From a virus, in the IMG/VR virus record IMGVR_UViG_3300036770_005084, positions 62,001 through 126,000 of that record: 64,000 nucleotides of DNA; one strand, 5' to 3'. The position numbers and the translations under genes were made by a program. A model generated the notes under the pieces. The model saw only the letters and a list, made by a program, of their open reading frames with translations, made no database searches and was not told the origin of the DNA. The first letter of the stretch is position 1; every line of letters starts with the position of its first letter. Positions 1 through 64,000 of this stretch are shown here, piece by piece.

Positions 1-1792
1 GTTTGATATTGCTGGAATTACAGTATTAGATTATTTGGATCTTTACAAAAAGTTTACATATACTAATCAAGAGTCTTATAGACTAGATCATATTGTATCT
101 GTAGAACTTGGTGAGAAAAAATTGGATCACTCAGAGTACGATACATTTAAAGAGTTTTATACAAATGATTGGCAAAAATTTGTAGAATACAACATCAAAG
201 ACGTTCAACTCGTTGATCGTCTTGAGGATAAGATGAAACTAATTGAACTTGCCATTACTATGGCATATGATTCAAAAAGTAATTATAATGATGTATTCTA
301 TCAAGTTAGAATGTGGGATTCAATTATCTACAATTATCTTCGCAAAAGGAATATTGTAATTCCATTTAAAAAGGAAAGTAGGAAGGATCAAAAATATGCT
401 GGAGCATATGTAAAAGAACCAGTTCCTGGTAAGTATGATTGGGTGGTTAGTTTTGACTTAAACAGTCTATATCCACACCTGATCATGCAATATAATATTT
501 CTCCAGAAACACTTGTAGATAAACGACATCCAAATGTAAATGTCGATAAAATTCTAAAACAAGAATTGGATTTTTCTGAATATGATCAATATGCCGTATG
601 TGCGAATGGTGCATTATATCGAAAAGATATTCGGGGATTTCTTCCGGAGTTGATGGAGAAAATGTATAGTGATCGAGTAATCTTCAAAAAGAAGATGATT
701 GATGCAAAAAAAGAATATGAAAAAAATCCATCTCAAGAAATCTTAAAGGAAATCTCAAGATGCAATAATATCCAAATGGCAAAAAAGATTTCTCTTAACT
801 CTGCTTATGGTGCTGTTGGAAACGAATATTTTAGATACTTTCGTATCGAAAATGCAGAGGCAGTAACTTTATCTGGACAGGTTTCAATCCGATGGATTGA
901 AAATAAAATGAATTCCTACCTAAATAAACTTCTTAAAACGGAGAATGTTGATTATGTTATTGCTTCAGATACTGATTCTATTTACCTTAATATGGGTCCT
1001 TTGGTTGAACGTATATACAAAGGAAGAGAGAAGACTACTGAGGGCATTGTCACATTCCTTGATAAGATCTGTAAGGTGGAACTTGAAAAGTATATTGAAA
1101 GTTGCTACCAAGAATTGTCTGAGTATGTAAATGCATACGATCAGAAAATGAGTATGAAGAGAGAGAACATTGCTGAACGTGGAATCTGGACCGCAAAGAA
1201 AAGATATATTCTCAATGTTTGGGATAGTGAGGGTGTCAGATATTCTGAACCAAAATTAAAAATCATGGGTCTTGAGGCAGTAAAGTCATCAACTCCTGCA
1301 CCTTGTCGTCAAATGATTAAGGATGCCTTTAATATTATAATGACTAAAAGTGAAGATGATGTAATTGAGTTCATTAATGCAAGTAGAAAAAAATTCTATT
1401 CATTAACACCAGAAGAAATTTCATTTCCAAGATCTGCAAATAATATTGAAAAGTATAGATCAACCTCTACAATTTATATTAAAGGGTGTCCAATTCATAT
1501 TCGAGGGGTATTACTATACAATCACTATTTGAAAAAGAATTCACTTGAAAATAAATATCCTCTCATTAACAATGGAGAAAAGATAAAATTTTGTTACCTG
1601 AAAACCCCAAACACAATTCATGAGAACGTAATATCATTCATTCAACAATTTCCAAAAGAACTTAATATTCAAAGATATGTTGATTATGAACTTCAATTTG
1701 AAAAAAGTTTTATTGAACCATTAAAAACTATTCTAAATTGTATTGGATGGGGAATCGAGAAAACTAATACATTGGAGTCTTTATTTGGATGA
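1..1792 (+). CDS. gp43: DNA polymerase gp43 (5' partial)
   Basis: Replicative family B DNA polymerase of the T4 gp43 type; only the C-terminal two thirds are here because the frame is open to the left edge (first whole codon at base 2). An in-frame TTG at 35 is not the true start, since T4-like sequence (DIAGITVLDY) continues upstream. Visible motifs: exonuclease III (VEYNIKDV, near nt 182), polymerase A (DLNSLYP, near nt 455), B (KKISLNSAYG, near nt 782) and C (DTDS, near nt 968), so the palm aspartates are intact. The C-terminus ETLESLFG may be a sliding-clamp binding tail (inference). The stop overlaps the next small gene (ATGA); uvsX and gp41 follow, the usual T4-like replication order. 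Confidence 0.97.
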   Translation, partial: FDIAGITVLDYLDLYKKFTYTNQESYRLDHIVSVELGEKKLDHSEYDTFKEFYTNDWQKFVEYNIKDVQLVDRLEDKMKLIELAITMAYDSKSNYNDVFYQVRMWDSIIYNYLRKRNIVIPFKKESRKDQKYAGAYVKEPVPGKYDWVVSFDLNSLYPHLIMQYNISPETLVDKRHPNVNVDKILKQELDFSEYDQYAVCANGALYRKDIRGFLPELMEKMYSDRVIFKKKMIDAKKEYEKNPSQEILKEISRCNNIQMAKKISLNSAYGAVGNEYFRYFRIENAEAVTLSGQVSIRWIENKMNSYLNKLLKTENVDYVIASDTDSIYLNMGPLVERIYKGREKTTEGIVTFLDKICKVELEKYIESCYQELSEYVNAYDQKMSMKRENIAERGIWTAKKRYILNVWDSEGVRYSEPKLKIMGLEAVKSSTPAPCRQMIKDAFNIIMTKSEDDVIEFINASRKKFYSLTPEEISFPRSANNIEKYRSTSTIYIKGCPIHIRGVLLYNHYLKKNSLENKYPLINNGEKIKFCYLKTPNTIHENVISFIQQFPKELNIQRYVDYELQFEKSFIEPLKTILNCIGWGIEKTNTLESLFG

Positions 1793-1917
1793 TAACACTA
1801 CAGTTGACTTTATTAGAATTGAAGAGTATCCTAAAGGGAATACAATATAAAAACGAACCCCTTTATAATAAATTAGTAACAATTTATTATGCTAACATTT
1901 TACCTAAGGAGGATTGA
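1789..1917 (+). CDS. small ORF between gp43 and uvsX (42 aa)
   Basis: A 42-residue ORF that starts at an ATGA overlap with the gp43 stop and ends at a TGATG overlap with the uvsX start, so it is stitched exactly into the operon. It begins [10 protein letters not shown] and ends ANILPKED. No motif or membrane segment is recognised. Both overlaps favour real translation by coupling. Its 3' end also carries the AAGGAGG ribosome-binding site of uvsX. Function unknown; it could simply be a coupling or leader peptide. Confidence 0.5.
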
Positions 1918-2924
1918 TGGATTTTTTAAAAGATATTGTTAAAGAAATTGGAGGAGAATACACACAACTTGCTGCAGACATTGATGAAACAGAAACTTAT
2001 GTTGACACAGGTTCATACATTTTTAATGCATTGGTTTCAGGTAGTGTATTTGGTGGTGTATCTGGGAATAAGATTACTGCTATTGCTGGAGAGTCTAGCA
2101 CTGGAAAAACTTTCTTCAGTCTCGCTGTTGTTAAGAACTTCCTTGATAATAATCCCGATGGGTATTGTCTCTATTTTGATACTGAGGCTGCTGTAACCAA
2201 ATCTTTATTGCAAAGTAGGGGTTTGGATATTACAAGAATTGTTGTTGTGAATGTAGTAACAATTGAAGAATTTCGTTCAAAGGCACTTAAGGCAGTAGAT
2301 TTATATCTAAAGAAGAAAGAAGCAGAACGTAAACCATGTATGTTTGTTCTTGATTCTCTTGGAATGCTTTCTACTGAGAAAGAAATTGATGATGCTTTAA
2401 ATGAAAAGCAAGTTAGGGATATGACTAAATCTCAACTTGTCAAAGGTGCATTCCGGATGCTAACCTTGAAACTGGGGCAGGCAAAAATTCCAATGATTGT
2501 CACTAACCATACCTATGATGTTGTTGGTTCTTATATTCCCACTAAAGAAATGAGTGGTGGATCTGGACTTAAATATTCTGCTTCTACAATCATTTATCTC
2601 TCTAAGAAAAAAGAGAAGGATGGAACTGAAGTCGTTGGAAATATTATTAAAGCAACCACTCACAAATCTCGTTTAAGTAAAGAAAATAAAACAGTCGAAT
2701 TACGTTTGTATTACGATGAACGTGGTCTGGACAAATACTATGGTTTGTTAGAACTAGCAGAAAAGTATGAAATCTTTGTAAAATCTGGTACTAGATATCA
2801 AGTTCCGGACGGAACTTCTCAATATGGTAAAACTATTATGGAGAATCCTGAAAAATATTTTACTGAAGACGTAATGCAAGCATTGGATGAAGCAGCACAA
2901 AAAGAATTTTCGTATGGAGGATGA
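1917..2924 (+). CDS. uvsX: UvsX RecA-like recombinase
   Basis: Strand-exchange protein of the T4 UvsX/RecA family, which forms filaments on ssDNA and drives recombination-dependent replication and repair. 335 residues. Walker A is GESSTGKT (residues 58-65); Walker B is in [10 protein letters not shown] with the aspartate near 146. I chose ATG 1917 over the in-frame TTG at 1914 because a strong AAGGAGG ends four bases before 1917. The stop overlaps the gp41 start (ATGA at 2921). The gp43, uvsX, gp41 neighbourhood fits a recombination/replication role. No intein is seen in this gene, although uvsX is a known intein site in some phages. Confidence 0.95.
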
Positions 2925-3550
2925 TGGAAAGGGTTGAAACTACAATTCTCAGAAACTTAATCTTCAATGACAACTATTGCAGAAAAGTTTTACCTTTTAT
3001 TAAAAATGAATATTTTGAAGAGATTGATGAACGGGTAATATTTGAAGAGATTTGTAAATTTATTCTTTCCTATGATAATCTTGCTACAAAAGAAGTAATT
3101 TTAATCGAAACTGAAAATAGAACAGATATCACAGAAGATATCTATAAGAAAATCTGTGATTATATTACTTCCTTAGATGATATATCTGTAGATCAGCAAT
3201 GGTTAATTGATACAACAGAAAAGTGGTGTAGAGATCGGGCAATATATCTTGCACTGATGGAAAGCATCAAAATTGCTGATGGGCAAGATGAGAAAAAAAG
3301 TAGAGATTCCATTCCATCAATATTGCAAAATGCACTTGCTGTAAGTTTTGATGACCATATTGGTCATGATTATTTGAATGATTACTTAGAACGATATGAG
3401 ACATACCACAGAAAAGAAGACAAAATTCCGTTTGATTTGGAATATTTTAATAAAGTTACGAAAGGTGGTTTACCTAATAAGACTCTCAATATCGCTCTTG
3501 CTGGTTGTGTTCATCCAGAAACCAAAGTTAAAATTAGGTTTAAAAAATAA
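2921..3550 (+). CDS. gp41: gp41 replicative helicase, N-terminal half fused to a 14-residue intein N-fragment
   Basis: N-terminal half of the T4 gp41 (DnaB-like) helicase: residues 1-195 are extein and end TLNIALAG, exactly where T4 gp41 enters its P-loop. Then a Cys begins a 14-residue intein N-fragment ([14 protein letters not shown]) and a stop. The missing C-terminal half lies at 4654-5829 behind an intein C-fragment; trans-splicing would join ALAG to TGVGKS and rebuild the Walker A motif. Joined exteins would be about 461 residues, close to T4 gp41 (475). The start overlaps the uvsX stop; ATG 2924 is an equally possible start. Alone, this half has no nucleotide-binding loop and should be inactive as a helicase. 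Confidence 0.93.
3506..3547 (+). other. split intein N-fragment (14 residues)
   Basis: Starts with the canonical Cys1 (TGT at 3506) directly after extein sequence ALAG and encodes [14 protein letters not shown] before TAA. The block A pattern (C, then a short hydrophobic strand KVKI) fits an intein N-terminus. At 14 residues it is far shorter than the roughly 90-100 residue N-fragments of gp41-1 or DnaE split inteins, and resembles the atypically split inteins with very short N-parts. Confidence 0.85.
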
Positions 3551-3556
3551 TAAATA
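3550..3556 (+). promoter_or_regulatory. late promoter motif ATAAATA (metallopeptidase gene)
   Basis: ATAAATA matches the T4-like/cyanophage late promoter core. It lies just after the stop of the gp41 N-half and 20 bases before the GTG start at 3577, so it could give the nested metallopeptidase gene its own late transcription. Confidence 0.5.
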
Positions 3557-3576
3557 ATTTAAATGGAACAATAAAA

Positions 3577-3948
3577 GTGTATTTCAAGGAGTTTTTATTA
3601 GAATCCAAAAAAAGTTCAATATCTCATTTTTTGGCGTTTATAAAAAAAGAATTAAAACTATCTAATTTACCTAAAATTATTATAATAGATGATCCAAAAT
3701 TTTCAATAGTTAATAAAACTTTTGGAACATTTGATATTGATGATAATTGTATTAGAATACAAGTTTCTAAAAGACATAAATTGGATATTTTTAGAACTCT
3801 TGCTCACGAAATAATTCATTATAATCAAAGAAAAAGTGGAAAAGAACTTAATGGTAATGATGGGAGTGTAGATGAAAATGAAGCAAACTCAAGGGCAGCA
3901 GTTATATTGAGAAAATATACAAAAATTATTGATAATCACGGTTATTAA
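3577..3948 (+). CDS. small HExxH metallopeptidase-like protein nested between split-intein halves
   Basis: A 123-residue protein with a zincin motif HEIIH within TLAHEIIHYNQRKSG (about residues 77-90) and a downstream glutamate-rich DENEA that could supply a third zinc ligand. This resembles small SprT/ImmA-like phage metallopeptidases; substrate unknown. The start is GTG 3577; the nearby ATG at 3563 hits a stop at once. The N-terminus MYFKEFLLES resembles the T4 capsid-targeting sequence (MKTYQEFIxEA), so it may be packaged and clipped by the prohead protease (inference). It is tail-to-tail with the antisense HNH gene (4-base overlap) and preceded by a late promoter motif. Its place inside a split intein locus is unusual. 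Confidence 0.72.
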   Translation: MYFKEFLLESKKSSISHFLAFIKKELKLSNLPKIIIIDDPKFSIVNKTFGTFDIDDNCIRIQVSKRHKLDIFRTLAHEIIHYNQRKSGKELNGNDGSVDENEANSRAAVILRKYTKIIDNHGY

Positions 3949-4613
3949 TTTATTTTTTTAACTTTAGAATTTGGTGCTGGTTCTCCTGTCCCAAATTTCC
4001 ATCCTTCATTTAGTTTAATATCAATATCTTCTGGAGGTATTCTTTTCCATCCCTTTGTCCCCGGTAAGTGCATTACTTTCTTACCTTTGTGTGCTTTTCC
4101 TCCAAGAGATGCTCTTTCTTGTCTTCCTTGATTGGATGCCCAGTAATTAAACTCTTTGGATGCTCTTTTTTTGCCTCCAAGAGATGCTCTTTCTTTTCTG
4201 CCTTCTTCTGTGCTCCAATAATAAAAATTTTTAACTTTATCGTTTAGATATTCTTGTTTTTGAGTTTCTATTCCTCTAATCATCCACTCTTTTCTTTCTT
4301 CTACTGGTGTTGAAAAGAAACCAAGTTGATTATCTCTACAAAACTCTCCTATTATTTTTCTATGTTGTGGTGATAAATTCGCACCTAACATTTTCATAGA
4401 CCTCAAATCATTTGGATTTTTATAAATCTTCCAAAGTAAATAATGTGCTATGATATGTTCTCTAACATTCAAGTATGTAAGGTTGCAATCATCATCTGTT
4501 CCTCCCATATGTTTAGGAACAATATGATGCTCGTGTAGTCCTGAATATTTCTTATAGTTTTCTCTTCTTGACTTATTACCTTCGCATAAGTTAGAATAGA
4601 TACGATCAAACAT
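3945..4613 (-). CDS. HNH homing endonuclease between the gp41 halves
   Basis: 222 residues on the minus strand. The N-terminal HNH domain reads LHEHHIVPKHMGGTDDDCN followed by NLTYLNVREHIIAHYLLWKIY (about residues 26-63), with catalytic HH, N and H. The C-terminal part holds two repeats of GR(K/Q)ERASLGGK and a positively charged tail, as in DNA-recognition modules of phage-borne homing enzymes. It sits between the halves of the split-intein-interrupted gp41, the place expected for an endonuclease that cuts intein-less gp41 alleles. A perfect TATAAATA late motif (4649-4642, minus strand) lies 28 bases upstream of its start. Recognition of the gp41 P-loop site is inference. Confidence 0.88.
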   Translation of the reverse strand: MFDRIYSNLCEGNKSRRENYKKYSGLHEHHIVPKHMGGTDDDCNLTYLNVREHIIAHYLLWKIYKNPNDLRSMKMLGANLSPQHRKIIGEFCRDNQLGFFSTPVEERKEWMIRGIETQKQEYLNDKVKNFYYWSTEEGRKERASLGGKKRASKEFNYWASNQGRQERASLGGKAHKGKKVMHLPGTKGWKRIPPEDIDIKLNEGWKFGTGEPAPNSKVKKIN

Positions 4614-4641
4614 TCCCTGTCCCTGCTACTGCTAATACTAT

Positions 4642-4649
4642 TATTTATA
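4642..4649 (-). promoter_or_regulatory. late promoter TATAAATA for the HNH gene
   Basis: The plus-strand bases read TATTTATA, so the minus strand carries the full late consensus TATAAATA, 28 bases upstream of the HNH start at 4613. It is only a few bases before the plus-strand start of the gp41 C-half (4654). Confidence 0.6.
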
Positions 4650-4653
4650 CAAA

Positions 4654-5028
4654 ATGTGGATTGAAAAAGAAACATCAATTACTGAAATCAAAACATTACT
4701 TGATAATGGATATGAGGTAGAAGTTGATTCGCCTGATGGATATGTTCCAGTCAATTTCTTTATTAACAAAGGAATGTATGATGAATATGTTTTAAAGGTT
4801 GATGGTGAAGAACCCATTAGGTGTAATGCCGATCATTTATTTGAAACATCTTTTGGGTGGATGAAAGCATCGCATCTTTGTGGAAAATATCAAACAAATC
4901 ATTTTCTAACGAAGAATGGTTATAAACTTGGTAGTGTTTTTAAAACGGGAAATCAAATACCTATTGTTGATATTAATGTAAATCATCCAAATCATAGGTA
5001 TTATACTAATCAAGTTTCTTCTCATAAT
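4654..5028 (+). other. split intein C-fragment (125 residues)
   Basis: Contains most of the HINT fold: block B-like IRCNADHLFETSFGW (about residues 55-69, with the block B His), block F IPIVDINVNHPNHRYYTN (about 102-119) and block G NQVSSHN with the canonical penultimate His and terminal Asn. The usual block B Thr is Asn here (NADH). The following residue is Thr. Together with the 14-residue N-part the intein totals 139 residues, a normal mini-intein size without an endonuclease domain. Confidence 0.88.
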
Positions 5029-5829
5029 ACTGGTGTCGGGAAATCTTTATTCATGTGCCACATGGCTAGCTCCGTCCTCTTGCAGGGGAGGAACGTTCTC
5101 TACATTACACTTGAAATGGCAGAGGATAGGATTGCTGAAAGAATTGATGCAAACCTACTAAATGTAAATATTAAAGATATCCCAGATCTGAGTAAAAATA
5201 TATTTGAGAAAAAGATTAATAATCTAATTAGTAAGACAAGTGGGAAGTTAGTCATTAAGGAATATCCAACTGGATCTGCTCATACTGGTCACTTTAAAGC
5301 ACTTTTGAATGAACTATCACTAAAGAAATCCTTTAGACCAGATATTATCTTTATTGACTATCTAAATATTTGTTCTTCTTCTAGATATAAAAGCAACTTC
5401 TCTGTAAATTCATATAGTTATATTAAAGCAATTGCAGAAGAATTGCGTGGTCTGGCAGTAGAATTTAATGTTCCTATTGTATCGGCAACGCAAACAACAC
5501 GAAGTGGATATGGTAATTCTGATGTTGAACTAACGGACACTAGTGAATCTTTCGGTCTTCCAGCAACTGCAGATCTAATGTTTGCTCTCATTAGTACTGA
5601 AGAGTTGGAAAATCTTGGACAGATTATGGTAAAACAATTAAAGAATCGTTACAATGATCCAACCGTCAATAAAAGGTTTGTGATTGGTATTGACCGTGCA
5701 AAAATGCGGTTGTATGATTGTGAACAATCTGCTCAGCAAGATATACTTGACTCTGGACAAGATGAAGAGTATGATACTGAAGAGCATTCTAATTCAAAAA
5801 GAAAATTCGCAGGGTTTAATTTTTCATGA
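4654..5829 (+). CDS. gp41: gp41 replicative helicase, intein C-fragment plus C-terminal half
   Basis: 391 residues: 1-125 are the intein C-fragment, 126-391 the C-extein with the ATPase core of gp41. The join is SSHN then TGVGKS, so Thr is the +1 nucleophile and the extein begins with the second part of the Walker A loop. Later helicase features are present: YITLEMAEDRIAERIDAN, the Walker B region PDIIFIDYLNICSSSRY, and QTTRSGYG, all aligning with T4 gp41. An in-frame TAA lies 21 bases upstream and ATG 4654 is the first start; no clear ribosome-binding site is seen. The stop overlaps mazG (ATGA at 5826). Helicase function needs trans-splicing with the product of 2921-3550. Confidence 0.94.
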   Translation: MWIEKETSITEIKTLLDNGYEVEVDSPDGYVPVNFFINKGMYDEYVLKVDGEEPIRCNADHLFETSFGWMKASHLCGKYQTNHFLTKNGYKLGSVFKTGNQIPIVDINVNHPNHRYYTNQVSSHNTGVGKSLFMCHMASSVLLQGRNVLYITLEMAEDRIAERIDANLLNVNIKDIPDLSKNIFEKKINNLISKTSGKLVIKEYPTGSAHTGHFKALLNELSLKKSFRPDIIFIDYLNICSSSRYKSNFSVNSYSYIKAIAEELRGLAVEFNVPIVSATQTTRSGYGNSDVELTDTSESFGLPATADLMFALISTEELENLGQIMVKQLKNRYNDPTVNKRFVIGIDRAKMRLYDCEQSAQQDILDSGQDEEYDTEEHSNSKRKFAGFNFS

Positions 5830-6236
5830 CACAAAAGATTGATTTTAATAAGTATCAAAATTTCGTTGATGCTGTAACTTCAGAAGCATCAAAAGATTTT
5901 GTAGCACTATCTGATCGTATGGTAGAACTTGATAGTAAAGGTGCTAATATCGAACGTCTTCTTACTGCTTCTGTTGGCATTAATGCTGAGGGTGGAGAAT
6001 TTATGGAGATCGTTAAAAAAATGGTATTTCAGGGGAAATCTTGGAATCAAGAAACACGAACTCATTTAATCAAAGAGTTGGGTGATACCATGTGGTATAT
6101 TGCTCAAGCATGTATTGCTCTTGAAGTATCATTTGATGAAGTACTACAAACCAATATCGATAAACTACTAAAACGATATCCTGAAGGATTTTTTGATGTT
6201 TACTATTCGGAAAATCGAGAGGAAGGAGATATTTGA
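5826..6236 (+). CDS. mazG: MazG-like nucleotide pyrophosphohydrolase
   Basis: 136-residue all-alpha NTP pyrophosphohydrolase of the MazG type found in many cyanophages; the family hydrolyses (d)NTPs or alarmone-like nucleotides. The metal-binding pattern ExxE...ExxD is seen as EFMEI (about residues 57-61) and KELGD (about 87-91). Cyanophage MazG has been discussed as a modulator of host nucleotide or (p)ppGpp metabolism; the substrate cannot be told from sequence. It overlaps the gp41 C-half by ATGA and is the last gene of the replication operon, followed by a strong terminator. Confidence 0.85.
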   Translation: MTQKIDFNKYQNFVDAVTSEASKDFVALSDRMVELDSKGANIERLLTASVGINAEGGEFMEIVKKMVFQGKSWNQETRTHLIKELGDTMWYIAQACIALEVSFDEVLQTNIDKLLKRYPEGFFDVYYSENREEGDI

Positions 6237-6241
6237 TACGG

Positions 6242-6274
6242 ACCCGTTTCTAAATACAAGAAACGGGTTTTTTT
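6242..6274 (+). terminator. rho-independent terminator after mazG, late motif in loop
   Basis: Perfect 9-bp stem ACCCGTTTC/GAAACGGGT, 9-base loop, then seven T. The loop holds CTAAATA (6250-6256), and the T-run ends directly at the next ATG (6275). See the matching element at 27373. Confidence 0.88.
6250..6256 (+). promoter_or_regulatory. late promoter motif CTAAATA inside terminator loop
   Basis: CTAAATA variant of the late core, with 18 bases between its end and the ATG at 6275. The same spacing is seen at 27382-27388. A transcript from here would have a leader of roughly a dozen bases and no Shine-Dalgarno sequence. Confidence 0.4.
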
Positions 6275-7087
6275 ATGGCATCACCTGAACAGTCTGGAAA
6301 AGAGTATGAGTTGTTATTAATTAATATTTTGACAAATATATTCGGAAAAGAAAATGTATCTCAAACTGCTGCTGGAAGCAGTTTATATCCAGATGTATTT
6401 TTTAGGGATCAATTTAGAAGTATGGTTAGAGTTGAAGCTAAGACAAATATAGGTGCTGATTTTGGACAAAAAGGAATTACTTTAGATAGAGATACTAGAA
6501 AATGGACTCCAATTGCGAGAGAATTTGCAGCAAGAAATAAATTTACAGGAAGATTGGATAACTTATATTCAACACTATTCGAAGATCTAGATATACATCA
6601 AAAAATTGTTGATGCTTGGAATCTGCCAAATAAAGATAACAAGGGAATGGATGTAAACACATTACTTTATTTGATTGAGACCAAACAACTAAATAAGTCT
6701 TTAAATTTTGAACGTCAATTGGTAAGAATTGAAAGAGGGTTTGATCCATATAAAGAAACTACTCTTGTTCGAAACGTAACAAATAGTATTATTAAATATT
6801 ATAATTCATTAAACACTTATTATATTCAGATAAAAGATCGTGGATTTTATTATATGGGGCAGGATAAAAATGATTTAAATAAAAAATTGAGAGATAGAAA
6901 TATTGATTTTATAATTCCTTCATTTTCACCAGGGGAATCTAAATTAAACTTGAGAGGAAAAACTAGTGAGACTGGTCAATATTTTAGACCAACATTGAGA
7001 TTTAAAATATCTGGATTGCAAAAATCTCCAGTATCCTTGGAAGATACTGCATTTGTTCAGGCACTTTATCAAATTTTGTGGTCATGA
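6275..7087 (+). CDS. PD-(D/E)XK-like protein, unknown role
   Basis: 270 residues. The N-terminal region GKEYELLLINILTNIFG followed by YPDVFF and VRVEAKTN fits a PD-(D/E)XK nuclease core: the Asp of PDV, and Glu/Lys of VEAK 13-15 residues later. The rest is not recognised. Other phage proteins with this layout act on DNA or are virion-associated; I cannot decide. The ATG lies directly after the terminator T-run with no ribosome-binding site. It is the first gene of a tightly coupled late cluster (overlap ATGA with the next gene). Confidence 0.6.
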   Translation: MASPEQSGKEYELLLINILTNIFGKENVSQTAAGSSLYPDVFFRDQFRSMVRVEAKTNIGADFGQKGITLDRDTRKWTPIAREFAARNKFTGRLDNLYSTLFEDLDIHQKIVDAWNLPNKDNKGMDVNTLLYLIETKQLNKSLNFERQLVRIERGFDPYKETTLVRNVTNSIIKYYNSLNTYYIQIKDRGFYYMGQDKNDLNKKLRDRNIDFIIPSFSPGESKLNLRGKTSETGQYFRPTLRFKISGLQKSPVSLEDTAFVQALYQILWS

Positions 7088-7308
7088 AAGAATTATTTTT
7101 GGAACTTATATCAATATATAAAACTAAAGTGCGAGTCAAACAACTTAAACGAAAGACCATAGAAAATTTTTCTAGATTTTTTATATCTTTTATTGACTCA
7201 AATAAAAATCCAAAAGATAAGAAAGATAAATACTTACAATTGAAAAAATCAGGTCTCAACTACATTCTTGATAATCAAGATTTTATATATTCTCAAATTA
7301 GTAAATGA
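7084..7308 (+). CDS. small basic protein, unknown
   Basis: 74 residues from ATG 7084, which overlaps the previous stop (ATGA); an in-frame GTG at 7078 is possible but less likely. Lys-rich and probably helical (KELFLELISIYKTKVRVKQL; later KNPKDKKDKYLQLKKSG). No known domain. It overlaps the next gene by ATGA at 7305, so it is translationally coupled on both sides. Confidence 0.6.
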   Translation: MKELFLELISIYKTKVRVKQLKRKTIENFSRFFISFIDSNKNPKDKKDKYLQLKKSGLNYILDNQDFIYSQISK

Positions 7309-8540
7309 AAAAGTTCTTAGATTTCATTACCGAAGCAGTAGAAACCACTGCATCCGCTCAGGCAAAACGGATGGGTTTGGTTGGAAATGGACATGGAGAT
7401 TGGTATGACTCAAAGGGAAAACTTGTAGCAAAAACAGTCAATAAACAATTAAAAGTATTCAGTGGTAAACCATCCTCCAAAAAAGAAAAGGACGAGACTG
7501 AGAGACCAGAACCTGCAAAAATTTCTGGAAAAGCAAAGAGTGCATATAGTGGTGGAAGAAAAAGACTAGGAAAACCCCCAACAACATCATCAGCATCCTC
7601 TGGATCTGGTAGATCTGCTAGTTCTTCTGCTTCTATGGCAGGTCAACAACAATCTCAAATCAGAACAGATGTTGTTACAGTTTCTTTTGGGAAGTTTAAT
7701 CCCCCGACAAAGGGACATCAAAAATTATTGAAAGTGATGGAACAATCTTCCACTGGAGGAAATTTCTATATCTTCCCGAGTAGAACACAAGATAATAAGA
7801 GAAATCCTTTAGATCCGGAAACAAAAATTGCTTATATGCAAGAAATGTTTCCTGAGTATGCTGATAGAATAATTGATAGTGATGAATTTAAGACAATATT
7901 TGATGCACTAGCATTCTTAAATCGGGAAGGTTATACTACAGTTAATATAGTTGTTGGTGATGAAAGAGTTTCTGAAGTTGATAGTTTAACTGCAAAGGCA
8001 AATGGAAATCTATATCAATATCAATCTATAAATGTAGTATCTGCTGGACCTAAAGATCCGGATTCAGAATCAGAATCTTCTATTGCCAGAAAATCTGCAG
8101 CAGATGGTGATTATCAAACATTTTTAAAATCAATGCCATCTGGGGTAGACGAATCTGTAATTAAACAATTGTTTATGGATCTTAGATCTACCATGGGAAT
8201 TGAAGAAGGATATAATCTATGGGAGATATGTCCAGAATTAGATTGGTCTGGATTGAGGGAAATGTATATCACAAAGAAAATTTTTAAAGTTGGTAATATT
8301 GTAGAAAATTGTAATACTGGATTACGTGGAGAAATTATTAGATCTGGAGCAAATCATTTGATATGTTTAACTGATGATGGAATGATGTTTAAGTCTTGGA
8401 TAAAAGACGTTTGTGAGGTTCATGAGATTGGAACTGATGAGTATAGAGAATATGTGCAAAAATTAACTCCATATCAAAAAGTTGAAAAATATTCAAAACC
8501 ACAATCTAAACTAAATAAAAAAAGAACTAGAATTAATTAA
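7305..8540 (+). CDS. nucleotidyltransferase-domain protein with T4-like capsid-targeting N-terminus
   Basis: 411 residues in four parts. (1) MKKFLDFITEA resembles the T4 internal-protein capsid-targeting sequence MKTYQEFIxEA, including an I-x-E cleavage site for the prohead protease. (2) A Lys/Ser-rich linker to about residue 120. (3) A cytidylyltransferase-like Rossmann domain: VSFGKFNPPTKGHQKLL has the (T/H)xGH nucleotide-binding motif; also VNIVVGDERVSEVD, and ARKSAADGDYQTF, which may replace the ISxTR motif. (4) A small beta-rich C-terminal domain (FKVGNIVENCNTGLRGEI). Activity on nucleotides is inferred from the motif; packaging into the capsid is inferred from the N-terminus. Confidence 0.72.
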   Translation: MKKFLDFITEAVETTASAQAKRMGLVGNGHGDWYDSKGKLVAKTVNKQLKVFSGKPSSKKEKDETERPEPAKISGKAKSAYSGGRKRLGKPPTTSSASSGSGRSASSSASMAGQQQSQIRTDVVTVSFGKFNPPTKGHQKLLKVMEQSSTGGNFYIFPSRTQDNKRNPLDPETKIAYMQEMFPEYADRIIDSDEFKTIFDALAFLNREGYTTVNIVVGDERVSEVDSLTAKANGNLYQYQSINVVSAGPKDPDSESESSIARKSAADGDYQTFLKSMPSGVDESVIKQLFMDLRSTMGIEEGYNLWEICPELDWSGLREMYITKKIFKVGNIVENCNTGLRGEIIRSGANHLICLTDDGMMFKSWIKDVCEVHEIGTDEYREYVQKLTPYQKVEKYSKPQSKLNKKRTRIN

Positions 8541-9473
8541 ATGGAAAACATCTGGTCAGAATCTTATAAAAGTCTTAGAGAACCATTTTTTGAAATTGAA
8601 GATCCATACACCAATTTAACTGAGGAAAAATGCAATAAGTGTGGAAAGTCATCATGTGAATGTGAAGATAATAAGTATGGTGAAAAGGAAGAGAAAAAGT
8701 ATAAAAAAAGTGGTAAGAAATCAAAGGACTATGATGGTGATGGTGAAGTAGAAGATGAATCTGATGAATATGCTGGTGTAAAGGATCGTGCCATTAAAAA
8801 GGCAATGAAAGAAGGATATAGTGCATCAAAAAAGATAAAATCTAACGAAAAGATTGATGTAAAATCTGGAATTCAAAATAAAATTAATACCTCTCCAACT
8901 ATTCCAGAAGAATTTTGTGCTTGGGTAGATTCTCTTCTAGAGGAAGGTTACGATCTATCTGATTATACTTGGGATGAAATGTACGACATCTATGAAGCAG
9001 AAGGTTCATATGGTGCTACACCAAAGGCATATAGTGCAGCATCAACAACAAAGATGACTGCAAAGAGAAAACCTTTTCTCAAGAAAATGCTAAGCAGAAC
9101 TAATCCTGCTAACAGAACTTCTACTTATGATTCTCCAAGAAAGGGAATGAGTGATGAAGATAGAGAAAGAGCAAGAGCAGGTTCTAAGCATGGTGTAGGT
9201 ACTAGTCAAGAACACGATTATCCTTCAGAGGGTCCTGGTGGTGTAACCAAGAGTGCCAAGAAACTCCGTAAGCAAAAAGCAATGGGTGAGTTTGGTGAGG
9301 AATATGAGATTGATGAAATGGTGGATTCTAATGCAAGTAAATCATCTTTAGCACAAAAGAAAATTAGAAAAGAAAAGGCAGATCTTGAACTTGCAAAAGA
9401 AATGCAAAAGAGTCCTAATTTAAATAACGAATCTGTAATAAATTATCTTAACTCTCGATATCATCAAATTTGA
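8541..9473 (+). CDS. probable virion-associated protein with DYDGDG motif
   Basis: 310 residues, strongly charged and low in predicted globular structure. Features: a CxxC...CxC cluster (CNKCGKSSCEC, about residues 31-41), a KDYDGDGEVEDESDEYAGVKDRAIKKA block (about 62-88) that recurs in cyanophage late proteins, and several (I/L/V)xE sites that the T4-type prohead protease could cut (for example YEAEG). The start directly follows the previous stop. Late promoter context and composition suggest an internal head or scaffold-like role, not proven. Confidence 0.55.
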   Translation: MENIWSESYKSLREPFFEIEDPYTNLTEEKCNKCGKSSCECEDNKYGEKEEKKYKKSGKKSKDYDGDGEVEDESDEYAGVKDRAIKKAMKEGYSASKKIKSNEKIDVKSGIQNKINTSPTIPEEFCAWVDSLLEEGYDLSDYTWDEMYDIYEAEGSYGATPKAYSAASTTKMTAKRKPFLKKMLSRTNPANRTSTYDSPRKGMSDEDRERARAGSKHGVGTSQEHDYPSEGPGGVTKSAKKLRKQKAMGEFGEEYEIDEMVDSNASKSSLAQKKIRKEKADLELAKEMQKSPNLNNESVINYLNSRYHQI

Positions 9474-9479
9474 TAAATA
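9473..9479 (+). promoter_or_regulatory. late promoter motif ATAAATA
   Basis: Overlaps the stop of the preceding gene and lies 26 bases before the ATG of the 54-aa ORF at 9506. Confidence 0.5.
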
Positions 9480-9505
9480 TTTAATGTAGTATGTAATTTA
9501 AAATC

Positions 9506-9670
9506 ATGGCATCTATAGTGGAACTTTTCAGACCAATTCTAATTGCGTTTTTAAGTTCATCTCACACAAAAAAACTGGTTTGCGATTTGCTCGATCACTA
9601 TGTCGCAACTACAGATAATGATGTTGATAATGTATTAGCAACAGCAGTTAGACACGCACTATTAAAGTAA
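9506..9670 (+). CDS. small conserved-looking ORF (54 aa)
   Basis: 54 residues, starting MASIVELFRPILIAFLSSSH and ending VRHALLK. A hydrophobic N-terminal helix (about residues 4-17) is followed by an acidic stretch and a second helix. It has its own late motif upstream and a terminator directly downstream, so it forms a one-gene late unit. Possibly membrane-associated; function unknown. Confidence 0.6.
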   Translation: MASIVELFRPILIAFLSSSHTKKLVCDLLDHYVATTDNDVDNVLATAVRHALLK

Positions 9671-9690
9671 ATAAAACATAAAAATATATT

Positions 9691-9717
9691 GGGGGAATCT
9701 GCGGATTCCCCCTTTTT
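9691..9717 (+). terminator. terminator running into a late promoter
   Basis: 9-bp stem GGGGGAATC/GATTCCCCC with loop TGCG, then five T. The last T is the first base of TATAAATA (9717-9724). Confidence 0.88.
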
Positions 9718-9724
9718 ATAAATA
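9717..9724 (+). promoter_or_regulatory. late promoter TATAAATA
   Basis: Full late consensus beginning in the terminator T-run, 28 bases before the structural gene at 9753, which has an AAAGGA-type site upstream. Confidence 0.7.
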
Positions 9725-9752
9725 ATTCAAAGGAAACTAGCAGGTAAAACAA

Positions 9753-10562
9753 ATGGCTCTTTGGGGAAAATCAGATAGCATCTACTCAATTGGTACTATT
9801 GATTCAATTGATTATAGCAATAAAGTTATAGTAGGATCTGGAACATCTTTTACTGCTGCAGAAGTTGGTGATGTAATTACAATTGGTGTTGGAGCAACAT
9901 ACGGGGAAGCAATCATCACTGGAATTACTTCAAATACTCAAATCTCTATTGCATCTACAGCATTTTTAATTGGGCAAATTCCATCTGGTGGTGGTGCTGG
10001 TGTTGCTTATACCATGTCAGAAAAACCAATATATACTTTGCATGATACTAACTACACTGCAACCGAGATTTATGGTGTAGATATTAACGAAACAGGTGTA
10101 GCAAAAACAACTAAGTACGCAGTAGCACATGCCGGATGGGTTGGTGTTCATACCTATATTGATATGCATGGAACACTAAGAGTTAAGTCTGAAACTCTTG
10201 TTGCAATGTCTGAAATTACTAGTGGTACTTCAGCAACTTATGCTGCTGGTGGAGATGCTAATGATGATACAAGATACCCAGATGCTATCATCTCAATCCT
10301 TTCTGGACCACAATCAGTTGGTGTTGGAACAACAGCAACTGCTACATTTAGTGTAAGTGCTTCAATTACTCCAACATATGCTCCTCTGACCTATCAGTGG
10401 TATGAAGATGATGGAGTATCACCAGTTACTATTGGAACAAATAGTGCTAATGTAAGTGTTGCAAACACTGATGCAAGCAAAGATGGTTATGAGTACTATG
10501 TTGTATTAACATCTGGTGATGTATCAGTAACCTCTGGAATTGCAACCATGACAGTAAGTTGA
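9753..10562 (+). CDS. virion structural protein with C-terminal Ig-like domain
   Basis: 269 residues beginning MALWGKSDSIYS, an N-terminus I associate with abundant cyanophage structural proteins. Residues about 1-170 are Gly/Thr/Val-rich beta structure. The last 90 residues (from about SGPQSVGVGTTATATFSV through LTYQWYEDDG to TSGIATMTV) look like an immunoglobulin-like fold, as on decorated heads and tails where such domains may bind carbohydrate surfaces. It follows a TATAAATA late promoter. Which virion part carries it is not known. Confidence 0.75.
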   Translation: MALWGKSDSIYSIGTIDSIDYSNKVIVGSGTSFTAAEVGDVITIGVGATYGEAIITGITSNTQISIASTAFLIGQIPSGGGAGVAYTMSEKPIYTLHDTNYTATEIYGVDINETGVAKTTKYAVAHAGWVGVHTYIDMHGTLRVKSETLVAMSEITSGTSATYAAGGDANDDTRYPDAIISILSGPQSVGVGTTATATFSVSASITPTYAPLTYQWYEDDGVSPVTIGTNSANVSVANTDASKDGYEYYVVLTSGDVSVTSGIATMTVS

Positions 10563-10568
10563 TGATAT

Positions 10569-10940
10569 ATGAAATTTAATGAGTTGAACGATGATAATTA
10601 CTTATTGTTTGCAATAAAGTATTACGATAACCCCAATGCCATAACTAAGGAAGATTTTTTTGAAGATTTGAGTAGATTTAAATATATAAAAAAACTTCTT
10701 AGAAAATATCAAAAGACTAATGATTTAAAAGTTAGTCTTTTGATAAATCATTTTATTATTGTTTTTAATGTCTTTAGTGATGCTGCAATTCCACTATTGT
10801 TTTTTAAACTAGAAACAGAATTGTGGCCATCTTTAAAGGCATTTTTAGTATTTTTAAATAGAGTGCCAACGTATCCTAAATCTTTTCTCGACGATATTGA
10901 ATTAGATAATAATTGTCTTAATACATTACAGTCAATCTAA
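10569..10940 (+). CDS. conserved phage protein, unknown
   Basis: 123 residues beginning MKFNELNDDNYLLFAIKYYDNPN, a pattern I recognise from uncharacterised proteins of marine T4-like phages. Helical, with no catalytic motif visible. It follows the Ig-like structural gene by 6 bases and its stop overlaps the next start (TAATG at 10938-10942), so it belongs to the same late unit. Function unknown. Confidence 0.65.
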   Translation: MKFNELNDDNYLLFAIKYYDNPNAITKEDFFEDLSRFKYIKKLLRKYQKTNDLKVSLLINHFIIVFNVFSDAAIPLLFFKLETELWPSLKAFLVFLNRVPTYPKSFLDDIELDNNCLNTLQSI

Positions 10941-11146
10941 TGGACAAACTAGATAGAATCATAAATATTGTAAGATTATCTATTTGTGAAGAGGTTCCAA
11001 ATATGAATCTTGGATCTAAAAAAATAGCAGGAACTCCTGAAGCAGATCCCGGAAATCCACCAGTTGACTTACGAAAAAAAAGAAGAAGGTATTGGAATCC
11101 ATTTTTTAAAGACCTTGCAAATTTATACAGAAGGAAAGAAAAATGA
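10940..11146 (+). CDS. small conserved late protein (68 aa)
   Basis: 68 residues with a GTPEADPGNPP segment (about 31-41) and a very basic C-terminal half (KKRRRYWNPFFKDLANLYRRK). Coupled on both sides: TAATG with the previous gene and ATGA with the next. The basic tail could bind DNA or membrane. No function assigned. Confidence 0.6.
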   Translation: MDKLDRIINIVRLSICEEVPNMNLGSKKIAGTPEADPGNPPVDLRKKRRRYWNPFFKDLANLYRRKEK

Positions 11147-11562
11147 TTCTCAATAAAAGTACCAAAATTGATGTACTTGAATCTAAATTCGAAATGTATG
11201 AAGATTTATCCAAACAGATGTTAGATAAATTAGAATCTGCAGTAGAAAAAATCGGTGAGGCAAATAATAAGATTGCGACGATACTTACAAAACATGATGA
11301 AAGACTTGAGCAGGCAGTAAAGACAGATGATTATATTTTAAAAGAAATTGAAAATCTTAGAGTAACTAATGGTAAAGATCATTCAAAAATTGAAGATAGG
11401 GTAGGTTCAATTGAAAAACGTATAGAAGATCTTTATAAGTTTAGATGGCAAGCTAGTGGAATAATTGCATTAGCATTAATCGTAGTAACTGCAATCACAG
11501 CACTAGTTCCCCATTTCTTGACAAATCAAGATAATAGCACTAGGATAGAAATGACCAAATAG
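11143..11562 (+). CDS. coiled-coil protein with C-terminal membrane helix
   Basis: 139 residues. Residues about 8-105 form a long heptad-like helix (VLESKFEMYEDLSKQMLDKL, then repeated EKI/EIEN units). Residues about 106-130 (WQASGIIALALIVVTAITAL) are one transmembrane helix, followed by a short polar tail. This layout recalls XhlA-like or spanin-like phage membrane proteins and could be part of lysis, but there is no lysis neighbour here. Starts by ATGA overlap. The gp61 gene follows after 12 bases. Confidence 0.6.
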   Translation: MILNKSTKIDVLESKFEMYEDLSKQMLDKLESAVEKIGEANNKIATILTKHDERLEQAVKTDDYILKEIENLRVTNGKDHSKIEDRVGSIEKRIEDLYKFRWQASGIIALALIVVTAITALVPHFLTNQDNSTRIEMTK

Positions 11563-11574
11563 TACACCTAGTTA

Positions 11575-12573
11575 ATGTCTTATATTGATGCAAAGTACAT
11601 TTCGTTGGTTTCTTCTAGATTAGAAAAATTTAAAAGGGTAAAATCTGACCTTTATAATTTTAGGTGCCCGTATTGTGGAGATTCTAAAAAGTATAAAAAT
11701 AAGGCAAGAGGTTATATTTACGAATCAAAAAATGACCACAATTATAAATGCCATAATTGTGGAATGTCTAGATCTTTTACAAATTTCTTGAAAGATTTAG
11801 ACATTACATTACATGACCAGTATGTGATGGAAAGATATAAGAATGGAATTACTGGAAAAAATTCAAATACAGCAGAACCAAAATTTAATTTTACAAAACC
11901 ATCTTTTAAAAAGGATTCTCTAGATCTTCCAAAAATTTCAGATCTGGATAAAGATCATCCTGCAAGAATATATTTGGAAAGTAGAAAAATACCGTCAGAT
12001 TATCTTCATAAATTATATTACTGTGATAAATTTAAAGAATGGACTAACACACAAAAACCCACATTTAATTCTATTGAAAATGATGAACCTAGAATAATTA
12101 TTCCATTAATTGAAAATGGTTCAATCTTTGGATTTCAAGGAAGAAGTTTAAAGAAAAAATCTAAAGTCAAGTATATAACTGTGATTTTAGATGAAACAAA
12201 ACCAAAAATTTATGGGATTGATAGTGTAAATTATGAAAAGACAATTTATATCGTGGAAGGTCCTTTTGACTCGATGTTTATTGAGAATTCTATTGCTATG
12301 GTAGGATCTGATATAGATTTTAATTTCATTAAATCTAATAATGCAGATTTTGTTATTGTGTATGATAATGAAAAGAGGAACAAACAAATTGTTGATAAGA
12401 TGGTAAAGTGTATTGATCGAAAATTACCAATTATAATTTGGCCGGATAATATTATTGAAAAAGATATAAATGAAATGATCATGTCTGGACTTGATGTGCA
12501 ATCTATGCTAAAATCAAATACCTTCATCGGACTAGAAGCAAAAGCAAAACTTATTGGTTGGAAACGAGTATGA
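11575..12573 (+). CDS. gp61: DNA primase gp61
   Basis: 332-residue T4 gp61-type primase that makes RNA primers for lagging-strand synthesis with gp41. The zinc-binding domain has CPYC (C31, C34) and CHNC (C59, C62). The TOPRIM core has YIVEGPFDSMF (E228) and FVIVYDNEK (D264). Length is close to T4 gp61 (342). Its stop overlaps the nrdA start (ATGA). Its partner helicase gene is split by an intein, so primosome assembly depends on protein splicing. Confidence 0.92.
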   Translation: MSYIDAKYISLVSSRLEKFKRVKSDLYNFRCPYCGDSKKYKNKARGYIYESKNDHNYKCHNCGMSRSFTNFLKDLDITLHDQYVMERYKNGITGKNSNTAEPKFNFTKPSFKKDSLDLPKISDLDKDHPARIYLESRKIPSDYLHKLYYCDKFKEWTNTQKPTFNSIENDEPRIIIPLIENGSIFGFQGRSLKKKSKVKYITVILDETKPKIYGIDSVNYEKTIYIVEGPFDSMFIENSIAMVGSDIDFNFIKSNNADFVIVYDNEKRNKQIVDKMVKCIDRKLPIIIWPDNIIEKDINEMIMSGLDVQSMLKSNTFIGLEAKAKLIGWKRV

Positions 12574-14864
12574 GTAACGGAACTAAAGTTGTAAAGAGAA
12601 ATGGATCTGTAGAGTCACTTGATCTTGATAAGATGCACCTTATGGTAGAAGAGGCATGTAAAGGTCTCTCTGGGGTCTCTGCAAGTCAAGTTGAGATGAC
12701 ATCTGGGATCCAATTCTATGATGGAATCACTACTAAAGAAATTCAAGAAATTTTAATTAGAAGTGCTAGTGATTTGATTGATTTGGACCACCCAAATTAT
12801 CAATATGTTGCTGCAAGACTTCTATTATTTTCCGTTAGGAAGCAACTGTATGGTGGAATTAAAGAATTGCCAGATCTAGAATCTCATATTAATAATTGTG
12901 TTCAAGCAAAAGTTTATGATCATGAAGTATATGCCAAATATACTAAAGAAGAAATTGCAAAAATAAACTCTTTCATTGATCATGATAGAGATATGCTATT
13001 TACATATGCTGGTCTTCGTCAGGTGGTTGATAAATATTTGGTGCAAGATAGAAGTGTTGGTGGTGTATATGAGACCCCACAATTCATGTACATTATGATT
13101 GCACTCACAATATTTGCAGAATATCCAAAGGAAACCCGTCTTTATTATATAAAGAGGTACTATGATGCAATCAGTAAGCACAAAATCAACATTCCCACAC
13201 CAATTATGGCAGGTGTTAGAACCCCACTTCGTCAATTTGCAAGTTGTGTTCTTGTTGATGTTGATGACACCCTTGACAGCATCTTCACTTCTGATATGGC
13301 AATTGGTCGGTATGTTGCTCAAAGAGCAGGAATTGGTATCAACGCAGGTCGTATCAGGGGTATTAATAGCAAGATCCGAGGTGGAGAAGTTACTCATACA
13401 GGGGTTATCCCATTCCTCAAAAAGTTTGAGTCAACTGTCCGATGCTGTACACAAAACGGGATTCGTGGTGGAAGTGCTACTGTCCACTTTCCAATCTGGC
13501 ACCAGGAAATAGAAGATATTCTAGTATTAAAAAATAACAAAGGAACCGAAGATAATCGTGTTCGTAAGTTAGATTACAGTATCCAAATCTCAAAACTGTT
13601 CTATGAACGATTCATTCAAGATAGAGAAATTTCACTCTTCTCTCCACACGACGTTCCTGATTTGTATGATGCTTTTGGCACTGATCGATTTGACAGTCTA
13701 TATGAGTCTTATGAACGAGATCAATCTCTTCCAAGAAAGACTGTCGGAGCTCAAGAACTCATTTTGGATCTTCTAAAAGAACGTGCAGAGACTGGTCGTA
13801 TTTACATAATGAATATTGATCATTGTAACTCTCACTCTTCCTTTAAGGATAAGGTAAACATGAGTAATCTTTGTCAAGAGATCACTCTACCAACAGATCC
13901 ACTTAATCATATTGATGATACTATGGGTGAGATTGCTCTATGCATTCTCTCAGCAATTAATGTTGGTAAAGTAAAATCAGATGAGGAACTTGAAGAACTG
14001 TGTAATTTATCAGTTAGGGCACTTGATGAACTAATTGATTATCAAGATTACCCAGTAAAAGCAGCAGAAATTGCTACTAAAGCACGTCGTTCCCTTGGAA
14101 TAGGTTTTATTGGTCTTGCCCACTATCTTGCTAAACTTGGATTTAAGTATGATTCTCAAGAGGCATGGGATGCAGTACATGGTCTTTCAGAGTCTTTCCA
14201 ATATTATCTTCTAAAAGCATCTAATGAACTTGCTAAAGAAAAGGGGCATTGTGAATACTTTGGTCGTACTAAGTATGCTGATGGAATTTTGCCAATTGAT
14301 ACATATAAGAAGGACGTAGATGAAATTAGTTGTATCGATCTAGAACATGATTGGGAGTCTCTCAGAAAATCTATTCAGACACATGGACTACGACATAGTA
14401 CATTGTCCGCACAAATGCCTTCGGAGAGCAGTTCCGTTGTGTCAAATGCAACAAATGGAATCGAACCACCTAGAGGTTATTTGTCCGTTAAAAAATCGAA
14501 GAAAGGACCACTTAAGCAAATTGTTCCACAGTATCAACAACTCAAAAATAATTACACGTTACTTTGGGATATGCCTAGTAACACTGGTTATATTAATACT
14601 ATTGCGGTAATGCAAAAGTTTTTTGATCAGGCAATTTCTGGTAATTGGTCCTATAATCCTGAAAATTATCCAGATAATGAAGTTCCAGTATCAGTCATGG
14701 CACAAGACTTCTTGACAACATATAAGTATGGATGGAAAACTTCCTACTATCAAAATACCTATGATCATAAAACTGATGAGGTAAAAGAAGACATTCCAAA
14801 TATCGACTCACTAATTCAAGAATTACTAGAAGGAGAAGAAGATTGTGAATCCTGTAAAATTTAG
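12570..14864 (+). CDS. nrdA: ribonucleotide reductase alpha subunit NrdA (class Ia)
   Basis: 764-residue large subunit that reduces ribonucleoside diphosphates. Seen: redox/active-site Cys in FASCVLVDV (C226), NLCQEITLPT with the radical Cys and neighbouring Asn and Glu, and the second redox Cys in EIALCILSAIN. The C-terminal shuttle pair is EDCESCKI. An N-terminal ATP-cone-like region precedes the barrel. ATG 12570 overlaps the gp61 stop; an in-frame TTG at 12558 is rejected. nrdB follows immediately. Confidence 0.96.
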   Translation: MSNGTKVVKRNGSVESLDLDKMHLMVEEACKGLSGVSASQVEMTSGIQFYDGITTKEIQEILIRSASDLIDLDHPNYQYVAARLLLFSVRKQLYGGIKELPDLESHINNCVQAKVYDHEVYAKYTKEEIAKINSFIDHDRDMLFTYAGLRQVVDKYLVQDRSVGGVYETPQFMYIMIALTIFAEYPKETRLYYIKRYYDAISKHKINIPTPIMAGVRTPLRQFASCVLVDVDDTLDSIFTSDMAIGRYVAQRAGIGINAGRIRGINSKIRGGEVTHTGVIPFLKKFESTVRCCTQNGIRGGSATVHFPIWHQEIEDILVLKNNKGTEDNRVRKLDYSIQISKLFYERFIQDREISLFSPHDVPDLYDAFGTDRFDSLYESYERDQSLPRKTVGAQELILDLLKERAETGRIYIMNIDHCNSHSSFKDKVNMSNLCQEITLPTDPLNHIDDTMGEIALCILSAINVGKVKSDEELEELCNLSVRALDELIDYQDYPVKAAEIATKARRSLGIGFIGLAHYLAKLGFKYDSQEAWDAVHGLSESFQYYLLKASNELAKEKGHCEYFGRTKYADGILPIDTYKKDVDEISCIDLEHDWESLRKSIQTHGLRHSTLSAQMPSESSSVVSNATNGIEPPRGYLSVKKSKKGPLKQIVPQYQQLKNNYTLLWDMPSNTGYINTIAVMQKFFDQAISGNWSYNPENYPDNEVPVSVMAQDFLTTYKYGWKTSYYQNTYDHKTDEVKEDIPNIDSLIQELLEGEEDCESCKI

Positions 14865-14892
14865 AACAACTTCCGAAAATAAAGTAAAAGGT

Positions 14893-16023
14893 ATGACCGT
14901 ATTTAATACTCAAGAGGTTGATTTCAAAAAGCAACCAATGTTTTTTGGATCTCCTCTTGGGGTTCAAAGATATGATAGTTATAAATATCCTATTTTTGAT
15001 AAACTTACCCAACAACAACTTGGATATTTTTGGAGACCAGAAGAAGTTTCCTTACAGAAAGATAGATCTGATTACGCACAACTCAGACCAGAACAAAAAC
15101 ACATTTTCACTTCAAATTTAAAATATCAAATTCTTTTAGATTCTGTTCAAGGTCGTGGTCCCGGTATGGCGTTTTTACCATACTGCTCTCTCCCAGAACT
15201 TGAAGCATGTATGACAGTATGGGAATTTATGGAAATGATTCATTCTCGTTCCTATACATATATTATTAAAAATATATATTCAGATCCTTCTGAGGTGTTT
15301 GATACAATTTTAACTAATGAAAAAATTCTAGAAAGAGCATCTTCTGTAACTGGTGCATATGATGATTTTATTGATTCTGCACAATCTTATGGGAATTCAA
15401 ATCTGTGGTTACATGCATTAGAAAATGCAGGTAACTCTAAAGATGAAAGGATAGAAGTAAAACGTAAATTATATCGTGCAATTGCTAATGTAAACATTCT
15501 AGAGGGGATTAGATTTTATGTATCGTTTGCTTGCTCGTTTGCGTTTGGTGAACTCAAACTTATGGAAGGATCCGCTAAAATTATCTCTCTCATCGCAAGA
15601 GACGAAAATCAGCACCTTGCAATTACTCAAAATATCCTCAACAAATGGAGTCAAGGAGATGATCCAGAAATGCAGCAAATTGCTAAAGAGGAAGAAGAGT
15701 GGGTAATTAATGCTTTTAAAACTTGTGTGAATGAAGAGAAAAGGTGGGCAGAATATTTGTTTAAAGATGGATCTATGATTGGTCTGAATGATAAATTATT
15801 ACACAATTATGTTGAATGGATTGCCAATCGCAGGATGAAATCAATTGGAATTAAACCAATTTATGAAATTCCAGCAAAAAATAATCCACTACCTTGGACT
15901 GAGCATTGGATTTCTTCTAAAGGGTTGCAAGTTGCTCCTCAGGAAACAGAAGTTGAAAGTTATGTTGTCGGTGGTATTAAGCAAGACGTGACTAAAAATT
16001 CATTTTCGGGATTTAAACTATAA
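14893..16023 (+). CDS. nrdB: ribonucleotide reductase beta subunit NrdB (class Ia)
   Basis: Radical-generating subunit, 376 residues from ATG 14893. That start gives MTVFNTQEVDFKKQPMFFG, which lines up with T4 NrdB (STVFNTNPVDVLNEPMFFG). An in-frame GTG at 14845 overlaps the nrdA end, has a better AGGAG site, and would add 16 residues, so it remains possible. Iron ligands and tyrosyl radical are in EMIHSRSYTYI (E, H and Y as in class Ia) and DENQHLAI. The C-terminus should bind NrdA. A strong terminator follows. Confidence 0.95.
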   Translation: MTVFNTQEVDFKKQPMFFGSPLGVQRYDSYKYPIFDKLTQQQLGYFWRPEEVSLQKDRSDYAQLRPEQKHIFTSNLKYQILLDSVQGRGPGMAFLPYCSLPELEACMTVWEFMEMIHSRSYTYIIKNIYSDPSEVFDTILTNEKILERASSVTGAYDDFIDSAQSYGNSNLWLHALENAGNSKDERIEVKRKLYRAIANVNILEGIRFYVSFACSFAFGELKLMEGSAKIISLIARDENQHLAITQNILNKWSQGDDPEMQQIAKEEEEWVINAFKTCVNEEKRWAEYLFKDGSMIGLNDKLLHNYVEWIANRRMKSIGIKPIYEIPAKNNPLPWTEHWISSKGLQVAPQETEVESYVVGGIKQDVTKNSFSGFKL

Positions 16024-16028
16024 TAACT

Positions 16029-16053
16029 GGAGGTCACAAGACCTCCTTTTTTT
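16029..16053 (+). terminator. nrdB terminator running into a late promoter
   Basis: 7-bp stem GGAGGTC/GACCTCC with loop ACAA and seven T. The last T starts TATAAATA at 16053. Confidence 0.88.
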
Positions 16054-16060
16054 ATAAATA
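16053..16060 (+). promoter_or_regulatory. late promoter TATAAATA
   Basis: Full late consensus fused to the nrdB terminator T-run, 20 bases before the ATG at 16081. Confidence 0.7.
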
Positions 16061-16080
16061 ATTGAAAATCTAAAAGTGTT

Positions 16081-17184
16081 ATGTTTGAAAGTAAGACACC
16101 AAGTTTTCAAATTAAAAAGTCTTCAGGTGCGGGAGCACTTACTCCAAATGCTGCCAAGCAATTGGGATCAAAAGCAGTTGAAATGCAAAAGAAGAAAGCA
16201 GCAGGAGTTAGTTTACCAAAACTAAAGAATGAAGAAATTGAAGCTCAGGATAGAATGAGAGCACTTTTACGTGAGGCAAAGAAAGAAAAGACTTTAAAAA
16301 ATACAAATCCTTGTTGGAAAGGGTACGAACCAATAGGAACTAAAAAGAAAAATGGTAAAACCGTTCCAAATTGTGTTCCCAAAGAAGAGTTTGAATTGAT
16401 CGAAAAGGCACCTCCAGAGGATAAGTATGAGAGAATGGTGAAGCATATTAAAAAAGGATATTCTAAAGATGGTCTATCTCAGAAAGAAAGATCCATTGCT
16501 TATGCAACTGCTTGGAAAAAATATAAGGATAAGCAGCAAAATGAAGAATATCTTGACGAAAAGGCAAGAGGAACCAGACCAAAAAGAACAGTTCATGCAT
16601 ATGATGTAGATGAAACCTTGTTTTCACATGGAAAAAAAGGAAAACCAAACGTTAAAGTGCATGTAAAAGATTCTTCTGGAAAGAGAGTTAAGAGTCTAAG
16701 TAACCAAGAATTCAATACCCATAAGTTGGAGAAGGGGCATTCATATGATTTTGGTGAGTTTCAAAGTGCTAAAAAGTTCAAGGAAACTTCAAGTCCAAAT
16801 AAAAAAGTAATTAAAGATATTAAGAGAAAGCAGGCAAGGGGACAAAATGTTCACCTTATCACTGCTCGTTCCAAATTTGATAAACCAGGTGAGTTCCAGG
16901 GGCATCTTAAGAAGCATGGTGTTAATGTTGACAAAAAGAACATCCATTACACTGGTGGAATGAAGGGTGGTGATGTTGGTGAGAAAAAAGTAAAAGTTGC
17001 CAATGCAGTTGCTAAGAAGAGTGGTACTAAGAAAATGCATATGTATGATGATGCTGCTAAAGTTCATAAGGCATTTGAAAAAGAAAAGCAAAATGCACCA
17101 ACATCAAAGAAAATTAAAACTCATATGGTAGCACCAGACAAGAAAGGTGAATCTAGAGTTCGTTCATATCAAGCAACCAAATGA
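16081..17184 (+). CDS. late protein with HAD-like phosphatase domain
   Basis: 367 residues in three parts. Residues about 1-75 are Lys/Ala-rich. About 76-160 hold two motifs common in cyanophage late proteins: NPCWKGYEPIGTKKKNGK and KHIKKGYSKDGLSQKERSI. Residues about 170-330 look like a HAD domain: motif I AYDVDETLF (DxDxT), motif II HLITARS, a Lys region, and motif III MHMYDDAAK. This predicts a Mg-dependent phosphatase or nucleotidase; the substrate is unknown. The full late promoter and the head-type motifs suggest it is packaged in or built into the virion (inference). Overlaps the next gene by ATGA. Confidence 0.72.
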   Translation: MFESKTPSFQIKKSSGAGALTPNAAKQLGSKAVEMQKKKAAGVSLPKLKNEEIEAQDRMRALLREAKKEKTLKNTNPCWKGYEPIGTKKKNGKTVPNCVPKEEFELIEKAPPEDKYERMVKHIKKGYSKDGLSQKERSIAYATAWKKYKDKQQNEEYLDEKARGTRPKRTVHAYDVDETLFSHGKKGKPNVKVHVKDSSGKRVKSLSNQEFNTHKLEKGHSYDFGEFQSAKKFKETSSPNKKVIKDIKRKQARGQNVHLITARSKFDKPGEFQGHLKKHGVNVDKKNIHYTGGMKGGDVGEKKVKVANAVAKKSGTKKMHMYDDAAKVHKAFEKEKQNAPTSKKIKTHMVAPDKKGESRVRSYQATK

Positions 17185-17630
17185 AATTTGATTTCAATTT
17201 TGGTAAAAAGAAAACATCTATTAAGGACTATGCCATTATTGGTATGGTCCTTTTTTTACTAGTTGGATTTTTATCTAGTAAGTTTGGAATTAGTGAGAGG
17301 GATGCTTGGAAACTAATTGATATAATTCAAAAAGAGTTAGTTAAGAGAGGATTGATTGATAGTAAGATTAATGATTTTATTATCAATACACCAGAATTGT
17401 TGGATCAAAGAGTTGAACGTGATGTTGATTATGCTATTGGGGAGTACAAGAGATTGGAACCCAAGGACCCTCCTAGGATGACCAATAAGACCATTCTAAA
17501 GAACTTGGAGTCCTCAAGGTTTACTGATACTCAGAGACTGATCGTAAAGGATGCGATTTACTATGAGTGCCCTGATGGAATTATGGGCATTAGAGCAGTA
17601 TGGGTTGACAAAGATCCTAAATGTAATTAA
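17181..17630 (+). CDS. membrane-anchored small protein
   Basis: 149 residues with one membrane helix near the N-terminus (about 17-33, YAIIGMVLFLLVGFLSS) and a soluble C-terminal domain ending RAVWVDKDPKCN. Coupled to the HAD gene by ATGA overlap at 17181. No family recognised; the topology could suit a lysis or envelope role. Confidence 0.6.
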   Translation: MKFDFNFGKKKTSIKDYAIIGMVLFLLVGFLSSKFGISERDAWKLIDIIQKELVKRGLIDSKINDFIINTPELLDQRVERDVDYAIGEYKRLEPKDPPRMTNKTILKNLESSRFTDTQRLIVKDAIYYECPDGIMGIRAVWVDKDPKCN

Positions 17631-17652
17631 AATCACTCTGTTAGGTTTGAAG

Positions 17653-17659
17653 ATAAATA
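17653..17659 (+). promoter_or_regulatory. late promoter motif ATAAATA
   Basis: Late core 27 bases before the start at 17686. Confidence 0.55.
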
Positions 17660-17685
17660 ATACCTTGAATAACTTAAGGATTTAA

Positions 17686-18117
17686 ATGACTTATGAAAAC
17701 CCTTGGATATATCAAGGAGATATTTTTGATTCACCTGACATATTGGATTACTTTGGTTTTGTGTATAGGATTGAAAGTATTGAAACTTCCAGAATTTATT
17801 TGGGAAGAAAGTATTTTTGGTCTTTTAGAAAGCAAAAGGGTAAGTCTAGAAAAGTTAAACAAGAGAGTGATTGGAAAAAATATTATGGATCCTGTCCAGA
17901 GTTAAAAGAAGATATTAAAAAATACGGTAAGGATAAGTTTAAAAGAACAATATTGTCTCTTCATAAGACACTTGGAAAAACTAACTATGAAGAGACAAAA
18001 CAATTATTCTTAAACAATGTTTTAATGGAATCCCTTGACAACGGAGATCCTAGGTACTACAATAGTAACATCCTTGGACGTTACTACAGGAAAGATTATT
18101 TTTATGAGAATTTATGA
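17686..18117 (+). CDS. GIY-YIG/Seg-like putative nuclease
   Basis: 143 residues. FGFVYRIESIETSRIYLGRKYF (about 24-45) has the spacing of a GIY-YIG core with Y and the YLGRK Arg, followed by DWKKYYGSCPELKEDIKKYG and FKRTILSLHKTLGK, the usual continuation in Seg-like phage proteins. Such genes may be homing nucleases or retain a phage function; the gene is free-standing and not inserted in a recognisable host gene. It overlaps the next small ORF by 14 bases. Confidence 0.65.
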   Translation: MTYENPWIYQGDIFDSPDILDYFGFVYRIESIETSRIYLGRKYFWSFRKQKGKSRKVKQESDWKKYYGSCPELKEDIKKYGKDKFKRTILSLHKTLGKTNYEETKQLFLNNVLMESLDNGDPRYYNSNILGRYYRKDYFYENL

Positions 18118-18283
18118 TTTTTGCAAACAGACTGTAGATAACCACATTGACAGAATGCACTATTTGTGCGAGATTGGAGAAACTGATGCAGCATCTGCAT
18201 TACACGAGGAAATTCGTGAATGGATTATTCAAAAAAATAATATTGAAGTAATTTCACTAGAATATCTTAGAAATTGCACTTGA
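18104..18283 (+). CDS. small ORF (59 aa)
   Basis: 59 residues from ATG 18104 (MRIYDFCKQTVDNHIDRMHY), overlapping the end of the GIY-YIG-like gene. A longer frame from 18035 exists, but the ATG here gives a compact helical protein with an acidic middle. No motif known. Function unknown. Confidence 0.55.
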   Translation: MRIYDFCKQTVDNHIDRMHYLCEIGETDAASALHEEIREWIIQKNNIEVISLEYLRNCT

Positions 18284-18415
18284 TATTAAATTACTAAATA
18301 ACCCATTGTAATTAATTTTATTATTAGAATTTGAAGTGAAATTAGAGCCTAGGTTAATCTCCTATGAAAATAGGATAAAGATTTTCTATTAGGATGTAGA
18401 GTTCAATTTAATTTA
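18284..18415 (+). promoter_or_regulatory. leader region upstream of rlpA-like gene
   Basis: 132-base AT-rich gap. It contains ACTAAATAAC (18293-18302), a late-type variant, and a small hairpin CCTAT/ATAGG (18361-18374, loop GAAA) without a T-run. No convincing TTGACA/TATAAT pair is seen. Confidence 0.3.
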
Positions 18416-18778
18416 ATGCTTTTTAAAACAATTTCAATCATTGCCTTTGGTCTAGTCGGACTGGCACCCGTAACAGCAAAGGCAGCAATCGGATGTTCCC
18501 TTGCATCACATTATGGAGTAGGTGATGGATATCACGGTCAAATTGCGGCAAATGGTGAAAGATTTGATGCATACGGTCTGACAACTGCTCACAAGTACTT
18601 ACCATTTGGTACTAAATTAAGAGTTACAAATCAATCAAATGGTCGTTCTGTAATTGTAAGAGTAAATGACAGAGGACCATTTATTGCTGGTAGATCACTT
18701 GACCTGTCCTATGGGGCATTTAGTAAAATCGCATCTCCTGGACAGGGAGTTGCCAATGTATGTTATAGTAGGGTATAA
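18416..18778 (+). CDS. RlpA-like double-psi beta-barrel protein (secreted)
   Basis: 120 residues: a signal peptide with hydrophobic core and AKA cleavage site (about 1-22), then an RlpA-type DPBB domain: SHYGVGDGYHGQIAANGERFD, TTAHKYLPFGTKLRVTN and VIVRVNDRGPF, ending in GRSLDLSYGAF. RlpA homologues act on peptidoglycan as lytic transglycosylases on glycan strands lacking stem peptides. The catalytic-type Asp of NDRGPF is present. In a phage it could help lysis or alter the host wall; no cognate lipoprotein box is seen. An early-type promoter and tRNA follow. Confidence 0.82.
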   Translation: MLFKTISIIAFGLVGLAPVTAKAAIGCSLASHYGVGDGYHGQIAANGERFDAYGLTTAHKYLPFGTKLRVTNQSNGRSVIVRVNDRGPFIAGRSLDLSYGAFSKIASPGQGVANVCYSRV

Positions 18779-18787
18779 TATGCATAC

Positions 18788-18816
18788 TTGACAACTAAAT
18801 AAAAGGGGGTTATACT
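18788..18816 (+). promoter_or_regulatory. sigma70-type promoter (TTGACA-N17-TATACT)
   Basis: -35 TTGACA at 18788-18793, 17-base spacer, -10 TATACT at 18811-18816. Transcription would start shortly before tRNA-Gly and run into the SLH porin gene. The spacer also contains CTAAATA (18795-18801), a late-type core, so the region may serve both programmes. Confidence 0.75.
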
Positions 18817-18828
18817 ACTCCCATCACT

Positions 18829-18899
18829 GCGGATATGGTGTAGTGGTAACATCTGAGCCTTCCAAGCTCCAGTCACGGGTTCGAGTCCCGTTATCCGCT
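18829..18899 (+). tRNA. tRNA-Gly (UCC)
   Basis: Acceptor GCGGATA/TATCCGC, D-arm GTGT/ACAT, anticodon loop CTTCCAA (anticodon TCC), T-arm ACGGG-TTCGAGT-CCCGT. The base of the anticodon stem has a T-C mismatch. No encoded CCA. Reads GGA codons, which are common in these phage genes. Confidence 0.93.
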
Positions 18900-18950
18900 T
18901 TCCCCTTTCTGGGGACTAAATAACCAAGTAGTTATAAAACTTTACAAACT

Positions 18951-19790
18951 ATGATGATTCGTTCTATTATTGCTGCCACTGCGGTTGCTGCTACTGCTGC
19001 TCCTGCTATGGCTGCTCCCCTGAGTGATGTTCAACCTACTGATTGGGCATATCAGGCAATCGTCAACCTAAACAATAAGTATGGTTGCCTTGTTGGTTTT
19101 CCTGATGGTACTTTCCGTGGGGGTGAACCTGCTACTCGTAATCAAATGGCAGCACTTGTAAATCACTGTCTAGATAATATTAGTGCTTTCCAAAGTGCCG
19201 AAGATGCTAAACTTGCTGCTGCTCTTCGTGCTACCAACGGTCGGGTAACTGCTCTTGAGGTTGCTGCTGCTCAAAAGGCAGAAGGTGTTGGTAACTATCT
19301 TGGTGTTGGTGTTCTACTAAATCAACAAGGTACTGCTGGTAACGGATATGATGCCGAACGTACTGTATCTGGTGGTACTGTCCAAGCACGTTATGCTGTA
19401 AAGACATTCAAGAATCAGAATGCTGTTTCTGTTCGTCCTTATGCTAACTTTGTTGGTACTCCTGCTGGTGAAATCGGTGCTGGTGGTGGTGCTCTTCTTT
19501 CTTATGATTGGAGCATTTCTCGTGCACCTTCTGGTGTAAGTCGTGCTAACATTTACGGTGGTGTTGGTTATCAGATTCCTTTCGTAAATAACACTGCTGC
19601 TAACTTCCAATCTGCCGTTGGTGAGAAGGGTCAAGTTGTACTTGCTCTTGGTCTTGAAGGTCGTCTAACTAATTCTTTAGTTGGGTTTGCAGATCTTAAA
19701 TTCCCAACTACTACTGCTGCAAATAGTTATGGTGTAACTAATGGTACTTATTCACCAGTATTTACAACTGGTCTAGGATTTAAGTTCTGA
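18951..19790 (+). CDS. cyanobacterial-type SLH-domain porin-like outer membrane protein
   Basis: 279 residues: signal peptide with AMA cleavage site (about 1-22); one SLH domain (LSDVQPTDWAYQAIVNLNNK...GFPDGTFRGGEPATRNQMAAL, about 24-72); a short coiled coil (AKLAAALRATNGRVTALEVA, about 86-105); then a beta-rich C-terminal part ending GLGFKF with the terminal Phe typical of outer membrane barrels. This is the layout of cyanobacterial SomA-like porins but shortened (those are about 500 residues). Codons are GCT/GGT/CGT-rich, unlike neighbours, suggesting high expression or host origin. Served by the promoter at 18788. Confidence 0.82.
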   Translation: MMIRSIIAATAVAATAAPAMAAPLSDVQPTDWAYQAIVNLNNKYGCLVGFPDGTFRGGEPATRNQMAALVNHCLDNISAFQSAEDAKLAAALRATNGRVTALEVAAAQKAEGVGNYLGVGVLLNQQGTAGNGYDAERTVSGGTVQARYAVKTFKNQNAVSVRPYANFVGTPAGEIGAGGGALLSYDWSISRAPSGVSRANIYGGVGYQIPFVNNTAANFQSAVGEKGQVVLALGLEGRLTNSLVGFADLKFPTTTAANSYGVTNGTYSPVFTTGLGFKF

Positions 19791-19805
19791 TAAGTACTCA
19801 AATCT

Positions 19806-19825
19806 GGGGTGGTTTCACCCCTTCT
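19806..19825 (+). terminator. weak hairpin after the porin gene
   Basis: Stem GGGGTG/CACCCC with loop GTTT, followed only by TTCTT directly before the CAU tRNA. Could be a weak terminator or a processing signal. Confidence 0.35.
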
Positions 19826-19896
19826 TGTGGGTGAGTGTAAAGGTAGCACAGAAGTCTCATAAGCTTCAGGAGGGGGTTCAATTCCCCCACCCGCCA
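19826..19896 (+). tRNA. tRNA with CAU anticodon (Met, or Ile2 if modified)
   Basis: Acceptor TGTGGGT/ACCCGCC, D-arm GTGT/GCAC, anticodon stem GAAGT/GCTTC with loop CTCATAA (anticodon CAT), T-arm GGGGG-TTCAATT-CCCCC, discriminator A. The 1-72 pair is T-C (mismatch) and 3-70 is T-G. The anticodon stem lacks the GGG/CCC pairs of initiators, so elongator Met or lysidine-modified Ile2 is more likely. Confidence 0.8.
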
Positions 19897-19899
19897 TTA

Positions 19900-19906
19900 A
19901 TAAATA
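19900..19906 (+). promoter_or_regulatory. late-type motif ATAAATA
   Basis: Lies 9 bases before the ATG at 19916, which is closer than at other sites. It may be chance in AT-rich sequence. Confidence 0.25.
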
Positions 19907-19915
19907 TAAAAAAAT

Positions 19916-20077
19916 ATGAAAAAGAAAAAATTTCAAGAACTAATTCAAAAACCACTCAGGTTCCATCATCAGGATATTCATGAAGAACTTGATCAAATAA
20001 AGGAGATGATATGTGATGTTAAAAATCAGATGCAAGAATTGCAACGTAATATTGGAATCACATCCAACAAGGACTAA
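19916..20077 (+). CDS. small ORF (53 aa)
   Basis: 53 residues, MKKKKFQELIQKPLRFHHQD then a helical stretch ending GITSNKD. It overlaps the next, better supported zinc-ribbon gene by 62 bases in another frame, an unusually long overlap, so one of the two starts may be wrong. No motif recognised. Confidence 0.4.
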   Translation: MKKKKFQELIQKPLRFHHQDIHEELDQIKEMICDVKNQMQELQRNIGITSNKD

Positions 20078-20267
20078 ATGTTGTGGGTGTGATAATTTAA
20101 CTGCTGTTAAAGGAGAAACTATAACAGCATTAGATTTAAGTTTAGTTGAGTTAATAACTAATACTAAAATTAAACAGAATACTAATACTTTATCGAAAGA
20201 AGATCTTTATTATCAAGAAGAAAGAAGATCTAGAAAAGTTAGAAAACTTGAATTTGAAATAAGATAA
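20016..20267 (+). CDS. zinc-ribbon protein, conserved cyanophage type
   Basis: 83 residues from ATG 20016: MLKIRCKNCNVILESHPTRT followed by KCCGCDN, a CxxC...CxxC zinc ribbon (C6, C9, C23/C24, C26). The C-terminal half is basic and helical. AGGAG at 20001-20005 fits either ATG 20016 (10-base spacing) or GTG 20013 (7). I associate this N-terminus with small uncharacterised cyanophage proteins. Nucleic-acid or protein binding is the usual role of such ribbons. Confidence 0.68.
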   Translation: MLKIRCKNCNVILESHPTRTKCCGCDNLTAVKGETITALDLSLVELITNTKIKQNTNTLSKEDLYYQEERRSRKVRKLEFEIR

Positions 20268-20285
20268 GTGTTGAAACTCTGATAA

Positions 20286-20293
20286 TATAAATA
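20286..20293 (+). promoter_or_regulatory. late promoter TATAAATA
   Basis: Full late core in the gap after the zinc-ribbon gene, 47 bases before the 49-aa ORF at 20341. Confidence 0.45.
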
Positions 20294-20340
20294 TACTGGT
20301 TTCGAAATATTGTAAATAGTAATCATTTGCAATATGATCC

Positions 20341-20490
20341 ATGGATCAACATACACGCAATAACTGGATTAAGATTAAGGAAACTTTTGAAAAATCTGGT
20401 AATACTGATAATATGTTTTATAAGAGAGCATGTGAAATAGTTAAAAGTGGTGTTGATCCAATGGAAAAATTTTTAAATTCAAAGAATTGA
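20341..20490 (+). CDS. small ORF (49 aa)
   Basis: 49 residues, MDQHTRNNWIKIKETFEKSG then NTDNMFYKRACEIVKSGVDP. Balanced charge and helical, looks like a real small phage protein. The stop overlaps the -35 of the promoter for tRNA-Ile. Function unknown. Confidence 0.55.
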   Translation: MDQHTRNNWIKIKETFEKSGNTDNMFYKRACEIVKSGVDPMEKFLNSKN

Positions 20491-20515
20491 CATAATAATA
20501 TTTTTTTGTTATTAT
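20487..20515 (+). promoter_or_regulatory. sigma70-type promoter (TTGACA-N17-TATTAT)
   Basis: -35 TTGACA at 20487-20492, 17-base spacer, -10 TATTAT at 20510-20515, just upstream of tRNA-Ile and the first glycan island. Confidence 0.65.
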
Positions 20516-20523
20516 TTTTATAT

Positions 20524-20595
20524 GGGACTGTTGCTTATTGGTTAAAGCCCACTGCTTATAACGGTGTGAACAGAGTTCAATTCTCTGCAGTCCTA
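20524..20595 (+). tRNA. tRNA-Ile (UAU)
   Basis: Acceptor GGGACTG/CAGTCCT (1-72 G-T), D-arm GCTT/AAGC, anticodon stem CACTG/CGGTG with loop CTTATAA (anticodon TAT), T-arm CAGAG-TTCAATT-CTCTG. Reads AUA directly, a frequent codon in this AT-rich phage; most bacteria read AUA with a lysidine-modified CAU tRNA instead. Confidence 0.9.
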
Positions 20596-20664
20596 TTGTC
20601 TTGGGAAGACCTAAAACTCATCCTGGTGGAGCCAATGACCTAAAAATTTTAATCTAATTGATAT

Positions 20665-21714
20665 ATGGAACAATATAAAAAAACAGCACTAGTTCTTGGT
20701 GCTGGTGGTTTTATAGGAAGTCACATGGTTAAACGACTACGATCCGAAGGATATTGGGTTCGTGGTGTTGATTTAAAGTATCCAGAATTTTCTGAAACTG
20801 AAGCACATGAATTTGTAGTAGGGGATCTTAGAGATTACTCTTTTGCCGAAAGAGTAATTACATATAAAGGTCCTTATTCCAATTTTTATAACTTTGTTCC
20901 ATCAAAGTATATTGATACTTTTGATGAGATTTATCAATTTGCTGCTGATATGGGTGGAGCAGGTTTTGTTTTCAGTGGGGATAATGATGCTGATATTATG
21001 CATAATTCAGTAACGATTAACCTCAACATTCTTGATGCTCAAAGAAAACTAAACGACTTTAAAGATACAAATAAAACCAAGATTTTTTATTCTGGATCTG
21101 CATGTATGTATCCAGAACATAACCAATTAGATCCAGATAATCCTGATTGCCGTGAAGACTCAGCATACCCTGCTAACCCAGATTCTGAATATGGTTGGGA
21201 GAAACTGTTCTCAGAGCGGTTGTTTTTCTCTTATTCTCGTAATTATGGGATCCCTGTTCGGGTTGCTAGGTATCATAATATCTTTGGACCAGAAGGAACT
21301 TGGGAAGGAGGTAGAGAAAAAGCACCAGCAGCAATCTGTCGTAAAGTAGCATATCTTCCAGAGGAAGGTGGAGTGATTGAGGTTTGGGGTGATGGAAAGC
21401 AAACTAGATCTTTCTTGTATATTGATGAGTGTATTGAAGCAACACGAAGATTAATGGAATCGGACTTTGCTGGACCAGTTAATATTGGTTCTGAGGAAAT
21501 GGTAACTATTAATCAACTAGTAGATACTACTGCTAAAGTTGCTGGTAAGGAGGTAAAGAAAAGTCATATTGATGGTCCTCTCGGTGTTCGTGGACGTAAT
21601 TCAAATAACGATTTAATTAAGGACAAACTTAATTGGGAATATACCATGTCTCTTGAAGATGGAATTCTGAAAACTTATACTTGGATTAAGGAGCAGATTG
21701 ATGCTAGCATTTAA
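20665..21714 (+). CDS. GDP-mannose 3,5-epimerase-like enzyme
   Basis: 349-residue extended short-chain dehydrogenase. NAD-binding GAGGFIG (12-18), catalytic YGWEK (Y176, K180), and the signature residues of plant GDP-mannose 3,5-epimerase: Cys147 in GSACMYPE and Lys219 in GREKAPAA, plus FAADMGGAGF and GVRGRNSNN. The plant enzyme converts GDP-D-mannose to GDP-L-galactose (and GDP-L-gulose). First gene of the island, followed by an overlapping GT11 gene (14-base overlap). No GDP-mannose dehydratase or GDP-fucose synthase is in the window, so the likely product is GDP-L-galactose (inference). Confidence 0.88.
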   Translation: MEQYKKTALVLGAGGFIGSHMVKRLRSEGYWVRGVDLKYPEFSETEAHEFVVGDLRDYSFAERVITYKGPYSNFYNFVPSKYIDTFDEIYQFAADMGGAGFVFSGDNDADIMHNSVTINLNILDAQRKLNDFKDTNKTKIFYSGSACMYPEHNQLDPDNPDCREDSAYPANPDSEYGWEKLFSERLFFSYSRNYGIPVRVARYHNIFGPEGTWEGGREKAPAAICRKVAYLPEEGGVIEVWGDGKQTRSFLYIDECIEATRRLMESDFAGPVNIGSEEMVTINQLVDTTAKVAGKEVKKSHIDGPLGVRGRNSNNDLIKDKLNWEYTMSLEDGILKTYTWIKEQIDASI

Positions 21715-22576
21715 TCATCTAGGTAGGTTAGGATATCTTGCTAATCAAATGTTTCAATATGCAGCAATTAAAGGAATTGCTGCATATAATGGTATAGAAT
21801 ATATGATTCCTGAAAATAGTCAGATGCAACTATTTGAAGGATTTAAAATGGAAAATGCTACTAAGCATAGAGGATTTTTGGGAGATGTATCTGTTCGTGA
21901 TGGTAGAGGTGCTCCAGTAGGATGTAACATTAGAGCAGAATCTGGATTTCATTTTGATGAAGAACTCTTTAAAAATCCTCCTTCAGATACTTCTTTGTAT
22001 GGATTTTTTCAATCTGAAAAATATTTTTCTAATATTTCTAATGAAATCGTAAAAGATTTTACCTTCAAGAATGAAATACTAGAACCTTGCATTGAGTTTA
22101 TTTCAAAGGTTACTTCTTTTTACGGCAAGACAGTATCACTTCATATTCGAAGAGGTGACTATTTAACAAATTCTGCAAATCATTACAATCTATCTTTAGA
22201 CTGGTATCAAAAAGCATTGGAAAAATTTCCAGAACATACGGTATTAATATTTTCTGATGATATCGAGTGGTGTAAAAATCAATCAATATTTGATGCCGAT
22301 AGATTTATGTTTTCGGAAACTAAAGATGGTAAGGTTGTAAGATTAGACGGTAGATGGGACAGTACAAATATGGATCACTGGTATGATCTATGTCTACAAT
22401 CTCTTTGTGATGATAATATTATTTCTAATAGTACATTTAGTTGGTGGGCAGCATATTTAAATCAAAACAAAGAAAAAGTTGTAGTATCACCTGACCCAAG
22501 CAAAATGTGGTTTGGTCCAAATAATGCACACCTAGATACAAAAGATTTAATACCTAGTGATTGGATTTTAGTGTGA
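21701..22576 (+). CDS. GT11 alpha-1,2-fucosyltransferase-like glycosyltransferase
   Basis: 291 residues from ATG 21701 (GGAG site upstream; in-frame TTG 21698 rejected). GT11 features: N-terminal GRLGYLANQMFQYAA, the GDP-sugar motif HIRRGDY (148-154), and SNSTFSWWAAYL near the C-terminus. The family moves L-fucose from GDP-L-fucose to galactose. Next to a GDP-mannose 3,5-epimerase it may instead use GDP-L-galactose, which differs from GDP-L-fucose only by a 6-hydroxyl (inference). Coupled to the next gene by GTGA. Confidence 0.87.
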   Translation: MLAFNHLGRLGYLANQMFQYAAIKGIAAYNGIEYMIPENSQMQLFEGFKMENATKHRGFLGDVSVRDGRGAPVGCNIRAESGFHFDEELFKNPPSDTSLYGFFQSEKYFSNISNEIVKDFTFKNEILEPCIEFISKVTSFYGKTVSLHIRRGDYLTNSANHYNLSLDWYQKALEKFPEHTVLIFSDDIEWCKNQSIFDADRFMFSETKDGKVVRLDGRWDSTNMDHWYDLCLQSLCDDNIISNSTFSWWAAYLNQNKEKVVVSPDPSKMWFGPNNAHLDTKDLIPSDWILV

Positions 22577-23280
22577 AAATATCAATAGCAGTACCAGCAT
22601 ATGAATATAATGGTCGTGGTGTAGAATTTCTTGATGATTTATTTCGAACAATCAAAATTCAAACTCATAAAAATTATGAAATTGTAATATCCGATCACAG
22701 TGTAGATAATAAAATTGAAGATTATTGTGAATATAATGAATACGATCTTCCAATAATTTACCATAGAAATTCTGAATATATTGGAAATGGTCCTCATAAT
22801 ACTAATACAGCAATAAGTTATTGTTCTGGGGATTTAATTAAAGTAATGTTTCAGGATGATTTCTTTTGGGATGATGAGGCATTAGAAAAAATAGAAAATG
22901 CAATTGGTTCAAAACAATGGATTGTTTGTGGAACTAATCATACTAATGATGATGGTCATAACTTTTTTTGGGAATTATATCCAAAATGGAATGATCGTTT
23001 TTTATATGGAGTTAATACCATTAGTTCACCTTCTGTGATTGCTTTTAAATCTGATACTAAAGTTAAATTTGATACTGAATTAACTATGTTAATGGACTGT
23101 GAGTTCTATTATCATATGAACTCTGTATATGGACAACCAGCATACTTAAATGATATACTAGTTTCAAATCGTTTACATTCTGATCAGATATCTCAAAAAA
23201 CTTCAAATTCAAATAATTATCAAAATATTATGAATTCTGAAATTAAATATTGCCTAGGAAAGCATAAAGTGAATCTATGA
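22573..23280 (+). CDS. family 2 glycosyltransferase
   Basis: 235 residues from GTG 22573, which overlaps the previous stop (GTGA); an in-frame TTG at 22561 is an alternative. GT-A fold: ISIAVPAYEYNGRGVEFLDD, IVISDHS, and a DDF acidic metal site in VMFQDDFFWDDEAL (about residues 97-110). Donor and acceptor unknown. Its stop overlaps the next ATG. Confidence 0.82.
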   Translation: MKISIAVPAYEYNGRGVEFLDDLFRTIKIQTHKNYEIVISDHSVDNKIEDYCEYNEYDLPIIYHRNSEYIGNGPHNTNTAISYCSGDLIKVMFQDDFFWDDEALEKIENAIGSKQWIVCGTNHTNDDGHNFFWELYPKWNDRFLYGVNTISSPSVIAFKSDTKVKFDTELTMLMDCEFYYHMNSVYGQPAYLNDILVSNRLHSDQISQKTSNSNNYQNIMNSEIKYCLGKHKVNL

Positions 23281-23954
23281 AAATTGCTATAGTTACTGCA
23301 TCTATAGGAGCAAATTCTTTAAATACACCACCAGTTTGGGATGGGGTCGATTATCATGCTTTTGTCGATAAAAGATTATTGGGTCATCCAATATGGAAAA
23401 CTCATGAATATGTTAAATTTAGTTCTGATCCAGTTTATGCTAATCGTAGAAATGCAAAAATATATAAAGTTCTACCTCATCTAATTTTGCCTGGATATGA
23501 TTATTATTTTTGGATAGATTCTACTCATATCGTAGAAGAAAATCCTAAAGTTATAATTGAAAAATATTTAAGTGAAAGTGATATAGCAGTATTCAAACAT
23601 CCTTATAGAAACTGTGTATACGAAGAGGCAAATTTTATTGTCAATTTACAATATGATTATCCAAACTTGGTAGAGTCTCAGATGGAGTTTTATCAAGATA
23701 TGAATTATCCAAAGAACAATGGACTTTATGAGTTATCTTCAAGGGTTCAGAGAAATACTCCTGACATTCAACGAATGTCACTGATGTGGTGGGAACAATT
23801 ATGTATGTACTCGTCAAGAGATCAACTTAGTTTCCCATATTGTTTACATCAAGTTGGAATAACACCAACTATCCTACCTGGGAAATCAAGCACTCATAGG
23901 GGAAACAAGTTAATGCCAGAAATTGTACTATCAAATCATAATAGGAGATGTTAA
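23277..23954 (+). CDS. MUCI70/TOD1-like (DUF616) glycosyltransferase
   Basis: 225 residues. NRRNAKIYKVLPHLILPGYDYYFWID, then AVFKHPYRNCVYEEAN and WWEQLCMYSSRDQLSFPYCL fit the DUF616 family of hexosyltransferase-like enzymes, best known in plants (mucilage and arabinogalactan-related). The WIDST segment would hold the metal-binding aspartate. Part of the contiguous island; the next frame begins just before its stop. Confidence 0.75.
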   Translation: MKIAIVTASIGANSLNTPPVWDGVDYHAFVDKRLLGHPIWKTHEYVKFSSDPVYANRRNAKIYKVLPHLILPGYDYYFWIDSTHIVEENPKVIIEKYLSESDIAVFKHPYRNCVYEEANFIVNLQYDYPNLVESQMEFYQDMNYPKNNGLYELSSRVQRNTPDIQRMSLMWWEQLCMYSSRDQLSFPYCLHQVGITPTILPGKSSTHRGNKLMPEIVLSNHNRRC

Positions 23955-23959
23955 TTATT

Positions 23960-24730
23960 ATGTCTGAAAGAATAAGTTTTAATGAAAAAATACAATGGTC
24001 TATGGAAACGGATAGAAATCCATTGAAGACATATTGTACAGACAAGATTCAAGTAAAAGAATATGTAACTGATAAATTGAATGATTCTTTTATTCCTAAA
24101 GTTTATGTAATTGCAAATGATGTAAATGATCTTCTGCAAAAAGTTTCCGATTATGAAGATCACCCACAGACATGTTTAATTAAATCAAATAATGATTCTG
24201 GAGGTGTATGCTTTGTAAAAGATGGTGTTATTGAAGACCCTTCAAAACTTAATTTAGTTGAAAAGTATAAAGATTCCCCATTCGATGGTGTCTATAAAGG
24301 TGAATGGTTTTATAAGGATATTGAATATAAATGCTTCACCGAAGAATATCTTGGTGAAAATTTAATTGATTATAAATTTCATTGTTCTGGTGGTAAACCA
24401 AGATTCTGTCAGGTTATACGCGATAGAAATATTAAAAGGACTAATGAGGTTTGTGTTGACCTAAACGGAAATTGCTACGATTTTCATTTTGATATTAATT
24501 TTAAATTGGTAAAGGAATTTGAGAAACCTAAAAACTGGGATAGGATGATTGAAGTTGCCGAGATTTTATGTCAAGATTTTGATTATGTTAGGGTAGATAT
24601 GTATAATATAAATATTGAGGATTCAACTGACGAATCTATATTTGTTGGTGAATTGACTTTTGCCCCGATGTCTGGTGACTATAGGGGAGATGGACAAATT
24701 GAAGTAGGAAAATTATTACTAGGGATCTAA
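23960..24730 (+). CDS. TupA-like ATP-grasp protein
   Basis: About 256 residues. CTDKIQVKEYVTDKL, TCLIKSNNDSGG and VRVDMYNI followed by FVGELTFAPMSG match TupA-like ATP-grasp proteins of polysaccharide clusters, which are thought to ligate carboxylates and amines on glycans. The frame also opens at ATG 23948, but the AGGAG ends directly at that codon (no spacer), so 23960 is preferred. Its stop overlaps the next start (TAATG). Confidence 0.75.
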   Translation: MSERISFNEKIQWSMETDRNPLKTYCTDKIQVKEYVTDKLNDSFIPKVYVIANDVNDLLQKVSDYEDHPQTCLIKSNNDSGGVCFVKDGVIEDPSKLNLVEKYKDSPFDGVYKGEWFYKDIEYKCFTEEYLGENLIDYKFHCSGGKPRFCQVIRDRNIKRTNEVCVDLNGNCYDFHFDINFKLVKEFEKPKNWDRMIEVAEILCQDFDYVRVDMYNINIEDSTDESIFVGELTFAPMSGDYRGDGQIEVGKLLLGI

Positions 24731-25290
24731 TGGCATCATTACAAAGAAAAGTTTTAGAAAAATATCCTAATAAGTACTTTGTTGAAACTGGAACTTGTTG
24801 GGGAGATACAGTACAACTAGCATTGGAATGTGGTTTTAAAAAAATTATAACCATGGAAATCAGTGCAGAAAAAGTAAAACACAACGAAGAAAGATTTTGT
24901 AAAGAAATTTCTGAAGGAAGGGTTGAGATATTTTATGGAGATACTGTAGATATATTTAAAGATGTTATTGCTGCAATAGATTCTCCGGCCACTTTTTGGT
25001 TAGATGCTCATTGGGATGATGGTCCGAAAGGAGAGTATCTTTGCCCTCTTCCAATCGAACTTGATATCCTAATAAATCATCCGATTAAAGAGCATACGAT
25101 TCTTATTGATGATAAAAGACTATTTGGTGTTCCAAATACAACTTGGGGACATACAATCGATTTAGATGGAATTATAGATCTTTTATATGATATTAATTCA
25201 AATTATACAATATCATATGAAGACGGATGTGTACCAAAAGACATTATTGTTGCAAAGATAAAAAATGAAAAATCTTTATATCCATTGTGA
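24730..25290 (+). CDS. putative SAM-dependent methyltransferase or related Rossmann protein
   Basis: 186 residues with FVETGTCWGDTVQLAL (about 17-32, a glycine-loop like that of class I methyltransferases), IITMEIS, FYGDTVDIF and FWLDAHWDDG (about 89-98). Small size and island context suggest modification of a sugar. Substrate unknown. It overlaps the next gene by 26 bases. Confidence 0.65.
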   Translation: MASLQRKVLEKYPNKYFVETGTCWGDTVQLALECGFKKIITMEISAEKVKHNEERFCKEISEGRVEIFYGDTVDIFKDVIAAIDSPATFWLDAHWDDGPKGEYLCPLPIELDILINHPIKEHTILIDDKRLFGVPNTTWGHTIDLDGIIDLLYDINSNYTISYEDGCVPKDIIVAKIKNEKSLYPL

Positions 25291-26125
25291 TGGAGGTTTT
25301 GGAAATAGATTTAATTCATTGATAGTTGGTTTATTAATATCTGAGGTTGGAAATTATAATCCTATTATATCTTGGCCATCTACAAATGTATGTAGAGCAA
25401 AATATTTTGAAATTTTTGAAGATTCTAAAATTAATAATTCTGATAGATTGGAAGAATATATTAAATCTATTGATGATCTTGAATTTGTAATGCATGAAGA
25501 TCAACTATCTTGGGGAATTTCATATACCCATCCAAATTCTTTTATATCAATTGATGATGTTGTAAATTTATATAATAAAAGTTCAAAATCTAAATTATTC
25601 TATTTTAATAATTTAATACCAGACTTTGCCAAATCCTCAAAACTTCTTTCTAAAGTATTGACGAGAATTAAATTTAAACAAGAATTTATTAATGAGGTTG
25701 AAGAATTTATTGAAAAAATTGGCAGTCCATTTATTGGTGTTCATTTGAGGGCAACTGATTTTTCAAGCAATGATAGAATAGACTTTAAAACTATCTATGA
25801 ATTTATTTTAAATAATGATCATCTTAAATTTTTTGTATGTTCTGATTCTAAAGATCTAGAAAATAAATTTTCTAAACTTGAAAATGTGATAGTTAAAGAA
25901 AAGAAAAACTACGTGGAAAAAATTGAAGATACTTATGATTGGAGAGGATCTCGTGGTTTCATTCAAGATGAATATGGTAAAAATTTAAGTTTTAATGTTG
26001 AGAGAAGTAATGATAGTGTGAAGGAAGCAATAATTGATTTGTTAATATTATCAAAGTCTGATATATTAAAGACATCAAATAGTACTTTTTTAGAAACAGC
26101 AATTTTATTGAAAGATTATGGATAA
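25265..26125 (+). CDS. fucosyltransferase-superfamily (GT-B) glycosyltransferase
   Basis: 286 residues. GGFGNRFNSLIVGLLIS (about 10-26), GVHLRATDFSSND (about 159-171), FVCSDSKDLENKF and TSNSTFLETAIL are the landmarks of the NodZ/POFUT/GT11 superfamily that uses GDP-L-fucose-type donors. It is the second such enzyme in the island, so two linkages with GDP-L-sugars may be formed. Coupled to the next gene by an 8-base overlap. Confidence 0.7.
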   Translation: MKNLYIHCDGGFGNRFNSLIVGLLISEVGNYNPIISWPSTNVCRAKYFEIFEDSKINNSDRLEEYIKSIDDLEFVMHEDQLSWGISYTHPNSFISIDDVVNLYNKSSKSKLFYFNNLIPDFAKSSKLLSKVLTRIKFKQEFINEVEEFIEKIGSPFIGVHLRATDFSSNDRIDFKTIYEFILNNDHLKFFVCSDSKDLENKFSKLENVIVKEKKNYVEKIEDTYDWRGSRGFIQDEYGKNLSFNVERSNDSVKEAIIDLLILSKSDILKTSNSTFLETAILLKDYG

Positions 26126-26906
26126 AAATAAATCACTATACAAACTTAAAAATTTTGGTCCTGTATATTATTTGAATCTTGATGATCAACCAGAAAGAAA
26201 ACAATATATGGAAGATCAATTCAAGTATTGGGAAATTGAAAACTATACTAGAATTTCTGCATATGATGGTAGAGACGATGATCTAAGTGAAATTATAAAA
26301 GGAAGATATCCTTCATCTATGACATCCGGTGAGATTGGATGTACTACTTCACACCTCAAAGCAATTAAGCATTGGTATGAAACATCAGACAGTCCATATG
26401 CAATAATAATGGAAGATGATTGTATGCTAGATCTTGCAAAGTTTTGGACATTTAACTGGAATGAATTTGTAAATAAATTGCCTTATGATTGGGATGTTGT
26501 TCAACTTGCAATTATTTGTACGGGGAATATTCATGTAAAACTTCATAAGAGATTTGTTAACGATTTTTCTACAGCATCTTATATGATAACCAGACATCAT
26601 GCGGAAAAACTATTAAAAAATCATGTGAGTGGTGATAAGTATAAGTTGGATAATGGTGTTAAACCAAGAGCAGTGGCAGATGATTTAATATATAATTCTG
26701 GCAATACTTTCAGTATCCCTTTATTTTTATATAAAATATCATTAGGATCCACAATTCATCCTGATCATATTGATACTTTCCATAAAAATAGTTATGATGG
26801 AATATTTAATTATTGGAAATCAAATGGACCAATGCTCAATATATCTGATCTAATGGATTATGATCCATATCTTGGAAGGATGACACTTCCCGGAAATGCC
26901 CCTTGA
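26118..26906 (+). CDS. family 25 glycosyltransferase (LPS type)
   Basis: 262 residues. VYYLNLDDQPERKQYMEDQF (about 15-34), GEIGCTTSHLKAIKHW (about 72-87) and IIMEDDCMLD (about 95-104, acidic metal site) define GT25, typical of beta-galactosyl- and glucosyltransferases in LPS synthesis and collagen glycosylation. Last gene of the first island; a host-type promoter for hli overlaps its 3' end. Confidence 0.85.
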   Translation: MDKNKSLYKLKNFGPVYYLNLDDQPERKQYMEDQFKYWEIENYTRISAYDGRDDDLSEIIKGRYPSSMTSGEIGCTTSHLKAIKHWYETSDSPYAIIMEDDCMLDLAKFWTFNWNEFVNKLPYDWDVVQLAIICTGNIHVKLHKRFVNDFSTASYMITRHHAEKLLKNHVSGDKYKLDNGVKPRAVADDLIYNSGNTFSIPLFLYKISLGSTIHPDHIDTFHKNSYDGIFNYWKSNGPMLNISDLMDYDPYLGRMTLPGNAP

Positions 26907-26931
26907 CAACCCATTGAATTTGATATATAGT
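26903..26931 (+). promoter_or_regulatory. sigma70-type promoter (TTGACA-N17-TATAGT) for hli
   Basis: -35 TTGACA at 26903-26908, 17-base spacer, -10 TATAGT at 26926-26931, 25 bases before the hli ATG. The -35 overlaps the stop of the GT25 gene. Confidence 0.78.
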
Positions 26932-26956
26932 ATTGTTGTAAATCTTAACAAATTGA

Positions 26957-27151
26957 ATGACTGTAACAACTAATGATCGTGGTCAACAAAACATGTGGGC
27001 AAAAGAGCCTACCATGTATTACCACAATTATGGTATGCAAACCCCTAACGAATGGAAGGAGACATATAATGGGCGCTGGGCAATGGTCGGTTTTGTTTCT
27101 GGTCTTGTTTCTTATATGGTCACTGGTAATTTCTTCTTCGGGATCTTCTAA
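26957..27151 (+). CDS. hli: high-light-inducible protein (Hli)
   Basis: 64-residue Hli (one-helix chlorophyll-binding relative of LHC proteins). The signature ETYNGRWAMVGFVSGLVSYMVTG forms the single thylakoid helix; the E, N and R are the chlorophyll-ligand residues. Phage Hli proteins are thought to protect photosystem II during infection, together with phage D1. Driven by the promoter at 26903; followed after a stop/ATG junction by a 28-aa membrane peptide and a second hli. Confidence 0.95.
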   Translation: MTVTTNDRGQQNMWAKEPTMYYHNYGMQTPNEWKETYNGRWAMVGFVSGLVSYMVTGNFFFGIF

Positions 27152-27238
27152 ATGACCGAACTAATTTTTACTGTGACTAGTGTTGCATTTTTTGTGCTTC
27201 TTGCACATTCAATTAATAAACTATCTGATACATTTTAA
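27152..27238 (+). CDS. 28-aa membrane peptide between hli genes
   Basis: 28 residues: MTELIFTVTSVAFFVLLAHS then INKLSDTF. A single hydrophobic helix with a short polar tail, directly after the hli stop (TAAATG). Its end carries the AGGAG site of the second hli. It resembles the size class of small photosystem subunits, but I cannot match it to any named one. Confidence 0.5.
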   Translation: MTELIFTVTSVAFFVLLAHSINKLSDTF

Positions 27239-27249
27239 GGAGAACTATT

Positions 27250-27369
27250 ATGAAATTTGGTTTTACCCCTGAGGCAGAAATGCTCAACGCACGTCTAGCA
27301 ATGCTTGGTTTTGTCATTGCTGTTGGAACATATCTTACTACTGGGCAAATTATTCCCGGAGTACTTTGA
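27250..27369 (+). CDS. hli: second high-light-inducible protein (39 aa)
   Basis: 39 residues. EAEMLNARLAMLGFVIAVGT is the Hli/LHC helix motif (E, N, R, AMLGF). It is a minimal Hli with almost no N-terminal extension. AGGAG at 27238-27242 gives a good start. Cotranscribed with the first hli and closed by the terminator at 27373. Confidence 0.9.
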   Translation: MKFGFTPEAEMLNARLAMLGFVIAVGTYLTTGQIIPGVL

Positions 27370-27372
27370 GAT

Positions 27373-27403
27373 AAACCCTCACTAAATAGTGAGGGTTTTT
27401 TTT
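27373..27403 (+). terminator. hli terminator, late motif in loop
   Basis: Stem AAACCCTCACT/AGTGAGGGTTT with loop AAAT and a run of T. CTAAATA (27382-27388) spans the loop; the T-run ends 3 bases before the next ATG (27407). Confidence 0.88.
27382..27388 (+). promoter_or_regulatory. late promoter motif CTAAATA inside terminator loop
   Basis: 18 bases separate its end from the ATG at 27407, identical to the pair at 6250/6275. Confidence 0.4.
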
Positions 27404-27406
27404 ATC

Positions 27407-27568
27407 ATGCCAAGAAATCATATAACAAAACAAGAAATAAAAACTTTTGTAGAAAAGTTAAAGACAGAACTATATAACTTAAATTATTATGGATATGGTG
27501 ATCCTAAAGAACTAGCACATAAATATCTCAATAAAGTTATGGATAAAATTCAAGAATATAGGGAGTAG
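27407..27568 (+). CDS. small ORF (53 aa)
   Basis: 53 residues, MPRNHITKQEIKTFVEKLKT then GYGDPKELAHKYLNKVMDKI. Helical and charged; resembles small uncharacterised cyanophage proteins. Starts right after the hli terminator and ends 3 bases before the C39 peptidase gene, so it leads that unit. Confidence 0.6.
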   Translation: MPRNHITKQEIKTFVEKLKTELYNLNYYGYGDPKELAHKYLNKVMDKIQEYRE

Positions 27569-27571
27569 AAA

Positions 27572-28270
27572 ATGCAGATCGATCTACATAACTTCTTTAA
27601 ATACTATGACGAGAAGAATCCAAAGCACGTTGCTGCTGTTGAGCAACTAGAAAAGGATCTTCTCAATTCAGTTAGTAGTCTTATGGAAGATGATGCTAAC
27701 TGGGTTAGAATTTTTAGAAAAAAAGAAGTGATTCCAAAATCAAATATACTTGAAGTTCCTTTTTTCCCACAAACAGATAATTATAGGGATGCAAATAGAA
27801 CTTGTAATTCATCTGCTTGTGCAATGTGTCTTGAGTATTTTAGTCCAGGAACACTTAAAGGACCTAACGGTGATGATCAATATGTACAGAAGGTCTTTGC
27901 AATTGGTGACACCACAGACCATCTAGTACAGACTAAAGTTTTAAATTCATACGGAATTAAATCTACTTTCTCGTATACTCTTACTTTTGCAGATCTTGAT
28001 AGAGAGATTGCTTCTGGCAGACCTATTGTTATTGGAATTCTTCATCGAGGACCTATTTCCAATCCAACCGGAGGACACATGGTAGTTGTGATTGGTAAAA
28101 CTCCATCAGGTGACTATGTTGTAAATGATCCTTATGGTTCACTTAACGATGGTTATACTGGTGCAGTTACTAACGGCAAAGGTGCTATCTATAAAAAATC
28201 TGATTTATCCCGTAGATGGGTTCCTAATGGTAATGATGGTTGGGGAAGAATCTTTGACGTAAAAAAGTAG
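27572..28270 (+). CDS. C39-like cysteine peptidase, frameshift-linked to lysozyme
   Basis: 232 residues. C39-type papain-like fold: EVPFFPQTDNY with oxyanion Gln67, RTCNSSACAM with Cys78, GGHMVVVIG with His169, and VVNDPYGS with Asn/Asp185-186. The N-terminal 55 residues are a separate helical region. The 0-frame ends ...DVKK-TAG at A AAA AAG (28261-28267), a classical -1 slippery heptamer; slipping there enters the lysozyme frame and would give a protein of about 391 residues. Such a peptidase plus lysozyme would be a two-activity endolysin. Confidence 0.82.
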   Translation: MQIDLHNFFKYYDEKNPKHVAAVEQLEKDLLNSVSSLMEDDANWVRIFRKKEVIPKSNILEVPFFPQTDNYRDANRTCNSSACAMCLEYFSPGTLKGPNGDDQYVQKVFAIGDTTDHLVQTKVLNSYGIKSTFSYTLTFADLDREIASGRPIVIGILHRGPISNPTGGHMVVVIGKTPSGDYVVNDPYGSLNDGYTGAVTNGKGAIYKKSDLSRRWVPNGNDGWGRIFDVKK

Positions 28271-28746
28271 AATCAACATCACAAAAAGTCCCTCAGTGTG
28301 GTGTTGATTTAATTAAAGAATTTGAGGGGTGTCACTTGAATGCTTATCCTGATCCATTAACTGGGGGACTTCCAATCACAATTGGATGGGGTTCTACTAA
28401 AGACTTTGATGGAAATTCATTTAAATTGGGAAGAACTATTTCTCAAGATTATGCAAACAGATTGTTAACGTATGACATTGAAAATAGATTTATTCCTACA
28501 CTACAAAAGATACCTTACTGGGGGGAGATGAATGACAACCAACGTGGGGCACTTTTATCCTTTGCTTACAATCTCGGTGCTGGCTTCTATGGCAACAGCA
28601 ATTTCAATACTATTACCCGCAATCTACGTGAGAAGAATTGGAAGGCAATCCCAGAAACATTAAAACTATATCGTAATCCTGGATCAAATGTTGAAGCAGG
28701 ATTGCTTAGAAGACGTGCTGCTGAAGGTAAACTTTGGAATTCTTAA
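28258..28746 (+). CDS. GH24 lysozyme domain, accessible by -1 frameshift
   Basis: T4/P22-type lysozyme (peptidoglycan N-acetylmuramidase). The catalytic Glu lies in LIKEFEGCHLNAYPDPLTGG and is followed by IGWGS; the Glu-x8-Asp spacing is kept. No ATG, GTG or TTG occurs in this frame between the stop at 28255 and TTG 28336, and starting at 28336 would delete the catalytic Glu. Only ATT 28312 could begin just upstream. Translation therefore most likely enters by -1 frameshifting from the C39 gene. Conserved downstream: NDNQRGALLSFAYNLGAGFY and GLLRRRAAE. The coordinates give the open frame, not a start codon. Confidence 0.82.
   Translation, partial: RKKVESTSQKVPQCGVDLIKEFEGCHLNAYPDPLTGGLPITIGWGSTKDFDGNSFKLGRTISQDYANRLLTYDIENRFIPTLQKIPYWGEMNDNQRGALLSFAYNLGAGFYGNSNFNTITRNLREKNWKAIPETLKLYRNPGSNVEAGLLRRRAAEGKLWNS
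28261..28309 (+). other. putative -1 programmed ribosomal frameshift signal
   Basis: Slippery A AAA AAG at 28261-28267 in the right register, 0-frame stop TAG directly after, then a 12-bp stem AATCAACATCAC (28271-28282) with GTGGTGTTGATT (28298-28309), one G-T pair, 15-base loop. The spacer is 3 bases; fraying of the outer A-T pairs would bring it to 5-6. Confidence 0.65.
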
Positions 28747-29030
28747 TCGTCTACTTTAGTTCTTAATGCAATTACTGTAGTAAGAATAGTTAGTAAAGTT
28801 TCATACCCTCTTCTTTCAGATTCTTTGCAATCTAAAGGAGGGGGGTTTTTTAATTCTCCTTTTACATTTGCTTTATTAATGGTTCCTGGAACCATGAAGT
28901 TGCAAGCAATAAAGTTAATACCAACAAATCCAACAACGGAACAGCAGACACCAAAGATTAATTTATTTAGTAGTGATCCGTATTTTTTCTCTGATGAATC
29001 TGATGATTTTTGGAAATTATCTTTTTCCAT
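28743..29030 (-). CDS. small membrane protein, convergent with lysozyme
   Basis: 95 residues from ATG 29030 on the minus strand (AAGG site upstream; a longer frame to 29078 is less likely). One clear membrane helix (KLIFGVCCSVVGFVGINFIA, about residues 24-43), then a polar stretch with LKNPPPLDCKESERRG and a hydrophobic C-terminal segment ETLLTILTTVIALRTK, perhaps a second helix. It converges with the lysozyme, sharing the stop region. A holin-like or spanin-like role is possible from context only. Confidence 0.55.
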   Translation of the reverse strand: MEKDNFQKSSDSSEKKYGSLLNKLIFGVCCSVVGFVGINFIACNFMVPGTINKANVKGELKNPPPLDCKESERRGYETLLTILTTVIALRTKVDD

Positions 29031-29133
29031 CAGGAACCTTCTATGTTGTCTAACAATAATATGTATATTATACAACAAAGAACAAATGTTAAAATAAGAC
29101 CTAGACCTATACTTACTCCCCAGGGAAATTCAG

Positions 29134-29340
29134 TCATTCCCAATTCTCATATAAATTTCTAAAGTATATATCATATTCTTCTAATGTGGTGTATTTTTCA
29201 ATTTTATTTTCATCGCACCAAAATAGTGCTATTTCATGAAATTTTTCTTTAGACCTTACTTTATTTACACCATAACTTCTTGAAAATGATGACATTATAA
29301 AATGCCAACATTTAATTTTAGAATCATTGTCCTTTTTCAT
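29134..29340 (-). CDS. small ORF (68 aa)
   Basis: 68 residues, MKKDNDSKIKCWHFIMSSFS to IYFRNLYENWE. No family recognised. It overlaps the end of the upstream minus-strand gene by 17 bases, so both belong to one minus-strand late unit. Confidence 0.5.
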   Translation of the reverse strand: MKKDNDSKIKCWHFIMSSFSRSYGVNKVRSKEKFHEIALFWCDENKIEKYTTLEEYDIYFRNLYENWE

Positions 29341-29518
29341 TTTTATGAATCCAGGTTTTTAGTTCTGAAATATATTCTCTAAGTATTTGTGCTTTTTTTA
29401 AATGCCACTCATCACCATCTTTTAAATATTCTTGAGTATGATTGTCTATTGCTTTTAGTATATTATGTATCGGGGAATTCCATCCTTCACGTATAGGAGT
29501 GTTCCATTCTCGGGGCAT
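29324..29518 (-). CDS. small ORF (64 aa), conserved-looking
   Basis: 64 residues, MPREWNTPIREGWNSPIHNI then DEWHLKKAQILREYISELKTW. The pattern resembles small uncharacterised proteins in other marine T4-like phages. A late motif ATAAATA on the minus strand (29546-29540) lies 21 bases upstream. Confidence 0.6.
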   Translation of the reverse strand: MPREWNTPIREGWNSPIHNILKAIDNHTQEYLKDGDEWHLKKAQILREYISELKTWIHKNEKGQ

Positions 29519-29539
29519 ATATTTTTCAGGAACTATTTT

Positions 29540-29567
29540 TATTTATTTCTTAGTGATAATATAAATA
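29540..29567. promoter_or_regulatory. divergent late promoter pair
   Basis: ATAAATA on the minus strand (29546-29540) for the 29518 unit and ATAAATA on the plus strand (29561-29567) for the 29592 unit, with 14 bases between. Confidence 0.6.
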
Positions 29568-29591
29568 CAAAAAATATAAAATTAATTTACA

Positions 29592-30011
29592 ATGAATCCT
29601 AAGTATAAAATACGAATAAATGAGATAACTAGATTAGAGTCATTCGATACTCTAAGTGATATTATTGTGAGAGTGGAGGTTTTTGTCCAAGCATATATAG
29701 AAGAGAATTCATCTATTTCCACTTCTCGGGTCTTTGTAATTGACTTTTCTGAAGAAGATTATAATTTTGATAATTTTGTATCATATACTAACGTAGATTC
29801 GGACTTAATTATTTCTTGGATTGTAAGTAAATATAATGTTTCTTCATTTGAAGAACTTCCAATAGTTAAGTCTATAACTGAAGAACTTTCTGAAGTTTTT
29901 TCTAGATATGAAAATAAAATTATCGAAACTGTTAACTGGAATGTTAATCTTGATAAAGTTACTATTAAAGAGGAAATTGGAATTTCAACTGGTACTCTAG
30001 GAGAGGTATGA
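29592..30011 (+). CDS. uncharacterised phage protein, first of tandem paralogues
   Basis: 139 residues, beta-rich at the N-terminus (YKIRINEITRLESFDTLSDI) followed by a conserved core FVIDFSEEDYNFDNFVSYTN and DLIISWIVSKYN. It shares this layout with the next gene, suggesting tandem duplication. No catalytic motif. Preceded by a late motif. Function unknown. Confidence 0.6.
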   Translation: MNPKYKIRINEITRLESFDTLSDIIVRVEVFVQAYIEENSSISTSRVFVIDFSEEDYNFDNFVSYTNVDSDLIISWIVSKYNVSSFEELPIVKSITEELSEVFSRYENKIIETVNWNVNLDKVTIKEEIGISTGTLGEV

Positions 30012-30012
30012 T

Positions 30013-30381
30013 ATGGAAGATATAAAATACCAAATTGAATTAAAAGAAGTTAAATATAGAAATCAATATAATAATTGTGAAAAATTTATAGAATCCATTC
30101 TTGGAAAAGTTACTGTTACTTCTATTTCTTGTCCGGAAATAGTTTATGAAAAAAAGATAAATGTTAAGTTTGATCCTGAAAATTTTAATTCAGAATCATT
30201 TATTCCATATGAAGAAGTAGATTTAGATACTTTTGTCAATTGGATGATTGCTTTAGATGGTGAAGCAGATACAATTGAGCAGGTTGAAATAGTTAGGAAT
30301 GGAATTGAATATGTTCAAAACTGTATTTCCAAAAGATTGAGTTCTGAAACTGAGACTAAGGATTGGGTTATTTCTAATTAG
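30013..30381 (+). CDS. uncharacterised phage protein, second of tandem paralogues
   Basis: 122 residues. The core INVKFDPENFNSESFIPYEE followed by DLDTFVNWMIAL lines up with the core of the preceding gene, and both end near a Trp (KDWVISN). Starts 1 base after the previous stop. Unknown function; the psbA promoter begins 15 bases downstream. Confidence 0.6.
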   Translation: MEDIKYQIELKEVKYRNQYNNCEKFIESILGKVTVTSISCPEIVYEKKINVKFDPENFNSESFIPYEEVDLDTFVNWMIALDGEADTIEQVEIVRNGIEYVQNCISKRLSSETETKDWVISN

Positions 30382-30395
30382 ATCTTGGAGAGGGG

Positions 30396-30424
30396 TTGAC
30401 AGAAAAGTTAGGATATGCTAACAT
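30396..30424 (+). promoter_or_regulatory. sigma70-type promoter (TTGACA-N17-TAACAT) for psbA
   Basis: -35 TTGACA at 30396-30401, 17-base spacer, -10 TAACAT at 30419-30424 with an extended TGC just before it. ATAAATA at 30423-30429 overlaps its -10, giving a possible late promoter too. Confidence 0.72.
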
Positions 30425-30429
30425 AAATA
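30423..30429 (+). promoter_or_regulatory. late motif ATAAATA upstream of psbA
   Basis: Overlaps the sigma70-type -10, so psbA may be expressed in both early/middle and late phases. Confidence 0.45.
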
Positions 30430-30431
30430 AG

Positions 30432-30459
30432 TGTTAAGGAATGTTTCTTTTCCTTAACA
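30432..30459 (+). promoter_or_regulatory. psbA 5' UTR hairpin
   Basis: Perfect 10-bp stem TGTTAAGGAA/TTCCTTAACA with an 8-base loop, at or very near the expected 5' end of the psbA mRNA and not followed by a T-run, so it is more likely a stability or translation element than a terminator. Confidence 0.6.
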
Positions 30460-30495
30460 ATACATATCCCTCAACTACTCGGAGTATTTAAATCT

Positions 30496-31575
30496 ATGAC
30501 TGCAACTATCGCCCAACAGCGGAGTAGCAACACTTGGGAGCAATTTTGCGAGTGGGTCACTTCAACCGATAATCGTCTGTATGTCGGTTGGTTTGGAACT
30601 CTAATGATTCCAACCCTTCTTGCTGCTACTATTTGCTTCATCGTTGCTTTTATTGCTGCACCTCCCGTCGATATTGACGGTATCCGTGAACCAGTTGCTG
30701 GTTCACTCATGTATGGAAACAACATCATTTCTGGTGCTGTTGTTCCTTCATCCAATGCTATTGGACTTCACTTCTATCCCATCTGGGAAGCTGCTTCTCT
30801 TGACGAGTGGCTATATAATGGTGGACCATTCCAACTGGTCGTCTTCCACTTTCTGATTGGTATCTATGCCTACATGGGTCGTGAATGGGAACTATCTTAC
30901 CGACTGGGTATGCGTCCTTGGATTTGTGTTGCCTACTCAGCACCCGTTGCTGCTGCTAGTGCAGTTTTCCTGGTCTATCCCTTCGGTCAAGGATCCTTCT
31001 CTGATGCGATGCCTCTGGGGATTTCGGGAACTTTCAACTACATGCTTGTTTTCCAGGCAGAACACAACATTCTTATGCATCCTTTCCACATGCTGGGAGT
31101 TGCTGGTGTCTTCGGTGGTTCTCTTTTCTCTGCTATGCATGGATCTCTTGTCACCTCTAGTCTTGTACGTGAGACTACAGAAAATGAGTCTCAGAACTAT
31201 GGATACAAGTTTGGACAAGAAGAAGAGACCTACAACATTGTAGCTGCTCACGGTTATTTTGGTCGTCTTATTTTCCAATATGCTTCCTTCAATAACTCAC
31301 GTTCACTGCACTTCTTCCTTGCTGCTTGGCCTGTAGTTGGTATCTGGTTTGCTGCTCTTGGTGTTAGCACCATGGCATTCAACCTCAACGGTTTCAACTT
31401 CAACCAGTCCCTGCTGTCTTCTGACGGTCGTGTAGTCAACACTTGGGCAGACATCCTCAATCGTGCAAATCTTGGATTTGAAGTAATGCACGAACGAAAT
31501 GCTCATAACTTCCCTCTCGATCTTGCTGCTGCTGATAGCACTCCTGTTGCTCTTACCGCACCTGCAATCGGTTGA
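30496..31575 (+). CDS. psbA: photosystem II reaction-centre protein D1
   Basis: 359-residue D1, nearly identical in pattern to marine Synechococcus D1: five membrane helices, [39 protein letters not shown], and the C-terminus [14 protein letters not shown] followed by the processed extension ending APAIG. Residue 130 is Glu, the state found in high-light D1 forms. The gene is uninterrupted (no intron or homing gene). Codons are more GC-rich than neighbours, consistent with host origin. Phage D1 replaces damaged host D1 during infection. Confidence 0.98.
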
Positions 31576-31602
31576 TATAAAATTGAATAATTGATATACG
31601 TT

Positions 31603-31627
31603 AGAGGGTGTAACAACCCTCTTTTTT
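31603..31627 (+). terminator. psbA terminator
   Basis: Stem AGAGGGT/ACCCTCT with loop GTAACA and six T. Confidence 0.85.
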
Positions 31628-31659
31628 ATTTTTATACATAATGAGGTTGCTTTTTATCC

Positions 31660-31821
31660 ATGAAAACATTAACATTTACAGAAGATCAGATTAAACTTCT
31701 TGCTGATGCGGTTTGGATGCGTCAGAGATGTTTTATTGCCGGAGATAAAAGATTCAAAGAATATGGAGTAATGCTGGAAGATATTCTTTTAGATCTTGAG
31801 TATACTCCATCCCGGTATTGA
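31660..31821 (+). CDS. small ORF (53 aa)
   Basis: 53 residues, MKTLTFTEDQIKLLADAVWM then MLEDILLDLEYTPSRY. A short helical protein in which hydrophobic positions repeat every 3-4 residues. Starts just after the psbA terminator; the next ORF begins 1 base after its stop. Function unknown. Confidence 0.5.
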   Translation: MKTLTFTEDQIKLLADAVWMRQRCFIAGDKRFKEYGVMLEDILLDLEYTPSRY

Positions 31822-31822
31822 A

Positions 31823-31960
31823 ATGATTACATCTGAAACATCTTATAAACTTGCAGAGATTATTAGAGATACTTTTCCAAATCTTTACAGAAAACCTCAA
31901 GTGACCTATAATAATCAAAAGTCTTTAAATAATGAACGAATATTGGATTGTAACAGATAA
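31823..31960 (+). CDS. small ORF (45 aa), uncertain
   Basis: 45 residues, MITSETSYKLAEIIRDTFPN to ILDCNR. It overlaps the next gene by 29 bases. The N-terminal 35 residues look like a real helix; the end may be read-through into the next gene. Low certainty. Confidence 0.35.
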   Translation: MITSETSYKLAEIIRDTFPNLYRKPQVTYNNQKSLNNERILDCNR

Positions 31961-32204
31961 TAGAACCGGAAGAGTTATCTCACATTGTGGAGATATTACC
32001 GATGCAATTATGATGGTGGGATTTGATCCCAATCATAGAACCTATAGTCGGCATCGTTATATTATGGACCAAGTAATTGACATTACTTCCACAACCGATA
32101 AACAACTTCCCGGTCAAATTGGGTTGCCATTAGGGAAAATAGATTCTCTTAATTCATATAAAGAAAAACTTCCTGATAGGATGGAAGAACCTTTTATTCC
32201 ATAA
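31932..32204 (+). CDS. uncharacterised conserved cyanophage protein (90 aa)
   Basis: 90 residues, MNEYWIVTDNRTGRVISHCG then MDQVIDITSTTDKQLPGQIG. I associate this pattern with small conserved cyanophage proteins of unknown function. No metal or catalytic motif is clear. It stands alone before the second glycan island. Confidence 0.6.
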   Translation: MNEYWIVTDNRTGRVISHCGDITDAIMMVGFDPNHRTYSRHRYIMDQVIDITSTTDKQLPGQIGLPLGKIDSLNSYKEKLPDRMEEPFIP

Positions 32205-32223
32205 TATTAATATTATATTCACT

Positions 32224-33201
32224 ATGCATTTAGCAAAATTAGCATTGGATAATGGTGGAGTACTTAAACCACTAATTATTCCTTCATCATTAACTTCTGG
32301 GACAGGATTGATGAATCCATCAATTTTGATTGATGATGGAAAAATTTTAGTAAATATTCGTCACGTAAATTATACCTTTTATCATTCTGAAGAGAAATTA
32401 TATCAACATCAGTGGGGTCCATTGACGTATATACATCCTGAGCATGATATGCATCTTAGGACCTGGAATTGGTATTGTGAGTTAGATTCTGAATTCAATA
32501 TCACTAGATATCATAAAGTTGATACTTCAAAGTTTGATACTTATGAACCACTTTGGGATTTTGTTGGTCTTGAAGATGCTAGAATTTTTAAATGGGAAGG
32601 AAAACTATATCTTTCTGGAGTAAGAAGAGACACTACAACTAATGGTCAGGGAAGAATGGAACTTTCTGAAATTGTAGTTGGTGATGGTGTCAAGGAAGTT
32701 TCTAGGGTTAGAATTCAACCTCCAAATGATCCAAATTCATACTGTGAGAAAAATTGGATGCCCATTATGGATAAACCATATCATTATGTTAAGTGGACAA
32801 GTCCAACTGAAGTTGTAAAAGTAAATCCAGAAACTGGTGAGTCTGAGACAGTAGTTAAATCTAATTATATTCAGTTTTCAAGAGACTTACGAGGAGGTTC
32901 TCAGGTAGTAAAGTATGGAGATTATTATATTGCGGTTACTCACGAAGTAGAATTTCTTGAAAGTGAAGTTGGGAGAAAAGATGCAAAATATTTACATAGG
33001 TTCATAGTTTGGGATAGAGATTTTAATATCTTTGCTTATTCTAGAGATTTTTCTTTCATGAATGCTCACGTTGAATTTTGTGTAGGACTTCAAATTTTAA
33101 ATGATGATTTTATCTTTACTTTTGGGTATCAAGATAATGGTGCATACATACTAAAGTGTCCATCTTATGTTGTAGTTGATTTTTTAAATGGAAAATATTA
33201 A
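32224..33201 (+). CDS. GH130-like five-bladed beta-propeller protein
   Basis: 325 residues built of repeated beta blades: MNPSILIDDGKILVNIRHVN, GLEDARIFKWEGKLYLSGVR (about 121-140), GGSQVVKYGDYYIAVTHEVE (about 225-244), and MNAHVEFCVGLQILNDDFIF. GLEDAR and the blade spacing resemble GH130/GH43-like propellers, which act on mannosides or other glycans as phosphorylases or hydrolases. Catalytic role not certain. It overlaps the next gene by 14 bases and opens the second island. Confidence 0.62.
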   Translation: MHLAKLALDNGGVLKPLIIPSSLTSGTGLMNPSILIDDGKILVNIRHVNYTFYHSEEKLYQHQWGPLTYIHPEHDMHLRTWNWYCELDSEFNITRYHKVDTSKFDTYEPLWDFVGLEDARIFKWEGKLYLSGVRRDTTTNGQGRMELSEIVVGDGVKEVSRVRIQPPNDPNSYCEKNWMPIMDKPYHYVKWTSPTEVVKVNPETGESETVVKSNYIQFSRDLRGGSQVVKYGDYYIAVTHEVEFLESEVGRKDAKYLHRFIVWDRDFNIFAYSRDFSFMNAHVEFCVGLQILNDDFIFTFGYQDNGAYILKCPSYVVVDFLNGKY

Positions 33202-34687
33202 GTTGATAGATTGCTTTCCATATTTCAATGAAAAGGAAATATTGGAACTTAGAATTAAATTGCTTTATGATTACGTAGATAAGTTTGTAATTACCGAAGC
33301 AAATCAAACTCATTCTGGTCTTCCAAAGGAATATACTTGCCATGAAGTATTAAAAAGTATAGATGACCCATTAAATAAAATTGAATTAGTACAGATTGAT
33401 TTTTCCGAAAAGAATAATTTTGATCATTGGAAAAGGGAAAGAGTACAAAGGGATGCAGTTCTCCAAATCTTACATACTTTTGATGATGACTGTTTATTCT
33501 ATTTTGGTGATTGTGATGAAATTTTAAATCCAAATCATATTGCTTGGATATGTGATATTGCTAGACAAAATCCAATGAATATCCTGCGTACACCACTCGC
33601 ATTTTTAAATTGTAGAGCAGACCTTAGAGTTTTTGATGAGTATGACAATCCAATTATTTGGAGGTGTCCATACATAGCATCAAAAATGCACTTGGGCAAA
33701 TACACACCATCACAAATTAGAGAATCTTCAGCACTATCTGGGAGCATAGAAACTTCTGACTTGGGAAGATATGTTAGTTTTCCGGATATTACTATAACTT
33801 GTAATGATATTGAAGTTATTCTTGGTTGGCATTTTGCTTGGATGGGTGATAATGAAAGGAGAAAAATAAAGTGTAAATCATATCTTCATTATCATGATGA
33901 AGTTTCTAATTCTGTGGCACCACTTAATAGTGCTGAGATGATGAATTTTATGGAAATATACCGTGCAGAAAATGGTGCAACAGATCCTTTAGGTAGAAAT
34001 AATCATATCCTAAAGAAGTATGATGTTAGTTTACTTCCAGATTTAATTTTATCTGAGAAAAAATTTAGAGATTTCTTTATTCCAGAAAATCAGTATGAAA
34101 CTATACTTGAATTGCTTCAGAATAATCCAGAAATAAGCACAGATAAAAATTCAATAAAGTATTATGATAAATCTTTAGAATGGGATTTTATGCAATATCA
34201 TAGTTATATTGATAATTTTTATAATGAAGAATTTAAAAAATATAAAAATAAAAATATAAGTCTATGCGAAATTGGAATTGATACTGGAGGTTCTATTGCG
34301 ATTTGGAGTAAGTATTTCCCAGATTCAAATATAATTGGTATAGATAACAATACTTCTAGACTAAAAGATGAGTATAAATCTTACAACTTTGATAATGTTA
34401 GATATATCATTGATAATGCTTATGATTCGGATTTAGTCAAATCTCTTCCCAACTTTGATATTATTATTGATGATGGACCACATACTTTTGAATCCCAAAA
34501 AGAATTTATTCAATTATATTCTTCAAAATTAAATCCTGGAGGAGTAATGATTATTGAAGATGTTAAATCTATTGACTATATTGAAGAATTTAATAAGATC
34601 CTTATGCCTGGATATACTTCTGAATTTATCGACCTTACAGTAACTGATAATTTATATGATAGTATTCTTTACATTATTCGAAAATGA
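33188..34687 (+). CDS. GT17 glycosyltransferase fused to a class I methyltransferase
   Basis: 499 residues. N-terminal GT17 domain (about 1-285): IDCFPYFNEKEILELRIKLL, FVITEANQTHSGLPKE, FYFGDCDEIL and LGWHFAWMG, as in the MGAT3-type N-acetylglucosaminyltransferase family. C-terminal domain (about 330-499): CEIGIDTGGSIAIW as SAM loop, IIGIDNN, and FDIIIDDGPHTFESQ then NPGGVMIIEDV, as in sugar O-methyltransferases. The fusion would add and then methylate a sugar in one protein (inference). Confidence 0.82.
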   Translation: MENIKLIDCFPYFNEKEILELRIKLLYDYVDKFVITEANQTHSGLPKEYTCHEVLKSIDDPLNKIELVQIDFSEKNNFDHWKRERVQRDAVLQILHTFDDDCLFYFGDCDEILNPNHIAWICDIARQNPMNILRTPLAFLNCRADLRVFDEYDNPIIWRCPYIASKMHLGKYTPSQIRESSALSGSIETSDLGRYVSFPDITITCNDIEVILGWHFAWMGDNERRKIKCKSYLHYHDEVSNSVAPLNSAEMMNFMEIYRAENGATDPLGRNNHILKKYDVSLLPDLILSEKKFRDFFIPENQYETILELLQNNPEISTDKNSIKYYDKSLEWDFMQYHSYIDNFYNEEFKKYKNKNISLCEIGIDTGGSIAIWSKYFPDSNIIGIDNNTSRLKDEYKSYNFDNVRYIIDNAYDSDLVKSLPNFDIIIDDGPHTFESQKEFIQLYSSKLNPGGVMIIEDVKSIDYIEEFNKILMPGYTSEFIDLTVTDNLYDSILYIIRK

Positions 34688-35415
34688 GTATTGTATTATA
34701 TTGTAATTGCTACAAACAAAAGACTCCATATAGAATTCAGCAAAATCAAAAAAATTTAATGTTGGGATCATCTCAATATACATCTAAATTGAAGGATGAA
34801 TTAATTTCTGAAGGATATATTTTAGATGATATTGGAGATAATATTTCTCATTTAAATAAATGGTTTGGGCAAAGTTGTGGATTGTATTGGGTATATAAAA
34901 ATTCTAATGAAGATTTTGTTGGAATGAATACTTATAGAATTTTTTGGAATGATTCTGCGATTTCTAATCTTGATGTTAGTGAAAATAAGTTATATGTTCC
35001 ATCTAAATTTGATGTTAGTGATGATGGAATAAATTATGAAAATTTGGAAAATCATTTTCGTGTTAGTCATGGCAATGGATCTTACAAAATGCTTATGAAC
35101 TGTATAAAAAATAATAATATTTTATATACAGATTTTAATAATTGGATGAGTCAAAAATTTCTTTATCCATTTTCTATCTTTATTGCTAACAAAAAAATAT
35201 TTGATAAAATATGTAGTATTTTATTTGAACTTGCCTTTGACTTTTTTGATACGAATAGGTATACTATATACAACTTTTCAGATCATTATGGACAAATTCG
35301 ACAAATGGATTTTATTTGTGAAAGAATATTACATCTAATATTTAATAATATAGATTATTTTATTCCAAACATAGACATAACAGAAATACCAATCTATCAA
35401 TATAAACATATTTAA
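34684..35415 (+). CDS. DUF4422 putative glycosyltransferase
   Basis: 243 residues. HLNKWFGQSCGLYWVYKN followed by FVGMNTYRIFWND matches the DUF4422 family (E...YWxWKN...VGxxHYRR) with variation: MNTYR in place of HYRR. A second landmark is FSIFIANKKIFDKICSILFE near residue 160-180. The family occurs in capsule and LPS clusters. ATGA overlap with the fused GT17 gene. Confidence 0.72.
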   Translation: MSIVLYCNCYKQKTPYRIQQNQKNLMLGSSQYTSKLKDELISEGYILDDIGDNISHLNKWFGQSCGLYWVYKNSNEDFVGMNTYRIFWNDSAISNLDVSENKLYVPSKFDVSDDGINYENLENHFRVSHGNGSYKMLMNCIKNNNILYTDFNNWMSQKFLYPFSIFIANKKIFDKICSILFELAFDFFDTNRYTIYNFSDHYGQIRQMDFICERILHLIFNNIDYFIPNIDITEIPIYQYKHI

Positions 35416-35426
35416 GATCAATAATT

Positions 35427-36677
35427 ATGAATCTACTAGATCAATACTTGGTTAATTATATAAATGAACCAGAACTTCCAGACAATAATTTTCATATTGC
35501 AAGATACTATGATCTCATCGGACAAACTGCAACAGCAGTTTCTTATTATTTGAGAACGGCAGAAAGAACTAAAGAACCAGAATACCAATATGTATGTTTA
35601 ATCCTTGCTGCAAAATGTTTTGAACGTCAGGGTTCTAGAAATTTTACTGTTAAGGGATTATATCAAAATGCTATCACTACTTGCCCCGATCGACCAGAAG
35701 CATATTATTTCTTATCTAAGTTTTATGATAATGAGAATAAAGATGGTTCTTGGACTGATGCTTATGTAATGGCAAGTATTGGGGTTAATAACTCTAAAGA
35801 TAAGGTATTTTCACAATTAAAGTGTGAGGTTGATTACCCTGGTATGCAGGGATTATTATTTCAAAAGGCACATAATGGATGGGTGTGTGGTGTATGCGAT
35901 GATGCAAGGAATATCTTAAAATATATTCTTAGGGAATATATTTCAGATAAAAAAATTTGCAGGGATACTTTTAATGAACTAATATCCATAGATAAAAATA
36001 ATTCATTTGAAGTGTACACAAATGAAAATCATTCTAATTTAAAGTATAAATTCACTAACTCTAATATAATTGATAAAAACTTTTCCGAAGCATTTCAAGA
36101 TATGTTTATTTTGAGTATGCTGGATGGAAAGATGAATGGATCATATCTTGAAATTGGTGCTGGTAGTTCCTATTATGGAAGTAATACTGCTTTACTTGAG
36201 ACTAAATTTAATTGGACTGGAATTGGGTTGGATTTATCAGAAGAATTTGTAGAACAACATCGTAACGAAAGGAAAAATCTCTGTTTATTAAAAAATGCTT
36301 TAGATATTGATTATGAAGAATTTATTTTGAAAAATTATAATTCAACAGACATTGATTATCTACAATTAGATTGTGATCCACCAGCAGTTACATATGAAAT
36401 ATTATTAAAAATTCCTTTTGAAAAATTTAGATTTTCTGTAATTACATATGAGCATGATTACTATATTGATGAGACTGAATCCTTTAAAGATAAGTCTAGA
36501 GAATATTTGAGATCAAAGGGTTATGAATTAGTTTTGGCAAATGTTGCTCCCAATGAATGGAAGGATTATGAAGATTGGTGGGTGCATCCTGATCTTGTAA
36601 ATGCGAAGGTATTGACTCAACTAAAAGATACTTCAAATAAAATTAAAAAAGCAAAAAACATTTTTGTAGAATTATGA
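35427..36677 (+). CDS. TPR-like region plus FkbM-type methyltransferase
   Basis: 416 residues. Residues about 1-130 are helical repeat-like (IARYYDLIGQTATAVSYYLR; PEAYYFLSKFYDNENK), like TPR regions of glycosylation proteins. Residues about 215-360 form an FkbM-type methyltransferase: FQDMFILSMLDGKMNGSYLE, IGAGSSYYGSNTALLE, IGLDLSEEF, and YLQLDCDPPAVTYEIL. Likely methylates a sugar hydroxyl. Overlaps the next gene (ATGA). Confidence 0.75.
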   Translation: MNLLDQYLVNYINEPELPDNNFHIARYYDLIGQTATAVSYYLRTAERTKEPEYQYVCLILAAKCFERQGSRNFTVKGLYQNAITTCPDRPEAYYFLSKFYDNENKDGSWTDAYVMASIGVNNSKDKVFSQLKCEVDYPGMQGLLFQKAHNGWVCGVCDDARNILKYILREYISDKKICRDTFNELISIDKNNSFEVYTNENHSNLKYKFTNSNIIDKNFSEAFQDMFILSMLDGKMNGSYLEIGAGSSYYGSNTALLETKFNWTGIGLDLSEEFVEQHRNERKNLCLLKNALDIDYEEFILKNYNSTDIDYLQLDCDPPAVTYEILLKIPFEKFRFSVITYEHDYYIDETESFKDKSREYLRSKGYELVLANVAPNEWKDYEDWWVHPDLVNAKVLTQLKDTSNKIKKAKNIFVEL

Positions 36678-37312
36678 AAATTACACAAGTACCAGATCCA
36701 GAACAAATTTACTTTAGAGTAAATCATAAACCAAAACGAAGACCTGCAATGTGGATTGTAGATGATTTTTATGCTGATCCATATGCTGTTAGAGAATATG
36801 CATTAAAACAAGAATTTTTTGATGATGAGGGGTATATTGGTAGAAGAACTAGAAGGCAATTTTTCTTTCCTGGTCTCAAAGAATCTTTTGAAGATATTAT
36901 GGGAATGACTATAACTGAATGGGAATCTCATGGAATGAATGGAAGATTCCAACACAATTGGGCAGGAGAAAAATTGGTATATCATTGCGATGCTCAAAAA
37001 TGGGCAGGGATGATATACTTGACTCCAGATGCCCCATTTGAATGCGGAACATCTTTATATGCACATAGAAAAACTAGAGTTCGACATAATTCAGAACCAC
37101 TAGATGAAGTTTTTCCAGGAAATACCTTTCTCGATAAAACTCCATATCAAGTCGTAGATGTTGCTGGGAATGTATTTAATAGATTAGTTATTTTCAATGG
37201 TGGATGTATTCATGCAGCATCTGAATATTTTGGGCACTCTTTAGAGAACTGTAGGTTATGGCACATGTTTTTCTTTGATACTTTAGAAGATAATCATAAT
37301 AGAGATAAATGA
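36674..37312 (+). CDS. 2OG-Fe(II) oxygenase-like protein
   Basis: 212 residues. The double-stranded beta-helix shows YHCDAQKWAGMIYLTPDAP with the HxD pair (about 103-105) and IFNGGCIHAASEYFG with the distal His (about 178), then RLWHMFFFD. This fits iron and 2-oxoglutarate dioxygenases that hydroxylate amino acids, peptides or sugars. Substrate unknown; island context points to a glycan or lipid. Coupled by ATGA to the next gene. Confidence 0.7.
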   Translation: MKITQVPDPEQIYFRVNHKPKRRPAMWIVDDFYADPYAVREYALKQEFFDDEGYIGRRTRRQFFFPGLKESFEDIMGMTITEWESHGMNGRFQHNWAGEKLVYHCDAQKWAGMIYLTPDAPFECGTSLYAHRKTRVRHNSEPLDEVFPGNTFLDKTPYQVVDVAGNVFNRLVIFNGGCIHAASEYFGHSLENCRLWHMFFFDTLEDNHNRDK

Positions 37313-38100
37313 ATAAAATTTCAGTTATAGGTACTGCCGTAGTAAATAGTTCATATTGGGTGTCTAGACTTATAATGAGTATAGATTATCCAGTAGAAAA
37401 TTTTGTTATTATTAATAATAATGGTAGAGGTGAACTTGATGACGAGTTAGATTTATTAAAAAGTTTAAACAAAAAATACATTGATAATATCAAAGTTTGT
37501 CACATGCCAGCAAATATTGGTTGCTCTGGAGCATGGAATTTAATAATTAAGTGTTATATGAATTCCCCTTATTGGATTATCGTCAATGACGATGTTTCTT
37601 TTGGTCCTGGACTACTAAAGGAGTTTTATGATACAATAAGTGAAGACCCAGAAATTGGAATAATACATGCTAATCCTGGTGATTTTAATGTTGGTAGTTG
37701 GGACTTATTTTTAATTCGAGATTTTGTAATTCAAAATTTTGGATTATTTGATGAAAACCTATATCCTGCTTATTGTGAGGATGCGGATTATATTATGAGA
37801 TTTATTCATAGACCAATAAAAAAAGTTACTTCTTTATCCTCAATGTATTATCATGGTCATGCAAGTAAAGAAAATTATTATTCACCATCTGGTGGAGGTC
37901 AGACTAAAAAAGCAGATCCAAGATTAGAAGAAATGTTGGATAAAATTAATGAAGTTAATTTTGAATATATGAATTCAAAATGGGGTCCAAATTGGAGAAG
38001 TTGTTCACCAACAGTTTACCCATTTAATCATGACACTATTCCAATATCATATACATCATATGATTTAAATTATGTTCGTTCAAAAAATTTAGGATTTTAA
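37309..38100 (+). CDS. family 2 glycosyltransferase
   Basis: 263 residues with GT-A features: IGTAVVNSSYWVSRLIMSID, MPANIGCSGAWNLIIKCYM, the DxD-like VNDDVSFGPG (about 96-105), and FDENLYPAYCEDADYIMRFI (about 146-165). Resembles rhamnosyltransferase-like GT2 enzymes. Last gene of the second island; glutaredoxin follows 4 bases later. Confidence 0.82.
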   Translation: MNKISVIGTAVVNSSYWVSRLIMSIDYPVENFVIINNNGRGELDDELDLLKSLNKKYIDNIKVCHMPANIGCSGAWNLIIKCYMNSPYWIIVNDDVSFGPGLLKEFYDTISEDPEIGIIHANPGDFNVGSWDLFLIRDFVIQNFGLFDENLYPAYCEDADYIMRFIHRPIKKVTSLSSMYYHGHASKENYYSPSGGGQTKKADPRLEEMLDKINEVNFEYMNSKWGPNWRSCSPTVYPFNHDTIPISYTSYDLNYVRSKNLGF

Positions 38101-38104
38101 AAAT

Positions 38105-38353
38105 ATGAAATTTACTGTATATTCTAAGTATGGTTGCCCATACTGTGTTAAGGTACTTTCTCTGCTAAATCAAGTTAGTGTTATGAAGGGAATTCAAGTA
38201 GTCGAATATGTACTTGGAACTCACTTTACAAAAGAAGAATTTTATTCTGAATTTGGTCAAGGTTCTACGTTCCCTCAAGTTATTTGTAATGAAACCCATA
38301 TTGGGGGATGTTCAGATACTGCTAAGTATTTAAAAGAACAAAATATCGTATAA
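38105..38353 (+). CDS. glutaredoxin
   Basis: 82 residues with the dithiol site GCPYCVK (about 10-16), cis-Pro in STFPQVICN (about 57-65), and IGGCSDTAKYL (about 69-79). Probable thiol-disulfide reductant for the phage NrdA/NrdB, which needs external electrons. The stop overlaps the next ORF start (TAATG). Confidence 0.9.
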   Translation: MKFTVYSKYGCPYCVKVLSLLNQVSVMKGIQVVEYVLGTHFTKEEFYSEFGQGSTFPQVICNETHIGGCSDTAKYLKEQNIV

Positions 38354-38532
38354 TGTCTACTATAAATAATGGTGGGTCCTCACAAATAAATCGAGGAGTG
38401 GAGTTGTTATTAAGGAAAGAAGTAAAAGTTAAAAATACGTTTTCAATTTATTTTGAAAAATTATTACTGTTTTTAAATAGAGAGTTGAAAATTTACTTTA
38501 ATTTTTCCTTTGATTTAAGGAAGCAAAAATAG
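38353..38532 (+). CDS. small conserved-looking ORF (59 aa)
   Basis: 59 residues, MSTINNGGSSQINRGVELLL then a Phe/Lys-rich segment ending FSFDLRKQK. I associate the N-terminus with small conserved cyanophage proteins. TATAAATA (38361-38368) lies within its first codons, so a late transcript from there would skip its start. Ends before the AAAGGAG of the next gene. Confidence 0.6.
   Translation: MSTINNGGSSQINRGVELLLRKEVKVKNTFSIYFEKLLLFLNRELKIYFNFSFDLRKQK
38361..38368 (+). promoter_or_regulatory. late promoter TATAAATA within an ORF
   Basis: Full late core inside codons 3-6 of the 59-aa ORF; it could transcribe the genes from 38547 onward. Confidence 0.4.
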
Positions 38533-38546
38533 CAAAGGAGAAAACC

Positions 38547-38768
38547 ATGCTAGCAATTACCCTTGTATTTTCAACATTACTTTTTATTATGGCTTTAATT
38601 GTTGGAGGGTTATTTGGATGGGTTTACCGAGAATATATTTGGTCAACACGTCCAGAAAATATGCATCCTGAGTTATTTGATTCTAATGGAAATATTTTAC
38701 CAGATGAAATAATAGCATTTAGGTTTGAGCAATTAAATTCTGATGAAGAGGATTTAGAAGATTATTAA
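38547..38768 (+). CDS. small membrane protein (73 aa)
   Basis: 73 residues with one N-terminal membrane helix (LAITLVFSTLLFIMALIVGG, about 2-21), then HPELFDSNGNILPDEIIAFR and an acidic tail. AAAGGAG site upstream gives a confident start. I associate it with conserved cyanophage membrane proteins of unknown function. Confidence 0.7.
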   Translation: MLAITLVFSTLLFIMALIVGGLFGWVYREYIWSTRPENMHPELFDSNGNILPDEIIAFRFEQLNSDEEDLEDY

Positions 38769-38786
38769 TTAAATGGAGATTAAACT

Positions 38787-39233
38787 ATGAAATTACCACC
38801 AAATCAATTGGTGTCTGAAGTTATTCAGAGAGTATCAAACGCAAAAACTAGGGATGAGAAGATAGAAATACTTCGTCATTATGATAATGTTGCTCTTAGG
38901 GCAGTTCTTATTTGGAATTTTGACAATAGAGTAGAATCTGCTATCCCAGAGGGTGAAGTTCCGTATACTCCAAATGATGCACCTATAGGAACTGAGCACT
39001 CACGATTAACTCAAGAGTGGAAAAAATTTAATCATTTTGTTAAAGGAGTAAATAATTTAGTCCAAACAAAACGGGAAGTTCTTTTTATTCAACTATGTGA
39101 GTCTTTACATAGTTCTGAGGCAGAAATTCTTTGTCTTACAAAAGATAAACAACTGCATAAAAGATATAAAATTACCAAAGCAGTTGTTAAAGACGCATTT
39201 CCAGATATAAATTGGGGGGTGGATGAAGATTGA
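38787..39233 (+). CDS. DUF6433-like phage protein
   Basis: 148 residues, MKLPPNQLVSEVIQRVSNAK, then LRAVLIWNFDNRVESAIPEG and VLFIQLCESLHSSEAEILCL. The pattern matches the DUF6433 family of T4-like marine phages as I remember it. Helical, no enzyme motif. The next gene starts at a TTGA overlap. Confidence 0.65.
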   Translation: MKLPPNQLVSEVIQRVSNAKTRDEKIEILRHYDNVALRAVLIWNFDNRVESAIPEGEVPYTPNDAPIGTEHSRLTQEWKKFNHFVKGVNNLVQTKREVLFIQLCESLHSSEAEILCLTKDKQLHKRYKITKAVVKDAFPDINWGVDED

Positions 39234-39481
39234 AAATAATATCTGAAAAGTGTGAAAAGAAAGAGTCTAATGATAAATCATTACCATTAGACTCCTATCT
39301 AGTCACTTATAAAATAGAAGATGAACTTTTTTATGATATAGTGCAGTCTTCATCATCTGTCGAAATATTTGATTATTATTATGATACTTATGGTAAAAAT
39401 TCTATATTAAAATATGAATGGACAAAGGGATCCGTAAATCCTAAACTCTATAGATATTCAAAGAAGAGTAATAAAAAATAA
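39230..39481 (+). CDS. small uncharacterised protein (83 aa)
   Basis: 83 residues from TTG 39230 (TTGA overlap with the previous stop); no closer ATG exists in frame near the start. A beta-rich middle (SYLVTYKIEDELFYDIVQSS) and a Lys-rich end. Its stop overlaps the speD start (TAATG). Function unknown. Confidence 0.55.
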   Translation: MKIISEKCEKKESNDKSLPLDSYLVTYKIEDELFYDIVQSSSSVEIFDYYYDTYGKNSILKYEWTKGSVNPKLYRYSKKSNKK

Positions 39482-39807
39482 TGGGGAAGCATTATCTATT
39501 AAATTTGTATGGATGCTCTTTTGTCCTTTTGGACGATGAGAAATATCTTATTGACTTATTAGAGAATGCTGCAATTTCTAGTGGAGCAACAGTAATACAA
39601 ACTATATCTAAAAAATTTGACCCTCAGGGAGTAACAGTAATATGTTTATTATCTGAGAGTCATATTAGTATTCATACTTGGCCTGAAGATGGTAAGGCAG
39701 CAGTAGATATATATACCTGTGGAGATTGTAATCCAAAGATTGGTTGTGATATCGTAATTCATCAACTCTACGCACAAAATCATACTTTGAGTTATATAGA
39801 AAGATAG
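39481..39807 (+). CDS. speD: S-adenosylmethionine decarboxylase proenzyme
   Basis: 108-residue prokaryotic SpeD of polyamine synthesis. The self-cleavage site is SESHISIHTWPE: cleavage before Ser60 would give the pyruvoyl group. Catalytic His and the CGDC cysteines (C80, C83) follow. SpeD is common in cyanophages and may raise spermidine for DNA packaging or photosystem support. A host-type promoter overlaps its 3' end. Confidence 0.95.
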   Translation: MGKHYLLNLYGCSFVLLDDEKYLIDLLENAAISSGATVIQTISKKFDPQGVTVICLLSESHISIHTWPEDGKAAVDIYTCGDCNPKIGCDIVIHQLYAQNHTLSYIER

Positions 39808-39815
39808 TGTATAAT
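39787..39815 (+). promoter_or_regulatory. sigma70-type promoter (TTGAGT-N17-TATAAT)
   Basis: -35 TTGAGT at 39787-39792 inside the end of speD, 17-base spacer, consensus -10 TATAAT at 39810-39815. The -10 lies in a 14-bp perfect palindrome (39809-39822). Drives the riboswitch and peptide unit. Confidence 0.7.
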
Positions 39816-39846
39816 ATTATACAAAATTACTTTACTACATAAAATA

Positions 39847-39890
39847 CGTTCATCACATTAGTGACGGAAGTAGGGAAACCGAAGGAACGC
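39847..39890 (+). ncRNA. glutamine-riboswitch-like leader (glnA / downstream-peptide motif)
   Basis: P1 CGTTC (39847-39851) pairs with GAACG (39885-39889); P2 is TCAC-ATTA-GTGA (39853-39864); then CGGAAGTAGG, a GAAA loop closed by GG/CC, and CCGAAGGAACGC. The CGGAAGTAGG and GAAGGAACGC segments are those I remember from L-glutamine aptamers. In cyanobacteria and their phages this RNA class precedes very short ORFs, as here. Confidence 0.8.
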
Positions 39891-39918
39891 ACTTTTACAA
39901 TAGTAAAGGAGCACCCTA

Positions 39919-40077
39919 ATGTCTAAAGCAACTTATAGAGGTTGTCAGTATGATACTGATTTACCTAAAGAAGAATATCGTAAGTGGTATTCAATGACTC
40001 ATTCACCAACACATGCAAATAATGTATATCGTGGAACTGAGTATCGTCCCTGCAATAATCAGGAGGTTGCAAAGTGA
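39919..40077 (+). CDS. YRG-motif small protein downstream of the riboswitch (52 aa)
   Basis: 52 residues with two YRG repeats: ATYRGCQYDT (4-13) and NVYRGTEYRP (36-45). This recalls DUF4278 proteins, a family of small cyanobacterial proteins that includes the PII-binding regulator PirA. AAAGGAG lies upstream. Behind a glutamine aptamer it is a candidate effector of host nitrogen metabolism (inference). The next ORF overlaps its stop (GTGA). Confidence 0.72.
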   Translation: MSKATYRGCQYDTDLPKEEYRKWYSMTHSPTHANNVYRGTEYRPCNNQEVAK

Positions 40078-40175
40078 ATAGTTATTTTGTTAGATATCTT
40101 AAGAATAAAGATAGGAAGGAAAAACTTTTAAAGATCGCACAAATTAATATGGCAAAGCAACCTCAAGTTGCTTGA
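40074..40175 (+). CDS. 33-aa peptide in the riboswitch unit
   Basis: 33 residues from GTG 40074 (AGGAGG site about 8 bases upstream): VNSYFVRYLKNKDRKEKLLK then IAQINMAKQPQVA. Basic and helical. Closed by the terminator at 40182. Unknown function. Confidence 0.5.
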   Translation: MNSYFVRYLKNKDRKEKLLKIAQINMAKQPQVA

Positions 40176-40181
40176 TATATT

Positions 40182-40211
40182 AGAGGGGAACTTGACTTCC
40201 CCTCTTTTTTT
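40182..40211 (+). terminator. terminator of the riboswitch unit
   Basis: 9-bp stem AGAGGGGAA/TTCCCCTCT, loop CTTGAC, seven T. Confidence 0.9.
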
Positions 40212-40241
40212 GTGTAAAATTCAAGAAACACTATTCACGAT

Positions 40242-40406
40242 ATGGATGTAGAAAAAATTAAACTCATCATCAATAATATGGAATGTCTTGTGCGGTGTTT
40301 GAAAGAAGAAATTGCAAACAAAGAATTGCCAAATGTGGAGTATGAAAATTTTATTGCTCCTTACGATGACAACGATTATGATGAAGTGTATCTAGATGAG
40401 AATTAA
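40242..40406 (+). CDS. small acidic ORF (54 aa)
   Basis: 54 residues, MDVEKIKLIINNMECLVRCL, ending in a strongly acidic tail (YDDNDYDEVYLDEN). It overlaps the next gene by 11 bases. First of a short run leading to thyX. Function unknown. Confidence 0.55.
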   Translation: MDVEKIKLIINNMECLVRCLKEEIANKELPNVEYENFIAPYDDNDYDEVYLDEN

Positions 40407-40557
40407 AAAGATGGTGAGATTGCTTAAAGAAGCAATAGATCAAAAACAAGATCTTTATTCAGAAAAAGAATTAGATTATATGAAATCTCAATTGGAGAAT
40501 ATTGAAAGTCAAATTAAATTAGCAAAAAGAATGGACTATAGGGGGTTTGGTAAATGA
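40396..40557 (+). CDS. small helical ORF (53 aa)
   Basis: 53 residues, MRIKKMVRLLKEAIDQKQDL then YMKSQLENIESQIKLAKRMD and GFGK. Coiled-coil-like. Its stop overlaps the thyX start (ATGA). Resembles small conserved cyanophage proteins; function unknown. Confidence 0.6.
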   Translation: MRIKKMVRLLKEAIDQKQDLYSEKELDYMKSQLENIESQIKLAKRMDYRGFGK

Positions 40558-41213
40558 TTAAACTAATTTCAATTACTCAAGGTGCAGGAGAACTTATTAA
40601 TACAAATGCACAAGAAGTGATTTCATATATTGCGAGAGTTAGTAATCCAAATAATCAATTGAATTTTGATACTGCTGCTGGTCTCCTTAAATACTGTATT
40701 AAGCATGAACATTGGAGCATTTTTGAACATGCTTTTATGACACTTGAGATTAATACTACCAGAGGTATCGCAGCACAAATTCTTCGACATAGGAGCTTTA
40801 CATTCCAAGAATTTTCACAACGGTATGCCGATACAAAACTTCTTTCTGATCGTCCCGTGATTCCAGACCTTCGCAGGCAAGACAATAAAAATCGTCAGAA
40901 TTCAATTGATGATTTTGGTGATTATAAAAAACTCAAAATGCAAGGAGAAATCCAAGAATATTTTGAGAGAGGTCAACAACTTTATAACAGTCTTCTTAGT
41001 CAAGGAGTTGCTAAGGAATGTGCAAGATTTGTACTTCCATTATCAACACCAACTAGAATTTATATGACTGGATCTTGCAGGTCATGGGTACATTACATCA
41101 ATCTTCGTTCTGCCCATGGAACCCAAAAAGAACATATGGAGATTGCTGAAGGATGTATGGAAATTTTTAATCAACAATTCCCAGATGTCGCAAAGGCACT
41201 TGACTGGGTATAA
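40554..41213 (+). CDS. thyX: flavin-dependent thymidylate synthase ThyX
   Basis: 219 residues. The ThyX signature RHRSFTFQEFSQRYA (about 78-92) binds dUMP and FAD; the usual RHRxxSxNExSxRY is varied (Phe-Gln for Asn). C-terminal SCRSWVHYINLRSAHGTQKE (about 174-193) is also typical. Makes dTMP from dUMP using NADPH and methylene-THF, supplying thymine for AT-rich phage DNA. A late promoter overlaps its stop. Confidence 0.95.
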   Translation: MIKLISITQGAGELINTNAQEVISYIARVSNPNNQLNFDTAAGLLKYCIKHEHWSIFEHAFMTLEINTTRGIAAQILRHRSFTFQEFSQRYADTKLLSDRPVIPDLRRQDNKNRQNSIDDFGDYKKLKMQGEIQEYFERGQQLYNSLLSQGVAKECARFVLPLSTPTRIYMTGSCRSWVHYINLRSAHGTQKEHMEIAEGCMEIFNQQFPDVAKALDWV

Positions 41214-41216
41214 ATA
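41209..41216 (+). promoter_or_regulatory. late promoter TATAAATA
   Basis: Overlaps the thyX stop codon, 22 bases before the ATG at 41239. Confidence 0.55.
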
Positions 41217-41238
41217 AAATGTATTGATTTCATAACTT

Positions 41239-41481
41239 ATGGCAATTTATCCTGTTATTCATATAGATACTGGAGAAAAGAAAGAAGTTGAGATGAGTGT
41301 TCATGAGATCACTCAATGGTATAAAGACAATCCCGAATGGAAACGAGATTGGTCTGAAGGTTGTGCAAGTCCTGGAGAAGTTGGTGATTGGAAGAATAAA
41401 CTAGTCAGCAGAAATCCAGGATGGAATGATGTGCTTGCAAAGGCAAGCAAAGCTCCAGGTTCCCGTGTAAAGAAAATCTAA
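41239..41481 (+). CDS. uncharacterised conserved cyanophage protein (80 aa)
   Basis: 80 residues, MAIYPVIHIDTGEKKEVEMS, then WYKDNPEWKRDWSEGCASPG and WKNKLVSRNPGWNDVL. Reminiscent of FmdB/zinc-ribbon-like regulators that have lost their cysteines. It abuts phoH (TAATG overlap). Function unknown. Confidence 0.65.
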   Translation: MAIYPVIHIDTGEKKEVEMSVHEITQWYKDNPEWKRDWSEGCASPGEVGDWKNKLVSRNPGWNDVLAKASKAPGSRVKKI

Positions 41482-42239
41482 TGGCAAGAAAAAGAAGAAA
41501 TAACGATTTGCATCCAATTGGAATTGGAATGACTGCTAAGCAAATGAAAAGAAGAAAACCAATTAATACTGATCTTCTTGTAGATGTTAAACCGGCAACA
41601 GAAAATCAAGGAAAGTTATTTGAAGCATACGAATCCGACAAACATTTATTTGTATATGGATGTGCAGGAACTGGAAAGACCTTCTGTGCATTATACTTGG
41701 CACTAAAAGATGTACTAACTGAAATTACTCCATATCAAAAAATTGTAATTGTAAGATCACTTGTACCTTCTAGAGAAATTGGATTCCTTCCTGGTGATCA
41801 TGAGGACAAAGCATCACTTTATCAAATTCCATATAAGAATATGGTAAAGTATATGTTTGAAATGCCTACCGATTCAGATTTTGAAATGCTGTATGGCAAC
41901 TTGAAACAACAAGAGACAATTACATTCTGGAGTACATCTTTCATTCGTGGTACAACTTTAGACAATTCTGTTATTATTGTAGATGAGTGTCAGAACTTGA
42001 ACTTCCATGAATTAGATAGTATAATTACTAGGGTTGGAGATAATTCCAGAATTGTATTCTGTGGTGATGCAACTCAATCAGATCTAACAAAAAATTATGA
42101 GAAAAATGGCATCCTAGACTTTATGAAAATTACAAAACGTATGCCAGAATTTGAACACATTGAATTTGGTGTAGATGATATTGTAAGGTCTGGACTCGTT
42201 AAATCTTATATCGTTAATAAAATGTCTGAAGGATTTTAA
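41481..42239 (+). CDS. phoH: PhoH-like ATPase
   Basis: 252 residues of the PhoH family: basic N-terminus, Walker A GCAGTGKT (60-67), VRSLVPSREIGFLPGDHEDK, Walker B NSVIIVDECQN (about 154-164) and IVFCGDATQSD. Very common in marine phages; its biochemical role (RNA-related ATPase or helicase) is uncertain and a link to phosphate stress is not established for phages. TAATG overlap with the next gene. Confidence 0.94.
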   Translation: MARKRRNNDLHPIGIGMTAKQMKRRKPINTDLLVDVKPATENQGKLFEAYESDKHLFVYGCAGTGKTFCALYLALKDVLTEITPYQKIVIVRSLVPSREIGFLPGDHEDKASLYQIPYKNMVKYMFEMPTDSDFEMLYGNLKQQETITFWSTSFIRGTTLDNSVIIVDECQNLNFHELDSIITRVGDNSRIVFCGDATQSDLTKNYEKNGILDFMKITKRMPEFEHIEFGVDDIVRSGLVKSYIVNKMSEGF

Positions 42240-42922
42240 TGTTTAATCATGTTAGTGATGTAAGTCTCCCTCAACTTGAGAGGGAGACTATAGATGGAGT
42301 CAGGTATTATAAAATACCTGACAATTCAGAACTCCTTAAATTTGTATCTATTACTTCTGTTACAAGTCATCATAACAGACACATATTTGAAGAATGGAGA
42401 AATAAAGTTGGTGAAGAAGAAGCAAACAAAATAAACAAGGCAGCAACTACTCGTGGAACACAACTTCACAGCATGGTTGAAAATTATTTGCTTAATATTC
42501 CCGAACTTCCAGAGGGATCACCAATTTCTAAACATTTGTTTAGAATCATAACTCCAGAATTAAAAAAAATAAATAATATTTATGCTTTAGAAAATTCTTT
42601 ATACAGTAAAATTCTTGGTATTGCAGGAACAGTAGACTGTATCGCAGAATATAATGGAGAACTTTCTATTATTGACTTTAAGACTTCTAAGAAACCTAAA
42701 CCATTGAAATGGATTGAACACTATTTTGTTCAAGCAGCAGCATACGCATGTATGTTTTATGAGTTAACTGGAATCCCCGTGAAAAAACTCGTAATTCTAA
42801 TGGCATGTGAAGATGGTGAATGCGTTGTTTATGAAGAATATAACAAAGCAAAATACATCAAACTTTTATCAACCTACATTAAAGACTTCATAGAATCTAA
42901 ACTAAAAGAATATGGAAAATAA
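42239..42922 (+). CDS. PD-(D/E)XK exonuclease (RecB-like)
   Basis: 227 residues. GTQLHSMVENYL supplies the leading His/Glu motif, and GIAGTVDCIAEYNGELSIID followed by FKTSKKPK gives D...(D/E)xK, the RecB/MGME1-type nuclease core. Common in T4-like cyanophages next to phoH. Probably trims DNA ends in recombination or host DNA breakdown. Overlaps gp33 by 11 bases. Confidence 0.82.
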   Translation: MFNHVSDVSLPQLERETIDGVRYYKIPDNSELLKFVSITSVTSHHNRHIFEEWRNKVGEEEANKINKAATTRGTQLHSMVENYLLNIPELPEGSPISKHLFRIITPELKKINNIYALENSLYSKILGIAGTVDCIAEYNGELSIIDFKTSKKPKPLKWIEHYFVQAAAYACMFYELTGIPVKKLVILMACEDGECVVYEEYNKAKYIKLLSTYIKDFIESKLKEYGK

Positions 42923-43169
42923 CATAGAAAGTATTTTAGAGAAAAAATTTTTATGTCAAAGTAAATTTTCTAAAATTATCGAGGACATTGTAAAAGTAAA
43001 TTCTGAGATGAATTATATTGATGCAATAGTTCATTATTGTGATGAAAACAATATTGAAATTGAATCTGTATCTAAGTTAATTAGTAAACCACTTAAAGAA
43101 AAGATTAAGTGTGATGCTATTAATTTAAATTTTTTGAAACGAACTAGTAGAGCAAAACTTTTTATATGA
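42912..43169 (+). CDS. gp33: gp33-like late transcription accessory protein
   Basis: 85 residues, MENNIESILEKKFLCQSKFS then NYIDAIVHYCDENNIEIESV and KCDAINLNFLKRTSR. Size, composition and position directly before gp59 match T4 gp33, which links RNA polymerase to the sliding clamp and gp55 for late transcription. If right, it would act at the TATAAATA motifs listed here. It overlaps gp59 by ATGA. Confidence 0.62.
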   Translation: MENNIESILEKKFLCQSKFSKIIEDIVKVNSEMNYIDAIVHYCDENNIEIESVSKLISKPLKEKIKCDAINLNFLKRTSRAKLFI

Positions 43170-43756
43170 CACCATTTGATGCTTATAGACAATACTTGGC
43201 ACTAAAAAATCATTTTAGTAAACCAAAATATGATTATCATCGTTATGCAGGAAAATCTAAAGCATCAATAGAATCATTTAATAAAAGAAAAGATAGATAT
43301 TGGTTTGAAAAAATATCAAGACAAAAATCAGATAAGGAGATCATAGATTTCTTTATCTCAAATTTTGTTGGCACTGATGATCCATCTATACTTTGGATTG
43401 GTAGTATTATCAGAGGTGGTGATGAATGTTATAGAGAATGGGTTAAACGGCAGCAAAGTTTAAAGTACTTATTCAAAGAGCAATCATCAGAATTACTATC
43501 AAAATATACTTTGGAGGAATTATTTGATTGCTCTAAGAATCATCCACCTTTACTTAAAAAGTTTTTAAGTTCCGAAGTATCACCAGAAGTGCTAGTGATA
43601 TATGAGAAAATATTTTCATATTCAAAAAATTTCGATAAAACTCTTTTAGATCCAATTTGGGAAATAGTTGCATTGAAAGTGAAGAAGTATTCTCCATTTC
43701 TAAATATTGATGTTGGTGAATATAAAACAATATTAAGAAGTATAATAGGAGAATAA
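43166..43756 (+). CDS. gp59: helicase loader gp59
   Basis: 196 residues. MTPFDAYRQYLALKNHFSKP, then FNKRKDRYWFEKISRQKSDK and FFISNFVGTDDPSILW line up with T4 gp59 (RRDKYFFQKLSEK, FISNLVANQDAWIG). Loads gp41 onto gp32-covered forks. All-helical. Neighbours gp33 and gp32 keep the T4 order. Confidence 0.88.
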   Translation: MTPFDAYRQYLALKNHFSKPKYDYHRYAGKSKASIESFNKRKDRYWFEKISRQKSDKEIIDFFISNFVGTDDPSILWIGSIIRGGDECYREWVKRQQSLKYLFKEQSSELLSKYTLEELFDCSKNHPPLLKKFLSSEVSPEVLVIYEKIFSYSKNFDKTLLDPIWEIVALKVKKYSPFLNIDVGEYKTILRSIIGE

Positions 43757-43759
43757 TAA

Positions 43760-44080
43760 ATGTCGTTCTTTAGTTCCGAAATTGTTAAGAATGAACTGGA
43801 TGAAATTAATGAAATCCAAGTTAAAATCGCAAAGGATGTATTTAAATATCCAATAATGACTTTAGAGGAAAAGAGAGATCATATTAAACTTCTAAATACT
43901 TTGTTGGAAAAGCAACAATTAATGTATACAAGATTGAGTCTTTCTGATGATCCAGATGCGATTAAAATGAAAAAAGGAATTGAGGACTCATCAAGACTAC
44001 TTGGGTTTGAAAATAATGATGTACACTCAGTGTTCAGGTCAATGAAAATGACTATCAAAAATCTTGAGCAAAATCTATAG
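43760..44080 (+). CDS. DUF1825 family protein (cyanobacterial type)
   Basis: 106 residues, MSFFSSEIVKNELDEINEIQ, then LLEKQQLMYTRLSLSDDPDA and MKMTIKNLEQNL. This matches the DUF1825 family, which is widespread in cyanobacteria, so it is probably host-derived. Helical; function unknown. Sits between gp59 and gp32, replacing nothing in T4. Confidence 0.75.
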   Translation: MSFFSSEIVKNELDEINEIQVKIAKDVFKYPIMTLEEKRDHIKLLNTLLEKQQLMYTRLSLSDDPDAIKMKKGIEDSSRLLGFENNDVHSVFRSMKMTIKNLEQNL

Positions 44081-44082
44081 AC

Positions 44083-44111
44083 TTGACACTACACCTAATA
44101 TCTGCTATAGT
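44083..44111 (+). promoter_or_regulatory. sigma70-type promoter (TTGACA-N17-TATAGT) for gp32
   Basis: -35 TTGACA at 44083-44088, 17-base spacer, -10 TATAGT at 44106-44111; start expected near 44118, just before the repeat array. Confidence 0.78.
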
Positions 44112-44125
44112 TGTTAGGTCGCAAC

Positions 44126-44170
44126 TAATCCGACAAATCTAACTAATCCGATTAATCCGAGGTAATCCTA
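44126..44170 (+). repeat. 9-base repeat array in the gp32 leader (putative operator)
   Basis: TAATCCGA at 44126, 44144 and 44153, TAATCCTA at 44163, and a weaker AAATCTAA at 44135: starts spaced 9, 9, 9 and 10 bases. The array fills the leader between promoter and ATG (44172) and contains the GAGG ribosome-binding site (44159-44162). Candidate binding site for gp32 itself. Confidence 0.6.
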
Positions 44171-44171
44171 A

Positions 44172-45080
44172 ATGTCTTTTTCTGACCTTAAGAAAAAATC
44201 TTCTCTTGGTTCCCTAACTTCAAAACTACTTACGGAAGTAGAGAAGATGAGCAGTTCAACTTCTGGATCTGATGAACGGATCTGGAAACCTGAAGTTGAT
44301 AAAGCAGGAAATGGATTTGCAATTATTCGATTTCTACCTGCTCCCAATGGTGAAGATATCCCATGGGCAAAGGTATATAATCATGCATTCCAAGGTCCTG
44401 GTGGTTGGTTGATTGATAATTGTCTAACAACTGTAAATCAATCCTGTCCGGTATGTGAAGCAAATCGTGAACTCTGGAATACAGGAAGCAAAGCAAATCA
44501 AGATATTGTACGTCAACGCAAACGTAAACTATCGTATTACAGCAATATCTATGTTGTAAGTGATAAAGCACATCCAGAAAACGAGGGTAAAGTTTTTCTA
44601 TTCAAATACGGAAAGAAAATCTTTGATAAGATTTCTGCTGCAATGAAACCTGAGTTTGATGATGAAACTCCAATTGATCCATTTGATTTTTGGAATGGTG
44701 CCAACTTCAAAGTAAAAATTACTAAGAAAGATGGTTATTGGAACTACGATAAATCTGAATTTGATCGTCCTGGTGTACTTAATGATTTTGACGATGAAAC
44801 TCTAGAGAAAATTTGGAAGCAAGCATATTCTCTTGAAGACTTCACGAAGTCTGATGTATTTAAAACATATGAGCAACTTGATGCTCGTCTAAAAGCAGTC
44901 CTTGGCAAAAAGACTGTAAAACCAGATGAATCATTTGATGATGAAGATTCTGATAGTGCTCCTCCAGTTCCTCAGAGCATGAAGGAAGAACTTGAAAGTA
45001 TTTCTTCTTACTCATCATCTAATGATAGTCTTGAAGAAGATGATACTCTAAGTTACTTTGCTCGTCTAGCAGAAGAGTGA
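44172..45080 (+). CDS. gp32: ssDNA-binding protein gp32
   Basis: 302 residues. N-terminal LAST-like cooperativity segment KKKSSLGSLTSKL; OB core with zinc ligands His71, Cys84, Cys92, Cys95 (VYNHAF...DNC...SCPVC), spacing 13/8/3 against 13/10/3 in T4; aromatic-rich DNA cleft (KLSYYSNIYVVSD); acidic C-terminal tail (DDEDSDSAPP to SLEEDDTLSYFARLAEE) for partner proteins. Coordinates replication with gp59 and gp43. T4 gp32 represses its own translation, and the leader repeats suggest the same here. Confidence 0.95.
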   Translation: MSFSDLKKKSSLGSLTSKLLTEVEKMSSSTSGSDERIWKPEVDKAGNGFAIIRFLPAPNGEDIPWAKVYNHAFQGPGGWLIDNCLTTVNQSCPVCEANRELWNTGSKANQDIVRQRKRKLSYYSNIYVVSDKAHPENEGKVFLFKYGKKIFDKISAAMKPEFDDETPIDPFDFWNGANFKVKITKKDGYWNYDKSEFDRPGVLNDFDDETLEKIWKQAYSLEDFTKSDVFKTYEQLDARLKAVLGKKTVKPDESFDDEDSDSAPPVPQSMKEELESISSYSSSNDSLEEDDTLSYFARLAEE

Positions 45081-45743
45081 TTAACGTGGGGAGATAATTC
45101 TTAAATTATCTCCCTTTTTTGTTTTATCATCAATGAACTGTGAAGAGAATCCATATGACATTATTTCAAGCATATCATCTATTGCTGTCTGTAAAAATCT
45201 TCTTCTAAGTAAATATATTGTTCTTTTATTGTTATTTACCTCTACTTCATACTCATAATTCGAAACACTTTTTAGTGGGGATATAGTTTTGGTTTCACCT
45301 ACTCTTTCATCATAATAACTAGTTTCAAAATCAGGATCTACTATTCTTCCACTAGGAACAATTAATCTCCCTCTGCCATCGTAATAAGTGACAGTTTCGT
45401 AATGATGAATAGCATCAATTTCTGTTGGATCATATTTTCTTTTTAGATATTGATCGAAGTCATATCCATTCATAGGCCATTCTGTTTTAATATCAATTAT
45501 ATTATTTGATATTAAAACAATCCAATCATATCTTGAACTTCCATAATAAGAATTTGCAATTTGATCTGGACGTTCATCCCCAGTAATTGTATACTTAGTA
45601 AACACCGTTACATCTTTAAAGAATTCATCTCTTATTTTTGCTCTGCGAAATAAATTCTTTACTTTAATAAAATCTAATGAAGATTTTACTGTAGGTAATT
45701 GAGATTGGTAGTAAAGATCTGATACCTGGTTAAAGTAAGACAT
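45081..45743 (-). CDS. gp53: baseplate wedge protein gp53
   Basis: 220 residues, minus strand. YTITGDERPDQIANSYYGSS and RYDWIVLISNNIIDIKTEWP are the gp53 hallmarks (T4 gp53 is 196 aa). Structural part of the baseplate wedge. It converges with gp32: its last codons lie in the gp32 terminator hairpin (45089-45114). Upstream lies gp48. Confidence 0.88.
   Translation of the reverse strand: MSYFNQVSDLYYQSQLPTVKSSLDFIKVKNLFRRAKIRDEFFKDVTVFTKYTITGDERPDQIANSYYGSSRYDWIVLISNNIIDIKTEWPMNGYDFDQYLKRKYDPTEIDAIHHYETVTYYDGRGRLIVPSGRIVDPDFETSYYDERVGETKTISPLKSVSNYEYEVEVNNNKRTIYLLRRRFLQTAIDDMLEIMSYGFSSQFIDDKTKKGDNLRIISPR
45089..45120 (+). terminator. gp32 terminator inside the gp53 3' end
   Basis: 11-bp stem GGGAGATAATT/AATTATCTCCC, loop CTTA, six T. 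Directed for plus-strand transcripts; encoded within minus-strand gp53 codons. Confidence 0.85.
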
Positions 45744-45756
45744 TAGATTTTAAAAA

Positions 45757-47202
45757 TTAACTTTGTGTTGAGGTTGGAGAATCCCATCCTGCACTATCAT
45801 ATTCGTAAGTATAATCATCATTATAAAGTGGTAGCAATTCAGTAAATCCCAATTGTAGTGTCAATGCTACTGGTTGCGAGTCATCTTCGTATGAATTATA
45901 TATTCCATCTGGGGTATAGTTTATATTGCATTGTTGTAATGCACATGTTTTTATCTTTCCAATTGTATTAAGATCTCCCCTAGGACCTTTAAAATGAATA
46001 TCAAACACCATAGGAGCACCTAAGAAGAATGAACTTGCACCTTCAGATGATCTTAATGGTGCCATTCCCTTTTTGAAGAATTTTACAATTTTTCTAATTT
46101 GTACAGATTCAGTTTTACTTCTTGGGGCAAGTTTGAACTGGAATCCAAAACTTCTTAGTTTAGGACCTTGGAATAAAAGTTCTAGGTTTGGATTGATTGA
46201 AGTACCAGTCACTCTAGATCTAAATGCTTCTGGGTCAATGTTAATACCAACTTTTTTTGTAAGTGCTGCTGCAGCATTTAAGGTGAGTAACTGTTTAATG
46301 ATTGGTTGTGCATCTCCAGAGATTGTAACCTTAGATAAATCTGCAACTGCAGATCCAAGTTCTTGAAGATTTACAACAGATATCCCAGACGCTAATTTTA
46401 GTGCACCACCTCCCAATAGTGCTGCTAAACTAGATAAACTATTTTCCCCCCAAGCAGTTACATTAGATTCTGAAATATCATTTGGCATTGGCAAAACAAC
46501 AGATCCAATTACTTCTGATGGAGTTGTTGCAAATCTATCTTTTTGAATTTTCTTATAGAAATCGACAGTTACTTCTCCAGTCTCTTCTACTGGAATATAT
46601 TTTCTTTGAACTATAACAATCCTATCCTGCGATTGATCCATATTCTCGGGATATGAAATATTTTGTGATAGTTTTTCATTATTTCTAGAACCTGCTTTAT
46701 AAAAATCATTTATTGTTGTTCCAAATATATTTTGAGGAGTATTATCAGTTCCATTATCTGAACTTCCTACTTCAGTTTCTGTGTCATCATCACTTTCTCC
46801 ACTTGGTCTATCTTTTGGTGCAGGTTCTGCATTAGGATCAATTATACCAACACTCTTTGCTCTTGCAGTAACTTCATTTTGGGAGTAATTTCTGAGTAAT
46901 TCTGTTACTTCTGGTCCTGCTCCATATTTGCTTTTAGCAGCTGCAGCAAAATCATTGATAGTAGTATACTGACTAAAATCAAGGATATTACCTGGACCAA
47001 ATTTGTAAAGTATTCTTCCGGTGTTAGCTATTGAATAGTGAGGTACATCGTCAAGATTTTCTCCAGGCAAGACTTTCCTCATAGGAATAAATCCAGTTGG
47101 ATTTGAAATAGATATAGTGTTTAGTTTTGGATCCACATTAACTGGAGTTTTTGTTGGAAGTGATTTACCACTTTCCGGTTTCCAGTTTACTTTAAGTGAC
47201 AT
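45757..47202 (-). CDS. gp48: baseplate tail-tube cap gp48
   Basis: 481 residues, minus strand. The C-terminal region NPNLELLFQGPKLRSFGFQF, then PRSKTESVQIRKIVKFFKKG and the tail-tube-like end LTLQLGFTELLPLYNDDY match gp48 of T4-like phages. An acidic linker (SDDDTETEVGSSDNGTDNT) lies mid-protein. Caps the baseplate hub and starts tube polymerisation with gp54. Next minus-strand gene upstream starts one base away. Confidence 0.85.
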   Translation of the reverse strand: MSLKVNWKPESGKSLPTKTPVNVDPKLNTISISNPTGFIPMRKVLPGENLDDVPHYSIANTGRILYKFGPGNILDFSQYTTINDFAAAAKSKYGAGPEVTELLRNYSQNEVTARAKSVGIIDPNAEPAPKDRPSGESDDDTETEVGSSDNGTDNTPQNIFGTTINDFYKAGSRNNEKLSQNISYPENMDQSQDRIVIVQRKYIPVEETGEVTVDFYKKIQKDRFATTPSEVIGSVVLPMPNDISESNVTAWGENSLSSLAALLGGGALKLASGISVVNLQELGSAVADLSKVTISGDAQPIIKQLLTLNAAAALTKKVGINIDPEAFRSRVTGTSINPNLELLFQGPKLRSFGFQFKLAPRSKTESVQIRKIVKFFKKGMAPLRSSEGASSFFLGAPMVFDIHFKGPRGDLNTIGKIKTCALQQCNINYTPDGIYNSYEDDSQPVALTLQLGFTELLPLYNDDYTYEYDSAGWDSPTSTQS

Positions 47203-47763
47203 TTATTTACCCCAAACTATATCGGAAGGAATTGGTATTTCTACACCACCCAAGTCCCTGACAAATTCTTCCACTGGCAATAGGCATATTGTATCCCATT
47301 CTCTAGTATCAAAGTCTAAAAACGGACTGCGGACTTCTGTTAATAAGTATTTATGTGCTCCTTTAGTGAACCTTGGAATCTTATTTTCTGCTAAAGATCT
47401 AGCAATACCAACTCTTTCTTCTGGACTATAGTAATGTAGATTTACTCCAAAGAAATAGTTTGGTTGAAAATCTAAAATATATGTTAATGGATATTTGTCA
47501 TAAAATGGTAGATCTCTTCTCCACTTTGCTCTATATTCATAGAACATTAAACTAAACAATCTTGGAAATGATCTAATGATGTTTTGATCTCTTCCACCCA
47601 TCTCATCAACGTCATCATATTTTTCGGCATTGATTAAAGATTTTTTATTTTTTTCATATTTCATAGTTCTTGCAAAGAACATTTGAGATCTATACCAACT
47701 TTTTGATTGTTGTTTTCCTCCAGTTTTTTGCGTTACTTCTTCGAAGATAGTATTATACGCCAA
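47203..47763 (-). CDS. conserved protein between gp48 and gp4, unknown
   Basis: 186 residues, minus strand: MAYNTIFEEVTQKTGGKQQS, then SWYRSQMFFARTMKYEKNKK, MFYEYRAKWRRDLPFYDKYP and DLGGVEIPIPSDIVWGK. Rich in aromatics and basic residues. Location among gp53, gp48 and gp4 suggests a baseplate or neck role. No named family recognised. Overlaps gp4 by 11 bases. Confidence 0.6.
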   Translation of the reverse strand: MAYNTIFEEVTQKTGGKQQSKSWYRSQMFFARTMKYEKNKKSLINAEKYDDVDEMGGRDQNIIRSFPRLFSLMFYEYRAKWRRDLPFYDKYPLTYILDFQPNYFFGVNLHYYSPEERVGIARSLAENKIPRFTKGAHKYLLTEVRSPFLDFDTREWDTICLLPVEEFVRDLGGVEIPIPSDIVWGK

Positions 47764-48187
47764 GATTATCCTCCGTTAGTATCTGGAAATTCCATCTTCT
47801 ATCTTCACAAAATTCTTTTGCTGCTTTCCATTTTGCTTGGTTCTTTGCATATTCCCGAATTTCATATAATTGTTTTTTACTAATTCTCTTCTTTTGTTCG
47901 GGTAGATTCACTTGTCGTTTTGGTTTTATTTCAATCAAACTTTCTTTAATGGATCCATCAGTTGTTTTATATTTAATGTAAAAATCTGGGAAGTACTTAT
48001 GAACTCTATTATCTATTGGAGATAGGTAAGGAATCCATATTTCTTCAGATGACCACTTCAATATATTCTCATTATTATCACAATAAACCATAAATTTTCT
48101 TTCCCACAGTGAACGATACACTATGTTGGTTGAATCACCGATGTATTTTTTGGGGTATGAAGGTTTGTATATACCTTTATAACTCAT
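47753..48187 (-). CDS. gp4: head completion protein gp4
   Basis: 144 residues, minus strand. MSYKGIYKPSYPKKYIGDST, VYRSLWERKFMVYCDNN, KWSSEEIWIPYLSPIDNRVH and KYFPDFYI...SLIEIKP match T4 gp4, whose fold resembles PD-(D/E)XK endonucleases (FPDF and IEIK here). Completes heads before tail joining. A CTAAATA late motif lies on the minus strand at 48217-48211. Confidence 0.88.
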   Translation of the reverse strand: MSYKGIYKPSYPKKYIGDSTNIVYRSLWERKFMVYCDNNENILKWSSEEIWIPYLSPIDNRVHKYFPDFYIKYKTTDGSIKESLIEIKPKRQVNLPEQKKRISKKQLYEIREYAKNQAKWKAAKEFCEDRRWNFQILTEDNLGV

Positions 48188-48210
48188 ACATATAATATAG
48201 ACACTTAAGT

Positions 48211-48217
48211 TATTTAG
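48211..48217 (-). promoter_or_regulatory. late motif CTAAATA upstream of gp4
   Basis: Plus strand reads TATTTAG; the minus-strand motif is 23 bases upstream of the gp4 start and abuts the plus-strand ATG at 48218. Confidence 0.45.
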
Positions 48218-48919
48218 ATGGCATTTCCGGTAGACCCAAAAAATACTTATATTAATGATGGTCTGTATAAAAATGTTGGAAGTACAAAATCTTTAATAGA
48301 AAGTTTTTTAAACTTATCATTAACATCAACTTTTGCAGTTGATATGAAAGTTGGTCCATTGATTGACAACATGAATAAAAAAATGGGAACAAATTATGAA
48401 AAAATATACGCAGAAAAACTAGGAATTTTAGCATATGAAGCAGTTATTCCTGGATCTTCTGTAGAGACGGGACAAATATTTGGTGATCGACAAGGAGTGA
48501 CTGAAACATATATTACAAGAAGAATATATCCACCAGTTGATGTTAGTTTTTATATTCAAAATGACTACAAATCTATAGAATTTTTTGAAGATTGGATGTC
48601 ATTTGCATCATCTCAAAATTTAAATTCTACTTCACTAACTAAATTTTCACGTTTAAATTATCCAAATGAGTATAAATGCAATATTAATATTGTGAAATAC
48701 GAAAGAGACTTGAGACCAAAACCACAAAAATTAACTGCTAGAGGTGATGCTGGTGGAATAAATGATCCAAGAACATATACACACTCTTTGATTAATGCGT
48801 ATCCAGTTAATATTATTTCTCTTCCAGTTTCATATGAACAGACTTCATTGTTAAGAACGACTATTACTTTCAATTATGATAGATACTTTAAGCAAACTAA
48901 TAAAGGGGTAAGTCTATAG
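48218..48919 (+). CDS. gp54: baseplate tail-tube initiator, gp54-like
   Basis: 233 residues. MAFPVDPKNTYINDGLYKNV, LGILAYEAVIPGSSVETGQI, TYITRRIYPPVDVSFYIQND and VNIISLPVSYEQTSLLRTTI show the beta-rich tail-tube fold shared by gp19, gp48 and gp54. Position next to gp4/gp48 and ahead of hub genes favours gp54, but a tube-like protein of another number is possible. It diverges from gp4. Confidence 0.62.
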   Translation: MAFPVDPKNTYINDGLYKNVGSTKSLIESFLNLSLTSTFAVDMKVGPLIDNMNKKMGTNYEKIYAEKLGILAYEAVIPGSSVETGQIFGDRQGVTETYITRRIYPPVDVSFYIQNDYKSIEFFEDWMSFASSQNLNSTSLTKFSRLNYPNEYKCNINIVKYERDLRPKPQKLTARGDAGGINDPRTYTHSLINAYPVNIISLPVSYEQTSLLRTTITFNYDRYFKQTNKGVSL

Positions 48920-48921
48920 GG

Positions 48922-48928
48922 ATAAATA
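48922..48928 (+). promoter_or_regulatory. late motif ATAAATA before gp26
   Basis: Directly after the gp54-like stop and 27 bases before the gp26 ATG (48956). Confidence 0.55.
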
Positions 48929-48955
48929 AAAGTACTGACATTATAATCAAAAATT

Positions 48956-49687
48956 ATGCCTTTACCTAAAATTGCAACTCCGACATATGAGTTGATTTTA
49001 CCTTCAACAAAAAAAGCAGTTAAGTATCGACCATTTTTAGTCAAAGAAGAAAAAATTCTTATTCTCGCAATGGAGAGTGGAAACTTTGAAGAGATTATGA
49101 ATGCGATTAAAACAACACTAAAGGATTGCATTTTAACTAGAGGTATTAAAGTAGAAACTCTTCCAAGTTTTGATATTGAATATCTATTCTTAAATATCAG
49201 GGCAAAGTCTGTAGGAGAATCTGTAGAATTAACAGTTACTTGTCCAGATGATAATGAAACAAAAGTTGATGTTGAAGTTTATATTGATGAAATTGCAGTA
49301 GTTATTCCTGAAGGTCATACAACTGATGTTAAAGTTGATGATAATATCACAATTAAAATGAAGTATCCTTCACTCAAAGAGTTTGTTGAGAATAATTTTG
49401 ATTTCTCCGATCAAAATGATAGTGAAGAGACTATTAATAAATCATTTGAAATCGTTGCTTCCTGTATTGATATGGTATATACAAAGGATGACTCTTGGGC
49501 ATCAAGTGAAGTAACAAAGAAAGAATTAATTTCTTGGTTAGAAACTATGGATTCTAACCAGTTTAAAGGAATTGAAAAGTTTTTTGATACTATGCCAAAA
49601 CTATCTCATACAATGAAAATTGTAAATCCAAAAACTAAAGTTGAAAACGAAATTGTACTGGAGGGACTGTCAAGTTTTTTCGGATAA
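48956..49687 (+). CDS. gp26: gp26-like baseplate hub / tail assembly chaperone
   Basis: 243 residues. MPLPKIATPTYELILPSTKK, KYRPFLVKEEKILILAMESG and LTVTCPDDNETKVDV fit the T4 gp26 baseplate family. Its 3' end has T TTT TTC (49675-49681) in register for -1 slipping, which bypasses the stop and continues in the next ORF to give about 304 residues. This mirrors lambda gpG/gpGT, the tail assembly chaperones, and the genes just downstream are tape-measure-like. Confidence 0.85.
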   Translation: MPLPKIATPTYELILPSTKKAVKYRPFLVKEEKILILAMESGNFEEIMNAIKTTLKDCILTRGIKVETLPSFDIEYLFLNIRAKSVGESVELTVTCPDDNETKVDVEVYIDEIAVVIPEGHTTDVKVDDNITIKMKYPSLKEFVENNFDFSDQNDSEETINKSFEIVASCIDMVYTKDDSWASSEVTKKELISWLETMDSNQFKGIEKFFDTMPKLSHTMKIVNPKTKVENEIVLEGLSSFFG

Positions 49688-49710
49688 TGATGAGTCATGA
49701 AGACTTATCA
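49675..49710 (+). other. putative -1 programmed frameshift signal (gp26 to downstream ORF)
   Basis: Slippery T TTT TTC at 49675-49681 (0-frame codons TTT TTC), a 6-base spacer, then a 9-bp stem TGATGAGTC (49688-49696) with GACTTATCA (49702-49710), one G-T pair, 5-base loop. After slipping the frame reads CGG ATA ATG ATG, in phase with the ORF at 49687. Confidence 0.78.
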
Positions 49711-49869
49711 ACTTATTTTAGAATTAACTTTGCATTGATGCAGTATCATAAATATTCATTAACTGAAATTGAAAATATGATTCCATGGGAAAGAGAAATA
49801 TATCTATCATTACTTGAGCAGCATATTAAGGAAGAAGAAGAAAAGGCATCAAGAAAACAAAGTCTCTAA
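49687..49869 (+). CDS. gp51: gp51-like small protein, likely frameshift extension of gp26
   Basis: 60 residues if started at ATG 49687: MMSHEDLSTYFRINFALMQY then YSLTEIENMIPWEREIYLSL and a charged end. The TEIENMIPWERE pattern recalls the T domain of tail assembly chaperones. No ribosome-binding site is visible before the ATG, which overlaps the gp26 stop, so it may be made by coupling, by -1 frameshifting as a gp26 fusion, or both. Confidence 0.72.
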   Translation: MMSHEDLSTYFRINFALMQYHKYSLTEIENMIPWEREIYLSLLEQHIKEEEEKASRKQSL

Positions 49870-49871
49870 CA

Positions 49872-52166
49872 ATGGAAACAGTAGATCTAGTACAATATAA
49901 AAAACAAAGACTAAGGGAGGAACTTCAAAAGTTAGTTCCTCCTGGGTTTAATTTGTTTCCACCTCCAAAAAATAGGGGGAATACTTATGATAATCTAGAT
50001 AAATTTTTAGAAAGAGATACTGAGTTTTTAATGAAAGTTGGATATTTAGTTCCAACAAATAGAGGGTATGATACTGCAATACAACATCTAAGATATTTTG
50101 GATATCCCATTGGCAAATATAAAGAAGCAGAAAATGTAGGGTCTTTTTATGGTGATGATCAGTTAAATAAAGATCTTAGGGAAGCATGTGATTATACTAT
50201 TCGATTTTATGATCTTGCTGAAATAACACTAGCAAGAATTGAGGATGAAGTTGATACTCAATTAAAATTAATTCAGAACGAAAGAGATAAAGAAAAGAGA
50301 GATTTAGAAAAGACTGAGGAGAAAAAACAAAAGGCATCTTCATTTATTTCTGGTGCTACTAGTTTTAGACCAGGTAAATCAGTTCGTATAAAAACTACGA
50401 AGATACCTGGAATAATCCCAAAGAAAATAACCTCTCAAAATATTGTTGATAATATATCCAAACCATCTGAGCAAGATGTACAGGTAACTAATATTCCACC
50501 AATTGTTCCGAAGAGAACTCCTCCAGAGCAAATTGCAGCAAGAGTTCAGAATAAGTCTGATGATGAGTCAATCTCTGGTGGAGGAGTTACATCATCACTT
50601 GCAAAATTATCTTTAAATCTAGATCAAACTAATGAAAATCTAGAAGCAATTGCTGATATTATAATTGAAGATATAAAAAATTCGAAAAATATTAATGATA
50701 AAGAGAAGGAAGAATATAGAAAAAGAATTGCAAATCGTGGAAGAAGAATTGGAAAGCAAGATCTTGGAAGTAGTAAAGTTGATGTTAGCAATTTAGTAAA
50801 AACTTATGCAGGGAATTTCTTCTCAGGTGCTGGTGGAGCAATAAGAACATTATCATTATTCAATCTTCTTGAAGGATTGATGAGTGGTGATCCTTCAAAA
50901 ATTTTAGGTCCATTGTTAGGAATTGGAGTAACATATTTACCTGCTATTGGTGCTGCTATAGCAGGTCTAATGGCAAAGAAAGTTGCACAATCTATCTTTG
51001 GTGGTGGAGGAAAACCAAGTGTTACTCCAGGAGGTAGAACTCCTACTGCTCCACAAACACCAACTAAGTTAGGAAAATTTGGAAAGTTTGCTGCAATTGC
51101 ATCTTTAGGAGCAGGTGCACTTTCATTAGGATCTGCTTTCTTATCGAATAGAGATCAACCTGAGGATATTCAGAAAGAAAGATTATCTGAATTGGAGATA
51201 GAACAAAAATCAAAAACAGAAGTTTTAGATAAACCATCAGCAATACCAGATTCTGATCTCAAAAGATTCCAAGAATTAAATCTAAAATTTGAAAAGGCAT
51301 TGGATTTCTTATTGAAAAAGCAGCAGGAACGTGAGGAAGCAATCTCCAGAAGACCATCAGGAGGTCCTGGTGGTGGAGGAGGTGGTGGTGGAGGTCAACT
51401 TATAGAAGGTGAGGCACCTGCAGAGATTGATGCATTAATGTCTGCTATTTCTGGGGGTGAAGGTGGATTAGAATCTGTAAATAGAATTGGTGCAATGCCT
51501 GGATTGTCTGAGTTGACAATAGATGAAGCAATTGCAAAAGTTGAGTCTTTAAGGGCAAAGGGAAAAACTTCTGGTGCAATGGGTAGAATGCAACAGATGT
51601 CATATTATCTTAAAGATAGGGCAATTGCTGCCGGTCTTGATCCGACAAAGGATAAATTCAATGAGGAAAATCAGTATAAAATTGATAGAAGTTACTTGGC
51701 ATCACTATTTTCCGGAGGAGAACGTGAAATTCTTGAGATGTTAAAAAAACCAAATGGCATAGAAGAAGTTGTTAGAAAACTTAAAGGAGTTTGGCCATCA
51801 GTACCAACAGGAGAACAGGAAAATGTACATACTCCTGGGTTCTATGATAGGTATAGAAATATATTGAAAAACTTAAAAGAAAAAGAAGTTGATACTAAAA
51901 AACCTGAGGAAGAAGATTCAAAAGATTCAAAAACTACAAAGGGTCCAGACGTAAGTGCGTTGCCTAGAAATATTCCTAGGATAGAAACCCCAGTATCTTC
52001 TGAGGTTAATTTTCTTCCATTGCCCATAAATGGAGGACAAGATAAACCTTCACAAAAATTATCAGATGGTGATGAAGGAGGTTCTTCAATTCCAAATGTA
52101 CTGACTACCAATCCAGATAATTTTCTAGCACTCAATACAAAATTAAGACTTCAGGTAGTTGCTTAA
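49872..52166 (+). CDS. tape-measure/hub-like protein with lysozyme-like domain
   Basis: 764 residues. N-terminal helical part with coiled coil (NERDKEKRDLEKTEEKKQK, about 137-155); Gly/Ala-rich hydrophobic centre (ILGPLLGIGVTYLPAIGAAI, about 345-364); a Gly run near 500; then a domain about 515-610 that reads like a muramidase or transglycosylase: ALMSAISGGEGGLESVNRIG, SGAMGRMQQMSYYLKDRAIA. Pro/Ser-rich C-terminus. Tail proteins of this layout sit in the tube or hub and open the cell wall during injection. First gene after the frameshifted chaperone pair. Confidence 0.7.
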   Translation: METVDLVQYKKQRLREELQKLVPPGFNLFPPPKNRGNTYDNLDKFLERDTEFLMKVGYLVPTNRGYDTAIQHLRYFGYPIGKYKEAENVGSFYGDDQLNKDLREACDYTIRFYDLAEITLARIEDEVDTQLKLIQNERDKEKRDLEKTEEKKQKASSFISGATSFRPGKSVRIKTTKIPGIIPKKITSQNIVDNISKPSEQDVQVTNIPPIVPKRTPPEQIAARVQNKSDDESISGGGVTSSLAKLSLNLDQTNENLEAIADIIIEDIKNSKNINDKEKEEYRKRIANRGRRIGKQDLGSSKVDVSNLVKTYAGNFFSGAGGAIRTLSLFNLLEGLMSGDPSKILGPLLGIGVTYLPAIGAAIAGLMAKKVAQSIFGGGGKPSVTPGGRTPTAPQTPTKLGKFGKFAAIASLGAGALSLGSAFLSNRDQPEDIQKERLSELEIEQKSKTEVLDKPSAIPDSDLKRFQELNLKFEKALDFLLKKQQEREEAISRRPSGGPGGGGGGGGGQLIEGEAPAEIDALMSAISGGEGGLESVNRIGAMPGLSELTIDEAIAKVESLRAKGKTSGAMGRMQQMSYYLKDRAIAAGLDPTKDKFNEENQYKIDRSYLASLFSGGEREILEMLKKPNGIEEVVRKLKGVWPSVPTGEQENVHTPGFYDRYRNILKNLKEKEVDTKKPEEEDSKDSKTTKGPDVSALPRNIPRIETPVSSEVNFLPLPINGGQDKPSQKLSDGDEGGSSIPNVLTTNPDNFLALNTKLRLQVVA

Positions 52167-52170
52167 TAAA

Positions 52171-54207
52171 ATGGAACAACAAGTACAAAATAAACCAAAA
52201 AGAATATTAAGAAGAACTCCAAAAATTAATATTACAAGTATATCACCTATACTGAAAACTTCTGAAGATATTAAAAAGACTACAAAGAAGTTAAGAAGAA
52301 CTTTTGAAAGAAGAACATATCTAAAAGGAACTCATTTATCAGTTCTTAATAGATATAAAAAAAGACTAGACTCTATTGAAAGAGCACAGGAAGAACAAAG
52401 ACAAAGAGCATCTAGAAAAAAATATAAAGCACCAGATATTAAGAAGTTTGCCGGTAAATTCTTTGCTCCTGGATCTAGTGATGATCCTTTTAAGGCAATA
52501 GGTTCTTTAGCAGCATTTAATGCACTTACAAGTTTTTCTGAGGGAAAAGTATTAGATGCTTTAACACCAGCATTAATTGCTGCTGGAATGTTTGCTGGTC
52601 CTGGGTTAATTGGTGCAGGAATAAGTAAAATCTTCGACCGAGGATCAAAACCAACAACAGGAGTTGATGTTTCTGGAAGGAGAGTTCCTAAGTCTGCACA
52701 GCAAAGATATCTTTCTAGATATGGAGAGAAGGCATTTAGATCTAGGTTTGGAAACCAAGCACTAAAAAATTTACAGAAACCAGATCCAAGTATTACTCCA
52801 AAGGGAACTAGTATTGGTGCCAGAACTTCAAAAGCATTTTCTAGATTAGGAAAATCTATTATTCCAGGAGTCGGAGCAGTTTTTGGTGGAATAGATGCAG
52901 AATTAAGAAGACGTGAGGGTGATTATACTGGAGCAGCAATTTCTGGGGCATCTGCTGCATTAGATGCTGCAACTGCTGCTTCTGCTGCAACTGGGATTGG
53001 TCTTGTTGCTGCTCCATTTTTAGGAATTGCATCAATTGCATTAGATCTAGTAAACTTTACTAGAGATATTATTGGAATGAGTGAAAAAGAATCTGAAAGA
53101 AACAAAACAAAAATAAACAAACCTTCAGAAGATAAAATTAAAGAAAGATTAAAGGAGCAAACTAAACTTCAAAAAGAACAAGTTTCTCAGATAGACAAAA
53201 AAGAACCTGAGGGAACACTATCATTTTCACAAACATTAATAGGATACGATAGAGTTGTAACTAAATTTGAGAAATTTTCAGAGAGTTTTAAAATACAATT
53301 GCCAGAAGAAGATCCTGACTATGCAAATTTTAGAGCATCTGAAGTAGAACGTACAACAGGTCTCATGGGTCCAGTGGATGAACCTGGATATGAATTTACA
53401 AAGTATTTAAGTCAATATCTTACTGGAGATCCAGATAGTCCTTCTTATGATTATTATCATGGAACAGTAAGTAATTACCATGATCACTTAGCATTTAAAG
53501 ATCGTGAAACTGCAATTAGAGCATATGAATTTTTAAAATCTAAAGGATTAGATGTTACTGAATTGACAGGGTTTGGTGCTGGAGTTACTGGACCACATAG
53601 TGGAGCAGGGTCAATGCACCATTCTGGTCTCGCATTTGATGTTCCTGGATATCAATGGCAAGGAAGTGGTCCTATTGGAGAAAGAGAATTTAGAGGATCT
53701 AGACTGGTTCGACAATATATGAATGAATTTTTCAAGAATGAAATTGAAAGAGATAAGAAAAAAACTGCTCCAAAACCAACTCCAAAACCAACTTTAAAGG
53801 GGCAACCAAAGGGATACGGAAAAGTTCTTAATAACGAATATTTTTATTTGGATGGAAAGTATTGGGAAAGAAAAGATAATTCTACAAAAGAAATTGATAA
53901 AGAAACATATAAAGCAATTAGAGATAACCATAGAACTGGATTTGGATTGCCATCGTATAAAGATATTCCATTGCCATCTGAAGTATCCATAGTTCCTCAA
54001 AAAAATGAACAGATTGCAAGATCAATTGAAACTTATCCAACATATGATAATAAAAAAATTACAGTTCCTTTGCCAATAATAAATAACCCAGGATCAGAAC
54101 AAATTGCAATGACTCCAAGCAGTCCTGGGATAAGTATGCCATCAGTAAATCGACAAAATACAACATCAGATTTCTTCAAAAAAATTCTACTTAACGAATT
54201 GGCATAA
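52171..54207 (+). CDS. tape-measure/hub-like protein with M15-like peptidase motif
   Basis: 678 residues from ATG 52171 (in-frame TTG 52159 rejected). Basic N-terminal coiled region, Ala/Gly-rich hydrophobic centre (ISGASAALDAATAASAATGI), then NYHDHLAFKDRETAIRAYEF and GSMHHSGLAFDVPGYQW, where SMHHSGLAFDV resembles the SxHxxGxAxD zinc site of M15-type D,D-/L,D-peptidases. Pro/Lys linker and a Tyr-rich repeat follow. It overlaps the gp27-like gene (TAATG). The peptidase would complement the glycosidase-like domain of the preceding gene. Confidence 0.7.
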   Translation: MEQQVQNKPKRILRRTPKINITSISPILKTSEDIKKTTKKLRRTFERRTYLKGTHLSVLNRYKKRLDSIERAQEEQRQRASRKKYKAPDIKKFAGKFFAPGSSDDPFKAIGSLAAFNALTSFSEGKVLDALTPALIAAGMFAGPGLIGAGISKIFDRGSKPTTGVDVSGRRVPKSAQQRYLSRYGEKAFRSRFGNQALKNLQKPDPSITPKGTSIGARTSKAFSRLGKSIIPGVGAVFGGIDAELRRREGDYTGAAISGASAALDAATAASAATGIGLVAAPFLGIASIALDLVNFTRDIIGMSEKESERNKTKINKPSEDKIKERLKEQTKLQKEQVSQIDKKEPEGTLSFSQTLIGYDRVVTKFEKFSESFKIQLPEEDPDYANFRASEVERTTGLMGPVDEPGYEFTKYLSQYLTGDPDSPSYDYYHGTVSNYHDHLAFKDRETAIRAYEFLKSKGLDVTELTGFGAGVTGPHSGAGSMHHSGLAFDVPGYQWQGSGPIGEREFRGSRLVRQYMNEFFKNEIERDKKKTAPKPTPKPTLKGQPKGYGKVLNNEYFYLDGKYWERKDNSTKEIDKETYKAIRDNHRTGFGLPSYKDIPLPSEVSIVPQKNEQIARSIETYPTYDNKKITVPLPIINNPGSEQIAMTPSSPGISMPSVNRQNTTSDFFKKILLNELA

Positions 54208-55505
54208 TGGCATCCTTTTTTAACTATAAAATACAAGAATTCATTATAGAATCTTTAGATGGTTCGAAAAATATAGATGCGACTTCTTGTGTTTCCTCGA
54301 TTAAATATTTTGAAGATTTATTTTCACCATCAATTTTTATAACGATGGTGCTTGCAAATACTGATGGGTTATTAACTTCTCTTCCAATTCGTGGTGGTGA
54401 AAGAGTAAGATTAAAGTTATATCAAGAGGCAACTAATTTATATCTATCATTTGAAGAATTAAAAAATCCTTTGTACATATACAAAGTTTATGGATCAACA
54501 TCAGAATCTACCAGAGAAGTTTTTGCTATTGATTTAGCACCTGCAGAAGTGTTTTCAAATGAAACCACAAGAGTTTTTAATAGATATCCAGAATCTGGTG
54601 AGGGTCAGTTAATTAGTGATTCTGTTGAAAAAATATTAAACGATGTTTTGAAGACAAATAAAGTTCGTCAAATTGAAAGATCTGCCAATAGTTATTCTTT
54701 TTATGGAAATTCAAAAAAACCATTTGGTGTATTGACTTGGTTATGCCCAAAGGCAATACCTACCATTGGAAAGTCCTCAACTACAGAAGGAACTGCTGGA
54801 TTTTTATTCTATGAAAATAGGGATGGTTATCATTTTAGAAGTGTTGATACATTAATGGGTGGATTAATTCCATCATCTTCAGATCAATCTGATTTTATTA
54901 CATATTATTATGATGAGACTGCTACAAATTATGCATCTAGAAGTACAAATACGAAAATTTTAACAATACCAACTTTCGAAAGGAATGAAAACGTATTTGA
55001 AAATATGCGGATTGGTATGTATTCAAGTTTAAATATATTTTTTGATTTAAATACTAAACAATATAATGAATATCAGTATAAATTATCCGATAGTTATGAT
55101 ACTATGAAGCATGTTTCTTCTAGATCAGATAAACCAAAAATTCCTATGGATTTGGAGAATAGTCCCACAAGACTAATGGTTGGATTTATAGATACAATAG
55201 TATCTTCTCCACTTGGAACAAAAGTAGACGCAAAATTTGATGAAAGAGTAAAGTATCAATCCCAATCTGTTGCTAGATATAATCTTGCATTTAGGCAGTT
55301 TTTAAATATTACAATTCCATTAAACTTTAATTTGAAAGTTGGAGATGTAATTAGAATAGATATTGGTAAGATTTCAAAAACAAGTAAGGAAAAAGATCAA
55401 GAAAAGTCGGGTTTATATTTGATTAAAGAATTGGCACACGATTTCTCAGATATTAAAGGATATACTGGACTTAAATTAATTAGAGATTCTTACGGAGCAA
55501 GATAA
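54207..55505 (+). CDS. baseplate hub protein, gp27-like
   Basis: 432 residues. FFNYKIQEFIIESLDGSKNI, FEDLFSPSIFITMVLANTDG, LPIRGGERVRLKLYQ and late FNLKVGDVIRIDIGKI show the two tube-like domains of gp27/gpD-type hub proteins. Forms the trimeric ring to which the gp5-like spike binds. TAATG at both ends places it between the hub genes and gp5-like gene. Confidence 0.75.
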   Translation: MASFFNYKIQEFIIESLDGSKNIDATSCVSSIKYFEDLFSPSIFITMVLANTDGLLTSLPIRGGERVRLKLYQEATNLYLSFEELKNPLYIYKVYGSTSESTREVFAIDLAPAEVFSNETTRVFNRYPESGEGQLISDSVEKILNDVLKTNKVRQIERSANSYSFYGNSKKPFGVLTWLCPKAIPTIGKSSTTEGTAGFLFYENRDGYHFRSVDTLMGGLIPSSSDQSDFITYYYDETATNYASRSTNTKILTIPTFERNENVFENMRIGMYSSLNIFFDLNTKQYNEYQYKLSDSYDTMKHVSSRSDKPKIPMDLENSPTRLMVGFIDTIVSSPLGTKVDAKFDERVKYQSQSVARYNLAFRQFLNITIPLNFNLKVGDVIRIDIGKISKTSKEKDQEKSGLYLIKELAHDFSDIKGYTGLKLIRDSYGAR

Positions 55506-57592
55506 TGTTAGAACAATCTTTAATCAATCCCAATTTTGCAGGAAGAGATGGATTTAAGTGGTTTATTGGTCTAACTACTGGAGAGATAGATCGAGCAAAT
55601 GATGAGTATGGATATAGAGTTAAGGTAAGAATAATTGGATATCATCCCAAAGATATATCAGATTCTAATTTGCCTTGGGCACATGTTCTTGTACCAACTA
55701 TTATGGGTAGTGGTGATCGTGGGTGTGGTATTTCAGATAACTCAAGAGGTTCTCAAGTAGTAATTGGATTTTTTGCCGATGGTGATGATGGACAACAACC
55801 AATAATTATTGGTGCTTTATATAACGGTGATAGTGTAATACGAGAGAATTCTATTGATCTTGGAACTAAAAATTTTAAATTATTCAAACCAGAACAGAAT
55901 GAGATAATAAATCCAAATAATTTACAAGTAAAGTCAAATAAAACTATTGGTACTAAAACTAAAGCAGAGTCTAATAAATCTTCATCAACCCCAAAAAATA
56001 CGATTCCGAGAACTGATGGCACTGTTGTAGGTGAAGAGACAGTAACTCATGCAGAACTTCAAAAGGGAGCAACAGTTTCTATTCCTGGACATTGTGAAAA
56101 TGCCAAAGATAATATTTCAAAGATTTCACAATCTTTAATTAAATTTATTCAGGTATTAAACACTGTAAAGAATGTTGGAGATACTTACATAGATCCTGTT
56201 TTGAATAGAATAAAAAATATAGATGATGAAATTAATGAAATTGCAGATGCAATTGCAGATTCTTTAAGTGCAATAATTAAAAGAATTCGTGATGAGATTA
56301 CAACAGGAATTTATAACCTACTAAAAGATTTTTTAGATAAAATTACATTACCGAAGGATTTAGAAATAGTTAAAAAAATTGCAACAGGACAAATAGCAGA
56401 TAGTATTTGGTGTGCTTTTAAAAAAATATTGGATAAAGTAAAGAAGTTTGTATTAGATTTTTTATTTAATTTGATTGGAAAGGTTGTAACAATGCCTCTT
56501 TGTGCAGCAGAAGCATTAGTTGGTAGTGTTATTCAATCTGTAGCAAATGAAATTACTGATGCAATAGGACCAGTATTAGAAGAAGCATCAAATCTTTTAC
56601 AAGGATCTATTGGAACTGTCATGTCATATGTGGATAAAGCAATTGGAATTACAAAAGGTATCGTTAGCTTTTTATCTTGTGAAAACTATGAGTGCAAAGA
56701 GGTTTTTGATTATGAAATGAATAAAGGATTTGTTCCAAAAGGTAATCCAAATTTTGAAGCAATTCTTAATTATTCTCCAGCAAAGGGTGTTAGGAATTTA
56801 TTGGAAGATGGAACTGGACAAGCAGAAAATTTCTTAGATGGAATGTCCGGTGGAGATTTGGTCAGTATTCCATGTGATGTATCATCTTTAGAATGTGGAT
56901 TACCAATCGTAGAATTTTTTGGTGGTGGTGGATTTGGTGCTGCTGCCAATTCCGTTGTAGATTCCTTTGGTCAAGTTATGGGAATTAACATAATTAATGG
57001 TGGATCTGGATATATATCTGCTCCATATGTATCTTTAAAGGATCCTTGTGAAAACGGCAGTGGTGCAACTGCTTATGCAATCATTGATAAAGATGGCAAA
57101 GTAACTGATGTTGTTATGGAAACTGTAGGATCTAATTATATTGGACCATCAGATCTTGGGAATACTGGAGGTACTGATGATACTGGAAGTACTGGTGATA
57201 CTGGAGGTACTGATGGTGATATTAGAGATGTTGCATGTTCTATTGCCCCTATAGATTCTTCAGGATCTACACTTTCTGGATATGTTGAAAAAGTAATAAT
57301 TAAAAACACTGGAATTGGATATTCTTCAGAAGATATAATATTTGATTCTTCTTGTCCAAATAGTGATGTTGAAATTGCTCCTATTTTAGATGATGATGGA
57401 AGAGTAATTGATGTGGAAATTAAAAATCCAGGTTCTTTTATTACTATATTCCCAGAGTTGAAAATAAATAGTGAGACTGGTAATGGATTATCTCTAGTTC
57501 CTGTATTGAGATTTAATAAAATTGAAGATACAAAGATAGAAACAGATCCTACAAAGATTCAAAAAGTTATTTACTGTGCTGATAAAACTTAA
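55505..57592 (+). CDS. gp5-like hub protein with OB-fold, no lysozyme seen
   Basis: 695 residues. The first 115 form the gp5/VgrG-type OB domain: FKWFIGLTTGEIDRANDEYG, YRVKVRIIGYHP, GISDNSRGSQVVIGFFADGD and QQPIIIGALYNGD. A long helical/amphipathic region follows (about 190-385), then two GxGY-type beta repeats (NIINGGSGYISAPYVSLKD; KNTGIGYSSEDIIF) with a Thr/Gly/Asp-rich linker. The T4 gp5 lysozyme domain is not recognisable. Confidence 0.78.
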   Translation: MLEQSLINPNFAGRDGFKWFIGLTTGEIDRANDEYGYRVKVRIIGYHPKDISDSNLPWAHVLVPTIMGSGDRGCGISDNSRGSQVVIGFFADGDDGQQPIIIGALYNGDSVIRENSIDLGTKNFKLFKPEQNEIINPNNLQVKSNKTIGTKTKAESNKSSSTPKNTIPRTDGTVVGEETVTHAELQKGATVSIPGHCENAKDNISKISQSLIKFIQVLNTVKNVGDTYIDPVLNRIKNIDDEINEIADAIADSLSAIIKRIRDEITTGIYNLLKDFLDKITLPKDLEIVKKIATGQIADSIWCAFKKILDKVKKFVLDFLFNLIGKVVTMPLCAAEALVGSVIQSVANEITDAIGPVLEEASNLLQGSIGTVMSYVDKAIGITKGIVSFLSCENYECKEVFDYEMNKGFVPKGNPNFEAILNYSPAKGVRNLLEDGTGQAENFLDGMSGGDLVSIPCDVSSLECGLPIVEFFGGGGFGAAANSVVDSFGQVMGINIINGGSGYISAPYVSLKDPCENGSGATAYAIIDKDGKVTDVVMETVGSNYIGPSDLGNTGGTDDTGSTGDTGGTDGDIRDVACSIAPIDSSGSTLSGYVEKVIIKNTGIGYSSEDIIFDSSCPNSDVEIAPILDDDGRVIDVEIKNPGSFITIFPELKINSETGNGLSLVPVLRFNKIEDTKIETDPTKIQKVIYCADKT

Positions 57593-57594
57593 AT

Positions 57595-58158
57595 ATGAAA
57601 AAACCAAGAGAAAAACCAACAGGATATTTATTTAATGATCCTCAGTGTGGAACCATTGCAGTTGGGTTAGATCCAGATTCGGTTAGACCAAGACAAATTG
57701 AACTAGTATCACAATCTTTAGCATCGGTGAGATTATTTCAAGATGGTGGATTTGACATTAGAAGTCATCCAGATGCAGTTTTGGCAGATAATATATGGAG
57801 TAATGCTAAAGATGGTCTATTAGTAAAGGGAAATAATATACACTTAGATGCTGGAAATGGTACAGTAACAATAACTGCTAGAGAAATTATATTTGAGTCT
57901 ACTGGCAACGATACTGGGGGAATAACTATTAGATCAAAGCATAACATAACAATGGATGCTGAAGATAATATAAAACTTGAAGGATCTAATGTTGCAATTG
58001 GTGCTAGAAATAAAATGATAGTCGCATCCAAAGGATTTCTAAATATTCGTGGAATTAATGGTGTTACAATAACTGAACCAAAGCAAAAATTAATTCCTAC
58101 TTCAATCAATGATTTGATTGACACATTTTTATCTTCAGTCTTACCAGGATATTTCTAA
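57595..58158 (+). CDS. gp5 C-terminal-like beta-helical spike protein
   Basis: 187 residues with repeated short beta strands: DGLLVKGNNIHLDAGNGTVT, GGITIRSKHNITMDAEDNIK, LEGSNVAIGARNKMIVASKG. This is the VgrG/gp5C-type triangular beta-helix that forms the central membrane-piercing spike. In T4 it is the C-terminal part of gp5; here it is a separate gene 2 bases after the OB protein. TAATG overlap with the next gene. Confidence 0.75.
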   Translation: MKKPREKPTGYLFNDPQCGTIAVGLDPDSVRPRQIELVSQSLASVRLFQDGGFDIRSHPDAVLADNIWSNAKDGLLVKGNNIHLDAGNGTVTITAREIIFESTGNDTGGITIRSKHNITMDAEDNIKLEGSNVAIGARNKMIVASKGFLNIRGINGVTITEPKQKLIPTSINDLIDTFLSSVLPGYF

Positions 58159-58877
58159 TGCCATACGTTAATACAGTAGAAACAGAGTCTATTCAGGCAG
58201 GAAAGGTATTAAATATACCATTATCCACTGTTGAAATTTGGCCAAGTTTAGATCCACAACTTCCATTTTCACTTCAAAATATGGCAGTTGCCAATATGGT
58301 TGGAATGACAAATCAAATTGGAATTTATAATGGATTTGGAGTTTGGGATCAGATGGGAGTATATAATGGATTAGGTCAAGGAACTGATGTTGGTGGGCAT
58401 ATTGATGGTCAACCATACTTAGATAGTTGTTCACCATCTATGGATCTTTCAACTGCTAATGGAAATCTTTGGGGGTTTTGGAAATATAATGGTGCAACTA
58501 TTTGTGCACCTTGTCCATCAGACGTAAGATTAAAGAAAGATATATCTAAAATCGAAAATGCTTTAGATAAAGTTTTATCATTAAATGGTGTCACTTTTTC
58601 TTGGAATGAAGAAGTTGCTCCAACATTGTCAGAAAAATCTAACGGAGAAATTGGATTAATTGCACAAGAAGTTGAAGGTGTTTTGCCTCAATTAATAGAA
58701 AATATTCATATTAAAGATTCTATTGATCCTGTCAAATCTGTAAAATATGAAAATATTGTTGCACTTTTAATCGAAGCAGTTAGGGAACAGCAAGATCAAA
58801 TTGAAGATTTGAAGAGGACAGTGAAGGAACTGTCCACTGAATGCCCAAAATGCCAAGGACTGTGCTATGATGTATAG
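58158..58877 (+). CDS. spike/fibre protein with S74 intramolecular chaperone domain
   Basis: 239 residues. N-terminal 120 residues are Gly/Asn-rich beta (MTNQIGIYNGFGVWDQMGVY). The C-terminal domain is a peptidase S74 chaperone: SDVRLKKDISKIENALDKVL (with the Ser of SDxRxK), IGLIAQEVEGVLPQLIENIH, VKYENIVALLIEAVREQQDQ and a coiled coil, plus a Cys-rich end CPKCQGLCYD. Such domains fold trimeric fibres and then cut themselves off. Confidence 0.82.
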   Translation: MPYVNTVETESIQAGKVLNIPLSTVEIWPSLDPQLPFSLQNMAVANMVGMTNQIGIYNGFGVWDQMGVYNGLGQGTDVGGHIDGQPYLDSCSPSMDLSTANGNLWGFWKYNGATICAPCPSDVRLKKDISKIENALDKVLSLNGVTFSWNEEVAPTLSEKSNGEIGLIAQEVEGVLPQLIENIHIKDSIDPVKSVKYENIVALLIEAVREQQDQIEDLKRTVKELSTECPKCQGLCYDV

Positions 58878-58886
58878 GTACTCCTC

Positions 58887-59063
58887 ATGACCACCATGCA
58901 AATTACTCGTGATCAACTGCAAAGTCTTCGTGAAATGAATGAAGACATTGCAGAGTATTTTATTGATCACAATTTCCCCATCAGTGGTGAAACGTATTGG
59001 ACGTGCGTAGAATGTTTGGCACAGGCAAAACTAGCCGAACTTCGTGGGGAACTTGTCTACTGA
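58887..59063 (+). CDS. small ORF with host-like codon use (58 aa)
   Basis: 58 residues, MTTMQITRDQLQSLREMNED, ending TYWTCVECLAQAKLAELRGE. Codons are more GC-rich than in neighbours (CTG, GCC, CCC, TGC), hinting at recent transfer. Two Cys are spaced CVEC. A probable two-way terminator follows. Function unknown. Confidence 0.55.
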   Translation: MTTMQITRDQLQSLREMNEDIAEYFIDHNFPISGETYWTCVECLAQAKLAELRGELVY

Positions 59064-59097
59064 TTTCAAAATTGACTTTTTATTTCAAAAAAGGTCG

Positions 59098-59135
59098 AAA
59101 AAAAATCCCGGCAAAAATTTGCTGTAGGGGTTTTT
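59098..59135. terminator. bidirectional terminator between convergent genes
   Basis: A-run, stem AAAATCCC/GGGGTTTT (one T-G pair) with inner GCAA/TTGC, T-run. It can end both the 58887 transcript and the minus-strand transcript of 59868. Confidence 0.55.
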
Positions 59136-59868
59136 ATAGAAATTCAGCATTTTCTGGGTTCTTTAAAAAGTTTAATATTTTTTCACTTTTTTGAATTTGT
59201 TTTTTAAGTTTCTTTCTAGTAAGTTTATAAGCATAATTTTGAAGTTCAATTTCAATTCTAAATTCCCTCAAATCATTTACTTTATTAATATACTTTTTTC
59301 GATCATTTTGCAATATTACGATTTGACCTTCTAAAGATGTAATAGAACTTGCAAATCCTGGGCATCCACATGGGAAAACGGCATAACAGGTTGCCGTATC
59401 ATTGTAGTAAGATCCAATGGCAACTGGTTGTACTTTTAAAATAGTTCCTATACCAGAATTGGATATTGCAAAAGAACCAGATATTGATTCAAAAGGATTT
59501 GGATCTTGATATTTAAATCCTTCATAGTTAATATCATCTCTATATACTGTTGTTATTCCTGCTGTAGTCGTTCCACATCCAGCAGCAACAGATTCTGCTG
59601 CAATAACACTAAGTTGAATTTGTAAATTGTTGATTTGTGTATTAATTTCTATTATTTTTTTATCAATTTGTTTAATTGGATATTCATAATAATCTAAGGT
59701 TTCGTCTGGTCCATATATCGTTATTTCTTCCCTGTTTGTTAACCCAATTCCAGTCTTGGTGCTATATTTACTTTCTATAGTTTTTAACTGTTCTAATTGA
59801 CTATTATCTAAGTCTATCTTTTGTTCGTAGAAATTTATAAGTGACTCTGTTTTTTCGTTTAATGACAT
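59134..59868 (-). CDS. probable structural coiled-coil protein
   Basis: 244 residues, minus strand. Helical ends (SLNEKTESLINFYEQKIDLD; KQIDKKIIEINTQINNLQIQ; YKLTRKKLKKQIQKSEKILN) flank a beta-rich, Cys-containing centre (CYAVFPCGCPGFASS). Looks like a tail- or fibre-associated protein; no family recognised. It diverges from the large structural gene at 59940 with a shared palindromic late promoter. Confidence 0.6.
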   Translation of the reverse strand: MSLNEKTESLINFYEQKIDLDNSQLEQLKTIESKYSTKTGIGLTNREEITIYGPDETLDYYEYPIKQIDKKIIEINTQINNLQIQLSVIAAESVAAGCGTTTAGITTVYRDDINYEGFKYQDPNPFESISGSFAISNSGIGTILKVQPVAIGSYYNDTATCYAVFPCGCPGFASSITSLEGQIVILQNDRKKYINKVNDLREFRIEIELQNYAYKLTRKKLKKQIQKSEKILNFLKNPENAEFL

Positions 59869-59886
59869 AATTTAAAGATAATAATA

Positions 59887-59910
59887 GTTTTATTTATTGA
59901 TAAATAAAAC
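59887..59910. promoter_or_regulatory. palindromic divergent late promoter
   Basis: Two 11-base arms, GTTTTATTTAT and ATAAATAAAAC, are exact reverse complements around a central TG. Each arm carries ATAAATA: minus strand at 59897-59891 for the 59868 gene, plus strand at 59900-59906 for the 59940 gene. Confidence 0.65.
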
Positions 59911-59939
59911 AGAAGAAAAAATCTATAGGATATTCTAGA

Positions 59940-62900
59940 ATGGCTTTAGCGAGATTAGAAAATTTCCTTAAAAATTTAAGAGGAAATACTTTATATGTAG
60001 ACCCTAATCAATTGGATGCATCAGATTCAATTGAAAATAGAGGTAACTCTGCGTTAAGACCATTTAAGACCATTCAAAGAGCACTTTTAGAAGCAGTAAG
60101 ATTTTCATACGTACAAGGAAATAATAACGATCTTTTCGATCAAACCACTATTCTAATTTCTCCTGGAACTCACTATATTGATAATAGACCAGGGCATTAT
60201 GTAAGTGGATCAATAATTAAAAACTATTCTGGTGGAAATTCTTCAATTCCAGAACTAGATTTGCAAAGTAATTTTAATATTACTGATTCCGATAACGTAT
60301 TATATCCATATAACAGTGCCGAAGGTGGGGTAATAGTACCTAAAGGAGTTTCATTGGTAGCAACAGATCTTAGAAAAACTAAGATTAGACCATTATATGT
60401 TCCAGACCCAACTAATGATCTTATTCCAAGATCTGCAATATTTAGAGTCACCGGAGGTTGTTATATATTTGGATTTTCCATTTTAGATGGAGATCCAAAT
60501 GGAAATGTATATTATAATCCAGCAAGTGTAACAAAAGTTGTTCCTAGTTATTCTCACCATAAACTAACTGCATTTGAGTATGCAGATGGAAAGAATAATC
60601 TGGTAAGAGTTGGAACAAATCTAGGTAAAACAGACCTAGATATGTATTACTATAAAATATCTCTAGGATATGGAAATAGTGCTGGTGCTCCAGTAATTAT
60701 TGATGGATATGATGATCTACAACTAAACATAGAAGAAACAAGAATAGTTGGAGATCTTGGTCGTGGATCTATAGTAATTGAAAACATTTATGCAGGTGAT
60801 GGAGTTAATTCTTCAAACGTAATTACTGTAAAGACCGCATCTGACCATGGATTTTCCCCACTAACATCGATTTTAATTTCTGGGGTGGGATCAAATCTTC
60901 AGCAGCAAGCAGAGTATAATGGACCATTTACAGTTGCTCAGGTTATTAGTTCTACTGAGTTCACATACAGATTGACAAATGATCCAGAATCATCTCTAAA
61001 TCCTGGAATTGATAGTCTTTCCAATGTAAAATCTGTATCAGACACAGTATCATCTGGTTCTCCATACGTATTTAATTGTAGTCTTAAATCTGTTTATGGC
61101 ATGAATGGTCTTCATGCAGATGGTAATAAGGCAACTGGATTTAAGAGTATAGTTACTGCACAGTTTACAGGTATTTCATTACAAAAAGATGATAGGGCAT
61201 TTGTAATTTATAATGATGCTTCTGGTTCATATAATGATTTTACTTTTGCAGGTGAAAATACATTTCTACATCAAAATTCTAGATCAATTTATAATCCAGA
61301 GTGGGAAAGTTTTCATATAAAAGCATCAAATGATGCGTTTATTCAGTGTGTTTCAATTTTTGCCATTGGATATGCAAAGCAGTTTATTGCTGATGATGGT
61401 GGAGACCAAAGCATTACTAACTCAAACAGTAATTTCGGTGCTATAGCACTTTCCTCTAGAGGATTTAAGGATTATGAGTTAGCAAAAGATAATCATGGTT
61501 TTATTACTCATATTATTCCTCCAAAAGAAATTAGTGAAGAAGAAATTATTGTAAGATGTTTACCAATAGATGTAGAATCAACTACAACAAGGGGATTAAG
61601 TAATAATTATACAAGGATTTATTTAGATGGATATGATAATGCATTAGATCCACCAAAAACATCTTTCCGTGGATATAAATTGGGTGGGAAATTAAATGAC
61701 ACTATAAATTATACTAATGATGGTGTTGTTTATAGTGCTATAGTATCACCAAATTATAAAACTGAAGTAACTGTAACCAATATAACATCAAGTGTTTTTA
61801 CAATAGATACACCACTTACAATAGGGTCAGTTACTGGCATTAATACTTCTCAAGCAGTTAGAATTATTTCAAATGATGGACTATTGCCAGATGGGTTAGA
61901 GCATCATAGACTTTATTATATTAATGGAGAGACTAATCTAACAACCACTACATTTACTTTATCTGAAAATATATTTAATAGTACTGTTAGTGATTCTATT
62001 GTAGAAATTAAAAATCAAATAGGAGCAACTTCTAATAATTTAAAACTTGTAAGTAAAGTATCTGATAGATCTGCCGGACAACCAGCATCACCAGTTCAAT
62101 ATGACACAATAAATGGTCAATGGTATGTTCAAATTATATCAAATGCGGCATTTATTAGTGCTATGAATGGAATAGGTGCGATTACATTTTATATTGAAAG
62201 AGCACTAGATTCTAGAGAAATTAAAGACAAAATTTATAAAGCAAGATATGTAATACCTAAGGAATCTATTGGAGCATCTGCACCATCAATTGGATTTATT
62301 CTTCAAAATTCTACAAGTGGTATAAGTTCTGCGTTAACATTGCCATCTTCTTCTATTTCTGATATAGATGAAACTAGAAATTCAAATCAAATTATAGATG
62401 CCTGGGCATCGTATAGTCCAGGATTTACCAGTTATGCATATGTAAGAACTAAATATCCACACAAATTATTTCCAGGATGTAAGGTAAACATATATGATCT
62501 CAAGAGTTCTAATGAACCAAACCCAGTAGGTTTAGGGACTGGAACTGGATTTAACGGTTCATTTATTGTCGATCTTGTTCCAAATGATGTTGTTTTCAGA
62601 TATCAAATTCTTGCAAATCCTGGAAATATAACTACAATTGATGATACTGCTATAACTACTTGGTTAATTTCAAATGATTGTAATGAGGCAACATTTAGGG
62701 TTCCTCCATATACAGTTTCTGAAGATACTAATGTTAGATCAAATCTTCCATATTTTACATGTGAAAAGGTATTTAATGATTATCAAATATATGGAGTAGA
62801 TACAATTCAAGAGTATAATTATGGAGTTTCAGATGGTGTCTATCATTTAACTTTAAATGCATTTAAAAATAGACCCAGTGTATTTCCATTCAATATAGAG

Positions 62901-64000
62901 GACTTAAAATTATCCCAAAGCATTGAAAATTTATATCCTACAGCAGATAAAGACAATGTAGTTTCTGATCCACTACCAACAAAATCAGTTGCGTCCAGAA
63001 AAATTATCGGAAAGGTAGATATTAATGATTTGGAGAAAAGTGTAACTAAAGAAACATTCTCCGAATTTATTAAGGATTTTGGTATTGGTAAAAGAGTAAA
63101 TTCTATTACATTTAATAGTGGTACTGGAACTTGTACATTAACAACTTTATATAATCATGGTCTTGGTGGAATAAGAACCTTATCGGTTACAACTGCAGGA
63201 TCTGGTTTTGTTAATGGTACTTGGTATGATATTCCTCTTTGTGGTGGATCTGGTGAAAATGCAACCGCAGTAGTCACTGTAACATCGGGAGTAGTGTCAG
63301 ATGTTCAAATTTCAAATCCAGGATCAGGATATTCTGTTGGAAATTCATTAACTATAAGAGGAATACCACATTCCTCAACAAGTGCAGCATCTGCCAATGT
63401 TTCTGTAAACGCTATTTTAAATAATACTTTAGACTCTATACAAATAATTGGATCTACTAATCCAGATAATGACGGGTTCTTCCCAATAACTAGCATCACT
63501 AAAGATACAATTGTATATACCAACTCACTTGGAGTCACAGAATCCAATTCAAATGCCTCTGTAATTATATCTGGATCTAGAAATACTGTCTCTTCGGTTT
63601 CAGGAACTACCGATACTGAAATTACTTCATCCTCCCGTCATTCATTGACTGCAGGAAATAAAGTATATTTTGAATCAACTAATCAAACATTTGATGTACT
63701 TTCAGTAGTATCTCCAACAAAATTCAAAGTTTCTGGTAATGCATCAAGTACAAATTCTAGTAATTTTTACCAGATTGCATTAGCACCATCATTTAGATCT
63801 TCAGATCAAACCTTAGAAAATGTATCAGGAAGGCATTATCCACTTCTTGGAGATTATAATTATAGAACTTCGAATAATTCTGTTGGTGAGATGACACTTA
63901 CATCATCAAGTGTAAATATTAGCAACACATCCGGATTGAAGAAGGGTGATTATGTTCAAATTGATGATGAAATACTTTTAATCACTTTAGTAAGTGGTTC
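59940..64000 (+). CDS. large virion structural protein (3' partial)
   Basis: Open frame of at least 1353 residues from ATG 59940 to the right edge, with no stop seen. It begins MALARLENFLKNLRGNTLYV followed by DPNQLDASDSIENRGNSALR and FKTIQRALLEAVRFSYVQGN, an N-terminus I associate with very large cyanophage tail or baseplate proteins; the SPGTHYIDNRPG style suggests a pectate-lyase-like beta-helix start. Later regions hold GxGY beta repeats (TTAGSGFVNGTWYDI; SNPGSGYSVGNSL) like those in the gp5-like protein. The last codons (KKGDYVQIDDEILLITL) are still in frame. Probably a baseplate or fibre component. Confidence 0.8.
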   Translation, partial: MALARLENFLKNLRGNTLYVDPNQLDASDSIENRGNSALRPFKTIQRALLEAVRFSYVQGNNNDLFDQTTILISPGTHYIDNRPGHYVSGSIIKNYSGGNSSIPELDLQSNFNITDSDNVLYPYNSAEGGVIVPKGVSLVATDLRKTKIRPLYVPDPTNDLIPRSAIFRVTGGCYIFGFSILDGDPNGNVYYNPASVTKVVPSYSHHKLTAFEYADGKNNLVRVGTNLGKTDLDMYYYKISLGYGNSAGAPVIIDGYDDLQLNIEETRIVGDLGRGSIVIENIYAGDGVNSSNVITVKTASDHGFSPLTSILISGVGSNLQQQAEYNGPFTVAQVISSTEFTYRLTNDPESSLNPGIDSLSNVKSVSDTVSSGSPYVFNCSLKSVYGMNGLHADGNKATGFKSIVTAQFTGISLQKDDRAFVIYNDASGSYNDFTFAGENTFLHQNSRSIYNPEWESFHIKASNDAFIQCVSIFAIGYAKQFIADDGGDQSITNSNSNFGAIALSSRGFKDYELAKDNHGFITHIIPPKEISEEEIIVRCLPIDVESTTTRGLSNNYTRIYLDGYDNALDPPKTSFRGYKLGGKLNDTINYTNDGVVYSAIVSPNYKTEVTVTNITSSVFTIDTPLTIGSVTGINTSQAVRIISNDGLLPDGLEHHRLYYINGETNLTTTTFTLSENIFNSTVSDSIVEIKNQIGATSNNLKLVSKVSDRSAGQPASPVQYDTINGQWYVQIISNAAFISAMNGIGAITFYIERALDSREIKDKIYKARYVIPKESIGASAPSIGFILQNSTSGISSALTLPSSSISDIDETRNSNQIIDAWASYSPGFTSYAYVRTKYPHKLFPGCKVNIYDLKSSNEPNPVGLGTGTGFNGSFIVDLVPNDVVFRYQILANPGNITTIDDTAITTWLISNDCNEATFRVPPYTVSEDTNVRSNLPYFTCEKVFNDYQIYGVDTIQEYNYGVSDGVYHLTLNAFKNRPSVFPFNIEDLKLSQSIENLYPTADKDNVVSDPLPTKSVASRKIIGKVDINDLEKSVTKETFSEFIKDFGIGKRVNSITFNSGTGTCTLTTLYNHGLGGIRTLSVTTAGSGFVNGTWYDIPLCGGSGENATAVVTVTSGVVSDVQISNPGSGYSVGNSLTIRGIPHSSTSAASANVSVNAILNNTLDSIQIIGSTNPDNDGFFPITSITKDTIVYTNSLGVTESNSNASVIISGSRNTVSSVSGTTDTEITSSSRHSLTAGNKVYFESTNQTFDVLSVVSPTKFKVSGNASSTNSSNFYQIALAPSFRSSDQTLENVSGRHYPLLGDYNYRTSNNSVGEMTLTSSSVNISNTSGLKKGDYVQIDDEILLITLVSG

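What the first reader, a model, noticed from the sequence alone, without database searches (positions are those of the whole stretch)
2921..5829. gp41 helicase split by an intein with only 14 N-terminal residues, cut inside the P-loop
Seen: gp41 N-half ends ALAG, then [14 protein letters not shown] and a stop; 1.1 kb later a 125-residue intein C-part ends VSSHN followed by TGVGKS and the rest of gp41. Known: split inteins in phage gp41 genes were described from marine metagenomes as 'fractured genes', and a few atypical split inteins have very short N-parts. Inferred: trans-splicing rebuilds AGTGVGKS, so the helicase is inactive until splicing. A 14-residue N-part is near the minimum for an intein, and this copy is in an assembled phage context with two genes between the halves. 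It may also be a useful short-tag splicing pair.
Basis: partly seen in the sequence, partly recalled or inferred. Interest (0 to 1): 0.85.

Follow-up and report, generated by a model that had tools for sequence, protein, structure and literature searches.

The report
Phage helicase stitched by split intein
A cyanobacterial virus makes its essential DNA-unwinding enzyme as two separate halves that a self-removing protein element (an intein cut into a 14- and a 125-residue piece) should join; relatives of the same element are found whole, cut, cut around extra genes, and in genes cut twice, so its breaking and apparent re-joining can be followed in nature.

Summary
gp41 is interrupted inside Walker A (ALAG^TGVGKS) by a split intein: IntN 14 aa (3506-3547), IntC 125 aa (4654-5028). 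Between them lie a metallopeptidase-like ORF and, on the other strand, an HNH homing endonuclease gene. An intein is supported by (i) six contigs that carry the same intein unbroken in one gp41 reading frame, (ii) an AlphaFold model of that 142-aa sibling that matches the VidaL intein crystal structure best (TM 0.86, 1.7 A, 30% identity), split at the same point, and (iii) invariant catalytic residues in aligned relatives, with dN/dS about 0.3. It is therefore a new branch of a known kind, VidaL-type atypically split inteins in a 'fractured gene'. 14 aa is one residue shorter than the shortest natural IntN characterised (15), but no splicing test exists for it. New are the population facts: one insertion site exists contiguous, split with nothing between, split with HNH, and split with HNH plus exchangeable cargo genes. 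The contiguous form is most simply a re-fused split intein. Element identity far exceeds extein identity, which indicates recent mobility. Some gp41 genes also carry the gp41-1 split intein, so the helicase is encoded in three pieces.

The parts
2921..3505 (+). gp41 N-extein (195 aa), ends ...NIALAG inside Walker A
   Evidence: phrog_19 DnaB-like helicase 4.6e-44; colinear with S-SRM01 gp41
3506..3547 (+). IntN, 14 aa [14 protein letters not shown] (Cys1, beta1-beta2)
   Evidence: the homologous residues run on unbroken in contiguous siblings L043-L048; beta strand at 7-13 in model
3548..3550 (+). stop codon TAA of the N-half, overlapping a late-promoter-like AATAAATA (3549-3556) 28 nt before the cargo start
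3577..3948 (+). cargo ORF, 123 aa, GTG start, HEIIH motif, weakly metallopeptidase-like (PHROG metallo-protease 1e-4)
   Evidence: found only at this locus in IMG/VR
3945..4613 (-). HNH homing endonuclease gene, 222 aa, opposite strand
   Evidence: phrog_655 homing endonuclease 1.3e-16; homologues occupy the same split gp41 intein
4642..4649 (-). TATAAATA, late-promoter-like, upstream of the HNH gene; present in 55 of 57 HNH loci
   Evidence: in the window as a whole the motif is no commoner than chance
4654..5028 (+). IntC, 125 aa, MWIEKE...VSSHN (block B NADH, block F NHPNHRYYT, C-terminal His-Asn)
   Evidence: closest solved structure VidaL 6VGV
5029..5826 (+). gp41 C-extein (266 aa), begins TGVGKS, rest of Walker A; +1 residue Thr
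   Evidence: DnaB_C 1.3e-16, phrog_19 2.4e-85

Best explanation
The two gp41 halves are translated separately. IntN (14 aa, strands beta1-beta2) docks on IntC (125 aa, the rest of the HINT fold). The assembled class 1 intein (Cys1, block-B His, terminal His-Asn, Thr+1) removes itself and joins ALAG to TGVGKS, which restores Walker A and so the only replicative helicase of this kind found in the record. The split is held apart by a mobile insert, an HNH homing endonuclease gene with its own late-type promoter plus here a cargo gene. The insert and the intein move between phages by homing. Shown: the anatomy, the unbroken sibling, fold similarity of that sibling, conservation, and identity patterns that indicate mobility. 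Inferred: that the 14-aa form splices, that the unspliced halves are inactive, and that the HNH protein cuts the uninserted allele.
For: Contiguous in-frame siblings in six contigs, with IntC 98.9% identical to split alleles. HINT fold of the sibling, VidaL top hit E 1e-11, TM 0.86. VidaL split between residues 16 and 17, the same point as here (PMC13014065). Catalytic positions invariant in 24 aligned sequences. Median dN/dS 0.31 in IntC. No Rfam intron. Single gp41. IntC/HNH/cargo identity 92/95/99% against extein 74-75% between the window and L007. HNH homologues down to 41% identity still sit in the same split gp41 intein.
Against: No experiment. Standard intein models barely see it (no TIGR01443 hit, Pfam Intein_splicing in 3 of 24 members). 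The 14-aa IntN lacks residues 15-16 present in most relatives (34 of 64 split loci have 16 aa), so this allele might splice poorly. The model is of the contiguous sibling, not of the two chains together.
Confidence: 0.9

Rival explanations
1. The insert is an RNA intron or is bypassed by the ribosome, so that one continuous gp41-intein protein is made and spliced in cis.
For: The insert sits exactly where the sibling reading frame is continuous.
Against: No group I or II intron in Rfam at E <= 1. The insert is an opposite-strand gene plus variable cargo. Four relatives with nothing inserted still have a stop and a separate ATG (L028, L029, L069, L071).
Confidence: 0.03
2. The intein is decaying: the 14-aa allele no longer splices and another helicase replaces gp41.
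For: IntN is truncated relative to the commonest 16-aa form.
Against: No second gp41 in the 155-kb record. Both exteins and the intein are intact and under purifying selection. L007 also has a 14-aa IntN.
Confidence: 0.05
3. On the direction of change: the contiguous allele is ancestral, and HNH genes split it repeatedly at one target site, rather than the contiguous allele being a re-fused split intein.
For: The contiguous junction CTTG|GTGGATTG equals the two insert borders, as expected of an uninvaded target. The AU test does not reject placing the contiguous rows basal to the in-group (p 0.64).
Against: The distant relatives in which both borders could be read (L062, L075, L076, L078, L140-L154) and VidaL are split at or next to the same point. 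The homologous HNH sits there down to 41% identity. Parsimony needs one change if the contiguous form is derived.
Confidence: 0.25
4. The split is a sequencing or assembly artefact.
For: Single metagenomic record.
Against: More than 50 other contigs show the same arrangement.
Confidence: 0.01

Closest known systems
VidaL atypically split intein (PDB 6VGV/6VGW)
   Same: Cys1-dependent class 1 mini-intein, best sequence (E 2e-12) and fold match (TM 0.86), short IntN split at the S1 position between residues 16 and 17, IntC starting with Met (PMC13014065)
   Different: About 30% identical; IntN 14 instead of 16 aa; here the genomic context, HNH and cargo genes and contiguous siblings are visible. 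From memory VidaL comes from a T4-like helicase of a lake metagenome; this could not be checked
'Fractured genes' of Dassa et al. 2009 (gp41-1 and relatives)
   Same: Phage gp41 cut into two genes by a split intein with a free-standing endonuclease gene between (from memory and from citing papers; the paper itself is not held)
   Different: Different site in gp41 (Walker A instead of TRSGY|SSSDV), atypical instead of canonical split, HNH enzyme on the opposite strand. Some contigs carry both inteins
PolB16 OarG split intein
   Same: Natural S1 split; IntN 15 aa, called the shortest characterised (PMC10189870)
   Different: Cysteine-less, in DNA polymerase, fold match weak (TM 0.54); IntN one residue longer
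Split UvsX of Pseudomonas phages PAC2/PA5oct
   Same: Walker A insertion (AGESG|SGKS), IntN CLPETAKVKIRLSKKQS (17 aa), IntC 34% identical, ORF between the halves
   Different: Host gene UvsX; the ORF between the halves had no PHROG match and is on the same strand

Membership tests
Intein (HINT protein-splicing domain) | Interrupts a conserved site of a host protein whose uninterrupted form exists | tested here: met
   (S-SRM01, S-BM3 gp41 contiguous through ALAGTGVGKS)
Intein (HINT protein-splicing domain) | HINT fold | tested here: met
   on the contiguous sibling (142 aa) of L044, 84% identical to the window IntC
Intein (HINT protein-splicing domain) | Cys/Ser at 1, block-B His, C-terminal His-Asn, Cys/Ser/Thr at +1 | tested here: met
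   Cys1, H78, H141, N142, Thr+1
Intein (HINT protein-splicing domain) | Splicing activity | not testable with these tools
   needs reporter or proteomics
Intein (HINT protein-splicing domain) | Match to curated intein profiles | tested here: inconclusive
   no TIGR01443 hit; Pfam Intein_splicing in 3 of 24 members, best 0.0022
Atypically (S1) split intein, VidaL type | Two ORFs, short IntN ending just after beta2, IntC with its own start | tested here: met
   64 split loci have IntN 14-23 aa
Fractured gene with homing endonuclease | Free-standing endonuclease gene between the two halves | tested here: met
   HNH, phrog_655; 57 loci
Fractured gene with homing endonuclease | Endonuclease cuts the uninserted allele | not testable with these tools
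   only indirect: sharp identity step at the intein borders
gp41-1 intein site | Insertion between TRSGY and SSSDV | tested here: not met
   that site is uninterrupted in the window (TTRSGYGNSDV)

The most novel reading that the evidence does not exclude
One natural insertion site shows the life cycle of a fractured gene: a mobile endonuclease gene splits an intein just after beta2; cargo genes with their own late promoters then ride in the gap; the endonuclease can be lost leaving adjoining halves; and in one lineage the split intein has re-fused into a cis-splicing one. Some phages combine it with gp41-1, so that a helicase made in three pieces needs two trans-splicing reactions by unrelated split types.
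Probability: 0.6. Interest if true: 0.75.

Novelty: new variant of a known kind. Interest (0 to 1): 0.63.

Why it matters
It offers possibly the shortest natural IntN (14 aa, if it splices), useful as a minimal splicing tag, together with dozens of natural 14-23 aa variants and an unbroken sibling as control. More generally it makes the question of how inteins become split, and whether they can re-fuse, testable with near-identical natural alleles, and it shows exchangeable genes riding inside an essential replication gene.

Tried and rejected
Intron reading: no Rfam hit. Relatives in bacterial genomes: none by tblastn. Isolated cyanophages with this intein: none among the listed hits in 50,697 phage records, only distant UvsX and TerL inteins at under 34% identity. 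Late-promoter motif as a statistical signal in the whole window: 9 sites against 12.4 expected, so only its conservation at the HNH start counts. Direction of split to contiguous by AU test: inconclusive. The text of Dassa 2009 and Burton 2020 is not held. The sequence [12 protein letters not shown] is in no held paper. A Pfam scan of the ORFs between the halves in L075, L078 and L084 failed on wrong coordinates and was not repeated.

Full report
OBSERVATION. The window is 62001-126000 of a 155-kb uncultivated virus record. gp41 is in two genes: 2921-3550 ends [18 protein letters not shown]-stop, and 4654-5829 begins with 125 intein residues ending SSHN, followed by TGVGKS. The exteins join without a gap into a 461-aa gp41, 76% identical to the uninterrupted gp41 of Synechococcus phage S-SRM01; the cut lies inside Walker A, A-G^TGVGKS. 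PHROG assigns both exteins, and Pfam the C-extein, to DnaB-like helicases. Each half occurs once in the record and no other gp41 is found.

WHAT LIES BETWEEN. 3577-3948 (+) is a 123-aa ORF with an HEIIH motif and weak metallopeptidase similarity. 3945-4613 (-) is an HNH homing endonuclease (phrog_655, 1.3e-16). A search with the HNH protein gave 77 IMG/VR loci. The 15 checked (L140-L154; identity down to 41%) all also encode gp41 parts cut at the same site. The cargo ORF was found in only three IMG/VR contigs, all at this locus.

IS IT AN INTEIN? A search with the IntC gave 80 contigs, all followed by the gp41 Walker A remainder. Six of them (L043-L048; no more by an exact junction scan) carry the intein unbroken in one gp41 reading frame: [26 protein letters not shown]...SSHN|TGVGKS. 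This natural control shows that the 14-aa tail and the 125-aa head are parts of one domain. The 142-aa contiguous intein was modelled (pLDDT 87.5); its best PDB match is the VidaL intein (E 1e-11, TM 0.86, rmsd 1.7 A, 30% identity), followed by other inteins. By sequence VidaL is also best (E 2e-12). Reading the VidaL chain, with the published IntN length of 16 aa, puts its IntN end at KKG and its IntC start at Met17 (PMC13014065): the same split point. That 2026 paper places VidaL and PolB16 splits directly after beta2 (S1), with 16 and 15 aa; PolB16 was called the shortest characterised (PMC10189870). In our model beta2 spans residues 7-13, so 14 aa still holds it; an engineered 11-aa IntN works in another intein (PMC13014065). 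Block B His78, block F, His141-Asn142 and other core residues are invariant in 24 aligned sequences. Median pairwise dN/dS of IntC is 0.31 (45 distinct sequences; pairs are not independent), against 0.12 for the few usable C-extein pairs. Curated intein profiles largely miss this family.

A NATURAL SERIES. Of 81 loci including the window, 39 have HNH only between the halves, 18 HNH plus cargo, 6 are contiguous, 4 are split with nothing inserted, 3 are other, and 11 are cut off by contig ends or otherwise unresolved. IntN lengths are 14 (2 loci: window, L007), 15 (1), 16 (34), 17 (16), 18 (7) and 19-23 (4). Junction DNA: HNH-only alleles read ..AAGATTTCTTGA.. and ..AT|GTGGATTG; the contiguous allele reads AAGATTTCTTG|GTGGATTG. 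L028 and L029 keep bases that match the HNH 3' border of other alleles (TTGATTATGGAATTT) before IntC, a deletion scar: the HNH gene was lost after the split and the halves stayed separate (TGA, then ATG). L071 (TAATG) and L069 (overlapping frames) are two further insert-free splits. In cargo alleles the IntN end and stop are supplied by the cargo upstream region, with a late-promoter-like NATAAATA at or near the stop in 16 of 21 loci. This explains why IntN length varies, and why it is 14 in the window (FKK-TAA overlapping AATAAATA).

MOBILITY. Window against L007: IntC 92.5% nt, HNH 95% aa, cargo 99% aa, but gp41 exteins only 74-75% nt. L031 against L032: IntC identical, exteins 75-82%. Window against L058: HNH 91% and cargo 95% aa, but IntC only 70% aa, so the middle insert also moves on its own. 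Profiles show the identity step at the intein borders.

DIRECTION. The contiguous rows differ from split L031 and L032 by about 1% and group with them (SH-aLRT 100). Since the outgroups in which both borders could be read, and VidaL, are split at or next to the same point, parsimony makes the contiguous form derived, that is re-fused (one change). An AU test cannot place the contiguous rows relative to the in-group root (p 0.64), and repeated invasion of an uninvaded target is not excluded.

TWO INTEINS IN ONE GENE. Nine loci (L012, L022, L034, L043, L045-L047, L049, L071) also carry, at TRSG[YF]|S[SN]SDV, an intein N-part; that of L043 matches the gp41-1 intein (E 5e-52). Eight of them show the gp41-1-type IntC further downstream, while the L071 contig ends first. 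In L022 and L034 the P-loop intein is split too, so gp41 is encoded in three pieces. In the window the gp41-1 site is uninterrupted.

HOW IT WORKS (inferred beyond the facts above). Separate translation, docking of IntN on IntC, class 1 splicing, restored Walker A. The HNH gene, with a TATAAATA 26-40 bases upstream in nearly all loci, is probably expressed late and drives homing. Because trans-splicing tolerates any DNA between the halves, the gap is a permissive landing place for further genes.

VERDICT. As a kind it is known (atypically split intein, fractured gene). What is new is a family at the gp41 Walker A site, with the shortest natural IntN so far seen if active, and a population that preserves contiguous, split, cargo-bearing and doubly fractured alleles side by side. 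Whether the VidaL source gene is itself a gp41 cut at this site is recalled from memory and could not be checked; if so, the site would not be new, but the series of alleles still would be, as far as the held literature shows.

Noticed in passing
L022 2808-4015, L034, L043-L047: gp41 genes that carry the P-loop intein also carry a gp41-1-type canonical split intein; L022 and L034 encode gp41 in three pieces.
   Followed up: yes
L084 (PP408249.1) 760-3766: UvsX of cultivated Pseudomonas phages PAC2/PA5oct is split in its P-loop by a VidaL-like intein with 17-aa IntN; annotated only as two RecA-like ORFs with a hypothetical protein (477 aa, motif YGNFWHAD) between. The paper on the relative MIJ3 reports only a PolB intein.
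   Followed up: partly
L002, L005, L008, L010, L011, L013, L019, L020, L027 (cargo ORFs): Cargo ORFs in the gap often start M[DN]xQ[ED][FIL]R[SNA]LQEAY.EV or F..F[LI].E, which resembles the short capsid-targeting leaders of T4 head proteins with an LxE cleavage motif (from memory); window ORFs 3577 and 7305 look similar. They may be head-packaged proteins.
   Followed up: no
L039, L040: IntC-gp41 half preceded by HNH-start remnants and tail-fibre-like genes; the 16.5-kb contig of L040 holds no gp41 N-half, so the two halves may lie far apart.
   Followed up: partly
L009, L021, L055, L061, L065, L066: A second HNH subtype (MFNQIHH..., N-border R[SC]AI-type) occurs with two different IntC clades: HNH 94% identical where IntC is 69%; L055 shares the border but its HNH is only 57% identical to that of L061.
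   Followed up: partly
L062 34-687 of the gap: HNH-like ORF on the + strand, unlike the opposite-strand HNH of other loci, at the same split point.
   Followed up: no
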